NCBI RefSeq assembly: GCF_016808095.1
Contig: NC_068975.1
Location: 18,669,501-18,733,500 of the forward strand
Reading direction: 5' to 3'
Origin: Vigna angularis
Taxonomy: Eukaryota > Streptophyta > Magnoliopsida > Fabales > Fabaceae
DNA length: 64,000 nt
Shown: positions 1-64,000 of the stretch, one piece after another
Position numbering within the stretch: the stretch's first letter is position 1
Layout of the letters: every line of letters starts with the position of its first letter
The notes under the pieces: model-generated
Databases searched by the model: none
Seen by the model: the letters and a program-made list of their open reading frames with translations, nothing else
Told to the model about the DNA's origin: nothing
Program-made: the position numbers and the translations under genes

Positions 1-1149
1 GAGGAATCTTCACTTAAACAATTGAGATCTTTGATTTAAGGTATGTAGTTAGAAAAGTCAATCACTTACGATTACTCTATTATTACATATCTCTTTTGTG
101 AAGAACATTTCTAGTTGATGTGTTAATGAGTTGTTATGTCCTTATTTGTGGTATTGGTTTGATCTTGGAATAAAAGAATGCATATTGGGAATATGCTAAT
201 GTGATTATACATATATATATATATATATATATATATTATACATTGATGTATGAAGTTTATTTGAATAGATTAAATATGGTTTAAATATGAAATACAAAGA
301 ATACAGATGAGAATGAGGGTTTTATGGATATGTGATATGAATGAGGAGAAAATGATAAGGTGTATGATAAGAAATTATATCAGAGGATTTGTATATTCTA
401 ATTGTGTATATTGTAGTATTGTGGTATTTCAAGGAGGAATGCCATAATAGTTATGGTAGTGTTATGCATTGAGTAAGGGAATCCATATTTGAAGTCATCC
501 TAACTCTACTAGACCCACAAACTCATATAGAGAACACGGTCTAGGTAGTGAAGAGTGAAGGAGATTCTTATTGACGATTCTAGGATTGAGGACCCTTTTC
601 TATTAAGTTATAAGTGAACTTACCCTATTACGAGGGAAGAGAAACCATATACAATTATTGGATTGTAACATTTTAGGATTTCATTTTACATGATAAGTGC
701 ATGACTTCATGATATCCAGTTCAATGTATAAATTTGGATATCGAGTCTAGAATACGTATATTTGGAGTCTAGAATTGTAGTATGTGATTACTTGAGAATA
801 GTTAATATATATGTAATATGTGAATTGATTTTTCTGTTTGAAGTATTATGATCTTATAACTTAGAGTAAGGGGTTGGGACTGAATTGGGGAGTTTAAGGT
901 TTTGTGTTTAAGTCATTTAGGACTTGTTTAGGCCTTTAGTTTGCTGAAATTGGTGTATGAAATGATAAAAGTGAGTTTAGGTAGTCTAGAAAGGTCAATT
1001 TGGGTTTGAAATGATCAATTCAAGTTAAAGGCCTATTTTTAGATGGTTCTCAGTGCGTAAGAGTGTTTAGGAATCATTTAAACTTATGTAGAGGGTCACT
1101 AAATTCAAAATATGAGAGTTTTAGAACTTCATGCAGCATTGGGCACCCC

Positions 1150-1202
<53 letters not shown>

Positions 1203-2150
1203 TCCCACCCCCATGCATCCCCTCGGAGCCTTTTTTCTAAGAAGATCACGCAGACGCCCCTGAGCGCCCCTTAGCTAGTTTTGGATTTTTTAGGTTTTGG
1301 AAATCTCAAATTTTGGGTTATGGATATCAGTTTTGGATGTTCTTTAGGTCGTTCTGGGTTTTTAGACCCTTCCGGAGCTATTAGTGAGGTCTCTAAGTTG
1401 TTTTCCTTACCTAGTGTTGGTATCAAGATGCTATGAAGAAAATTGTGTTATTGTGTGATTTTTTGATGACTTGTAGGTGTGTTTCTAGTTCTTTAATGTA
1501 TGATCAGTAGTCTCATGTATTTGTATACTATGTGAATGTGAAGTGATCTTAATGGTTTCAAAGGTATGGAAATGAGTTTCAAGGAGGAACTTCTTGGTGT
1601 TGGTTTCAAGTATCATTAGTATGAAGGCATGAAACTCAGTCTTAGGGATTATCTTGATACTCTAATGGTCTTTCATTCTCAAGTAGAGAAGATTGACACA
1701 TGTGGTGAGAGTAGCATGAGGTCTTAGTCTAGGCGCTTTCAGTATGGCCTACGACGCGGTACAAACTAACTTTGTGAGTGTGGTAGGGTGAAACCCATTG
1801 GAAATGACTTTACAAAGTAGTAAAGGCTACCACAAGTGTACAACTTGTCATAGCTTGAGATTCATTCTAAGTCCGGACAATCTAGTCTAGGTCATTGTAT
1901 GTTAAGATGTTTGGTTTGATCTATATTCCGTTTGATTCATGTATTAAACATTTTTAAGTTTATGATTAATTGTTTTGTATCTAGCTTACTCTTTTACTTG
2001 TGATTATGTTTTATGTTTCTTTGCTTCTTTGCTGATTATGATCATTCGGTGGATGTGAACAGAGGGTAATGAGATCTCTTTGAAAGAGACATTAGATGAA
2101 GATGTTGTGGATGTTTAGTTTCTATAATTATATATCATGTATCTAGTTTT
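1..2150 (+). mobile_element. Degraded gypsy-type LTR region
   Basis: No coding region is supported here. About 1630-2110 resembles the better preserved LTR at 13270-13740. Both carry 'GGTGAGAGTAG' followed by an AGGTC(C/T)TAGTCTA stretch, then 'CCACAAGTG', then a 'TCCGGA(C/T)AAT..AGTCTAG' block, in the same order and spacing. This suggests a diverged LTR of a related Ty3/gypsy family in plus orientation. The left boundary is not visible and may lie outside the window. A short (TA)n tract lies at 211-235. LTR identity is an inference from internal similarity; no gag or pol is attached. Confidence 0.4.
1151..1199. repeat. Poly-C homopolymer (49 bases)
   Basis: An uninterrupted run of 49 C follows GGGCACCCCT and is followed by TCCTCCCACCCCC. 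It sits in the degraded LTR region. A poly-proline reading frame across it is an artefact. Such a tract can form i-motif or G-quadruplex structures and is prone to sequencing and assembly length error. Confidence 0.95.
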
Positions 2151-4395
2151 AGTCACCAAATTTGTACTATAGTTATTTAGATATTTTTGTTTATTAAATT
2201 TGTGATAGATCTTATATATTTAAATGCTATATTTTAATATGTTATGTATAATACCTGTTCCAAAAATTACATAAATTCTATTCATATTTCCAAATCCCTT
2301 TCTACTTGAATATTTAATTCCATATCATATAACTTCGGGAAATAAAATTTCTTATTATAATTTCTTAATCCAAAATCAATCCAACTTATCAATATACAAA
2401 CTTAAAAATTTCAATATTAATAACATTTAACTGTCATTCCTATATTATAATGAAATTCATTTATAAATAAAATGCTTTCTCATATCTTTTATAATTATTT
2501 GTGATTGAAACAATAAACAAATACAGTTAAAAACCATCAAGCATTCATGAATATTATTAGTAAAAGAACTAAAAATACAATCAGAGGACGGGCCAACATT
2601 TTTTTTTAAAAGAAACAAATTCTAAAAACACTCATAAATAAAATAAAATAAAATAAAAATATAAAGCTTTTAGAAAACATGAAATTAAATTCCGATTAAA
2701 AAAAATATAGGCTACCTTTTAGTTGGTAGAGGGTCTATGTGGGTAAAATGAAAAGAAATATAAGAAATAGAAAGAGAAATATGAGGGAGGTGTTAGAATG
2801 ATAGAGAAGTTGAAAATAAAAGAAAAAGCAAGAAAAGAAAACTAAATCGAGCTTTCTCAGAACAGAATTTGTGACTAAATTAAAAGTGTTTATGAAAGAG
2901 TCACAATCAAAGGCATCTCAATCTGCAATTTGCTGGTGCCACAAATACAAGTAGTGAGTGAAGTTAATTTATATTTATTTGATTAATTTTGGTATGTATA
3001 TGTTATCTCCACGTGTCATATTGATATGGTCCCATCCCCATAAACATCATATAATTATTATATACTTGTACTACAATTCGAATAAAACCCAGAATTAGTT
3101 CTAATCAACATTGTGGACCACACTTAAGAACGAATAAATAAAGCCAAAATTTAAATAAAAAAAGTTATTTCAACTTTTTCATCTTTTCAACTTTCTTGTA
3201 ACAAAGTTCTGTTTTCAAACATAAACAAGTCAACCTTTGAAGTTACAAATAATTTCTTTTTCTGGGTGATTTCCCATCTCCGATTTCAAATTTGTTACAT
3301 TTTCAGACTATCACAAGAGAGGGAAAAATAATTCCCTACGAGATCTCATTCGCAGACATATTTTCGTTGCTTTTATATTAATTCATAGTTCTAATATGAT
3401 TCTTTTTTTCTCATTTTAAAATTCTCTTTTATCTATATTATTATACAAAAGATTCTGTCGTTTGGCGTATTGTTTTTTAATTTTATCTTTTAAATAATTA
3501 TTTTTTAATTAAAATAATTACTTTATTCATTTTATTTTTAAGCCGTTTTTTTTTTTAAAAATTTAACAATTTTTTATTTCACTATTTTTAATTTAACTCT
3601 ATTTTAAATTAAAGTAATTATTTATAATAAAAAATACTTACAAAATAAATAAAAATTATCTATAATAAATTATAAATTATTTATATTACTTTTAGTTTCA
3701 CAAATAATAATTTAATATTTTTTTTATGATAAAAAAAATTAACACATGTTTCCAGTGGTTTGTATAAGAGTTTTCTCATTTAATCCAGATCTTATATTTG
3801 ATTATTACTTTATTTATAAAGAAAAAGCTATCAAGATTGAAAAAAAGGAGTAAACTAATCAGATACATTTACAGCATAAAAAATATATTAAAACCATACC
3901 CTGCTTTTTTTGGTAATAATAATAATAATAATAATAATATACTTTATTTTTTGTTTCAACCAATCCCAACGAAACAAACTATTATCACATAAATTCCCTC
4001 TTTATTCTTCTTTTGAGAAAATTATGAACCCTAAAACATTTCTAAAAAACAAGTTCTGATAACCACTTTTCCAGAAACCAATAAAGCTTGACTTGGGCTT
4101 TTGAGAAGAGAAATATTTGTGTGTATTTAATCAAGAACAAGAAACCAAACCTAGACTAATATCATTTTCCGTAGACTTCAACTCCACAAAAAGTAACATT
4201 TTTATGTGTAAGTTGTGATTATGATGTCCAAAATTGAATTGAAGATTAAAGCTTTAAAAGAAAAATCCTAATCCATTTACGAGGATAAGATAAAAGTATG
4301 GCCACACGCAAGTTTCAATTGAAGATCCAAATATTAATTCTTATTAGGATGGAATCCCATGAAAGGAACAAGCAGAATGCTAAATAGCCATAAAA
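2151..4395. other. AT-rich intergenic DNA, no gene seen
   Basis: Very AT-rich, with many stop codons in all frames. It contains an (AAT)n microsatellite at about 3915-3940. I see no conserved protein, RNA gene or transposon end. Confidence 0.6.
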
Positions 4396-5283
4396 GTTGA
4401 TACTGATAAGCATAAGCTACACAAAAATAAACAATTATATAAGCAAAAAAAGTTTCTATATTGGGTTATGCATACCCACTAGTTGCATGCAACCAATCAA
4501 CTCTATTCCAAGCAATTCAACTTCGGTTATGTTATTTTCATCAAACAGTAGCCACAACAGCACATCATCATCATACACAGGAATTGGCCAGTCTTGAAAA
4601 TCAAGAGCACTTCAATAATAGACCAAATGCAAAGTTGTATAACAAAAGTGTAACAAAGACTAATGAAACTGTTCAGAAACTTGATTATTTGATGGGGATC
4701 CTACATAGGCATCCCACTCATGTTTCACACTTGATAAATCAAACCTCACTTACAATTTGATCAGAGTTACATATACCATAAAAAAAAAAAAGATGGTGAC
4801 AAGAACCATTGAACCAACATCTTTGCATGCCAGGCATTACAGTGGCAAAAGAAAGAAGAAATTCAAAAATTAATACTCTATCATTAAACCGACTAACCAC
4901 AACGTGCCTCTCTGGAGATGTACTATTACACTATCATGGAACAAATCTTTCCTGAGTATATCCCGCAAATCTCATTTTACACCTCAATCCAATTCCAAGA
5001 AAGGAACCTAAGTCTTGAAAGATGAAAAAGAGGACCAAAACAAGGATGGAAAAGAAAAAAAAAATAAAAAACAAGCCTTACACAAAATCACTTGTAAACT
5101 GCTTTGTCTTTGAATATGTATACTTCAAATGAAAGAAGAAAGAACACCGTTAGCTATATATGACGTTTCCTTATGAGCTGTATCTCTTAGGTGACGGAGA
5201 TGTATTAATTCACAATACCTCATTAACTTTAACCAGTTTTCCTTCATCTACTGCTACCATGACAAATCCAACTATCATATCTC
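4396..5283 (-). other. Probable 3' UTR and downstream region of the hnRNP gene
   Basis: This lies immediately downstream (minus sense) of the hnRNP stop codon at 5284-5286. Short plus-strand reading frames here show no family resemblance. I could not identify a clear AATAAA signal, so the poly(A) site is not defined. Confidence 0.35.
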
Positions 5284-8127
5284 CTAGGCAGCGATTCCTG
5301 AAAATACATCATGTATATATGTGTAAGAATCTGCTGCTAAATAGTCAATCCTCTAAAAATAATAATTGAAAAACTTGTTCTTTATAATAATCAATGTGTG
5401 CTGATTCTAGATAATAATGAATATAAATGAGTAGAAAGATTTGAGGTTTTAGTCTTTTCTCATTATAAATTGAACTACTTCAACAGACTAAGTAACACAG
5501 AAATGCAACCCTTTATTTCATGACAATATAGCCATCAACATTCAACTTACTGTGGTCTGTCCACATATAAGCATCTTTAAGATAATGGTCTAGTTTGCAA
5601 AAACATCTCAACAAATACTCGTAGAAAAAGAAAATAAGAAAGTAAAATGAAATTCGTTTTGAAAGTTAAAATTAGTTTACGTATGTATTTTGACTTTTAT
5701 AGAAGCTTTGAGTGTGGTCCTTATTCACATTTAAGCATCTTTGAAGTTAATATCCGGTTAGGACAAACATCTTATTAATTACCAAGAGGAAAAGAAAATA
5801 AGAAGGTAAAATAAAACTTTGGATATAATGATCTACTTTGGATAAATTTTATTATGTACTTAGAGGACAATAACAAAGTTTATGGGCCCTCTAACTAAAT
5901 TCCCCCAAAGTTAGGATGCATAAGTTGATTTTTTAACTTATGAAAGAAGTTTGATTCATTTATTGTTCTATGTTCTTCTTAATACAAGTGCTTATTGAAA
6001 ATTTATCCCAATTGACCCAATATAACTTACAAATAGAATCAAATTTAAATGAAAATGATAACGAAACCTACACATAAGTACAGGAAGTTGCAAGGAATAA
6101 TTCTACTTGGATTGCAGTAAACACTTGTGAGAACGCTCATGAATCTGAAGATATAAAATTAGAAGACATGCATAGCAAAAGTCAGAAACCAAGAAGTATT
6201 CAGCATAACTAAAAGAAGACATTAACAAAGCGACCGTGATATCTTTATCACAATTAAAAATCCATTTGTCTTGAGCTTAAAGATGGGCGTAAATGAAAAT
6301 TTCCTTTCCAAAACTCCTTGAGAAAAAATTCATCTTCTGAAGTATAGAAACAACATCATTGGAAATCAAAAGCTAAAGAAATATAAACAATAATTTGATT
6401 TTCTTTTGGAGACAAGACTGTAGCTTAAAGTCTTACCTCTATTCGGTTGTCTACTGGTAACATTGTAGTTTCCAATATAACCCTCAGAATTCTTTACTGG
6501 GTCATCTGAAGCTATACCACCAAGAACATAACTAAATGAACCAGAACCATCAATCTCAGACACAGCAGAACGCCAAGCAGAGTCATTGTAAACCGAACCA
6601 CTGCCAGTACGGTACAAGTCCCCGTATGATCCTTCATAACCACCAGTTGACACATTAAATGTAGAGGCTGGAGTCACACCTGAACTGCTGTTTCTTCCGT
6701 ACCCTGCTCCACCTAAACCAAAGCTGCTATCTCCACCTTCATAAACATTATTCCCAGTACCATAACCAGAAGCAGCACCTCCACCCTGGGCTGGAATGGA
6801 TGGACCCCAGCCTGTGCCACTATTTCCAATGGAAACACCAAAAGCTCCACTTCCAGATCCTAGGAAAGGGCTGGGGCTGACAGGATTATTGGCATTATTG
6901 AGGCCCCCATTTCCCCATAAATTACGAGATGGTGAGTTCATAACAGTATCGCTTCTCCCATTAACCCCACTATAGCCTATAGGAGTGGTGTATCTGCCAG
7001 AGTTGCCACTGTAGAAAGGATTCAATAGTCGACCATATCCTAGATTGCTCCCATAATTGGAAGTCCCTCCAAAGGTTGGGCTCAATCCTGAATCCAAATT
7101 CACTCCCATTCCATAACCAGTGTTGCCAAAGGGAGTAAATCCACTTCTACCACCAGTAAGAGGACTGAACCTACCATCCATCCTCACTCCATATCCTCCT
7201 ATTGGACTCATACTATAACCCTGAGCATAACTGTTTAGGTAGTTACTGGCCCTATTCAAACCATAGTTAAATCCTATCAATGGGCTTCGGCTGGGACCGG
7301 GGGAAAGCTCTTTGGGAACTGCCCTCTTGACTTCAACCATCTTACCATTGAGTTCATGAAAAGTTTTATAAAGAACTCTATCCACAGCTTCTTCAGAATC
7401 ATAGGTAATGAAGCCAAAACCTCTTGGCCTCTGGGTATTATGATCATACATAACTACAACATCTGTAATTGTACCAAACTGATCAAAATACTTCTTAAAA
7501 TCACTTTCGGTGATTGTTGATGGTAAACCTCCAACAAAGATTTTTTTGGTGCGTCCAGGACCAGGAGATGCGTGGGCACTGCCAGACTGCCTACTTATAT
7601 TGAGCTGATCATCCCTAGGAACAGCTTTCTTTGCTTCAACCTGGAATTCAAGAGAACATTATATAGATCAAAATCAGCATGCCATTTTCACTTTATTGAT
7701 TTATAAACTTAAAAGGGTCAGGTTTGATCCAATGTGCAGACAAAAGAGAACACAGATGAGTGAAAAGATGATTTTTTAGTCATCAATGAAGTCGAAAATT
7801 AAAGCATAGGAGGCAATGATCTCCTTTATGGACACAAATTTAGCAGCACAGCTAAACACAAAATATTGACACAATGCCAAGTACATCTACAAAGAAACAA
7901 CTCACTGTTCGCCCATCAATTATGTGCTTATCCATGATTACTCTTTCTGCAACAGAAGGATCAGCAAAGACAACAAAACCAAAGCCACGAGCACGACCTG
8001 TTACGCGATCCCTCATGATCACAGCCTCTATCACCTCCCCATATTTCCCAAAATATTCCTTAAGCCGTTCCTCATCAGTGTCCCAAGATATTCCCCCAAT
8101 GAAGAGCTTGCCAAGATCCGATTCCAT
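5284..8127 (-). CDS. Two-RRM heterogeneous nuclear ribonucleoprotein (DAZAP1/Musashi-like hnRNP)
   Basis: Predicted RNA-binding protein of 479 residues from three coding exons: 8127-7906, 7640-6437 and 5297-5284. Introns are 7641-7905 (265 bp) and 5298-6436 (1139 bp), all GT-AG. RRM1 spans about residues 7-80, with RNP2 LFIGGI (8-13) and RNP1 RGFGFVVF (47-54). RRM2 spans about 107-185, with RNP2 IFVGGL (108-113) and RNP1 RGFGFITY (147-154). Residues about 190-470 are a low-complexity Gly/Ser/Asn/Tyr-rich tail of the kind that drives hnRNP assembly. The last residues read RQPNRGIAA, a tail I recall from the Arabidopsis At4g26650/At5g55550 group; it is completed only by the 14-nt final exon. 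The start is the ATG exactly after the upstream acceptor CAG; an in-frame ATG five codons further up lies within the intron. Expected role is nuclear/cytoplasmic mRNA binding and processing. Frame is open throughout, so the gene looks intact. Family assignment is strong; the specific RNA targets are unknown. Confidence 0.93.
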
Positions 8128-8426
8128 CTGTTTCAACACCAACCATGACTAGTTAACAACCAATCACTGGTTCCAAATTTCCAATATTGCGATTGAACAA
8201 AATTCAAAACAAACACACATTATGAGTCAAAATTCTCATCTGAAAAGCCACAACAAAGAAGAAAAAACCCACAATTCAATAATCCATATCCAAATCACTC
8301 AATGATAGCCTAAATTAAAGCCAAGGAACCAATCTAAACGCACAATTTTCCATATTAACAGATAAATCCAACCTTTCCACCAAAGCAAAAACCGATCAGA
8401 AATGCAGATGAGAAGAATAGACTCAC
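8128..8426 (-). other. 5' UTR intron of the hnRNP gene
   Basis: On minus, a strong donor (AAG|GTGAGT, exon end at 8427) and an acceptor (AACAG|ATGG, exon start at 8127) bracket a 299-bp AT-rich intron. It ends exactly at the start codon. A second good donor (ATG|GTAAGT, 8662-8657) lies further upstream, so the leader may be alternatively spliced. Inferred from splice signals only. Confidence 0.65.
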
Positions 8427-8890
8427 CTTATCTCAAAATTCAGACAGAACCCAGTTGTTGCTTCGATCAGAGACGAAGTGGGTTTTGTCAAATTCGATCT
8501 AGGAGCATCGGATCTTCCGAGCATCAATCAAAACCCGAACTAGAAAATCTAATCTCACCCCCCCATCAAGGAAAAAGAACAAGTAACTGGATCAGCGAAG
8601 GAAATTCAAAAACTTTACAGAGATCGGTGAAGGTTGGAGCGACCCAGATGAGAAAAACTTACCATGCGTTGATGACGGTGGAAGAATGATAGGCATGTGA
8701 AAAATGCTTCAATGGGAGGAAGGGAATGGGAGAAAACTGGGAATGGAAACAGAGGATGTGCTCATCATCATCCTCTATCTATTCTCTCTCTCTTGCTTTT
8801 TTTTATTTTTTTTCTTTTTCTTTTTTTAAATCTCTTGTTCTTGGTTATTCCACTTCCTTAATCTAGATGAAAGGAAAAGGAATTTGTAGC
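8427..8890 (-). other. 5' leader and core-promoter region of the hnRNP gene
   Basis: The leader is more GC-balanced than its surroundings. On minus it contains a GA-rich stretch (complement of the CT run at about 8770-8800), common in plant 5' leaders. No long upstream ORF with family resemblance was seen. Confidence 0.45.
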
Positions 8891-8905
8891 TAAGATGTGA
8901 AGAGA

Positions 8906-8920
8906 CATTATATATAAATA
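8906..8920 (-). promoter_or_regulatory. Candidate TATA box for the hnRNP gene
   Basis: Minus-strand TATTTATATATAATG lies about 30 bp upstream of where a leader of about 450 bp would begin. The surrounding DNA is AT-rich, so chance matches are likely; position is the main support. Confidence 0.3.
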
Positions 8921-8929
8921 GAGAGAGAG

Positions 8930-11233
8930 ACTGCAAATCCTCTGGTGCAAGAAAATTTGGAGGAGCCAAGAGATGACAGCAGATGTTTTTTTATTTTATA
9001 TATTATTATTATTATTATTTGAAAAGTGTGAGGAATAATGATTAAACCCGTTTTTATAAATAAATAGAAGTTTTTTTTTTACTTCGGATTGAAGTTTTGT
9101 TAATTATAACTATTTTTATAATTAAGAGAAGAATAAATTATATATGCGGTTAAAGTTAATATATACATGCATTAAGAGTTTGAAGATTTTTTCATTTAAT
9201 TGTAAACAGTTACTTTTTTAATATTTTATGGGTAAATATCTCTTGAAATACCAAATTTGACTAAGATTGAATATTTTCCAAGGAAAAAATGTTAATAAAG
9301 TGCATTTAGAAGAAATTCAAATGCAACATTAAAATATAACTAGTGAGATTTTTTTCATAAAATTTATCAATAAAATTATGAATACTTCATTGATAATATA
9401 GTAGGGAAGAAAAATTTTTTTTGTGCATAATATTTATTGAAAACCATGAAAAAAATAATTAAATAAAAAGTTATAAAATATGTGAGCTTATCATGAAAGT
9501 AAACATGATTAATATTTGTTTATAGTTTTTCTCAATGTAATAATGTTTATTTTATAAAGTTGGAAATCATGAAAATAGATTTTGATCATGTTTAGATTTT
9601 TAAGTATCATTAAACTAGGTTTAGTGTGAGATGGACTATTCTTAAACATACACAAATGTTTCACACGTTTAAAATTACTTATTTGATATATACATTGATG
9701 TGGAAAGTATTCAACATATACATTCGCAAATATTAAGTTTACTTGTAATTCAGTATTGATTAAGAATTTGAAATAATATACATATATATATATTGTTATT
9801 TTTCTTAGAATATTTATTTTATTTAATCATATGAACTTAGTTTATATTTGCCTTTTATTTTATTTTACTAAGTGGCGAGTTCCAAATTTTTTTATGTAAT
9901 TTTCGAAAACTTCAATTAACTAAAAAAATATGCCTAAAAATATATATTCTAAAATGCGGTTTTACCATTTCGGGATGATTTTATTTTATTCGTTAAAATT
10001 TCTCATTATATAATTAAGGAACAATAACAGACACGAAAAACAATATCGTATCATCTATTTTGTGTAACTTTTATTATGTTATTTTATCTTGATAAGTTAA
10101 AATTAATATTTATACTAATTTTAGTTTTATAAAACATGAATTGCGTTTTAAAATTTGAAATTAAAAAAAAAACACATCACATGTCAACATGGATGTGGGT
10201 TCCACTTAGCACAAATGTATTTTCACCTTGTCAAACTTAATCTCTTCCATCAGACTATACAGTTATTATAAAAGTATATAAAATTACATTAACAGGACAT
10301 ATGTATTAACCTCTTAAATGAGAAATGAAAAACAAAATCATCTATTATATAAATCAAGTAAAGTTGCAATATTAATTAATTAGAAAACACCTTAGATGAA
10401 ACTTTTAATATCATTCTTATATGGAAAAAACTAACCAATCTCCTAAAGCTACTAACTTAGGTATAATTAATAATTATTGATTTCATTACATTTATATTAA
10501 AATCTAGAATAATTAATTTTATTCATTAAAATAATATATATTTATAATTAATTTCACTAATGTCTTTATAATTAATAATTTTATATATTAAAATATTGTT
10601 TGTTTTTAACATGAATGTTACAAAAAGTTTTCAAGAAGTCACAGAAATAAAAAGTTTCAAATTCATATTTTAATTTCTTTTTTTATAAATTTTTAGATGT
10701 TTGACACACTTTATTACTTGAGAGTTGATATAGTGGGTTGTTTAATTATTTTATTTTCGTTTGTTACTTTCTGTTAATTTAAGTTTTTTTTTTTTACATT
10801 TAATTATATTTTAATTTATAACAACATTAAAATGAAAAACGGTTAGAAAGAAAGAGAAACGGCAGAACAATTACATTTATTTTATTATTTAATTACTTTT
10901 TAACTTTGTTTTAATGTGTATCAAATAACACTTATGAAATTTTTATCTATTAAATAAAATAAAACTAGTTAATGATTATTTTGGTCAGAATTCATATAAC
11001 GTCATACTTAATTATAAACTTTTGCAAAATTCAATTTTTATTTAATTGTTCTTAACTAGTGACCTTAATTAGACCACTCCTTAGCAAGACTTTTCTTATA
11101 AAAGCAAAATCGCATTTTATTTGTGAACGATTGAATACTACACAAAAAAAGCTTTATATTATTAATTTTGATTTTGATTTTTTTTTTTTAATTTTGTTGT
11201 TACATGTAAGGTGGTGACATGTTATTCTGCCAC

Positions 11234-11307
<74 letters not shown>

Positions 11308-11626
11308 CAATTTAGATTCAATTATTTTCAAAATGTCACAATATTATCTCTTTTTAAATTAAGATAAAATTTATTATTTATGTAAATGTTTTATTAATAT
11401 TTTTATTAAAAATTATTTTTTAATTTATTATATTATTATATATTATTAACCCATATTTTGTTAATAATGACTTTAGTTTAATATAAATGTTATTTATATT
11501 AAATACTTGTTAGTATAACCTTTATATGAATAATAATTTTGGTCCGGATTATAAGATATGAGAAATTTATTATTTGTATAAATGGTATTAACTAATTTAT
11601 TACTATAAAAATGGATTAGTAATATT
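8930..11626. other. AT-rich intergenic DNA, no gene seen
   Basis: Long AT-rich stretch without conserved ORFs. It contains the (TA)n tract at 11245-11304. No transposon termini that I can pair were found. Confidence 0.6.
11245..11304. repeat. (TA)n microsatellite
   Basis: About 30 uninterrupted TA units following ACATACATACA, in AT-rich intergenic DNA. Confidence 0.95.
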
Positions 11627-12140
11627 GTAAGACCCATGAAAAATATTTACTTTAATAATAATAATTTTATTACTAGTAGTAATAAATTTCTTTGTGAATG
11701 GAAAATATATAAGTTTATAAAATGTGGAAAGATTATTAAGAAATTTTGGTAAACTTAATTTGTAAGACCCATGAAAAAAAAATATTTATAATAGTAAATT
11801 TTAGCATTTTATTAGTAATAATAATTTTAATGGATAGAAAAATGTAGATTTTTGGATATAAAATTATAGTAATTCTAGAGGGAGAGCTTCAAATTTTTGA
11901 TAACTTATTTAGGATTTTTTTTAAGAAAAATGAATAGTGAATAGTAAATAGTAAATAGTAAATAGTGAATAGTGAATAGTAAATAGTTAAAAAAAAATAT
12001 TAAAATAAATTGTGGAAGAAAACACTCCACGTAAAATTAATGATTCAGAAATAAGAATGGTGAATAAAAAAATAATTTTTGAATAGTAAAAATGAATAGC
12101 AAAAGTTAATAGTAAAAATGAATAGTAAATTTTTTTTGGC

Positions 12141-12149
12141 TATAAATAG
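12141..12149 (+). promoter_or_regulatory. LTR TATA box
   Basis: TATAAATAG in the sequence GGCTATAAATAGCC, followed by a GC-rich leader and an A-rich start region at about 12170. It is consistent with the U3/R boundary of a plant LTR. Confidence 0.6.
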
Positions 12150-12523
12150 CCAAGGGGGGAGGCTGAAGATTTACACCAAAATTCTAGTGAGATTGTGAGA
12201 GAAGAGAGTTGGAGGAAATTCTAGTTGAAGAGAGGAAATTCTGGAAATTTCCGGAGAACGGTTTGAGAAGAGGAAACTAAGTCTGGAATAGAGGTAAGGG
12301 GAGCTAACTTTGAGTATTTCCTTTTGTGTTATCTTGAGTTTTGAATATGCTATATTTTGCTTTTGTCTGATCTTAAATCTTGAATATGGAGTATTTTGTT
12401 TCTGTATGATCTTGAATTTAACTGAGTGTATGCTTTTGTGTTGATATCCAAGTGTGATAGTTGTAAAATGTGATGTTGATTATGTTATGCCATTTGTATG
12501 TTATTAGTTGTTTATTTTTGTAT

Positions 12524-13063
12524 TTGGAAGGATTAGAAATTGTCTAACCGGCTCTGCCAGATTCAATTTCTTGTTTCCCCAAACATTTTATTGTTTTCCT
12601 TATTTATTTTTATTATATTTTGGAAGGATTAGAAATTGTCTAACCGGCTCTGCCAGATTCAATTTCTTGTTTCCCCAAACATTTTATTGTTTTCCTTATT
12701 TTTTTTATTGTATTTTGGAAGGATTAGAAATTGTCTAACCGGCTCTGCCAGATTCAATTTCTTGTTTCCCCAAACTTTTTATTTCTTTCCTTACTTATTT
12801 TTATTACATTTTTGGAAGGATTAGAAGTTGTCTAACCGGCTCTGCCAGATTCAACTTCTTGTTTCCCCAAACTATTTATTGTTTTACTTATTTATTTTAT
12901 TGCATTTTTGGAAGGATTAGAAGTTGTCTAACCGGCTCTGCCAGAGTCAACTTCTTATTTCCCCAGACATGTATTGTTCTTGTTATTTAATTATATTGTA
13001 TTTTTGGATGGATTAGAAGTTGTCTAACCGGCTCTGCCAGATTCAACTTCTTGTTTCCCCATA
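12524..13063 (+). repeat. Six-copy tandem array with conserved hairpin (period 95-97 bp)
   Basis: Units start at 12524, 12620, 12715, 12812, 12908 and 13004. Each has a conserved core of about 55 bp and a variable T-rich spacer of about 40 bp. The core holds nested inverted repeats: a 7-bp stem, an inner TCT/AGA pair, and GGC-TCT-GCC. In copies 1-3 the outer stem is GAAATTG/CAATTTC. In copies 4-6 it is GAAGTTG/CAACTTC, so the two arms changed together. The array lies downstream of the TATA box, so it should be in the LTR transcript. Confidence 0.9.
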
Positions 13064-13939
13064 AATTTTTATATTAAGATTATTTTTATGATTATCAAAT
13101 ATTGTATTCTTATATGACCATTTACAGTAATATTTTATTATTGTTAATTGTTTATAATTATCTTGTACGAATTCTATTATGAATGTTTATTGTGATGATT
13201 GATATGAAATTATGCATTTGAAATATAGTATGAGTCTCTGGGAGAGACTCTAAATTGGCATGGTATTAGTGTATATGTTGATGTTGAGGGTCCTGTTGTT
13301 GGTGGTGATCCTAAAACTCTAATAATTTTCCAGTCTCAATTAGAGAAGGATGTGTTATGTGGTGAGAGTAGTAGGAGGTCCTAGTCTATGTTTATAGACA
13401 TTAATGGATTAACCTTGTGGGTGATATGATATATTCTATTTGGCCAAAAATGTTGTTGTTGAAATCACCACAAGTGCATGACCACCCGAGACTTCCATCA
13501 ACATTATATCCGGATAATAGAGTCTAGTATGATAATTGCATCTTACAAGAATTTATGGTGAATGTCTTATGTATATTAATAGTGTCATGCTTTTCTTTGA
13601 ATTGTACATGGTAGCTCACCCTTACTTGTTTGTTTGTGCCGAAAAAATCTTATTTTTGCGATGATCGTATAATGTTTTTGTTATACGGGAGCAGATGAGG
13701 GAACGACATCTGAGCCAAATCAAGTGAAGGAGGAAGCAGCAGAAAAATGAAGAATATTTTAAGAAGAAAAATAAAATAAAATAAAATTAAGAGTGTTTTA
13801 TTTATGTGTGAAAATATAATGTATTTCTAGTGTGAACTATGTAACTCCTAAATGGAGGATTGTAATATTGTACGATGTTTTCGTTATTAATGAAATAATT
13901 GGTGTGTGAGATGTTTTATAATTTGGGGTGTTACATTAA

Positions 13940-13951
13940 TGGTATCAGAGC
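13940..13951 (+). other. Retrotransposon primer-binding site (initiator tRNA-Met type)
   Basis: TGGTATCAGAGC lies four bases after the LTR end. This is the standard 12-base complement of the plant initiator tRNA-Met 3' end and sets orientation as plus. Confidence 0.85.
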
Positions 13952-14860
13952 AGTTCGTCCTTAAGATGACCTGCGGGTTGTACATTTAAGTTTCCTTTCA
14001 GTGAAGAGGGCTAAGTGACATGATTTGTCATGTGTTTCTTAAGTTTAAATCGTAGAGTGAGTGCAACCCACTTAAGGTTTTAATAACAGAAAAACGTTTT
14101 GATAAGAGTAATGAGGGTGCACACTCATGACTTTATCAGAGACGAATTTCCTTTCTTAATTCTTAAGGTTTTGGAAGGGGAGAGTTATGATTTGAGTTCT
14201 TTTTGTGTTGTGTGCTTTATAAGTGGTAGAGAGTTACAGATTCAAGGATCACTTGACCTGTATACCTTTATTAGATTTAAACAAAACCTTTTGAGACAAG
14301 TTTTTCTTTTTCTCGAAGATAGGTAGATATCGTGTGTTAGAGCTTAGAAGTCAAAACATCGGAGTTTTGTTCTTGAAGTATAGAATCATCGTTTTTATTT
14401 GGAATCGTTTCAAGAACCGAGCAAGAGGATTAGATATCAATGGTTGTACAAAAAAAAAAGTTGAGTTCAAAGGTTTAAATGAGAGGAGTTTTGGGTAAAC
14501 ATTAGTGTGGCAAGGTTTGATAAATCAACTTATCTCTTCTTATAGGTGATGCTTGAAGATTGGAAGAAAGAAAATGGTGGAAGATTTGAAGATAAAGCTA
14601 ACAAAAAAAAAAGGGATAGGAATACTGAAGTAGATTAAGGATAAATCAAATATTAAACGAAGAAGAGTAGAGGAGAAGTTGTATAAGGCGCAAAGTGGAT
14701 TAAGAGAAAGTTTAATAGGAGGAGAAAGTTATAAGTTGAAAGAACACGATGTCTTTAGAAAAGAATAAAGTATTGAAAGGATTCTAAGCTAAATGGATGA
14801 TTAAAAGGAGATTGTTAGATATATTTTTTGTAAATGTATTGGATATTGTTGATGTACTGA
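13952..14860 (+). mobile_element. Truncated internal region of the 11.7-kb LTR element
   Basis: Sequence directly after the PBS, purine-rich and A-rich like a gag leader, but with no gag or pol reading frame I can recognise. The element apparently breaks off here; the right boundary is approximate. Confidence 0.4.
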
Positions 14861-17800
14861 CGTATGGGTGGGAATCCGTGTGAGACTCTTATTTACCCTT
14901 TCCCGAAAAGTTCAAATGAACTTCTGTTGGATGTTGGCGATGCATGGTGTGTTATGCTTTTCTTCTTTGGACACCTATGATGATGCATGCATGCATGATG
15001 CTGAATGCATGAATGTATGGACCTACAATGAAAAACCTCGTTTCCATCATTGCTTGGTAGAAGACCGATATAGAAAGACCTGACTAACTTGAAAGAGGAA
15101 ACCTATATGCATGTTGATCTTTTTGTATTTTTGAATGAAAGAGGTTTGCTAACCATTCATAAAGTATCTTATTGACAAAGATATACATGATACTTATTTA
15201 TGCATATAATTTGTCCATGATGCAATACTATGCAACTAGGTGTTTTGATTTTTTTTTAAACTTTGATTGATTTTTTATTACTTTGTTTCTTTGAAATCAT
15301 CAAGTTCATGTATGTCTTTCATTTTTTTTAAAACAATGGATGTCAAAATTTTTGAAGTCGGATATTCAAAACATTGCTTCACATTTTCTTTTGAAACATT
15401 AGTATGTGCAAGCTTGAATTCACAGGAAAGTTAAAAACGATAAATATTTAAAAGGATTTAAAGGACATGTAAATATCAATATGAGATACGACATACTAAA
15501 AAGATGTTGGTGTTTGGATAAAAAGTATGAGGATATAGATCCATGAATGTCAAAGCTGCGCCAGTTTTAGGCATGAGTTTTGTTCAAGATAGGGAATAAG
15601 TATGGAAAGGATTTACCGAAAAAGGATTGTTCCAAATGGTTTGATTTTCTTTTGCATGCTTTTCGCTAGTTAGGGAGTTCCCAAATAGCACAAGCGAGAA
15701 TAACTTTGGCAAGACCAATATGCTCTAGTCTAAGGATTTGTGTTTATTATTATGGATAGTATTAGTGTTTGTTAGAGAAAATCTCCTTTTTTTCTCTTTT
15801 GGGGGAAGGTTGGAGGATGAGTGTTTTTAAGTAATGCACACACACAAATCTCAATAGAAAATGCTATTAGTTATTTAAAATCTTTGACCACAAAAACATA
15901 TGATAATACATTACTCAAAATGTAATGATTTCCTTTTTTTATTTTTTTTTGGCGAAATGAAAATGATAAAATTTTTTTGAGAAATATTTTTTCTTGCATT
16001 TTCCTTTTTTTGCATTCACTCGTTTTTTTTAAACTATGTATGACAACTGGGCCTAATGGGATTAAAATTTTTTCTTGTTATAGTGAATGAAAATCTTCAA
16101 AAATTAAGTTTCTCATTTTCAATTTTCCTTTGTGTTTTGAAATTTTGATTTTTTTTTTCAAAAGCATTTATTTCTTATTCATATAAAAAAATATATTTTA
16201 TTGATGAATTATGTCAACTTGACTTGTTCAAGGGAAATTGAAAGAATTTTTTATTTCTAAGACTCAAAATAGGTTATAAAGGATGATAATTTTTTGATGA
16301 AGAAATATGTCCACATATTAAATTACAATCGTTTTATTTTTGAAACTCTTAACATAGAAGAAAAACAAAATTCAAAATGCAATAAGTTGCCCCTATTTTT
16401 TTTATTCATTTTTCCTTTTGTGCTAAAATGATTGCTTACTATTACTTTAAGATAGTGCCCCTTATAAATTAATTTCTTATGGATAAAATGAATGATGCAA
16501 AATGATGAAGAGGGAAATTATTTTCGTGACTTCATGTCATAAATGCTTCAAAATAATGATGAAGGTTTTATAAATTTATTCTATTATTTTATTAGACTAA
16601 ATAGTTTTCATTTTGCCTTATTTATTTATTTTCCTTTTGATCATAAGAATAATTCCATGGGCAAATATGAATTCATTAAACCATGACATTTTTGTTTTTG
16701 TTTTTTTTTTAAAAAAACATGACACATTTATTTTTATGTATAAAGAAAATAAAGAGAAAATGATAAAAATGTTGCTAATGCATGAAGATGCATGTGCCAA
16801 ATAATGATTAAAAGACAACATTTTTTTTATGCTTTTAAGGTAGGTCTAATGTCTTAAGGCCTAAGCATTGTATATGCAATCTCACAGAAATGGATTCCTA
16901 AACCTAAATCAAGGCCACCAGAGCTATGGTCATTTTCACAGCATTTTCCACGACAGTTGAAACGCAACTAGGTGTGAAATTGCATGTGAAGAGAACAGAC
17001 ACTGACTGGGGTTCTCACGATAGTCAAATTGGAAATAGTCCAAACGTGACACCGCTACGCAACCCCTCTAATTCTATGTTACACTCAGACCCGGGTATAG
17101 GGTCCCCCTCATTATATGCATAGTAATAATTATTCCAATAATAATAAAAAAGCATATAAATAAATTACCAAAATGAAAAAAAAACCCAACCATATAGACA
17201 AATAAAGGGAAAAGAAATATATAATTGAGAAACCACGACAATTTTCACATTTAATTAACAAGGCCTGATTCTCTAGCGTCCCTAGTGAAGTCGCCATCTG
17301 TCGCAATCGGGATCATAACGGGACGACGAACCGAAAACAAATGGGTTTAAGAAAAATATTTTGGGAGTCACCACCATAATTTATTATGGAAAAACTATGG
17401 AAAACCATAAAATAAGACATGGTCTACGAAAACTAGAGTTTAGGTTCGGGAATCGGTTACGCATAAGGAAGGTGTTAGCACCCTACTACGTCTGCCCAAA
17501 GGTAGTACCTTTAATTAAATGTATAAAGTTGACGTGGTTTTTCAAAATATTTAATTTTCCCTAAACATGATTATATAAAGAAACTAATAAGAAACAAAAA
17601 AAAATATTTTTTGTTTTATGAACCCGACAAGGATTGACCTTTATCCTACGTATATCCATTTATAATGAAAAATCAGGGATCACGTAGTTCTTTATCTAGA
17701 AAAATGTTTGTGAGGTTTTTTGAAAATTATTATGGATTATTTTTGATTTTTGAAAAGTGAACCTGACAAGGATTGACCTTGATCCTACGTATCTCCATTC

Positions 17801-18224
17801 ATGATAGAAAATAAGGAATCACGTAGTTATGGTAAAAAAAGGTTTAGTTTAACAAAATTGACATTTTTTGGTTTTAAATATTTTGTGTTTTTTATTTATT
17901 TTAAGAATAGTAGGAAAAAGAAAGAAACCGGCCATAGGACGACGCGTACCCTTTAATTTATGATTTTAAAAAAAAGGTATTTGTGTGTAGTAAAAAATAA
18001 TACCTTTTAGAAAAAACTTCAAAGTACAATAAAAAGGGAAAAAAGAATGGTGTAGAGGAGACATATCTTTTTAGCTTTCGGTACTCTCCTAGTTCTGCCT
18101 TGGTGGTTGCCGTTTGACAGAACCCTTATGTGTGAGAACCTATTTTCCTCTATACTATATTTCTCTCTTTCTATTTATATTATTTCTGCAGCTCTCTCTA
18201 TTTTTTTCCCTCTTCTATGACATG
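14861..18224. mobile_element. Decayed LTR-retrotransposon DNA, possibly Ogre/Tat-like
   Basis: There is no intact ORF. Segments such as GAAGTCGCCATCTGTCGCA (about 17289), GAATCGGTTACGCATAAGG (about 17450) with GGTGTTAGCACCCTACTACG just after, and CAGACCCGGGTATAGGG (17086) recall the LTR/leader text of legume Ogre-type gypsy elements. That resemblance is from memory. Two near-repeats about 130 bp apart ('GACAAGGATTGACCTT(T/G)ATCC' followed by 'TACGTAT') occur at about 17625 and 17765. Part of the region (14861-16800) is low-complexity AT-rich DNA with nothing recognisable. The CACTA terminus at 18225 interrupts it on the right. Confidence 0.4.
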
Positions 18225-19532
18225 CACTAGTAAAAATATGGGTTTTTAACGCGCCTATTATGCTTCAGTTGAAAAGAAACCGAAGCATAAGCTGGCGCGG
18301 TGGCATTTTTGAAATTTTCACTAACGTATATGCCGCGGTTCTATTTTAACTGCGACCATAAGTGATATACGGCTTCGGTTGCCTTCATAACCGAGGCCAT
18401 AAATTCTGCAAGAACTGACAATAAAAGACTTTTCACCTACCAAATATCTGTGCAGAGGATTTGGCCGCGGTTGTCCACAGAACCGAGGCCAAAAACCCCC
18501 TGGCCCTACTAACATTCCCGCCTGCACTCTGACGTTTTAAATGCTGAAAGGGTATATGGCCTCGGTTGCTTGCAGAACCGAGGCCATAGACTCACTTCCT
18601 AATGTCTTTTCAGATTTCCTAACTTGGTAAAATAATTAAAATATATATTTTTTTATTGGTTTTTGACCGCGGGTGAGCGCGTAACTGAGGTAAAATCCCT
18701 AGTCAAAATTTGAAAAATGCCATTTAAAATGAATTTTGAATATTTTTCGGGACTATAGACTGCGGTTGTTTGGAGAATCGAGGTAGTAGCCCCTGTCCAA
18801 TGTAAAAATTCGCGAAAGTGCGAACAGTTCTTCTTCTTCAGCGTTTTCTCTCTACAACTTCTTCTTCTTCTACGCCGCCGTGACCTTTCTCCCTTCTTCC
18901 TTACGCCATCGTTGTGTCGTCGTCGTCACTGTAGAAGGACTTCCTTCCTCATTTTTCATCACCTACGTTTGTATCCGATCAAATTTGGCTTTGGTCGCTA
19001 GAGTTTTTTCGTTTTTTTTTAGTTTTTGGTTTGGTTTGATACGTTTTTTTATTGATTTGGATTATCAAACTTACGTTTTGTTGTAATTTTTTTTGTAGGT
19101 ATTGTGTTTTTTGCTTAGAAATTTGTTCCGTTTCAGACTGCGGGTTGTTCCATCTTCTCCATTATTGGGTGGTTTTTCACGCTCCCAGGTTCGTATTATT
19201 CTGTTTATTAATTTTCATTTTGTTAATTTTTAATTTTTTGTAGGTTGAATATGAATAACTATGTATGATTGAATTTTGAATTGATAATTTGAATGCTTAT
19301 TAATTGTTTGATTATATGATTGTATTATTCTGTTTATTAATTTTCATTTTGTTAATTTTTAATTTTTTGTGTGTTGAATATGAATAATTATGTATGATTG
19401 AATGTTGGAATTGATAATTTGAATGTTTATTGATTGTTTGATTGTATGATTGAATTGATTGTATGATTGAATTGATTGTATGTTGAAAATATTGTATAAT
19501 TGTATGATTGTAATTTTGTAGAATATTTACGT

Positions 19533-22500
19533 ATGGATCGAAATTGGATTAATTTATCACTCATTAGTGCTTAGTACAAGAGAGGGGTAGAGGACTTTAT
19601 ACACTTTGCGCAACATAATGAGGGTAGAAGTAATGATGAAGTGAAGTTTAGATGTCCTTGTGTGAACTGTTTGAATGCGAGAAAGTTGAACACAGCCCAA
19701 ATTAGAGAACATCTTATTTGTGATGGTTTCATAAGATGTTATACAACATGGATATGGCACGGCGAAGAAATGCACTTTCCGACTAACTCCCAAACTGAAA
19801 ATGTTATTGATTCCACCATGGAAGAAGATCGACCGGATGAAGACAAATTAGAGGACATGATCTGTGATGTTGGCGCAAAATTTTTTGCCAAAGCTTATGT
19901 GTATGAGACAATGTCGACTGATGCGGAAACACCTTTGTATGTCGGTTCAACTAAGTTCACACGTTTGTCAGCGGTGTTAAGGCTCATGAATTTGAAGGCA
20001 TCCAATGGATGGACTGATAAGAGTTTCACAGAATTATTGACGTTGTTGAATGAAAAGCTGTCAGATGGAAATACACTACCCACTCGTAATTATGATGGAA
20101 AGAAAATTCTTTGTTCGATGGGTATGAAGTATAAAAGTATACATGCTTGTCCCAATGACTGCATTTTATATAGGAAAGAGTTTGAATTTTTGACAAAGTG
20201 TCCAAAATGTGGGTTATCACGATACAAGTAAAAAAAAATAGTGAAGATAATGGTCAGATAGAAAAAAATGGATCTACTTTGAAAGTAGTTTGGTACCTTC
20301 CAATTGTGCCCAAACTTAAGCGTTTGTTTGCGAATCCAAAAGATGCTGAAAACCTTAGATGACATGCAGATGAGAGAAAAATTGGCGGGCTGCTTCGTCA
20401 TCCAGCCGATTCAAAGTTATGGAAAAATATTGATCAACAATTCTCCCAATTTGGTCAAGAATGTATAAATCTTAGGCTTGATTTAGCCACTGATGGAATG
20501 AAACCATTTGGTAATCTAAGTACCAATCACAGTTGTTGGCCAGTTATATTGATAATTTATAACTTATCTCCTGCATTGTGCATGAAGAAGAAGTACATGA
20601 TGTTGTCTATGATGATATTTGGTCCAAAGCAGCTTGGAAATGACATAGATGTTTATCTAAGCCCACTAGTTGAAGACTTGAAGTTGTTCTGGGTTGATGG
20701 AGTTGAAATATTTGATGCATTCTCTTATGAAACTTTTATGATGCGTGCAATGTTATTTTGCACCATTAATGACTTTCCAGCTTATGATAATTTGTTAAGA
20801 TACAATGTCAAGGGTCATAAAGCATGTCCTATATGTGAAGAAAACACTGTAGCTCATCAATTGAAACACGGAAGAAGGACGGTGTATCGGCATCATCAGA
20901 GATTTCTAAAATGTAATCATCCACATCGAAGGTTAAGAAAAGCATTCATTGGATATCAAGAGAGGGACAAAGCACAAAATTCACTTACTGACCTTCAAAT
21001 ACTTGAAAAAGTTAATAAAATACCTCATGTTTTTGGGAAAACATCCAAGAAGTCATCTGTAACGACCCCTTGGAAGAAGAAATCAATATTCTTTGATCTT
21101 CCATACTGGTCAAAGTTAGATGTTAGACATTGCATAGATGTGATGCATGTAGAGAAGAATGTGTGTGATAGCTTGATTGATACACTACTCAACATTCAGG
21201 GAAAGACAAAAGATGAAGTGAATGCTCGTTTGGATTTGGTTGACATGAATATCCGAGAAGAGTTGGCACCCAGGGGGATTGGGAAACATACTTATTTTCA
21301 CCCTGCATGTTACACAATGTCTAGAAAAGAGAAGATAAGTTTTTGCCTTTGTTTAAAGAGTATCAAAGTACGACAAGGATACTCTTCAAATATGAAGAGT
21401 TTAGTGTCGATGCAGGACTTAAAGCTTGTTGGCATGAAGTCTCACGATTGTCACGTCTTAATACAACAATTGTTACCGGTGACTATTCGTGGAATTTTGC
21501 CTAAAAATGTTAGGCAGACCATAAATAGGTTGTGTTCATTTTTCTCGTCAAATTGTAGTAAAGCCATCGATTCTACAAAGTTAGATGAACTTCAAGGCGA
21601 GATTGTTATCATCTTATGTCAACTACAGATGTTTTTCCCTCCATCTTATTTTAACATCATGGTACATTTACTTGTTCATTTGGTTAGAGAAATCAAGTTG
21701 TGCAAACCGATATACTTAAGATGGATGTATCCTATTAAGTGTTATATGAAGATTTTGAAAGGGTACGTTAAAAATCCATATCGTCCCGAAGGTTCAATGA
21801 TTGAAAGGTATATTACATGACATCAACAAATCCAATAGGAGTTCCTCGCACATCATGGTTGAATAAATGTTCTACAAGTAAAAGCATCCGAGGTGTGAAT
21901 GTGGTGACAAAAGATCGCGAAGAATTATTGCAAGCACATATTTATATATTGAACAACACAGATGAGGTGATTCCTTTTTTGCAAGCACACAAAGCCATTG
22001 TGAAGAATAAAAATCCAAGACAATCAAAGAAATGGCAGTTGATGGAGCATAACACAACATTTATGTCTAGGTTCAAATCTGAAATTGACAAAGAGCCAAA
22101 TTCTTCTCAAACTTTATTGTGGCTTGCAAATGGTTTAAAGTTTGATGTCGTATGTTGTACAGGTTATGAAGTCAATAATTGCATATTCTATACGAAGACT
22201 TTGGATGATAAAAGTACAATACAAAATAATGGACTCAATTTGGAAGCTGAGTCGCTTCAATTTTCCACATCAAAAGATCAATCTCCTGTACTTGGATCAA
22301 TGAGATATTATGGTATAATAGAAGAGATATGGGAGGTTGATTACACCAAGTTTTTTGTTCCATTGTTCAAATGTAAGTGGTTTGACAATAAGAGTGGTGT
22401 GAAAATAGATGAATTGGGTACGACACTAGTTGATTTTCGAAAGGTGGGTTATCGAGACGAATCGTTTATCATGGTACATCAAGCATCTAAGGTTTTTTAT

Positions 22501-22698
22501 GTCAAAGATCATGCGTCTGACCATTGATATATCGCTCTTCAAGGAAAAAAACAAATTGAAGTTAACGAAGACAATCTAATTAATATTCATATTGCTGACA
22601 ACCATTCATTTCAAACTACGATAAATTTGGATGACCAACCTCTAGTTGATGATGTACATGCAATTCGGTCAGATCATAATGAGGGAATATACATATGA
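19533..22698 (+). pseudogene. CACTA TNP2-type transposase, inactivated
   Basis: Encodes the catalytic CACTA transposase (TNP2/Transposase_21 class) with downstream regions resembling DUF4218 and DUF4216. The start is MDRNWINLS, shared in form with the 57.4-kb copy (MGQNWINSP). Readable blocks include a zinc-ribbon-like CPCVNC near the N-terminus and CPNDCILYRKEF / KCPKCGLSRYK, then the conserved core with CHHCP-class CPICEENT and DVMHVEKNVCDS. Lesions are TAG at 19572, a frameshift in the A tract at about 20232, TGA at 20360 (expected Trp), a deletion/frameshift near 21815, and TGA at 22525 (expected Trp). The last frame ends at TGA 22696. No functional transposase can be made from this copy. 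It is the most complete TNP2 in the window and is useful for aligning the other two. Confidence 0.85.
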
Positions 22699-22868
22699 TG
22701 AATCCATATCTTTATGTATGAATTTCAAATTTGTGTATAAGTTTTTTATTAATATTACATAAGTCTTTTATTAATATTTCCTATGACTATTATTACATGT
22801 TTTGTTAAATTATATGATATTACATAAGTCTTTTATTAATATTACATGTTATTTATTTTGACAGATAT

Positions 22869-24660
22869 ATGGCTGACCATGCACATTAATTAGGGGATGA
22901 GGCTCCCCCATCCAGACCTACTAGAGGACCCACCAGAATGAAACAACTTTTGGTAAAAAAAAAATAGTGGTGAAAGAACACCCGTGAATGTTAATGTGAT
23001 CAAGGGTGTGGCATCTGGCCCAAATGCATATGACTTCCGATCATACCTTGGAGTAGTGGCGTGTGATATGATTAATATTCTTACTCCATCTTTTGACCAT
23101 GTGTCCGAGGTTGATCAAAACATTATATGGAACGATATATTGGTAAGTTAATTAATATCATTTGAATTATAATTTGTTTATATTGATAATTTTGTACTGA
23201 TACAACTTTATTATGTTTATTTCAGATGACATTTGACATTCCAAATGTCACAACACTTAAAAATAAGTGTTTATCAACTGTTGTTGAAAACTTCCGGGGT
23301 TTTAAGAGTAAGTTGACCTCGAGATATATATTTGGAAGCAAAAAAATAAGTCTCCATGTCAAACATATAAGGTCATTGATGAGGAGACTTGGCGCCTCTT
23401 TGTACAGAGTCAGACATCAGAGGAATGACAGGTTAGTATAGTTGATATTATTCAATTCCTCATTAATAAATATATATCATATGAACTAATTAATTAAACA
23501 TATGTGACAAGCAAAAAGAAGCAAAGCACAAGGAATAAGTGCTCAAAATAAAACCCTCACCTATTATCTCGTGGTGAGTATAGGAAGCTTGAGGAGAAAA
23601 TCCTCAAGCAAAAGGAAGAAGCTAGACCATCATCTGAGGATGGTAGTCCCTAGCCTCCTTCTCCACCTTCTCGGCATGAGAAATGGAAGTTGGCTCGTTT
23701 AAGATCATCGGGCGCCTACTCTTTTGACACTACACGGGAAATATCTGAAAGAATTGTAAGTTATCACTGCTCCTAAAATAATAATAATTTCATTATACAT
23801 ACTACCTTGAACTTTTTTAAGAATAATGGTGTTTTGTTATGTTATAGGACTCCTTGGTTAAGCAGAGCTCCCAAGGTCAATTCACTCCAGAGGGTCGCTA
23901 TGATATTCTTACCACTGCATTTGGACGACCTGAGAACCCTGGACGTGTGAGTGCTGCTGGAACTGGAGTAGGCATTCAAGATTATTTTGGGAGTTCTTCT
24001 CGTCAGACTTCATATGCATACAACAAAACACAAGAACAAAGGCTAACACAAGAGATAAAAAAAATCTTCGAGCGGACCTTAGGGAGGAGCTTAGGACGAA
24101 GCTTAGGACATAGCTTAGGGAGGAATTGTATAATGAGGTCACTACAGAAGTGACTGATAGAGTTATGCGTCAGTTCCAGCAGTAGTTTGAGAGTTATGGC
24201 ATGCGCCCCCTGCCATCTCCTGTAGAGGAACATGAACATGTTGTGCCTCCCATAGGTAAAATTAATAAACATTTATGTTCAATAATTTCTATGTTTTGTA
24301 TAATCTAACATTTACTCTGACAGGGAGAAGCGATAAAGGAAGTTGTTCAGCATCAGCCATCCTAGGGGATGACATGGACGATGCTAGTCCATGCCTACTA
24401 TACACTTTAGATGGTATTGGGACGATGCTAGTAGCTCGTAGAACAGTGTTTAAGGTAGCGACTGTTGTTCATGGTATGGAGCTATCAGAGGATGAGGTGA
24501 AGGTCTTAGTAGGCGACATTATTATACCAGATGGCTCAGTTCCTCTGCCCACAAATGAGAATTTCACTGTGGCACAATCATTCCAGTCTTTTATCGCTTA
24601 GCCTAAACACTTGGTTGGTTCGGTTTCTGACCCACTGGTATGGAATTCTACTTTACACTT
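22869..24660 (+). pseudogene. CACTA second ORF (Transposase_24 / TNPA-like), decayed
   Basis: Short exons separated by GT-AG introns. These include an exon ending at 23142 (donor GTAAGT), exon 23226-23430 starting MTFDIPNV, an exon with RKLEEKILKQKEEA (about 23580), and an exon from 23849 (DSLVKQSSQGQFTPEGR). Another exon, from about 24323, runs GSCSASAI to FQSFIA. The order matches the Transposase_24 (Ptta/En/Spm) proteins that plants encode next to TNP2 and whose presumed role is DNA binding at subterminal repeats. There is a stop soon after the first ATG (MADHAH then TAA) and further stops at about 23651 and 24599. The latter falls where related proteins have Trp before P-H-L-V. Exon limits are approximate. 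Confidence 0.65.
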
Positions 24661-24721
24661 CTCAATTTTAAAATTTTCATGTTATTGATGTCAAAACTTA
24701 TCTTATTTTTCCATGTAACAA

Positions 24722-25707
24722 CAGACGCATGCATAGGAGAAGATTCGTTTATCTAAGGACAATCCTCTTAGTGCATTGCAACAACTTGTTGACATCATTG
24801 CAAATAAGCCTTTGGAGGTTGAATATGATGCTAATGTATTTAGGAGAGGCTCTAAGATCCCAATATACCTGCATAGCCAAGATGTCAGAGAGCTTGCGTC
24901 GAGAACAGAAGAGTTGAATATTACATTAGTTCAGCTATGGATGATGTAAGTCTATGAGCAATTATTTATATAAAATTGATTTATATATCAAGTATACTTA
25001 TATCAAAGGTAATTTTTGATTTCAGGTATATGTTTGATGTCAGTAACAACTTGGGGTACAATGATGTCTATAGGTTCATTGATCCCCAAGTCATTCACGA
25101 AACAAATGATTTTGATGAGATCACAACATGTCTTACAAGCAGATTTGCAAGCGGGAAGAACATACATTTTATTCCTTATATATCTGGGTAAGTGAACTTT
25201 GTTAACATAATAAAGTTCCATATGTGATTTTAATATATAATAATTAAGTTATTATGAATTTCAGGCGCCATTGGCAGCTACTTGTTATTTCTGTACATGA
25301 GAACTATGCTTTGTGGTTATGCTCATTGCACAAGTCTCCTCCCAAAAATCTCAGACAAGCAGTTGATTGGTAAGAACCTCAATGTTTGGACTTTCTTTGT
25401 TATATAAATGAATGCTAAAACCTTTTTTTTTATATATAGTTCTATTTCAGCAAGTATGATGTTGGTTGGGAGATCAATTGCTAATAGTAGAAAGCTTGCA
25501 TGGATTACTCTCAAGGTTTGACATATGCTAAAGCCATACTTTCTTGTAGTTGTTTTGTTTTAATGATTTTCACTAACTATTTACAACTGTGATGATATAT
25601 TATAGTGTAACAGACAAAGTGAGTCATATGAGTGCGAATACTACGTAATGGATTGGATGAGCGCGATACCCTCTTCTCTGCTCAAACTTTTCTGGAACGA
25701 AGTTTGA
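24722..25707 (+). pseudogene. Ulp1-like (C48) cysteine protease domain carried by the CACTA element
   Basis: Four to five short exons read as a Ulp1/SENP-type SUMO protease C-terminal domain, often fused to the preceding ORF in plant CACTA elements. The catalytic His lies in RHWQLLVIS (exon starting about 25265), the oxyanion Gln in CNRQSESYE and the nucleophile Cys in SYECEYYVMDWM (exon at about 25606). The block expected to carry the catalytic Asp (family W-F-D-S-L-H) reads WLCSLH, so the Asp appears lost. Ends FWNEV then TGA at 25705. In families of this kind the activity would be removal of SUMO; here it is probably inactive. It could be one gene with the upstream ORF. Confidence 0.65.
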
Positions 25708-26320
25708 CGACCATCACATGTAATCTTTCTTTCATTTGTTACAAATGCATGTTAATTAACTACTTTAGGTATAATTTTCATTTGTTTTGACTGATTATTT
25801 TCGTGTTATTTTCCTTCATAGGTGCATTCTGCTTTCTCTCTCACTGGTCGCAACATTTTATTTCGACGAACTCACCTTTTGAAGGTTAGTTTTCGTTTTG
25901 AAGAACTTATTTGTTGAACTTGTTTGTTGTTTTTTTTTATTGAACTTGTTTTTTGTTGTTGTTTGATTGAACCTGTTTGTTGTTGTTGTTTGATTGAAAT
26001 TGTTTGTTATTGTTGTTTGTTATTGATACTACATTACACGTTCATAGTTCATGCTTTATAAAATACCAAAAATTGAAATTTGTTGTTTTTCTGCTTTTCA
26101 AGTCTCGTAGAGTTGTTAAAACGGATCACAATTAACTAAAAATACAAAAAAATTGATTAATGTGGAATATTGAATAAATTCGACATTAATTTGCTTTATT
26201 GTGAACGTCAAATTATTCTATGTTCGACATCAATTTAACGTCTCCCGATTTGACGTCGACTTCGAATTCGACGTGAAAGGCCAAAAAACACCGACGTTAT
26301 ACAGTGTTTTTGTACTAGTG

Positions 26321-27992
26321 AGATTAAGGAAGAAGTGCCAATAGACCATGAATGAGCCTGGTAACCTTGATATGAAGATTTTCTCCGGCCATAATCATTA
26401 GCAGGAGAGGGTTTACCTTTGCCATTAAAGGTAGAAAAAGAAGGTTTAGATTGAGAAACTTGTGCTGCCATGACTAGAGGTTGAGGAAGAATTCTTGATT
26501 GTAATTGTCGCTCATGTTGAATTATCATTGTAGTTTTTTTGGGTAAAGAAGGCAAGGGATCAGTGAGAAGGATCTAAGAGCAGACAATAGAGTAATTGAT
26601 GGAACTCTCTCCTAGCATTAAGCACGCAAGAAGAAGCTCCAAAACAGATGCACAGCGGAATGAGATTTGGTGCAGTGAAATGGATGCATAGAAGGTGTTT
26701 GATGAAAGTTTGGATGAAGGTGCGGTGTGTGTATGATGCCTCCAAGCTTAGAAGGCCTTCCCACTAAGGAAGGAAGTTAGAGGAGAGTGAGAAAATTCGG
26801 AATTCTCATGTGACTGAAGAGTATAAGAGGCTGGAACAAATTCTACAACATTTCATTACACTCGAAAGTGAGAAATTACCTAGACATGGATTTTTTATTT
26901 ATAGGTAATGATGAGTCATGTTTCTAACCTAAATTCCCTCCCAAATTCAAATTAAGTTCGTGCAAGAAGGTCCAACTAATTAGCTCATGCAAGCCATGCC
27001 TTGATCCAGGTCAAAATTAAACATGTGCAAAATGCATCTTGTAGTGGTTGGGCGTGCAGTGGATTTGGCTGGGCGAAATTCCAATCCGGAAGCCATTTTT
27101 CTTCACAAGTCCAATCCGGAAGGTAAACTCCCAATCCGGAATTCCACCTATTTCTTCCTAACTTTTGCTCCTTTGCTTCCCTTGACTTCTCATGCTTCTT
27201 GGGTGGTTAAACCATGATCTCCAAGCCTTATTAGACCTTACAAAAAAATAATATAAGTATTTTAGAGAATCCTTCTAAGACTTAGAGAAAGAAAATTAAG
27301 AAAGAGTCTTTAAAAGTCCTTCTTCACTTCCCTTTCTTAGCCTTAGATTAAGTTGATACTCCTTTGAATGAAATTCCCTAAATGGGTTTCCATCAGTAAT
27401 TATCATTCAGGCCTCTAAGAAAACAAAGAACACAATCATTTTCACGATATTCCTTCATTGTCCTAGAAACAACACAACAAGAAGCAGAAGATTGACATTC
27501 ATGAATTGGGAGAAAATTGCAAAGTTCATGCTAGATAATCTTCCTTTTAGTGTAATATGTAGTAACACTTAAGTTAGATTGATGCATTGAATAAAGATCT
27601 TGATGCAATTTTGAAATTCGAACATAATCACCTTGGGAGAAACGATCTTTGAGATCCTTCCTTGCTGCAGCTGTAGAGTCAACCCAGATAATACTTGTAG
27701 CAATCTCATGAGAAACAAAATGATTGATCCAAGATAAAACCAGATTATTGCAACGCTTCCATGCGAGAACCATGGGATTTGTATTAGTTGGATAAGGATT
27801 GGAACCATCAACAAAGCCAAATTTATTCTTCATTTGTAGTGCCATAGACATCGAGCGAGCCCATCCATGATAATTGTGACCTTCAAGAATCGGAGAAACA
27901 AGCACCAGTAAAGGATTCTCGTTAGGGTTGAATGTAATAGTCGTGTGTTGTATCTTGCAACGATGCGAGAGTAACAGAGGGAGTAGCCATAG
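26321..27992 (-). pseudogene. Ty1/copia gag fragment, split by a solo LTR
   Basis: Minus-strand gag-like protein starting MATPSVTLASL at 27992. It has a frameshift after DYYIQP, then PILEGHNYHGWARSM (the copia Retrotran_gag_3/UBN2 signature) and KEYRENDCVLCFLRGLND up to 27396. It resumes at 26596 with LLTDPLPSLPKK, TMIIQHERQL and a basic Gly/Lys-rich tail. Removal of 26597-27395 plus one GTAAT copy rejoins the two halves in register. The fragment stops abruptly at the CACTA terminus at 26320; zinc knuckle and pol are missing. Gag would form the virus-like particle of the retrotransposon. Confidence 0.8.
26597..27395. mobile_element. Solo LTR (799 bp) inserted in the copia gag
   Basis: Starts TGATGGAACTC and ends GGGTTTCCATCA (TG...CA with short inverted ends TGATGGAA/TTCCATCA). 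It is flanked on both sides by GTAAT (26592-26596 and 27396-27400), a perfect 5-bp target duplication. Three AATCCGGAA-type direct repeats lie at about 27080-27140. No internal region is present, so this is a recombined solo LTR. Family not identified. Confidence 0.85.
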
Positions 27993-28095
27993 TAGGAGAA
28001 GAAAAGGCAGGAAAGCTAAGAACGAAAGGTAGAAGATGAAGATCTGGGCAGTAACAAAATTGGGTTGCGGAAGAACGTGATGAATAATTAATTTT

Positions 28096-28107
28096 CTCCT
28101 GATACCA
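28096..28107 (-). other. Primer-binding site of the copia element
   Basis: Minus-strand TGGTATCAGGAG directly follows an LTR end ...CA (28108) and lies about 100 bp upstream of the gag start. It matches a tRNA-Met-type PBS. Confidence 0.75.
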
Positions 28108-28290
28108 TGTTATGAGAAAAGAAAGGATGAAAATTGTGTATTCAATGATAAGGAGAGAGTACAATTTATATACAGCTGTTTAAAACAATATAAAAACAGA
28201 ATATAAATATAAAAACAGAATATAAATATATGAACATAAATGCACATATATGAACGGAAAATAAATTAAATCCAATAATCCTCTGAGTAA
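28108..28290 (-). mobile_element. LTR remnant of the 26-28 kb copia element
   Basis: The sequence upstream of the PBS reads, on plus, TGTTATGAGAAAAGAAAGGA and continues into AT-rich DNA with short repeats (AAAACAGAATATAAATAT). The inner end is fixed by the PBS; the outer end is not clear, so the length is a guess. Confidence 0.5.
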
Positions 28291-30687
28291 TTAAGCCAAA
28301 AAAATATGTATAAATGGGTGAAAAAGATTTTAACCTTTATAAAAAAAGTTATATTAATTCTTCTTATAAAACTTAGATATAGGAGTCTAATCTACATGTT
28401 CACTTAATAAGTCTAAGTTGTGTTTTCTTCCTACAAAATTGAGATATCGTTAGGTTTGAAGACACTCTATGCTTAAACTAGTTATGTATAATAATCATAC
28501 CTCGTGGATAATGTCTTTTTATACTAGTGTTGATAAGGAATATTTTAAGTGATATGAATTTCAAGACAAATCCTCTTCAAGAAAAATGTATGATAGAGGA
28601 CTATATCCTAAACATGTATGAGAAGAAATTGAGGAATAACATTTGTAATTCAAAGAATCTATGACAATATTAAAGATCAAAAGTATCTTTGAATCTTATA
28701 ATGTTTTAAGAAAGAAGGAACTTGGAGAACATGAAAATCAGGAGCATTGAAGAATAATTTAAGAAATTAAATAAATTGTATTTTTATTTTAGTTTTACAA
28801 AATGTTAAATTTGTTAGACGAGCCCGTTTGTGTTCTTTAGGCGGGCAAGTCTCGGTAGGTGAAAGTTTGTTTTTTTAATTTTTATTTTCTGTTATTTTTA
28901 TGTGTTTTGGGCTTGGGTTTTATTTTATGATTTTTAGGTTTTTTTGAACTTATGTGCATATATACAGAGATACCAAAAGATGATGTAAATACTTTTGAGT
29001 TATATTATATGTATTTGCATTCTTTGAGTATCTTAGTTCTTGGATTAAAACTTTTTCTAAATATTCACCTCATTATCAATATGTTAAATTGTAACATCTT
29101 CATCTGAGTGTTATTTTGCATTCTTCTCTTATTTAATTTTATGGTATCTCTTGAATATTTAAATTCATAAACGGTCAGATTTTTTTTAAAGAAAATTATA
29201 TCATCTATTATGAATCCTTACTCGGTATAAATAAAGTAAGACCTTACTTAAGGTTTTCTAATTTATCATATGTCCCTTAATTTGCTACTAAGTGTGGTAA
29301 CCTTACATGTATGTAATGAGACGATGTAATTTCGGACATCTTCTTACATTATTTAGATTTTGTCCTGTACATTATACATTAATGTATTGAAAATCTCTTG
29401 AATATTGTCTCTAAATGATACATACGTTGAGGAAAAAATGGTAAAATGAAATTAAAATAATGAATTGAAAAATTAGAGTATGTAGACTACATACTATACA
29501 GATGATTTTGATTACCCTGCATTACAGCGTAAAATATTGCATTACAGCGTAAAATATTTTACCTGTAAAAAAAACAGTTATTATAAATGCGCATTTTAAG
29601 ATACTTTATATATTAATTTTTTTCTGTAGAAATAGCGTGATTAGATAATTATGTAAAACATTTATTCAAATAATGTGTAAAATATTTTACCACTAAAAAG
29701 TTGCAATCGGTTTTACTTTAAACGTAATTAATTTTTATTCAAATTAACAAATTTATCATACTCATTATTAGAGTTATCAGTCGCAACTCAAAAATTCTTT
29801 ATTCGTTTATATAAAAATTAAATTTAGTCTTAATTTTAAAAAAATAAAACTGTTTTATTTTAACAAAAATTGAAACTGTAATTAATCAAAATAATGATAA
29901 TGAATACTGAATTAAATAAAAGGAAAGATATAATCGTGAAATGACACGTGACATTGACATAACATGTGACACGATATTAACTTGACACATGTGGTATGTG
30001 TTTCCAAGTGTTAACTATTCGCTAGTAAAAAAAAGTGATCAAATTAACAAAATTTGATGAAAATTAAGACTTAATTGAATGCGCAAAAATAAAGAAAGAA
30101 TCATATAAATGCGATGAAAATAAGGACAAAAATGTATTTAAGCCTATAAATTATATAATTTAAAAGAACACAAATTTGCTTAGTAAGATGAAGTATAAAT
30201 CTTTCAATGTATTTAAATTAGAAATTAAGTCATTACTCTTGAAATAATATTCATTAGATGAATTCATAAAATTCACTATATTATGCACCAAAATAGATAA
30301 ATAATTAATAAACAATTAAAATTCTTATTTAATTGAGCAATCTTTAATACCTCATAGAACAATATGTGGAAGCATGCTGTTATTGACCATTGAGAACAAG
30401 GTAAATGGAAATGTACTTAATCTCCAAAGGTACAGCACCTTAAGTTCCTTTATTATTTTCTCTTTTGATGGATGAAAAGAAAGAAATAGGAATATTTGTA
30501 GGTGCTTACATATTAGAACCATAACTCTTTTATGTACTATTAGTTACTTTTTTAATTTCAATATTTGTAAGTTGACCCCTCATCAAATTAGAATATTGTT
30601 TATGATCTCTATATAGTTAATATATCATGACATATATGTCCTTAACCATAACTTTATCTTAAATAAGAACATTTTAATATTTTGGCT

Positions 30688-30748
<61 letters not shown>

Positions 30749-31170
30749 CAATCCTTATAAATGTGTTAGACTTTATGAACTAAAATTTTTTATTATATTT
30801 CAAAAGATCTTGTCTATTGATTACATCCACATATAAAACAGAAAAAAAATCATTACATTGATCGCAACTAAACCCGATAATAATCACTAATTTGCATAAC
30901 CAAATGATATGAAGTCATAATGAAATCTGTAGCATGAACATTATTACATGAAGGTAACATGTACACGTGTATTTTCAACTGGTCATTACTTTATCTTAAT
31001 GAGATCAATATAGTAATCTTAATGTACAAAGTGTAATATGTGAATAAAAAAAACCATATATATATATATATATATATATATGACTAAAATATGTTTAAAC
31101 AACAATATATGCATACATAAAATCAAACATAGATCACAAAACACATAAAAGTGACTAACTCCTACTAAAC
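28291..31170. other. AT-rich DNA without recognisable genes
   Basis: No conserved reading frame, RNA gene or paired transposon end seen. It contains (TA)n at 30691-30744 and a shorter tract at 31060-31081. A tandem copy of 'GCATTACAGCGTAAAATATT' occurs at about 29520-29560. Confidence 0.6.
30691..30744. repeat. (TA)n microsatellite
   Basis: About 26 TA units in AT-rich DNA. Confidence 0.95.
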
Positions 31171-31179
31171 CAAAGATTT

Positions 31180-34100
31180 CTCAAACAGTAAAACATCCAT
31201 ATGAGCAACATGCTCATGAAAGACCTTGTGTGGAAGTCTTTTAATAAGAGGATCTACTATCATGGAGTTTTTTCCAAAGTATTTCATAGAAATCTATATA
31301 CTCTATGCTCTTTCTTCAATAACTAGGAACTTGATGTTAATGTGTTTTGACTTGCTCGAACTCCTATTATTATTAATACTGTTGACAAAATCAGTTGGGT
31401 TTGAAAAAAATGTAGTCTTTCTATACGAGCCAATTTTCAAGACCCAACTCACCCAGGTTGAACCCGTGGTGAGCCGGTGGCTCACCATTCCACCTAATTT
31501 AATTTAATTATTTATTACTTTGTGTTTCAATATTATTATAGTTAACACCTTTTTTTATTGTATTGTAGATGGAATAAAGAAAAAAATTATTCAAGAGAAA
31601 AATATTATAGATTTATCCATTCAAGACTCTAATCATATAAATAGATAAGTGACATAAAAATAATTAATATTAGAAACTTATTTGTTCACTTTTTGTGCTT
31701 GCTTTTGCATTACATTTGGACTGTATGGTATTTTTTTTATTTTGAATTATCTTTGGAGTTTAACATCATTTTAGAGTGAAATTTATTTAGATTTGAATTA
31801 CAAAAACTTTGTTATTTTTTTTGGATTTGAAAAAAAAACTTGTAATTAAGTGAGTCAGTGAGCCATCTAGTTTAACCCACAAACTCGTGGTGGGACGAGC
31901 CGAGTTCAAATTTTTTTTGGCTCGCTAATAAATGTGTTGGGCTGGGTTGACTCACTGAGTGGCCAACCTGTGGTGGACCGAGCCGGGTTACCCATTTTGA
32001 CAACACTAATTGTTAGAATATAATACAGTCAATTTGTTGTCACAATGTAACTTACGTGGTATTCCAATTCCTTTCACAATGTGCAGCTTTGTTACAAAAT
32101 TTATCATCCATATTCCTTGATTTGATGTCTCATAATACATTATAGATTCTACAACCATATGTAAGGGTTTTCTTTGCACTACACCAAGAAACCACACCAT
32201 TAGCTAACATGAAAATGTAAAACTTAAAGTGGATATCAAACTATCTTAGCCTCATGAAAAATCAAAGTCAAAATACCTAGTGATCTTCAACTGGTTTGAC
32301 CTCCTGTATGTGAGCATATAACCCTTTGTTTTCTATAAATACTTCATCACTCTTTTCGTTGTTTTCCAATTATCAATTCCTAGATTGCTTAAATATATGC
32401 CTAATACTCCAACTATGTATGCTATATCCAAATGCATACATACTTGGACATATATCAAATCCTTACAACCGATGCATAGGGAATAATCTACATTTCCTTA
32501 ATTCCCAAATTTCTTTTTGGACATTGATTGAGACTGAACTTGTCTTCCTTAACAACTAGAGTATCCCTAGATTTACATTCATGTATGTCAAACCTTTTCA
32601 ACATAGCTCCTTTGTAGTAATCCTATAATACCTCAAGATAGATCTTGGTATATCTAAATTCCTAATACAAAGGAATATCTTGGTTCCGTGCAACATGTCT
32701 ATATTGTTGGTAGCAAGCAATATGTCATTAGCATACAAGACCAGGAAAAAATACTTATTCCCACTGAATTTGTGATACACACAATAATCAACAACATTAA
32801 TTTCGAAACCAAATGAAAGAATCACTTGATGAAATTTGTGGTACCATTGATGAGATGTCTATTTTAGTCCATAAATGGATTTTGTCAATTTGCACCATAT
32901 AAATCATCATGTCAATATTGTTATTGAGAAACACCATCTTGACATCCATTTGATGAATTTCGAAATCATAATGTGTAACAAGAGTCATGATTATTCTAAA
33001 AAAGTCTTTCAGTGAAACTAGAGAGAATCTTTTGAATATAGCCCTTCACTACAAGATGAACCTTTTACATCTCCACATTACCTTTGGAATCCCTCTTAGT
33101 CTTAAATATCCACTTACAACCAATGAGTTTCCCACCTTCTGGTAATGGGACAAGTTCTCAAACCTTATTGTCTTGTATGAACTTATACTTCTCATTCATT
33201 ACTTCAATCCATTATTTAGAATTGGGATCTTATAGAGCTTGACAGAAGGTGACTAGGTTATCTTTCATCATACCATTATTTTCCTCATTCATTTTTTGAA
33301 AAATACCACATAATAATTGGAATAACATTTATCCTTTCTCTCATGGGTCTCCGTAAAGATATTGGCTCATGAGCATAGGTTATTGAGGATCTTGAGTTTG
33401 TTCTTATAGATGTTTTGAACTTAAAGGTTAATGAACTAGCTTCTTCAAAAAGAAAATGTATGAACCAGATTTAGAATTATCATCGATTCCTCCTCGAAGA
33501 CAAAGTCTCCAACCTTATTCTTCCTCCCAAACTTAATATCCTAAAAGAATGTGGCAGTTCTTGCTTTTCAAAAATTGTCTTTAATTTGGGGTTGTACAAT
33601 TTATAGCCCTTAGATATTTCAGAATAACTAATAAAGTAGTTGCTCACTAGTCAGGAGTCCAATTTCTTTTCATTTGGCTTATTAGGCCTTACTTCAGTTG
33701 AACATCCACACACGCGAAAGTGTTTTAGAGTAGGCTTTAACCTAACCCGAAGCTCATGAGGTGGTGACAACTATCTTAGTTTACACTCTATTTAAAATAT
33801 AAGCTATAATCTTTAGTGCCTCTCTTCAAAGTAACTCTGACAAGGTGGAATGACAAATTATGCTCCTTATCATATCCTAAAGAGTATGGTTTCGTCTCTC
33901 AGCCACATCATTCATGTTATGTGAACCCAATATGGTGTATTGTGGGATGATTCCACATTCCTCTAGGTACTTGACCAAAGGCCATGGACGTTGTTCACTT
34001 GATCCGTCATATTTGTCATAATATTCACCACCACTATCAAACATAACATTCTTAATCCTTTTGTGAGTTGATTCTCAACTTCATTTTCAAATTATTTGAA

Positions 34101-34870
34101 TACGACCAAAGATTGAGATTTTTCATGTATGAGATATAGGTATGCATATCTAGAGTAATCGTCTATGAACGATATAAAATATTGTTCACCATTCCATGAA
34201 GATGTAGTGAATGGCCCGTAAATGTTCGTACATATAAATTTTAAGACGTTTGTAGCTCTATACGTACCTAATCTCGATGTCTTGGTCTATTTACCTTTAG
34301 CACATTCAACACAAACATTGAAATTTGTGAAGTCAATGGAATCCAAGATCTCATTTGACATAAGTTGTTCAACTCTATTTTTAAATGTGACCTAGATGCC
34401 TATGCCATAAGGCTTCTAAATTAGTATAGTCAATTTTACGCTTAGTACCACACGATTTCGTATGTAAGGATTCACAATAGAAAGTCATTGTATCAAGCAT
34501 ATATAGATTATCATTAGCAAAAAGTGAATTAGTTCGAACAATATTTGAATTAAAAGACAATCTAAATTCATTGTTTCCAAACGAACACAATACCCTAATT
34601 TGTCAAAAAAGGAAACTAAAACCAAATTCCTTTTAAATAAATTTCAAATCAAATAAAAACCACTACACAATAATAATCTAAAATGCCTTATAGCTTCCAT
34701 CTCCACCGATTTGTCATCTCCAACGTATATTCTTCTTTTAGAATTAACTAGTTTTCGATAACCTTTGGAAGCCTTCAGTGGAACACCAATGTTTGTAGTT
34801 GCACCAAAATCTAACCACCATACGTATTGAAGTTAAATTGACCTCAAAGAAGACCAAAAAAATATTCATT
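31180..34870 (-). pseudogene. Ty1/copia pol remnant (protease-integrase-RT-RNase H)
   Basis: The minus strand retains the copia domain order, broken by many stops and frameshifts. Protease-like text lies at about 34800-34650 (D-F-G-A-T-T and RRIYVGDDKS). The pre-integrase LWHRHLGHI is at 34381. The integrase core is at about 34250-33850, with FIDDYSRYAYLYLIHEKS, VMFDSGGEYY and VAERRNHTLEDMIRS. The reverse transcriptase is at about 33250-32600, with HQMDVKMVFLNN and FLVLYANDILLA; the catalytic YVDD-type box is mutated to YAND. RNase H lies at about 32180-32009 and continues at 31377-31180, with SSKSKHINIKFLV then DPLIKRLPHKVFHEHVA. A MITE splits RNase H. No LTR was identified at either end, and it is a different copia element from the one at 26-28 kb. 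Confidence 0.85.
31378..32008. mobile_element. hAT-like MITE (631 bp) inside the copia RNase H
   Basis: Terminal inverted repeats are TACTGTTGACAAAATC at the left and the complement TAGTGTTGTCAAAATGGG at the right. Flanking 8-mers ATTATTAA (31370-31377) and ATTGTTAG (32009-32016) match 6 of 8 and would be an aged hAT-size target duplication. Taking out the element and one 8-mer restores a continuous RNase H reading (Y-S-N-N-N-R-S-S). There are no ORFs. Inner segments have GAGCCGGTGGCTCAC-type and CGTGGTGGGACGAGCCGAG motifs. Confidence 0.75.
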
Positions 34871-35437
34871 CGATTTCAACAATCTCATTTCTCATGGCTT
34901 TTTCTCTTTTTAGAGGTACTAAAGTCCGAAGGAGAAGTGAATTTGTCAATACTTAATGTAAGATCAAGATTACAACAAAAAATGTTCCATTGAGAACTAG
35001 AACTTGTTCAGATTAATAGATATTCAAGCAACAAAAGTTGAATTTAGAACCAGAGAAATAATGAAATTAAGCTCACATTATAATAAATATATTCAAATAA
35101 TATAATAACTCATCTTAAGACACCTAATCCACCTTTAATATAAAATTGTTGAACGTTAATATTAACGACTAGGGACATCGTGTTGCAATTACCAAACATT
35201 AATAATAAATCTATCTTTTTTGCTTTGATTTATCATTATAACAAGTAAAACTGTATAATTATGATACGTTTAATATATATAACTCGACCAAATATTATTT
35301 CTTTTTAATCAACCAATATTCACATAAATATACATATTTCTTATATATTACTCGAACAAAATAATATTCACTTTAAAGATTTCTTCAAATAATTCAATAA
35401 AAAAAAGCAAAATTTGAATATTTATTTATGAAAAAAT

Positions 35438-35484
<47 letters not shown>

Positions 35485-35682
35485 TAAGGGGGATTGATAT
35501 TATTATTTCCATTCAATTATTTCAATCAAATCCGAATTGGAAGCATGGGATATCCGAAATGACTGCCTCAATCCTTTTTGGACGAGACAACAAAGCCATC
35601 CTACTGTCTGTGAAACCAAAACTCTTCATTATGGGAACGCAAGACGAGTACAACGTAAAGTAGTTGAGAGATAAGCTTAACT
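34871..35682. other. AT-rich DNA, no gene seen
   Basis: Contains (TA)n at about 35441-35480. Nothing else was recognised. Confidence 0.6.
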
Positions 35683-35689
35683 CTACAGT

Positions 35690-35985
35690 AGGATGTGTTG
35701 ATCCTCGAGGTCCAATAACAAAGAATTGCCATCCTTAATCAAATCATGCAACAACTGAGTACTCCTAGGAATTGCCCTCAGAAGTGGCGTGCTCGATATC
35801 CTGAACCGTGATATAGGATGCTTCGATATCACGAAATCCCCGAAGGGAAACCTCGCCAGCGGTTTCTTGCCCAAATCCATCACTACCACAATCAGCTGTG
35901 GCAGCTCCGCGTGGTCGCTCACACGACGTCGCATCTCCTCCTGCGGCAGAGCTAGCAGCCGCCCAAGCTTCACAATGGTAGGTCA
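35690..35985 (-). pseudogene. Fragment of a Ycf45/SpoIIIAA-like plastid AAA ATPase gene
   Basis: Minus-strand text reads LPQEEMRRRVSDHAELPQL, then IVVVMDLGKKPLARFPFGDF and VISKHPIS. It resembles the N-terminal part of the plant Ycf45/SpoIIIAA-type P-loop ATPase (a seedling plastid development class). After HPIS the frame shifts to VQDIEHATSE. A block of about 40 residues expected next is missing. LLHDLIKDGNSLL follows, and then, in a third frame, VIGPRGSTHPT where the Walker A G-P-P-G-V-G-K-T-T should be. It is therefore a non-functional, internally deleted fragment. GC content is higher than around it. It lies just outside the MULE TIR. Family recognition is from memory and moderately sure. 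Confidence 0.5.
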
Positions 35986-36423
35986 CCTCTGCGACAAACA
36001 GCAGAAGAGACCGCGAACCAGATCGAATGATAGAGAGACCACCATGACGAACCACCTCCGTTCCAACTGTGAACCACCGTTGTAGGGAGAGAGACCATCG
36101 CGACGAACCACCTATAGACGCGAGCAACCCCACAGGCGCGGTCACTGCAAATGCAATCTGAAGCCATCGCCATGAATCCCGTGATCGCCGTGAGTTCGCC
36201 ATGGAAGAAGCAGAAGTCGTGCCTCCACCGCAGCTCCATCATGACAGGTCGAAGAGAGAAATGAGATATTGCAGTTAGTTGTGTGAAAACGCAGGTCATG
36301 GAGGATGGAGGTTGCAAGTCCAACGGGTGGGGTGAAAGAAGATGACCCGCGAGAAGGTTAAAGAAGATGGGTATCGTTTCATGAAACCCTACAACTTTTA
36401 ATTGGGACCAGTTCAACCAAACC
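35986..36423. other. GC-richer segment, no recognisable gene
   Basis: Open frames exist on both strands because of low AT content, but none resembles a known protein. It may be the 5' part of the ATPase pseudogene source region or unrelated captured DNA. Confidence 0.4.
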
Positions 36424-36432
36424 CTATATATT

Positions 36433-36623
36433 GGTTTTTGCACCAAACTAGGCATATTTGCCTATAATATTACCAAAATGGGCAAATTCAACCAAAATTA
36501 CGAAAATGGAGAAGTCGTGGGGGGCTCAAACGACTTCAATTGAAGAAGTCGTGCCCCCCCTTGCACGACTTCACACTGTTCATATGTATAGTGTTGAAGT
36601 CGTGCACCCCAAAAACGACTTCT
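36433..36623 (+). repeat. MULE left terminal inverted repeat
   Basis: Aligns with the complement of the right end over essentially its whole length. It includes the outer GGTTTTTGCACCAAA and, further in, GTGTTGAAGTCGTGCACCCC. Inside are GAAGTCGT motifs facing ACGACTTC partners, three small head-to-head inverted pairs. Confidence 0.9.
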
Positions 36624-36630
36624 GATGACC

Positions 36631-36819
36631 GTAATCGATTACAATGTAATGGTAATCGATTATAGAGTGTTGAAATCGTGACCACCCTGCACGACTTCAA
36701 ATAAGTATGCCAAAAACGCACTGGTAATCGATTACAACACTTTTGTAATCGATTACCAGGTTGTATTTGGTGCAAGATTCATTCTGGTAAGCGATTACAA
36801 GGTTGTTGTAATCGATTAC
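36631..36819. repeat. Paired palindrome array, left subterminal (3 pairs)
   Basis: Six 12-bp sites of consensus GTAATCGATTAC (self-complementary) start at 36631, 36652, 36724, 36745, 36787 and 36808. They form three pairs, each exactly 21 bp centre to centre with a 9-nt spacer. Two sites carry a mismatch (36652 ends TAT; 36787 has GTAAGC). Confidence 0.92.
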
Positions 36820-37106
36820 CAATGTGTTTTTGGTTGGTTTTTGAAATTTTGTATTATAATTGTGGTGCATATTTTGAAGTTTATTAAGTGTATTGATATG
36901 AATTTGTGTAAGCACACATTGTTGTTGATTACATTGTGATGTATTGTTTTGTATAGGAAGAGTATATGATTTTATGTAATAGAAATAAGAGAAAATCATA
37001 AGATGAAATGAGAAATGAAATTTGTAGTATTTTATTGAATTAAAAGTGCATTACATAAGGAACAAGCTAAAATTAAAAGAAAAGGACAGTACAAATTGAA
37101 AGGCAT

Positions 37107-38300
37107 CTAGGAAGATGATACACCATGTGGACCAAAATGACGATGCAAATACTCAATGTCGTGCTCCACATGCTCAACTCGAGCATCAATAGTATCGAAG
37201 CGGTCACCCATGTTCAGCTCCAATTGTTCAAATCTTGCATTCATGCTTTCATTCATTGAGTGTATTGAAGCTGTCCCCAACAAATGTTCGGAGATCGTTT
37301 ATCCCCCTCATGACATCATCAAATCTACTAGTTTGTTGTTGACGAACTGGTGGTAGTTGTAGTTGAGGAGGTGGTTGATTTTGAGGTTGAGGTGGAGGAG
37401 GAGAATTTCTGTGCACCCATATGTTGTCAGCATTTTGGGTCAATCCAAATGATTGTATGACTCCTCCTGATATAGTCCAATGCCTAGTAGGTGGGACAAA
37501 TATTTCATCCTCTAGTGGAACTTCAAAATGTTCCAGGATGCGGGTGACCAAAGTTGGATATGGTAAAGGAGCACCTGGCCTCAAAGCCTTCTTCATCCTA
37601 TGTCGGATGAGATGGGTCCAGTTTATCTGCTTTGTCGTCATTATAATCCACGTTATCAGAAGATCTTTCTCAGTTGCCTGTGCAAAGTTAGAAACACGAG
37701 AAACAAAACACGACATATAGTATAATGTAATACTCTAGCCTCAGCTGTCATATTCCCTACTAGAATTCTACTGGTAGGGGGATTGTGTGGCAAACAAATT
37801 AATTGTCTGGCTACGTCTATATTATATTCATTGGCCCAATCCTCAAATAATTTCCCCTCAAAAGGCAACCCAACAAAGGGAAGATCGGCTATAGAAGCAA
37901 AAATGTTGGGTTTGATAATAATTTGGACATTGTTCACCTCAGTTTTCATTGTTCCATTTTCAGAAAGTTTGAGGTTACTATAAAACACACGTACCAAATC
38001 AGGATAATATGGAGCAAAATCGCAGCAAAATTCATCCAATCCCAAATTTTTGAGCATGCCAAAAAATTCAAAACTATGGCTCTCAAAATAATCGTCATCT
38101 AGATATTTTGGCTCAATGATTTGACGGTCTTTATATAAGGAGAAATACCTTTGGGCTAGTGCAGGAGTTGAAAATTGAAGATTTTGGTGTTCAGCAATGG
38201 GTGACAGTGAGTTTTCTGCCTGTGAAGGTTGATGGCGGTGACGTCCCCCACCTGTAGAAGATGACCCCCTTACTCTTTGACTTTTTGAAGATTCCGCCAT
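37107..38300 (-). pseudogene. 'Putative plant transposon protein' (Transposase_32-like) ORF, one frameshift
   Basis: Starts MAESSKSQRVRGSS at 38300. The conserved block RYFSLYKDRQIIEPKYLDDD, then APYYPDLVRVFYSNL and IKPNIFASIADLPFVGLPFE, is typical of a protein family common in legume genomes and called putative plant transposon protein. Function is unknown. Near 37700 the frame changes (VLHYTICRV to SRVSNFAQATEKDLLI), either a one-base indel or, less likely, an intron with acceptor at 37678. It continues with WIIMTTKQINWTHLIRHRMK, a Pro/Gln-rich stretch, and a second slip near 37255 into a short coiled-coil-like tail (ARFEQLELNMGDRF) ending GVSSS, stop 37107. It is carried within the MULE TIRs and transcribed toward the left end. 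Confidence 0.7.
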
Positions 38301-38501
38301 TTCAAAATCCAATCGGTGCAAATTGAACAAAATTGAAAGGGGAGTAAAATATGGTGTTTTGAAGTGAAAATGGTGGAAGAGAAGATGATTTTGGACCTTG
38401 GAGAGGATGGAAGACGCTGGGTGCCGCTGCTGCTGGAGTGGGAGTGGTGTGGGTTCGTGAGGAGAGAGAAAAAGTTGAATTTATAGACTAGGGTTGGGCT
38501 G

Positions 38502-38829
38502 GTAATCGATTACGGGTTTTCTGTAATCGATTACCATAGCCCACTGGTAATCGATTAAAGAAACCCTGTAATCGATTACCAGCCTATTTGGTTATGTATT
38601 ACAACAACTCCTGTACAACCCTTACAGTAAGTTTCTGGTAATCGATTACCAAAACGCTGTAATCGATTACCAGTCAGTCTGGTAATGCACAATACAAATT
38701 ATCCTGTAAGTCCTTACAGTGGTTATCTGGTAATCGATTACCAGCCTCCAGGGTAATGGATTACACCAATTTTTGACCCCTTACATTAAATTACTGGTAA
38801 TCGATTACAGGGTTTTCGTAATCGATTAC
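38502..38829. repeat. Paired palindrome array, internal (5 pairs)
   Basis: Ten sites start at 38502, 38523, 38547, 38568, 38638, 38659, 38730, 38753, 38797 and 38818. They make five pairs: four at 21 bp and one at 23 bp, the latter including the mismatch site GTAATGGATTAC. The array lies 200-530 bp upstream of the start of the gene at 37107-38300, that is in its promoter region, and downstream of the plant-mobile-domain gene. Most pairs are bounded by CTGG and CCAG. Confidence 0.92.
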
Positions 38830-39027
38830 CAGTGTTTGGAGGAACAAATTTTGATTTATTGTTTGCTTTAGAATTGATTGAATGCATTATCTATTAAAAT
38901 TGATTTCTATATAAAGTTGAATGCAATAATAACATCAGAGGATAACAGTTTATGATGATATAAATGTTATTCATTAATTAAAAATTATAAACAAATTACA
39001 TATTTATAAATAAAGAAGGCAAACAGT

Positions 39028-40979
39028 CTATCTATGTCCTCCAGTCCCACAAGGTGGTCTTCGTCGTTGTCGTTGGCCTCGCCTTTGTGATTGTTGTTGT
39101 AGTGTGGGACTCTGCGTGTGTTGGTCTTCATCCGTGGGATGACTTTCATTGCACTGTTGAAGGTTTTGAAAATCATATGTCGGTCGATACACGTTATGTG
39201 AGGATGAAGCGTGTGGGTATGAAGATGGTGGAGTCATTGTCGAGGTTCCAAAATAATGGGAAAAACCTCCACTGAACGGTGTTGATGGTGGAAAGGCGAA
39301 ATAAGAGGTCTCAACCCCAGGATATGTTGATGTCGGTGGGATGTTTTGTTGAAACCTTGAATTTGGAGGTGGATGTCGATAGTTGACATGGTCAGAGGCA
39401 GACCTTTGTGGATCATGATATGAAGAAGATGCACGTTATTGAGATGCCGGGTGGAACTATTCGTCGTGGTCCATGTCATACTGCCAAACACAGTGTGTGA
39501 TGTGAAGAACACAAGATATTAACACTTTCATAATTTATGTGGAGGGAATATTGTAGTACCTCTTCGTCGGTTGAATCTTCTATTATACCAATATAGCGGA
39601 TGGTATGAGTTATATACCACTGCATATACTCCGATTCATCTCACAATTGACCATTTTTCTAGAAAGGAATCCCGTTGAACACACGATTATGCCGGTCATT
39701 CCACAATGCAATCCATTGGTGATGATGTTCACGCCAATTCCAATCAGCGCGTCCTCTCATATCTTGTTTATGTTCCTCATCTAGATTCATCGATGGATGG
39801 GGTACATTTTGTCGAAATCCAAATTGTCGCATGACACGGTCTGATAGTTGGTATTCTACAACAGAGAAACATATAAGAGGCACAACTGCCCGACATGTCG
39901 GGGGCACTTCTACTTGAATGAGTTGAGAAATTTCACCACGTCTGTACGGTGTCCATACCAACTGCAGTTTTGAAGTTTTTGGTTTAAGTATTACTAATTA
40001 AGCCATGAAATGTTAACAAAATTTATAACACAATATTAAGTTCACAGTTGAAAAATACCTGTCTAGGTGATAGGTCGTCTATTTTCTGACGAAATTGTTT
40101 GACAGTTGTAGTGTCTTGGAATATTGACTGTTTTGTGCGACACCATCTTTTCGCAAGTGGAAAAACTGCACCAGAAGATATGTTGTGTTTTGTGACATCA
40201 AGTAATTCTGGTGAAAGACATGTTATTCTTTCCCATGCCCAACATTGTAACAAGATCATGCACCCTCCGATATTCTCTTGGTCAGCCCTAGTCCCATGAT
40301 CAAGGGCACGATACAAGCAGGAAAGCGTGGCAGATCCCCAGCTATACTGTGAAACGTTCTGCAGGTCCGCCAATAGGGGAAGATACATCAAATGCATCAT
40401 GCTTGCAGATGTATCTGGCATCATGACACTGCCAATCATGATCAACATATACGCTCTAGCGTATTGTTCAATAACATGTTCGGTGGCATCATGAGGCAAT
40501 TGGCGAAAAATGTTATTTAACCATGACAACTTGATTTTGTTACCCCTTACACAATTCTAAGGAGGAACATCTCCTAGTAGTTGATGACAAAAAACTGTTA
40601 GTGGACCACGACTGATGCTAGTCACCACATGTCCTTCAATAGGAAGCCCTAGTTGTAATGCAACGTCTTCCAATGTAATCGTACTTTCACCAAGAGGCAA
40701 GTGGAAAGTATGAGTCTCGACTCTCCACCTCTGAACCAAAGCAGTGACTAGCTGGTGATTTATCTCCATACTTGATGCTTGCAAAATATGGATAAACCCT
40801 GCTTCCTGTAGAATATTCTTTATTCTTTCATCAATTTCGTGGACATGCTTTGCTATCCAAATTGCATGTCTTCGAGGGCAAATGACTCGTTCATTGCCTT
40901 CCCAAATAGAATTCACGATGTGTTTATCTTGTAGACGTAGAAGGGACATATCAACGGGAAGTTGACGGGCAGAAGCCAT
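39028..40979 (-). pseudogene. Plant mobile domain protein (MAIN/MAIL1-like, 'phosphatase 7 long form' class)
   Basis: Exons are 40979-40059, 39961-39560 and 39480-39028, with GT-AG introns (40058-39962 and 39559-39481). The N-terminus MASARQLPVDMSLLRLQDKH, then LPLGESTITLEDVALQLGLP and RAYMLIMIGSVMMPD plus LVWTPYRRGEI, is the plant mobile domain (PF10536 class). The C-terminal exon is Ser/Pro/Gln-rich and ends RRPPCGTGGHR. Host relatives MAIN and MAIL1 act in transcriptional silencing and genome stability. Lesions are TAG at 40559-40557 after GDVPP (relatives have Glu), stops near 39658 and 39640, and two in the last exon (near 39459 and 39438). The gene is divergent from the transposase; the 1.3 kb between them holds the hairpin and a (TA)n tract. 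A single-stop gene with otherwise long open frames suggests recent decay. Confidence 0.75.
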
Positions 40980-41616
40980 ATTAAATTTTGTGGGTGAAAG
41001 TGGGTTATTAAAGCAATGAGAAAGGAGAAGTACTTTGGGTATTGGAACTCACAATTGAAATGGGTAGACAAGTGGGATATGAAAGCAAAGACAATGGTTA
41101 AGGGGTTTGGCTATTGGAACTCAGAACACGGTGGGAGAAATGAAATGCACCCTCCACCAATTTAAGTTCAAGCATTGATGCCTTAGAATCTTCAAAGTCA
41201 CGTGAATGAGGACATGGAAATGACAATTCATATAAGTTGTAATGAGTTCTCTTCAAAGAATCTTCAAACCTGCAAAAAACGAAAAAAAAAGAGAGGCATG
41301 TGATTGAATAGTAGTAGCATTGAAGGTAAAATCTGCACTAAATGTAGGCATGCAAATGAATAGGAACATGAATAGGAAAGTTGAATAGCAAAGTTGAAGA
41401 CCAAAGTTGAATAGCATTATTGGTGGTCAGAGGCAAATGTGGACAATGCATGTGTACAATCTCTTGTCACATACCACATAATATTGATGCATCCATAAAT
41501 ACCATTTAAAAATTTGTAATGAATATTCTTAAATGTATGTAATCAATTTTTATGAATTGTAAAAATATTATCCAATATTTAAGCATTTTATTAGAGTTTA
41601 TTTTTCAAATTGTAAA

Positions 41617-41790
41617 AATTATATAAATAGGATTTTTAAAAAAAAAAATCAAAAAAGGGAAGTTGTGGGGAGGGGGCACGACTTCAATAGGTGAAGTCGG
41701 GGGTACACGACTTCACCTATTGAAGTCGTGCCCCCTCCCCACAACTTTCCTTTTTTGATTTTTTTTTTTAAATTCTATTTGTATAATTTA
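41617..41790. repeat. Long near-perfect inverted repeat (hairpin) inside the MULE
   Basis: Arms of about 83 nt (about 41617-41699 and 41708-41790) surround an 8-nt centre GGGGTACA. The inner 60 nt of each arm are almost identical in inverted sense, including GAAGTCGTGCCCCCTCCCC (complement on the left). Only one mismatch was noted there; the outer A/T-rich part is less exact. The arms contain the GAAGTCGTGCCCCC motif also found in the TIRs. It lies between the divergent transposase and mobile-domain genes. Confidence 0.9.
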
Positions 41791-42001
41791 TGTATTTTAA
41801 ATTTTAATTATTTATAAACTATATTATTATTATAAATATAAATTCTACGTTATTTATTTGTTAACAACAATTAAACAAATTATTTTCTCAATAAGTACTT
41901 AAAAAACAAGTGGAGAAAAGCTTATATGAGAGGACACTGCAAATCACTTTATACGGAATGAAATAAATGTAATACTATACGTAGCTTATAATTGCATGGA
42001 A

Positions 42002-42006
<5 letters not shown>

Positions 42007-42073
<67 letters not shown>
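42007..42073. repeat. (TA)n microsatellite
   Basis: About 33 TA units about 200 bp upstream of the transposase start. Confidence 0.95.
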
Positions 42074-42075
<2 letters not shown>

Positions 42076-42272
42076 CAGTGCTATAGTCACAGTGCTATAT
42101 TCACAGTGCTATATTATTGTTTAGTACTTCCTATTATTTTAGACTGTAACACCCACTATATTCATGAACGTTTATACGCTCTATAACAACTCCATCTTCA
42201 CATCCAAACTGTACGTCCAAGAGCTCTCCTACTACTCCAATCTTACAAACTCTTCCCAACATTTATTCAAAT

Positions 42273-44268
42273 ATGGCATCAGGGAACTTACCAGCATCTT
42301 CATCATCGCAGTTGATCGATGAACAACCTTTAATATTGGATAACGTTGATGACTTCAGCACCGATGATGAATTAGACAACATACTCGAAGATGACAACAA
42401 CGACGACGACCACATCACACAATCATCTGCACATCTCGTTCTAGAGTTGAATCAAGGTATGCAGTTCCAGTCAAAGGAGGAAACTATTCTTGCAATCAAA
42501 CATTATCACATAACCAACGGTTACAAATAAACCGTCGTTGAGTCCAAACCCAACATTTATGTTATTCGTTGTCTGGAATATCACAACGGTTGTCAATGGC
42601 GTCTGAGGGCAGCTTATAGCAAAGTCCGTAAATATTGGGAAATCAAAAATATAGACAGACAACATTCGTGTTTCTCAACAATACTATCTCAAGATCATAC
42701 AAATCTTGATAGTACTCACATTGCCGCGATCATATCAAATTCAATCCGGACAAACCCATCCACTCCAATCAAGAGTTTGATTGCAGATATTAAGGGTCGA
42801 TTCGGATATTCTGTGTCATACAGAAAAGCTTGGATCGCTAAACAGAAGGCTCTTGCTATGGAGTTTGGAGACTGGGAGGACTCTTATAACCACATGCCAA
42901 GGTGGTTGCATGCCGTCAAGGAAGCAAACCCAGGTACAATTTTACAATGCACTGGTTCTCCGATGCATATTGATGGACAAACCGACAATAATTGCTATAT
43001 TATGGAAAGAGTTTTCTAGTCTTTCGGTCCTTGCATAGAAGGATTCAAATACTGTAAACTCATTCTCCAAGTTGATGGTACATTTCTAACGAGTAAATAT
43101 CATGGAACTTTGCTCACCGCCATAAGTCAAGATGGCAATAGAAATCTTTTCCCATTGGCCTTTGCCATTGTAGAAGGTGAGACAAAGGAGGCCTTGATAT
43201 GGTTCTTTCAACTACTTCGAGAACATGTTTGCCATCAACAAAATATTTGCATCATCACTAACAAGATGGTTTGAACTCTGTGTATTGCATACGTCATCTA
43301 GCATCCAACTTCAACAACAAATTCAAAAATCACGACCTCAAAAAACAATTCATCAATTTAGGTACTGCTACAAACATTCTTCAAACACTTATACTTTTAT
43401 AATTTTGTTAACATTATTCTTTAATTTATTTATTTATTACATCATTACAGCTTACGAGGTCAAGCAATCAACTGTCACGGCAAAACTTGCTGCATTGAGA
43501 AACCAATACCCATAACAAGTTGAATGGATAGATAAAATCCCATTACAAAAATGGTCTCAGGCTTTTGATGGAGGGAGAAGATATGGACATATGACGACTA
43601 ATCTTGTTGGGTGCACCAACTCCATTTTAAAGGGAGCACGTTCATTACCAATATATGCTCTCATCAGAACAACATTTGAGAGGACACAATCATGGTTTAT
43701 TGAACGCGGATTAAAGGCGAACTGTATGCTACAAGCAGGACACCAATATCCTGAACAAATCGCCGACATCATTAGGAAAAATCAACAACAATCCGCATTT
43801 TGTCATGTTCATCGCTACAACCGTGAAAATTCTGAATTTGATGTTCAGGAAATTTCAACACCTCACCACTACTGCCCTGTTCCACTTTCCTACAAGGTCA
43901 GCCTAAATGAATGGTGGTGTGATTGTGGACACTTCCAGGCTACTCATCTCCCATGTCATCATGTCATTGTTGTTTGTGCATTTTTGCATATCCCACTAAC
44001 CCAAGTAATTGATCCAGTGTACAGTCTTAACAACATTTTCAAGGCATACGAAGTACAATTTCACCCAATCCAAAATCAAGATTATTGGTCTGTGTATACA
44101 GGTCCAAACTTCATACCGGATCCTAAAATGCGACGCAAGGCATCCGGAAGACCATCTACAAATAGGCTTCATAATGAAATGGATCAATCCAATCCAGATA
44201 AGCCAAAAAAATGCTCTTACTGCCGCAACGAAGGTCATCATAGGGGAAATTGTCCTTTTCGTCATTAG
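42273..44268 (+). pseudogene. MuDR-type MULE transposase, inactivated
   Basis: Starts MASGNLPASSSSQ with an acidic N-terminus. A MuDR DNA-binding region follows (KEETILAIKHYHITNG ... YNGC-type EYHNGCQWRLRA). The MULE transposase core has LQVDGTFLTSKYHGTLLTAI (first catalytic Asp present) and FPLAFAIVEGETKEALIWFF. The second acidic block reads CIITNKMV, where CIITDRG-type is expected, so the Asp is replaced and sequence is deleted. After YCIRHLASNFNNKF, an intron is likely (about 43362-43450). Then come EWWCDCGHFQATHLPCHH (SWIM zinc finger) and CSYCRNEGHHRGNCP (CCHC knuckle). Stops lie at 42528, 43017 and 43270 and near 43513. It catalyses cut-and-paste transposition in functional relatives. 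Confidence 0.88.
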
Positions 44269-44427
44269 TTATTTCTTAATCTTACCCAATTGTAATCAAA
44301 TCGATGACTGATATATTACTATTAATATTTCTTATTAATATTTATTTTCTCTTTTCCTATAACACAATCAATACATAACATATGTAAAATGCAAAATCAT
44401 TTTCATAAACCAATCAAAAACACACTG

Positions 44428-44614
44428 GTAATCGATTACACAAACCCTGTAATAGATTACCAGAGTGCTTCTTACTACACAACCAACCTGGTAATCGATT
44501 ACCGAAATGTCGTAATCGATTACCAGTACGTTTTCTGCCTACACATTTCCAGTTACGCAGGGGTCACGATTTCAATACTCTGTAATCGATTACCAAATCA
44601 ATGTAATCGATTAC
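44428..44614. repeat. Paired palindrome array, right subterminal (3 pairs)
   Basis: Six sites start at 44428, 44449, 44491, 44512, 44582 and 44603, again three pairs at exactly 21 bp. One carries a mismatch (GTAATAGATTAC). The array mirrors the left subterminal one: the gaps between neighbouring pairs are 42 and 70 bp here, and 72 and 42 bp at the left end. Confidence 0.92.
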
Positions 44615-44621
44615 AGGACCC

Positions 44622-44799
44622 TGAAGTCGTTTTTGGGGTGCACGACTTCAACACTGTAGCTATGCACAGTGTGAAGTCGTGCAGGGGGGCACGACTTCTT
44701 CCTTTGAAGTCGTTTTGGCCCCCACGACTTCACTTTGGGTCAAATTTTGCCTATTTTGGTAATAAAGAGGGCATATTTGCCTACTTTGGTGCAAAAACC
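44622..44799 (-). repeat. MULE right terminal inverted repeat
   Basis: Complement of the left TIR from GGTTTTTGCACCAAA inward to GCACCCCAAAAACGACTTC. It is slightly shorter than the left TIR because of small indels. Confidence 0.9.
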
Positions 44800-44808
44800 C
44801 TATATCTT

Positions 44809-45211
44809 TCATATAGCTTACTCGTTAAATTTGGAAAAAACACATATTAGGATTAGTGGCAATTAAAGGCAAAAACTTTATCATTAATATAAGATTCTTT
44901 AATACCATTACACCAAGGCAGATATATGAACTCATAATTAGAAAAAAAAATGTAGATGAATTGGTATTTGATATTTTAATAGTAGAACACTTTAAATTTT
45001 TTTCTTAATTTTCTCTTTGAATAAAGAGAAAGAAACAAAATATTTGGACGTGCTTACATAAAGAGTACAATTCTTTTATGTAACTTATTTTAATTTTAAT
45101 ACTTTTAATTTAATTCCTCATTAAATTAAAATATTGTTTATGATTAATGACATATATATTTTAATAATAAATTTATCTTAATTAAATATTTTAATTAATA
45201 AAATAATGATC

Positions 45212-45256
<45 letters not shown>
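44809..45256. other. AT-rich DNA, no gene seen
   Basis: Includes (TA)n at 45217-45254. Nothing else recognised. Confidence 0.6.
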
Positions 45257-45703
<447 letters not shown>

Positions 45704-45918
45704 ATAAATAAATAAATATATATATATATATATAAATTACTAACATGAGATTCATTAATTCAATTCTCATCGAGTGGATGGATTATGTAAAAAGAACAAA
45801 TTGTGTAAATTTTTGACAAAATATACTTCCAACACAAAAATAACCATTTAATTTATTCCAACCAATTTGAAATGTATTTTACATTTGTTACACTATTCAC
45901 AAACAATAATTAGTAAAA

Positions 45919-46542
45919 GGGTTAAATATGTTTTTAGTCTCTAAACTATCAAGCGATTTTGTTTTTAGTCCCTCTTTTAAACTATGGTACTTTTTGGTCC
46001 TTCTCCTTTAGGAAACCATAACTTTTCGTCCTCAAAAACCAACGGCGTTAAAAAAAAGCTAAGCTGGCTAACGGTGGAGTGTCATGTCATTTTTCTTTCT
46101 GACACTAAGTCAATCTGTCCCTCAGCGTACGGTAATGACCGAACGGTATTGACTTAACGATATTGTTAATCTGAACGGTTATGATGACTGAATGGTGATG
46201 GTGACCGAACAATATTGGTAATGGTCGAACGATATTGGTAATGGCCGAACAATATTGGTAATGGCCGAACGATTATGACGACTGAATGGTGATGGTGACC
46301 GAACGGTGATGGTGACTGAATGATGATGGTGACCGAATGGTGAGGGACAGATTGACTGAGTGTTAGAAAAAAAAATGACGTGACACTTCACTGTTAGCTA
46401 GCTCAACTTCTTTTTAACGCCATTAATTTTAGAGGACGGAAAATTAAGGTTTGCTAAAGGAGAAGGACCAAAAAGTACTATAGTTTGAAAGAGGGACTAA
46501 AAAAATCACTTGATAATTTAGGGACTAAAAACATATTTAACC
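45919..46542. mobile_element. MULE-type MITE (624 bp) with perfect 9-bp target duplication
   Basis: Starts GGGTTAAATATGTTTTTAGTC and ends with the complement GGTTAAATATGTTTTTAG. It is flanked by TTAGTAAAA on both sides (45910-45918 and 46543-46551). Inverted ends extend about 200 bp, including the CTCCTTTAG / CTAAAGGAG block. The centre (about 46180-46345) is a minisatellite of GGTGATGGTGACCGAA and GGTAATGGCCGAACAATATT variants. No ORF. Confidence 0.88.
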
Positions 46543-46551
46543 TTAGTAAAA

Positions 46552-48315
46552 CTCAATTTCACCGTTAAAACAATAAATATAAATTTATTAACTTATTTAA
46601 ATTAAAGGTGTTTTAATAATTTAAAATGAAGATGAATATAAGGATGAAGACAATATTAATACAAAAACAGTTTATCACGTCAATGAATCTATGTTTGACT
46701 TGTAAGCAACACATTGAAAAAAAAATCGATGAAATTTTTGTAATTAAATGGTCAATATTTATGTTTGACTTGTAAGTATTAGAAATAGAAAAATAATTTT
46801 TCGTCTAACGTTTATAGGTTAGACATAAATTTATGTTTGATGTGCATACAACAAACATAAATTTATATCTGATATATAAGCACGAAATGTAAAAATCATT
46901 TTTTATGTTTGACATTTACAAGTAAGATGCAAATATGTTTTAAAAGAAAACAACTATTGCACTCATTTCTTATCACTTTGTCTCTTCTACGAAGCTCCAT
47001 CTCGACAACAACGATTCTGTGCGAGATAGGGCTTCCATTTGTGACCAAAAATTAGATTTTTGGTACGGTTCATTGGGAAACTTTTTTCCTTTGAATAATT
47101 TTTGACATTGAGACTAATTTCTCATCCTTCTCACTATAACGTTGGCATATAACTGATTTTGGAGACTTGCTATATGAATGTCCTCCTTATTTGTCTTGAA
47201 TGTGACTTTTATATAATTTTAGATTTATTAAATGAAGAAGAAGAAGGAGAATAAGAAGAATGAAAAAAAAAAGGAAAAAGAAGAAGAAGAAAGAGAAGGA
47301 AAGAAGAAGATAAAGATGAGATTTTGTACATATTTAAGAAAAAAAGAGATAAAAAGTTTACATTTGTTGTCATTGCAACAAATGTAAATTTATGTATGTT
47401 ATTAGGCCAACAAAACATAAATTTACATTTTCTACTGTTACGTATAACCTACCGCATATACGTAAAAAGGTTTTTTGCGCTAGGATAAATATTAGAATAA
47501 AAATTATGTAAACATCTACATATATTCATCCACATCCTTATATTTAAATGAAAAAATAATATTACCCATACTCATATCTATACTCGATTAATACAAAAAG
47601 AAAAATTTAAACAATACTGCTTTTTATCTCATATAAGAGCATTATCATAACATAAGTTATTACTTAAATTTTATGATGATAATGAATGATTCCCCGTGCG
47701 TTTGCCAATTTTTTTTATGTTAAAGTTTGTGTTTTAGATCAACCATGCATGACAAAATGCACCGTTTATAAAATATTTGTAATTTAATTATCATCATACA
47801 TGTTATTTTTTATTTCATTACTTATAGTAAAAGTCAATTTTAAGACTTGATCAAAACTTAAACTAGTTATTATCAAATCGGTCAATTTATTATTAGTTAT
47901 CAAATTAGAACCATTTTGGAAGTAAAGTAAAATGAACTTAAATGAATTTAAATAAAAATTCAAAACTCATCAAATCCAATTCAAATTACGTCCTAAAATA
48001 TTGATATGATTTTTTTTTCAGTTAATATTACACGTATTAAACTAATTGTGAAGAGTTAGATATGCGCATATATGTATATTTTGTAGGAGTATACATATAA
48101 ACATATATTTTATCCACATCACTACTAAATTATAATTTAAAAATTAAAAATTATTTTTACTCATAGTTTTATATGAAACTATTTAACCTAAGCATTCAAT
48201 AAAACATTAAGTAATCATTTCAAGTAATGCTAAGGTTTTAATGTAATATTATGTAATCACCCAAAGAAATTTATCTTAGACATTAGAATATTAGAATATA
48301 AGGTAAACTTATTCA

Positions 48316-48316
<1 letters not shown>
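46552..48316. other. AT-rich DNA with recurring ACATAAATTTATG motifs, no gene
   Basis: Between about 46690 and 47480 the motif ACATAAATTTAT/its complement recurs (46823, 46857, 47418 and near 47389), including the palindrome ACATAAATTTATGT. An A/G-rich (GAAGAA)n tract lies at 47231-47310. This could be subterminal DNA of a non-autonomous transposon, but no paired termini were found. Confidence 0.45.

Positions 48317-48319
<3 letters not shown>

Positions 48320-48377
<58 letters not shown>
48320..48377. repeat. (TA)n microsatellite
   Basis: About 29 TA units. Confidence 0.95.
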
Positions 48378-48385
<8 letters not shown>

Positions 48386-48399
48386 CAGAAAAATATTCA

Positions 48400-50760
48400 A
48401 AAGAAAATGAGTACTACAAATCCTACTATAGGAACCTACCTCAATTTTCACCACCTAAACTCCATCTACTATGAGTACGTGAGCTAGAGTTAGGATAACT
48501 TCAATGTGGATCTATTCAATGCATGACACTATTCTTACTAATATAGCATTCCTCCTAAGAACACCATATTCATATAATGTACATGATATCTATATTCATA
48601 TTCTACCATCACTTTATCCTCCTTTCTTTCTCTTAAACAAACATCATTCCATAGTGTTAGCATGAAACAACAAGTGCACCGATCGTAACATAGCAAGTAA
48701 TAAATATCGTTGTCACCTAAGAGGCTAGTGTAACACATGACAACTTATGCAATTCACAACTCAATTAGACAACAAAGTTGAGAAAAACACAATAGAAAAT
48801 CTTTTTTTTTTGTATTTTTATCAAACATTTGGTGTGTGAAAGAAATTAACATTCAGTATTTACAATTGTTGATATTAGATTTCATCAATTTTATTCTCAT
48901 TCATTTACAAACATCTATATTCTAATCCAAGTCAAAATCAACTCACAACTATACTTAAATCTCCTCCCTAGTGACTTTGAGCCTATGATAACTCATTAAG
49001 TTTCAATTTCTTGAATCCTTAACAAGTGAAGTAATGCCTTAAGTTCAAGATTCTTAAGATTATTGTTAAGAAGTGGATTTTAAGCCCAACTCAACCCCCA
49101 TAAAACCGGCTTGTAAGGTGAGGTTTTCACCCACTTATATATTATAAGTTGGCCTTATCTCTAGTCGATGTGGAACTTCCAATATACCCCCTTACACCGA
49201 GGTATAGACATAATCTCAAACGTGAGACTAGACATTATTGGATGGTCCAATAGCGGGTGGAACAACATGCTCAACAAAATTGTTCGGCATGATGGGAATC
49301 CAAGTGTGAGTCTAAGTTCCACATTAGATAGAAATGAGAAAATAGATCACTATATAAATATGAAAGACCCATTAACCCATAGCCTTAAGGTTTTGGGTAG
49401 AGAGTGGTGTCAATCCCTTATATGGTTGAACTCAAATGTCATTGGGCTCGAGATGATATCTATACCTCGGTGTGAGGGGGTGTGTTGGAAGTCCCACATC
49501 GAGTAGAGATAAGGCCAATTTATAATATATAAGTGGGTGCAAACCTCACCTTATAAGTCGATTTTGTGGGGATGAGTTGAGCTTAAAATCCACTTCTTAA
49601 CAATTACTAAGGAATCATGTTCTATCCTTAGAGACAATCTCCACTAGGTATTTAATTTCAGTTCTATGTTCAAAAGAAATTTTCCAATACCTTAAGAACC
49701 ACAAGCAAAGCCATGGGATTAAACCACTAAAAATATTATGCATAGAAATCAAATACTAACTTGAAGAAACTGAAACCATGAAAAAGATGAAGGTTATTTC
49801 CCAAAGCACCTAGTAGTTACTCTAAGCTTCAATCGTGTATCTCCTTTGCATTTCCACCTCCAATCTGCAGCCCATCTTCCTTTTCAACCCTAAAAGCGGA
49901 AAAACCACCATAGATGAAGGATAAGATCCAAGGAGAAGAAGGAAAACTTCCTAACACCCACAACAACCTCCAAAGGCCTTTCCAAGTACCTTGGTGAAGT
50001 CTCAATATGGTTAGGCACACTTGTTATATTCACAAAGTAGCAACTCTCTTCCAGGTCACCCACCTAATGTTGTTGACCACCGCCTGACGCTGTCGTGTAC
50101 TGCTCAACGCTGCTTTCTATAGTGGTTGTCTCGCCCAACGAGATAGGCTCTCACCTAGCTAGTGAGCCTTCTAGAGCCTAACCCTAATGTTATGTTGCCC
50201 ATCGAGTTGTAGTTGTGTTCGCTCTCACCCAACGAGCAAACCTCTTATGACTATTTGCCAAACTCAAATTTGACACTCGCTTAGTGGGAGTTTGGCTCGC
50301 CCAACAAGTTTTCATAAACCAGACACAAAAATTTGCATAACAAGTAGTACCCTTATACTAAATGAGTATTTTCTTCCTTAAACGAGTCAAAATCATAACC
50401 AATTTGATTAAAATAACTCATTAGAAGCTAAGAGTACCGCTCCACAATTTTAACCCTAATACAGAACTCAGAGATTAATTTAACACTAAACACTGAACCA
50501 TAAACCTTAATTCAACACATATTTACTGATTCAACCAAATTTTCACCCAATCAACCAAATATACAAGTGAAACATACCAATTCAACAATCAATTCATAGA
50601 GCACCAAATAATCAATTCAGATTATACAAATCAATCTTGCAAAGATTAAGATTAACCTTCCTTACCTCAATTAAATAACCTCTTAACCCACAATTTCTCC
50701 ATAGAGCTCTATTCCTCATAGGATGACCTAATAAGATAAATAAAACCCCAATTAGAAATT
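48400..50760. mobile_element. Degraded LTR-retrotransposon DNA
   Basis: No ORFs. The text around AAGTGCACCGATCGTAAC (48671), followed by CTAACA..AAGTAATAAAT and a long CT-rich region with TCGCCCAACGAG and GCTCGCCCAACAAG motifs (50140-50310), recalls legume gypsy-type LTRs. It is interrupted by the MITE at 49063-49603; the sequence on either side (CTTAAGATTA / TTACTAAGG) joins smoothly. Boundaries and superfamily are uncertain. Confidence 0.35.
49063..49603. mobile_element. MITE, copy B (541 bp)
   Basis: Ends TTGTTAAGAAGTGG / CCACTTCTTAACAA are perfect inverted repeats. Flanking TTA occurs on both sides (49060-49062, 49604-49606), which fits a 3-bp PIF/Harbinger-type duplication, although the exact border is ambiguous because the TIR end is also T/A-rich. 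The arms match copy A (GTGAGGTTTGCACC, CGATGTGGGACTTCC types). Confidence 0.8.
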
Positions 50761-53700
50761 TAAACAAATCACCATGATCATAGAATAACAAAGATTCACT
50801 ATGAGTGCATTTAAGTCACATGCAATGCATCACAACCCATATGAAAACTTAATTATTTAATGATTTTATGATAGTTTTATAATTTAATAGAATATTTCTA
50901 TAAACCTAGTGCCAATTTAGATTTTTTTTTCATATTTCATGAAGTTTATTTTTTATCATAGGTTTGGTATGATCCCTTATGATTTTTACTCTTTTATTTT
51001 ATTTTATTCTTATAATATTTTTTTAATGTTATGACAAATGAATGATGGACTTTGGCATGTCAACATAGTTAAGATGTCAAAGTTCACAATGATCTCTAAC
51101 ATGACCTTATTTAAAACCTAGTGTTACTTTGAATCCTTGAATAACGAATATGTAGAGTAAATTATAAATCACACCTAAGATGAAGAAAACATAAGATATA
51201 TAATTTTGTAAATGAATAAACCATCTTTTATATTATGCAAGGTAAAAAAAAAAATTGTTTGCATATATCTAGAGATTCATATAATTCATTCATGCAAAAA
51301 AGAAAAACAAAATATATATACATTACAAGAAAATCATTAAATAACAATCAAATTTAGAGATCAAAATAATTAATCATTGTATTGACTAAGTTGGACACCA
51401 TTTTATATATGAAAAGTTATTGATATCTAAAATAGTCTCTATTATTAATAAAAAAAATTTAATTAATTTGTAAAATAGAGTCTTAACTTCAACTACTAAA
51501 AGTTTAGCTAAAACATTGATACATAATGTTGGAAGTAGTTACATTTATGTTGTGTGGAGACTATGGTGGAGCTTGTGTTTCAGTTTCTATGGTACAACCT
51601 ATTGCTCAATCACAATCTAAATTAGTGGTGGATAATCATTTATGTTGTGAATGAATCTTCTCTTTTTAAAAATATAGATGGTTGTGTGCAAGTTCAATCA
51701 TTCCTTGGCTATATACCTTCTTGGAGGATGTCACTCATATTATAAATAGTTTGCAAGATTTACAACCTTTAGATTTAAGTCATAGTAGTTCAGTAACAGT
51801 TCCTAAGCTTTTGACATATAAGGAGACTTATTTTGTAGAGGAATTGAAATAGTTTCTAAATGGGATAATGTGCTTGATGAGAGGGTTCAAACTACAAGAA
51901 AATCTGGTATGGCCAAAAAAGTTTAAGACTAAATTCTCCAAAGCAAAACCTTTTAAAAATTAAAGGTCTTTTTTGGAATTTGAGAGGATTTATTAATGAT
52001 AAATTTTTAATAGGCTGAGAAATTTGTCTTTTTTCTAGTTTATAGAGTTCAAAGTATGGTATAATTTTCGTCAAGGAAATCATGGAGTGTTTTTTTCTTT
52101 TCATAAAAAGTAGTTTTTAAGTTATGTATGTGATGTAATTTTATCATGGGTTTGTTGTAATCTTTCCAGGTTTTTATTTTATTTTCTTTTCTTTCTTTTG
52201 ATAAAATATGTATGTAATGTCATCGATGTCTAACATGAACTTATTTGAAAATTATTTTTTCACCAATGTTCAGTGTAAATGATTGTTTTCTCATTCAATA
52301 TTGAAAAAAGTAATTTTCAATGAATTTCATATAAACTTTTTTAATTAATGACTTTTGTAGTTTTTCTATCAATATATATATAGACATTATTTTTCAATCC
52401 ATGTTAACAAATGTTATGTTTTATTCAAATTTAGTATTAGTTTTATCTATTATTAACTTCAAAAAATTTAGTCAATCTTACACTTAATTGGGTTTTCCAA
52501 TGCGAGTGAAGAAAATATTTTAAGCACGTTGATAAACAAAGTTGTACAATATATGACGAAGACCATATGCATGGTGTCAATTATCGAACACTTGGTATTG
52601 GATAGCCTGCAACCAACGTGATAACCTTTAGATACTTCAAGAAAGACTATGAGACCGGAGATTGGATATCGCCTACCGACATCTCTGCATGCCTGTTAAG
52701 GACATTCCATTGTCATAAAACTTAGTAAAAGACAAGCTAGCTTTACAAGCAAGTTGGCCGTTAATGGATTCATAACTGTGGCATTGGAATGAGGCTCATG
52801 GTCAACGAGATATGCATATAAATATTAGTTTAATAATGGTTTGCCTTTACTTTTGCATTTAACACACATTTAACCATAATTTGATCAAGTGTTGACTTGA
52901 GCGTTGAAGAATATTTTCCAAACACTCTCTATGGACGATAGAAGAAAAGATCTCACATACGGATAATGAATTCATGAAGAAAGATAACTTTATTAAAGTA
53001 TTAAAAAAACAAAAAATTAAATAAAAAAAATCTAACTAACTACTTGAAAACAAAATTTTAATTAATATTAATTGAAATAATTATAGTTAATATAAATAAA
53101 ATAAATTTGTCTCATTCTATTCGAGAAAAAATCAATGTAAATTTTTTTTGAGAGAAATGATTTCAATCAATATTAATGAAAAAATATCACAAAGTAATAT
53201 TTTTGAAATATTAAATATAATTTAATATTAAAATAAATTTTTAAATTTAGTAGCATACCAAATAATCTATAACTTAAAGAATTGAATTTTGGGTGAATAC
53301 CTTGAGGTCCCACCAAGAGTCAAAGACCTAATTATAACGGTAAAAGAAAAAGTGCCCTTACATGAATAGTAGTAATAAAGTGAAATGATATAACTTTTTT
53401 ATTTATACATGAATACGAATCAGTGAAGCCAAATGTGCATTAATAAAAGACACAAATAAGAATGAAGTGACATGAATTAGAGAAGAAACTACAAGGAAGA
53501 TAAGTACAAGATTACCCCCACAAGTTGGATATTAATTCCTTATTAATAATTTAAGTGATTATAAAATGGATGGTGAAAATATATCACAAAACAAATAAAA
53601 TTAAACATGTTTGGAATAATTTATGATAAACAACCTAAGATAATGAATGTTCGTGGAGGAATATGAAATCTTTGTCCATCTTCATAAGTCAAGTTCAAAC

Positions 53701-54604
53701 AGTGTGTCTATTAGGAATTTGACCTTCAATTCAACGTAGCAAGAGGAAAAAAAATGTAAAAAACAAGAGTCGCTTACTTTAAAACTATTATAATTTCATT
53801 AAGATGAACTAATATTTTTCTGTTACAAGGCATGGGCGATGCAATTGAGAATACCTTTGATTTGTGGCGTTTGTCATTAAAAAATTGTATTGATGATTAA
53901 TAGTTCGAGTTGCTCAAAGTTTGATGCATAAAAAGAAAATTCTTAGGTTATAAAAAGTGCTCACATTTGGCTTTTTGTGTTAGTATAACATGTTTGTTTT
54001 ATTTGTTTATTTGAACCCGAATTGTACAAACTTAATAGTATGCAAATGAATAAAATTTATCAGTATCACTTTAACCAAAAAATAAGTAATCAACAAGAGT
54101 TTCAAATATATATTATAAAGAAAGTGACATTTCTAAAGCGAATCGGAGAATAATAATATGTATACCATCCCAAAATATGTAATTTTTAATTTCATAAAAC
54201 ATACAACTTATTTAATATCTATAATTAACCTATATTATTTGTTTTATATATAAATATAAATAAATCATAAATTATACTTAATTGCCCGCATTTCTTCCAA
54301 GACTTATATTTTTGAAATTACTTTCTCCTTTAGAACATAACAATACAAAGATAATTAACTCGATTTCATCATTATATGAGTGACAATACATTATTTGAGT
54401 TACAATATATTAAAGATAAACTAAGTTACATGAACAAGGAGAAAGAATAGATACGACATCTCTTTCACTAATTCCCACATCAGATGATAGTCTAAGTCAT
54501 ATGAAGGACCAAATAGATGTCTTGACATATTTTTTTTGTACACATAATGAATTTTTTCATTTGAATGACAACTTAAAAATGCAAAACCAATAATCATATT
54601 AAAT
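50761..54604. other. AT-rich intergenic DNA
   Basis: No intact gene. A LINE-like remnant lies at 51540-52040; the rest (including a less AT-rich patch at 52530-52830) shows no recognisable homology or RNA gene. Confidence 0.55.
51540..52040 (+). mobile_element. Possible LINE remnant (ORF1 end / endonuclease start)
   Basis: Near 51945-52010 the plus strand reads LLKIKGLFWNLRGFINDKF, which resembles the first strand of the plant L1 endonuclease (I-L-x-W-N-x-R-G). It is preceded by stop-ridden text. Short and weak; recognised by one motif only. Confidence 0.3.
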
Positions 54605-57600
54605 TATACATATCTCATTGATCTAAGCACAAAATTTTGATTTTTGGATGTGAAAAATTGGAGCGATTCAACTTCTAGACTGACTCCGCTATTTTATACT
54701 ATGTTTTCATCATCCAAAGTCTTGATATAGAATGTGCAATTATTGATTTCATAACATGTATAACATACGGTATCAAACTTTAAACCATTTGCAAGCCACA
54801 ACAAAGTCTTAGAAGAGTATGACTCTTTGTCAACTTCAGATTTGAACCAAGACATGAATGTTCTGTTATGTTCCATCAACTTCCATTTCTCTTATTGTCT
54901 TGGATTTTTATCCTTCACAATGACTTTATGTGCTTACAAAAAAGGGATCACCTCATCTGTGTTGTTCAATATGTACAGATGTGCTTGCATTAATTTTTCG
55001 CGATCTTTCGTCACCACATTCACACCTCGGATGTTTTTACTTGTAGAACATCTATTCAACCATGATGTATTGAATTTCTTTAGACATGTAATCTGAAAAA
55101 AACTTAACACTTTCTTCAACAATATACCTTTCAATCATTAAACCTTCGGGATGATATGAATTTTGACGTACCCTTTCAAAATCTTCATATAATGCTCAAT
55201 AGGATACATCCATCTTAAGTATACTGATCTACACAACTTGATTTCTTTAGCCAAATGAATAAGTAAATGTACCATGATGTCAAAAAAAGATGGAGGGAAA
55301 AACATCTCTAGTTGACACAAGACGATAACAATCTCGCCTTGAAGTTTATCAAACTTTGCAAGATCGATGACTTTACTACAAATTGACGAGAAAAATAAAC
55401 ACAATCGAGTTATGGTCTGCCTAACATTTTTGGGAAAAATTGCACGAAGAGCCACCGATAACAATTGTTGCATTAAGACGTGGTAATCGTGAGAATTCAT
55501 GCCAATAAGCTTTAAGTCCTGCATCGACTATAAACTCTTAATATTTGAAGACTATCCTTATGGTACCTTCACACTCTTTAAACAAAGGAAAAATCTTGTC
55601 TTCTCATGTTTGGACATTGTTTAACATGGGGAGGGCAAATAAATACGTTAACCAACCTTTCTTGGTCCCAAGTCTTCTCGGATCTTCATGTCAACTAAAT
55701 CCAAACGAGCATTCACTCCATCTTTTGTCTTTCCTTGAATGTTAAGTGGTGTACAAATCAAGCTATCACACACATTCTTCTCTACATGCATCACATCTAT
55801 GCAATGTCTAACATCTAACTTAGACCAGTATGGAAGATAAAAGAATATTGATTTCTTCTTCCAAGGACTCATTACAGATGACTTCTTGGATGTTTTCCCA
55901 AATACATGGTGTACGTTATTAACTTTTTCAAGAATTTGAAGGTCAGGAACTGGATTTGGTGCATCGTCTTTCACTTAATGTCCATTGAATTCTTTTTTTA
56001 ACCTTCGATATGGATGATTACATTTTAAAAACCTTCGGTGATGCAGATACGTCATCTTTCTTCCCTGTTTCAATTGATGTTATAGTGCTTTCTTCACATA
56101 TAAGACATGCTTTATGACCTTTGATATTGTATCCTGAAAAATTACCGTAAGCTGGAAGTCATTAATGGTGCAAAATAAAATTGTATGCATCATGGAAGTT
56201 TCACAATCGTAGGCATCAAATATTTCAACCCCATCAACCCACAAAAACTTCAAGTCTTCAACTAATGGGCTGAGATAAACATCTATGTCATTTCCAAGCT
56301 GATTTGGACTAGATATCATCATAGACAACATCATGTACTTTTTCTTCATGCACAATCCAGGAGATAAGTTGTAAACTATCAATATAACTAGCCAACACTT
56401 GTGATTGATACTTAAAATACCAAATGGGTTCATTCCAACAATGGCTAAACCAAGCTTAACATTTCTACATTCTTGACCCAATTAGGGGAATTATTGATCA
56501 ATATTTTTCCATTGCTTTGAATCAGCTGGATGACGAAGCAACCCATCAGTTGTTCTCTCATTTGCATGACATCTAAGGCTTTTAGCGTCTTTTAGATTCG
56601 AAAACAAACGGTTAAGTCTGGCCATAATTGGAAGGTACAAAATTACTTTCAAAGCAGAACCCTTTTTTTTCTATTTGACCATAATCTTCACTGTTACTTT
56701 TTGACTTGTGTCGTGATAACCCACATTTTGGACACTTTTTCAAAAATTCAAAGTCTTTCCTATATAATATGCTATCATTGGGACATGCATGTATCTTTTT
56801 ATGCTTCATACCCATCGAACAAAGAATTTTCTTTCCATCATAATTGCGAGTGAGTAATGTATTTCCATCTAGTAGTATTTCATTCAACAGTGTCAACAAT
56901 TATGTGAAACTCTTATCAGTACATTAATTGGTCGCCTTCAAATTCATGAGCCTAACACTACACAACTGTGTGAACTTTGTTGAACTAAGATACAAAGGAG
57001 TTTTTGCATCAGTGGACATCGTCTTAGACACATGAGCTTGGGCAAAATTTGTTGTGCCAACATCCCATATCATGTCCTCTAATTTCTCTTCTTCTGGTCG
57101 ATCTTTCATGATGGAATCAATAACATTTTTAGTTTGGGAGATATTCGGAAAGTGTATTTCTTTGTCGTGTCATATCCATGTTGTATAACATCGTAGGAAA
57201 CCATCACATATAAGATGTTCCCTAATTTGGGTTGTGTTCAACATTCTCCCATTCAAATAGTTGACACAAGGACAGCTAAATTTCACTTCATCATCACTTC
57301 TACCCTTATTACATTGTCCAAATTGTATAAATTTATCTACCCCTCTCTCGTACTCAACACTAATGCGTGGTGAATTAATCCAATTTTGACCCATACATAT
57401 ATATTCTGAAATTGTCCACAAAATTTCAATACAAAAATAAGCTTTGTATTGATCATTTAATGGGAAATTAAGGTTAATTCAATTCAATCATACAAGCGTA
57501 CAATTAGGCTTTGAAATAATCACATATCTGACAAAAGTTTTTACAACCTACTAAAAAATTAAATCCTATTAAAAAGTAAACTTTAAACAATAAAATAAGA

Positions 57601-58395
57601 ACCTGGGAGTGTGAAAGGCCAATAACAATGGACAACTCGCGTTCAGAACAATAGAAAATTCAACTGTGCAAAATACAAACAAAACATTAGTTTTAGGAAC
57701 AAAAACAAACACCAAAACGCAAAAAAAAAAAACAGAAAATTAACCTCTACAAGTGGAGAATCGCAATAACCAACGTAAAAAGAGGTTTGGGACGATTTTG
57801 ATCGGTGAGAATGGTTGCTAAACCTTCACGACGACAATGGAGATGATAAAAATGATGTTGAACGGTGAAAAATGAAAAAAAGACTTGTATTACCTCGGTT
57901 CAAAGTAGGGTCCATGGCTTCGGTTCTAAGGGTTTTGCAAAGGGGATATAACCGAGGCCATAGACCCTTTCCCAAAAAGTTGTCAGTTGATCAGTAGAGT
58001 GTAGAGGGGAATGTTAGGGTTTTTTAGAGGGTTTATGGAGTCAGTTCTGCAAACAACTGAGGCCAAAAGTCCTTTACAGATATATTTGTTAGGGTGTAAA
58101 GGGGGAATGTCAGTTTGAGCAGAGGGTCTATGGTCTCAGTTTTGAAAATAACTGAGGCCAAAAACCCTACATAGAGATTAGGTCAGTTGATAAGTCTTTG
58201 CTTGACAGGTGCATAGACCCAATGGTAGCGGTTGTCTTCGGAACCGAGGCCATATATCCTCTATTGCTTGTTTGATTTGGAACCGAGACATATATTGTCG
58301 CGAAAATTTAAAAAATGTCACCGCGCCATGTTATGCTTCAATTTTTCGTAAACCAAAGCATAATGGACGTGTTAGTATCCCTTTTTTTACTAGTG
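54605..58395 (-). mobile_element. CACTA element, second copy, 3' truncated
   Basis: The 5' end is at 58395 (minus CACTAGTAAAAAAAGGGA). The next 100 bp match the 5' end of the 18-kb element (ATTATGCTTCGGTT-type, GCGCGGTGGC-type). Subterminal AACCGAGGCC/CCTCGGTT motifs run to about 57890. Homology to the 18-kb element stops inside the DUF4216 region (about 54605, at S-M-R-Y), so ORF2, protease and 3' end are missing. Compared with the third copy, this one lacks about 370 bp of subterminal DNA near 57880. Confidence 0.85.
54680..57394 (-). pseudogene. TNP2-type transposase of the second CACTA copy, inactivated
   Basis: Starts MGQNWINSPRISVEYERGV at 57394. It matches the 19.5-kb copy block by block: CPCVNYLNGRMLNTTQIREH, IHACPNDSILYRKDFEF, DIDVYLSPLVEDLK, DVRHCIDVMHVEKNVCDSLI and MDLKLIG-type QDLKLIGMNSHDYHVLMQQL. 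It ends in FYIKTLDDENIV. At least seven frame breaks or stops separate these blocks (for example near 57169, 56923, 56610, 56080, 55975, 55647 and 55137). It is non-functional. Confidence 0.85.
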
Positions 58396-58399
58396 CATT

Positions 58400-58438
<39 letters not shown>

Positions 58439-58707
58439 TTATATATAGACATATATATACGATCATTGTAAGTGAAAATCATAATCACAACACACAAACA
58501 TAAGCTAGTGAATATTGTCGATAATTCCAACTCCAAAATATTATATCATCTTCACAGCATACATAATCAATAAAATAATTAACTTTACTTCACACATAAT
58601 ATTCTCCATCCTCTCTTAGATTAACAATTCAACATTAACCTTCAAATATCTACATAATACAATCCTAATGGCTCAATACTAATAAATTAGTCACAACGTA
58701 AACATTT
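56631..58707. repeat. Tandem duplication, copy A
   Basis: Runs from GGAAGGTACA within the transposase to AACATTTG in the DNA beyond the CACTA end. The same order of sequence is found at 58708-61174. Confidence 0.85.
58396..58707. other. CACTA-flanking DNA, duplicated at 60811-61174
   Basis: After the CACTA end comes a (TA)n tract (about 58400-58437), then ACGATCATTGTAAG..., TAAGCTAGTGAATATTG and ACGTAAACATTTG. The same non-CACTA text follows the third CACTA copy. It ends abruptly at 58707 against transposase sequence. Confidence 0.8.
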
Positions 58708-58708
58708 G

Positions 58709-60951
<2,243 letters not shown>

Positions 60952-61174
60952 ATATATATACGATCATCGTAGGTGAAAATCATAACCACAACACGCAAAG
61001 GTAAGCTAGTGAATATTGTCCCTAATTCCAGCTCCAAAATATTATATCATTTTCACAGCATACGTAATCAATAAAACAATTAACTTTACTTCACACATAA
61101 TATTCTTCATCCACTCTTAGATTTACAATCCTAATGGCTAAATACTAATAAATTATTCATAACGTAAACATTTG

Positions 61175-62270
61175 AATTTTTCTTCCCGATAGCCAATGCA
61201 GTGGGTGACTCAGCCTCTGCATCTGTCATGTCTCTATCCTACCTCGCAAGAGTTATAGTTATGGGTTTGAGAATTAGAACTCACAATTCCAACAAGACCA
61301 AGATAATGTAAATTTCTATATCTACGAGATAAAATCCTTCATTTGGCTCTCACCACCAGAAACCATACTTTACATGTGTTTGATACTAGCAGAGTGAGGA
61401 TAGCTCGTATACATAATCCTATCTTAATAAACTATCTATCATTACTACACATCAATGTATTACTTCTATCTTATAATTTACAACAATTCATAATACCACA
61501 TAAGAATTCAAATAGTTTACTCTACCACAATATTTATAATAAAAGTTCATCGTTTAAGTTGTGACAAATTTTTTTCTTAAGACTATGAGACAGATATCTC
61601 CAACCAAAGACTTTTAAATGAAAATACGAATGATTAAAGTAAAGAACTATGTCTTACAAATCATGTATAAAAGTTTCAGGTCAATCCAATGGTTAACTAA
61701 ATAGAAACAAAGGTTTTACTGAGACAATTCCAAACAAACAAAAGCAGAGACCTTCTTCAAATTTCTCTTAAAATCACGAAAGTTATTTCTCTAACCACTG
61801 ACTTATAATTACCAATCATAGAGGTCATATTGAAGAAATATGTATTATGGACTATGTGTAAAAAATTCAATTTCGTCCAATGATTAAAAGTAAAAAGATA
61901 GGGTTTTACCGAGATCACACACATTCCAACATTTAAGATCTCATTCCATTAACTCATCTGAATTACTCAAAACAAGTTTTATTGTCACAATTTTTTAATC
62001 AAGATAACTCATAACTTTAGATAATTGAAATATTGTAAAATATAAATAAATAAGATCTAAGTATATAACAAAAATCAATTTACACAATAATTCACACAAT
62101 ACTTACTAAGAGAAAGAGATATATGAAAGCATACAAATATAAAACATATCAAAACATGCCAAATAAACCTAAAAATGCTTCAGATAATATTTTTTCTTTC
62201 CCTTACCTTTAAGTAGGTTTTCCCAAAGCTAAAATTCCTTAGCTTAATAGATTGAACTATTCATAATTAG
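61175..62270. other. Repeat-like DNA, possibly degraded LTR
   Basis: Two related segments (about 61660-61800 and 61850-61950) share GG(T)TTTTAC(C/T)GAGA and C(A/G)TCCAATG(G/A)TTAA text, suggesting an internal duplication such as within an old LTR. No ORF of known family. Confidence 0.3.
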
Positions 62271-64000
62271 AGACTTTGTTTAAAATTTTGGATTTGTCTA
62301 AAATGCTCCTTATTATCTCAGCTACTCAGCGTTGCGATCAATTTCCATCATTCTCTTCTTCTTCCTTTATGTTTGGGATGAAAATAATTTCACCAAATCT
62401 TATTCTTTTATCTTTCATGAAGGGAAGACTTTTCCCCAATCCTTCATTTCATCAAGATGACCCAATCTGTCACTACCATATGTCCTTTTTCAGCCCTCTT
62501 TTCTCTCTTCATGCAAAGGTTTTTTAGCAGGATCTGCCATCATCGCACCACACCGCGACTATCTTGACTAGGGCGTGTCATCGGATGCGTCATTGGTGCA
62601 GTCCTTCCCCGTTCCTAGGCCTAGATTTAAGTGCGGTAGACATCGGTGGGTTGCCTAAGCATTATGTATGATTGTGTCACCATCGCACTTACCAAAATCT
62701 CACAGGCGCTTCGCCGTTGTGCCTGCTATATCTGCTAGTTGCAACAACAAATCCGATTGGGCAACCCTAGTTTGGATCAAATTTTGAGATTAACTTGATT
62801 TATGTTAGGATTGTTTTGGCTCTTCCATGTTTTTGATTGTATTTGTCTTGTTTTAGGTTTATGTTATTCTGTGAAGAAAAGAGAAGATGAAGACGGAGTA
62901 TTATGGAGCTGGAAATAAAATTGTTGATGCAAGCACAATGATTTGAAGCTGTGTTGATGGAGATTTGGTAATGGATTCACATAATAATAGGGAAGAAGAT
63001 GATTGAGTCTATGACATAAGTGGAATGAGAGAAAGAAAAATATAGGAGAAACATGTTATGTGTGTATGTGTTGCATGAACATGGGTTAATTGAGAATTTT
63101 GTGTGCTTGGTGAGGAGGTGAGTCTTGTGGTTGAAGATATGAATGATGTGTTGTATTTGTGGAAGAAGATTACGAGGACTGATGAATGATTAAGTTGTCT
63201 ATGATAATCATGTATAATCATAGGTTTTGCAACATGTTTTGTCACTAATTTGCAAATAATGGGTAGAAAAAAATAAAATGAGTAGGATCACAGTTTGAAA
63301 ATGTAAGATAAAAGATAAATACAAATAGAAGAGTAAAAAAATTGAAGGTTTGACATGGATAAAATACAAGTAAAAAGAATAAAAAGAATAATAGTTAAAT
63401 ATTAACGGATTATATTTATTTATTTTTATTATTTTAAATACTTTTCTTACAAGGTGTATTTTAACTCTGTTTTAAATATCTCATGTTTATCTAAAAATAT
63501 GATGTTTTCAATTTGTTTTAAAATTGACTAGAAATATTGGAAAATATAATATAGTATTCATACAAATCATACAGCGTGAAGAAATATGTGTAATAACTGA
63601 AAGTAAAATAAATACAATGAAAATACGTTATCTCAAAATAAGAGCTTAAAATTAATTAGAAATACCTTAAAATATATTTTATCAATCAAACATATTTCTA
63701 ATAAAATTATCTTTTAAACTTGTTGACTGTGTTATTTACATTTATAAATTAGTTTAACCGATAATTTCATCATATATTTATAATTCAAGAACTAGCCTAC
63801 TTTTTAGTTTTTACTAAAAATGTAGATACTTAAATCGAAAATTCAATGTTTAAATTGATGATGGAGGTTTTATTGATGAATCACAAATGGATGAAGTTGA
63901 GCTTTCAGCTTTTTATATTGATAAGTGTCATCTATCAAGTAATAATGTATTGATTCAAGTTTCTATTTGAACTTTCCAAAAAAAAGAAGAAGAAGGAATT
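62271..64000. other. No recognisable gene or element
   Basis: A less AT-rich stretch at about 62520-62760 and GA-rich DNA at 62880-63120 show no family resemblance in any frame. The rest is AT-rich. Confidence 0.55.

What the first reader, a model, noticed from the sequence alone, without database searches (positions are those of the whole stretch)
36631..44614. Helically phased pairs of a 12-bp palindrome decorate a MULE (22 sites, 11 pairs)
Seen directly: consensus GTAATCGATTAC, a perfect palindrome, occurs 22 times (a few with one mismatch) in three clusters within the MULE: 3 pairs left subterminal, 5 pairs internal, 3 pairs right subterminal. I found none outside the element in this window. 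In 10 of 11 pairs the centres are exactly 21 bp apart (9-nt spacer of unrelated sequence), one is 23 bp; gaps between neighbouring pairs are 24, 42, 42, 44 or 63-72 bp. 21 and 42 bp are two and four helical turns, so a dimer pair would bind one DNA face. Spacers are not conserved while spacing is, which argues for selection on geometry. Known parallel: VANDAL MULEs encode VANC, an anti-silencing protein that binds short motif clusters in their own non-coding DNA. Inference: these pairs are target sites for an element-encoded or host factor (TAAT..ATTA halves also suit homeodomain dimers).
Basis: partly seen in the sequence, partly recalled or inferred. Interest (0 to 1): 0.88.

Follow-up and report, generated by a model that had tools for sequence, protein, structure and literature searches.

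The report
Paired palindromes built into bean MULEs
A jumping gene in what is most likely the adzuki bean genome carries many copies of a 12-letter palindrome set in pairs two DNA turns apart, and its relatives keep such pairs, which suggests a built-in docking site for a protein that has not been identified.

Summary
In detail: 22 sites of GTAATCGATTAC (17 exact) form 11 pairs, 10 at 21 bp and one at 23 bp, inside a decayed MULE (36433-44799). Two corrections follow. The left and right clusters lie inside ~0.4-kb terminal inverted repeats (TIRs) and mirror each other, so at most 8 pairs are independent. Several of these are old, partly inverted duplicates with alignable flanks and spacers. 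In close copies spacer length changes about as often as flank length (3 of 60 against 7-8%), so within the family 21 bp is mostly inheritance.

The motif itself is constrained. A motif-free TIR query gave 40 scored places of 322 candidates; the 39 besides the window all carry a pair 194-199 bp from the TIR end, including 7 whose inner sequence is unrelated. The genome holds 788 exact pairs at 12-42 bp, 652 of them at 21 bp. A second family, probably also a MULE, has such a pair ~150 bp upstream of a distant Transposase_32 gene. Peptides that read like the motif recur every 7 residues in Lupinus albus proteins.

Best reading: a bipartite docking module for an element-encoded DNA-binding protein (or a borrowed host one) at the ends and at one promoter, working like TNPA or VANC sites. 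The binder is unknown.

The parts
36424..36432 (.). left target-site duplication CTATATATT
   Evidence: read, compared (8 of 9 identical to the right one)
36433..36846 (+). left TIR of the MULE; distal part 36433-36625 is motif-free, proximal part holds 3 pairs
   Evidence: inverted repeats I1, I2, I5 and TIR alignment
36631..36663 (.). pair 1, 21 bp, starts at base 199 of the TIR; a pair is present here at 39 of 39 other TIR places examined
36724..36756 (.). pair 2, 21 bp
36787..36819 (.). pair 3, 21 bp; inverted duplicate of pair 2
   Evidence: (I4)
37249..38300 (-). Transposase_32 (PF20167) gene in two frames (frameshifted); each piece is under the Pfam cut-off of 45 bits
   Evidence: (31.8 and 30.1 bits)
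38480..38485 (-). TATA-like TATAAA of the Transposase_32 gene, just downstream of the internal cluster
   Evidence: read; consensus recalled, not tested
38502..38579 (.). pairs 4 and 5 (21 bp each), inverted duplicates of each other; nearest site 201 bp upstream of the gene's ATG
38638..38670 (.). pair 6, 21 bp
38730..38764 (.). pair 7, the only 23-bp pair
38797..38829 (.). pair 8, 21 bp
39659..40979 (-). plant mobile domain (PF10536) gene, antisense to the transposase, broken
42273..44268 (+). MURA-type transposase remnant: DBD_Tnp_Mut, MULE, SWIM and a sub-cut-off zinc-finger match (PF16588) near the C-terminus; in-frame stops
44401..44799 (-). right TIR
44428..44460 (.). pair 3', mirror of pair 3
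44491..44523 (.). pair 2', mirror of pair 2
44582..44614 (.). pair 1', mirror of pair 1
44800..44808 (.). right target-site duplication CTATATCTT

Best explanation
The pairs are a bipartite protein-docking module of a MULE lineage. Two copies of a 12-bp palindrome, centres two helical turns apart, are bound by a dimer or tetramer, most likely made by an autonomous member of the lineage. At the TIRs the module helps the ends to be recognised or brought together. Upstream of the Transposase_32 gene the same protein regulates or keeps open that promoter. Shown: anatomy, conservation of the motif, fixed place in the TIR, a place upstream of Transposase_32 in two families. Inferred: that a protein binds, which one, and what binding does.
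For: A pair starts 194-199 bp from the TIR end at 39 of 39 other places found with a motif-free query (the 40 scored, window included, of 322 candidates), at 21 bp in 35, 20 in 2 and 22 in 2. At 7 of these the inner flank is unrelated (1 to 2 of 15 letters) and the spacer is different, yet a pair is there. Between the two TIRs of the window element the motif is identical at 69 of 72 positions against 16 of 27 in spacers and 127 of 167 in nearby flanks. In the 24 of 39 places that align inward, mean majority frequency is 0.893 (motif), 0.769 (spacer), 0.824 (flank). In copy L125, over the aligned 7 of 10 internal sites, 83 of 84 motif letters are kept while flanks keep 93 of 145. CpG in the motif is kept in 70 of 74 cases against 494 of 673 elsewhere in the element. 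Family 2 (L146, L148, L151) has a 21-bp pair 144, 155 and 144 bp upstream of the ATG of Transposase_32 genes only 38% identical to the window's N-terminal piece and 35% to its C-terminal piece (L146); the 2-kb stretches around those pairs show no blastn match to the window element at 1e-10 (L133, L140, L143).
Against: No binding protein was identified. AlphaFold of a Transposase_32 homologue is poor (pLDDT 47.5). The 150 scored Transposase_32 places of the genome (of 3032 candidates) have 223-241 bits against 61-72 for the family-2 proteins; by eye none of the 10 on C1 below 42.97 Mb lies within 50 kb of a listed exact 21-bp pair, so the domain by itself does not predict the motif. Motif-like arrays also occur next to frames that look like retroelement parts by recall only (L151 1759-2570: no Pfam match; P0021 and P0025), which suits a host factor as well. 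Searches used copies chosen for exact pairs, so they are biased towards intact sites. Of 57 pairs in other family-1 loci 10 are not at 21 bp.
Confidence: 0.42

Rival explanations
1. The pairs are sites of a host transcription factor that several legume transposons have borrowed as promoter or enhancer parts.
For: The module occurs in the window family, in family 2 and in an ORF-poor family 3, as peptides next to zinc-knuckle-like parts (by eye) in Lupinus albus proteins P0021 and P0025, and as a variant ATAATCGATTAT with six 20-21 bp pairs in L151. The internal cluster lies just upstream of a TATA-like box.
Against: A pair is kept at a fixed distance from the TIR end at places with unrelated inner sequence, which fits a role at the ends better than a promoter role. 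The HD-Zip III probe is an 11-mer and differs by one base at the centre. Host promoters were not examined.
Confidence: 0.28
2. The pairs are kept or generated as foldback structure: single strands form hairpins of 12-27 bp with a 9-nt loop, useful for or a by-product of template switching in modular MULE TIRs.
For: Strong folds (z -7.5 to -15.5 in 4 stretches); pairs are partly inverted duplicates; family 3 has arms of up to 27 bp around a 9-nt spacer; in the family-2 loci 34 of 41 arm departures are the same on both arms, mostly tandem copies of one change and including the variant pairs of L151; outer flanks differ between groups but are often symmetric (CTG/CAG, GGTATG/CATACC). TIRs built of modules forming a foldback are described for MULEs (PMC4486113 passage).
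Against: In the window 0 of 5 arm departures are compensated, in other family-1 loci 0 of 34, in family 3 0 of 21. A hairpin would tolerate varied loops, yet 652 of 788 exact pairs have exactly 9 nt, although descent explains part of that.
Confidence: 0.17
3. No present function: an ancestral TIR segment with palindromes was duplicated and inherited, and spacing reflects descent only.
For: Spacers and flanks are alignable, spacer length changes are about as frequent as in flanks (3 of 60 against 7-8%), and the genes of the window copy are broken.
Against: The motif is better kept than spacers and flanks, CpG in it is lost less than elsewhere, and a pair survives where the neighbouring sequence is different.
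Confidence: 0.13

Closest known systems
VANC / VANDAL anti-silencing system of Arabidopsis (PMC5735166, passages seen; abstract and section list of PMC10398659)
   Same: A MULE lineage with short motifs clustered in its own non-coding DNA, expanding by tandem repeats, next to an extra element gene; here the ~282-bp arrays of family 2 and the cluster upstream of Transposase_32.
   Different: Motif is a 12-bp palindrome in 21-bp pairs, not 9-bp YAGTATTAY in one orientation; sites lie in long TIRs; Pfam found only Transposase_32 and PMD beside the transposase, and no VANC sequence was compared; anti-silencing untested.
CACTA (En/Spm, soybean Tgm) subterminal repeats bound by TNPA (PMC2613891, passages seen)
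   Same: Reiterated short motif near both ends, partner of an element-encoded DNA-binding protein needed for transposition.
   Different: Superfamily differs: 9-bp TSD, MURA-type transposase, no CACTA end; sites here also sit upstream of an internal gene.
Maize MuDR TIR (MURA ~32-bp site and promoters in the TIR; PMC3310237, passages seen)
   Same: TIR carries both transposase sites and regulatory elements.
   Different: No paired palindrome is mentioned in the passages seen; the first pair here lies ~195 bp in, beyond a well conserved distal TIR.
HD-Zip III site GTAATGATTAC (probe in PMC6478692, passage seen)
   Same: GTAAT...ATTAC half-sites.
   Different: 12 bp with CG at the centre instead of 11 bp.

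Membership tests
Mutator-like element (MULE) | MURA-type transposase domains | tested here: met
   DBD_Tnp_Mut 4.1e-07, MULE 3.3e-13, SWIM 8.6e-06, all over the Pfam cut-off
Mutator-like element (MULE) | about 9-bp target-site duplication | tested here: met
   CTATATATT / CTATATCTT, 8 of 9
Mutator-like element (MULE) | long TIRs | tested here: met
   about 0.4 kb, 80-87% complementary in three blocks
VANDAL with VANC anti-silencing | dense short motifs in the element's own non-coding DNA | tested here: met
   22 sites
VANDAL with VANC anti-silencing | motif enriched in one family and rare in other transposons | tested here: not met
   same motif in families 2 and 3
VANDAL with VANC anti-silencing | VANC protein homologue and loss of methylation | tested here: inconclusive
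   Pfam shows only Transposase_32 and PMD beside the transposase; no VANC sequence was compared; methylation not testable
CACTA / En-Spm | CACTA end, 3-bp TSD, tnp2 transposase | tested here: not met
   end GGTTTTTGC, 9-bp TSD, MURA-type domains
HD-Zip III target | 11-bp GTAAT(G/C)ATTAC | tested here: not met
   0 matches of GTAATSATTAC in the window; the sites are 12 bp with a CG centre; class consensus recalled, one probe seen
foldback / modular-TIR MULE | TIRs built of palindromic modules | tested here: met
   inverted repeats inside each TIR (I4, I8)

The most novel reading that the evidence does not exclude
A legume-wide transposon operator: a two-turn pair of GTAATCGATTAC palindromes is a standard part shared by several transposon families, recognised by an element-encoded oligomeric protein (candidate: the MULE-type Transposase_32 protein with its long C-terminal helix). 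That protein would act both as an end-binding factor for transposition and as regulator or anti-silencer of its own promoter, a system unrelated to VANC and TNPA.
Probability: 0.2. Interest if true: 0.85.

Novelty: new variant of a known kind. Interest (0 to 1): 0.58.

Why it matters
MULEs are major gene movers in plants, and to my knowledge (recalled) few of the proteins that read their non-coding DNA are known, maize MURA and Arabidopsis VANC being the best studied. Here the cis half of such a system is defined to the base, kept at a fixed place at 39 of 39 TIR places examined, and present as 652 exact 21-bp pairs in one genome, so the binder could be sought with one pull-down or DAP-seq. 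Reappearance in other families, and of motif-like peptides in lupin proteins, offers a way to test whether legume transposons share regulatory parts.

Tried and rejected
Helical phasing as proof of selection: rejected as stated, because spacers share ancestry and their length changes about as often as flanks do. Transposase_32 as a general partner of the motif: not borne out by the 150 scored of 3032 candidate places. Structure of Transposase_32: one AlphaFold job, pLDDT 47.5, not used for fold search. Motif in print: one search searched four forms of the motif in 5.39 million papers and listed 4, whose titles and abstracts concern bacteria (3) and amphioxus (1); (MULE, subterminal, palindrome, soybean, Vigna and VANDAL terms) show nothing on this motif in the titles and abstracts listed. 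Viral contigs: 0 exact pairs.

Not done: single-site count, a protein-based test of Transposase_32 promoters (not completed), and a count of ATAATCGATTAT pairs (not asked). Whether family 2 has TIRs was not tested. The dN/dS script stopped with an error half-way; its finished rows give 0.51 for family-2 Transposase_32 (L146 against L148) and 0.41-0.76 for window pieces against copies.
Full report
WHAT IS THERE. The window is C6:18669501-18733500 of a 448-Mb genome. Contig C10 has exactly the length (31,493,818) listed as the longest contig of a Vigna angularis protein record, P0006, so the genome is most likely adzuki bean. The 22 sites and 11 pairs were confirmed. The element is a MULE, 36433-44799, with TIRs of about 0.4 kb and a 9-bp target duplication matching at 8 of 9. 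It holds remnants of a MURA transposase on the plus strand, and of a PMD gene and a Transposase_32 gene on the minus strand; the two Transposase_32 pieces score 31.8 and 30.1 bits, each under the cut-off of 45. All three genes are interrupted. PMD antisense to the transposase is listed for most MUDR-group elements (PMC6446971, table passage).

HOW MANY INDEPENDENT PAIRS. The left and right clusters lie in the two TIRs and are mirror copies. That leaves three TIR pairs plus five internal pairs. The internal cluster starts 201 bp upstream of the Transposase_32 ATG, just beyond a TATA-like sequence (38480-38485). Most pairs extend to CTG-GTAATCGATTAC-n9-GTAATCGATTAC-CAG, a 39-bp dyad. Excluding motif letters, contexts of pairs 36724/36787, 38547/38638 and 38502/38547 match at 30, 29 and 27 of 49 positions, above the 99.9% point (25) of random places; pair 36631 matches none. 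Oriented spacers share a weak consensus in the window set, family 1, family 3 and all together (0 of 200 shuffles each), but not in family 2 alone (39 of 200 shuffles reach it, 4 spacers). So pairs multiplied by old duplications, some inverted.

IS THE MOTIF CONSTRAINED. Between the element's two TIRs the motif is identical at 69 of 72, spacers at 16 of 27, nearby flanks at 127 of 167. Across 10 family loci on contig C1, chosen because they hold exact pairs and with TIRs compared to both window TIRs, the figures are 1293 of 1329, 352 of 482 and 2174 of 2642. To avoid that choice, the distal TIR without any motif was used as query: the 40 scored of 322 candidates include the window itself. All 39 others were fetched; they are TIR places, not necessarily 39 separate elements, two of them (L192, L193) lie in loci seen before, and the unscored candidates are unseen. 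All 39 have a pair starting 194-199 bp from the end; of 74 pairs found within 18-24 bp, 68 are at 21 bp, 3 at 20, 2 at 22 and 1 at 18. In 24 of 39 that align inward, majority frequencies are 0.893 motif, 0.769 spacer, 0.824 flank, 0.961 distal TIR (12 of the 24 lack DNA homologous to the third pair, which lowers the motif figure). At seven places (L160, L173, L177, L184, L188, L189, L192) the DNA inside the pair is unrelated to the window's and the spacer differs, but a pair stands at the same place, at 21 bp in 4, 20 in 2 and 22 in 1. Motif CpG is kept in 70 of 74 cases against 494 of 673 elsewhere in the element (biased loci).

IS THE SPACING CONSTRAINED. Genome-wide, 788 exact pairs lie 12-42 bp apart, 736 with gaps 5-14, 652 with a gap of exactly 9; the reversed-pattern control is 0 in each. 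The 788 also include neighbours of two different pairs (24 and 42 bp in the rows listed). But copies share descent. In close copies 3 of 60 spacers changed length, against 365 of 4440 distal and 127 of 1812 proximal 9-bp windows, which overlap. In other family-1 loci 47 of 57 pairs found within 19-24 bp are at 21 bp, 6 at 20, 2 at 22, 1 at 23, 1 at 19. So within-family constancy is no evidence for selection on geometry. Support comes from distant comparisons only. Family 2 (L146, L148, L151) is probably a MULE: SWIM zinc-finger frames in L146 and L151, none found in the L148 frames tested. It has an unbroken Transposase_32 frame in L146 and L148 (38% and 35% identical to the window's two pieces) with a 21-bp pair 144-155 bp upstream of the ATG, plus tandem units of about 282 bp holding GTAATCGTTTAC-n9-GTAAACGATTAC. 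Family 3 has 29 pairs within 19-24 bp, all at 21 bp, often inside longer inverted repeats, and one further pair at 25 bp in L153. A composite translation of window pairs found two Lupinus albus and six unnamed proteins with E <= 10 among 5909 candidates, in which the two motif frames (VIDY, NRL) often repeat every 7 residues, that is 21 bp; only the best has E below 0.001, the query itself favours 7-residue spacing, and the DNA of those hits was not seen. A Vigna angularis protein, P0001, shows the same 7-residue step in a TIR-like context. Vigna and Lupinus belong to different papilionoid clades. The strict spacing is therefore suggestive, not proven.

HOW IT MOST LIKELY WORKS. A protein dimer on each palindrome, paired on one face of the helix, is the simplest model (inference). 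A fixed place in the TIR points to the ends; position upstream of Transposase_32 in two families points to promoter control. Maize MuDR TIRs combine both (PMC3310237 passages). TNPA and VANC are the nearest functional models (passages). Candidate binder: an element protein; a MULE-type Transposase_32 homologue (P0005) ends in a long predicted helix (low confidence), the family-2 gene evolves under moderate constraint (dN/dS 0.51) and sits beside pairs, but the domain also occurs at very many other places and is related to Athila ORF1 (PMC11728184 passage). A host factor remains open.

VERDICT. Real, conserved, and not found in print by the searches made. It is a new variant of a known kind: transposon-borne clustered sites. 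The phasing argument needs the between-family count.

Noticed in passing
window 41635-41772: Nearly perfect 65-bp foldback (98%) made of the TIR-like words GAAGTCGTG/CACGACTTC inside the MULE (I3).
   Followed up: no
window 36511-36700 and 44623-44730: A second repeated word, GAAGTCGTG/CACGACTTC, decorates both TIRs (D7, D8, D10).
   Followed up: no
L151 1759-2570: Six pairs of a variant palindrome ATAATCGATTAT at 20-21 bp, outside the MULE-like part, near a frame that resembles a copia gag region by recall only; no Pfam match.
   Followed up: partly
L144, L145, L147, L150, L152, L153: Repeat family with inverted arms of up to 27 bp around the 9-nt spacer, in units of about 280 or 700 bp and few long frames.
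   Followed up: partly
G000 C1:42971194-42971247: Three exact sites in a row at 21-bp steps.
   Followed up: no
   Followed up: no
P0021, P0025 (Lupinus albus): Predicted proteins with zinc-knuckle-like parts (by eye, no Pfam domain listed) followed by 7-residue arrays that read like the motif at a 21-bp period.
   Followed up: partly
G000, PF20167 search: 3032 candidate places for Transposase_32 in one genome; the 150 scored have above 220 bits and many lie close together on their contigs (by eye).
   Followed up: no
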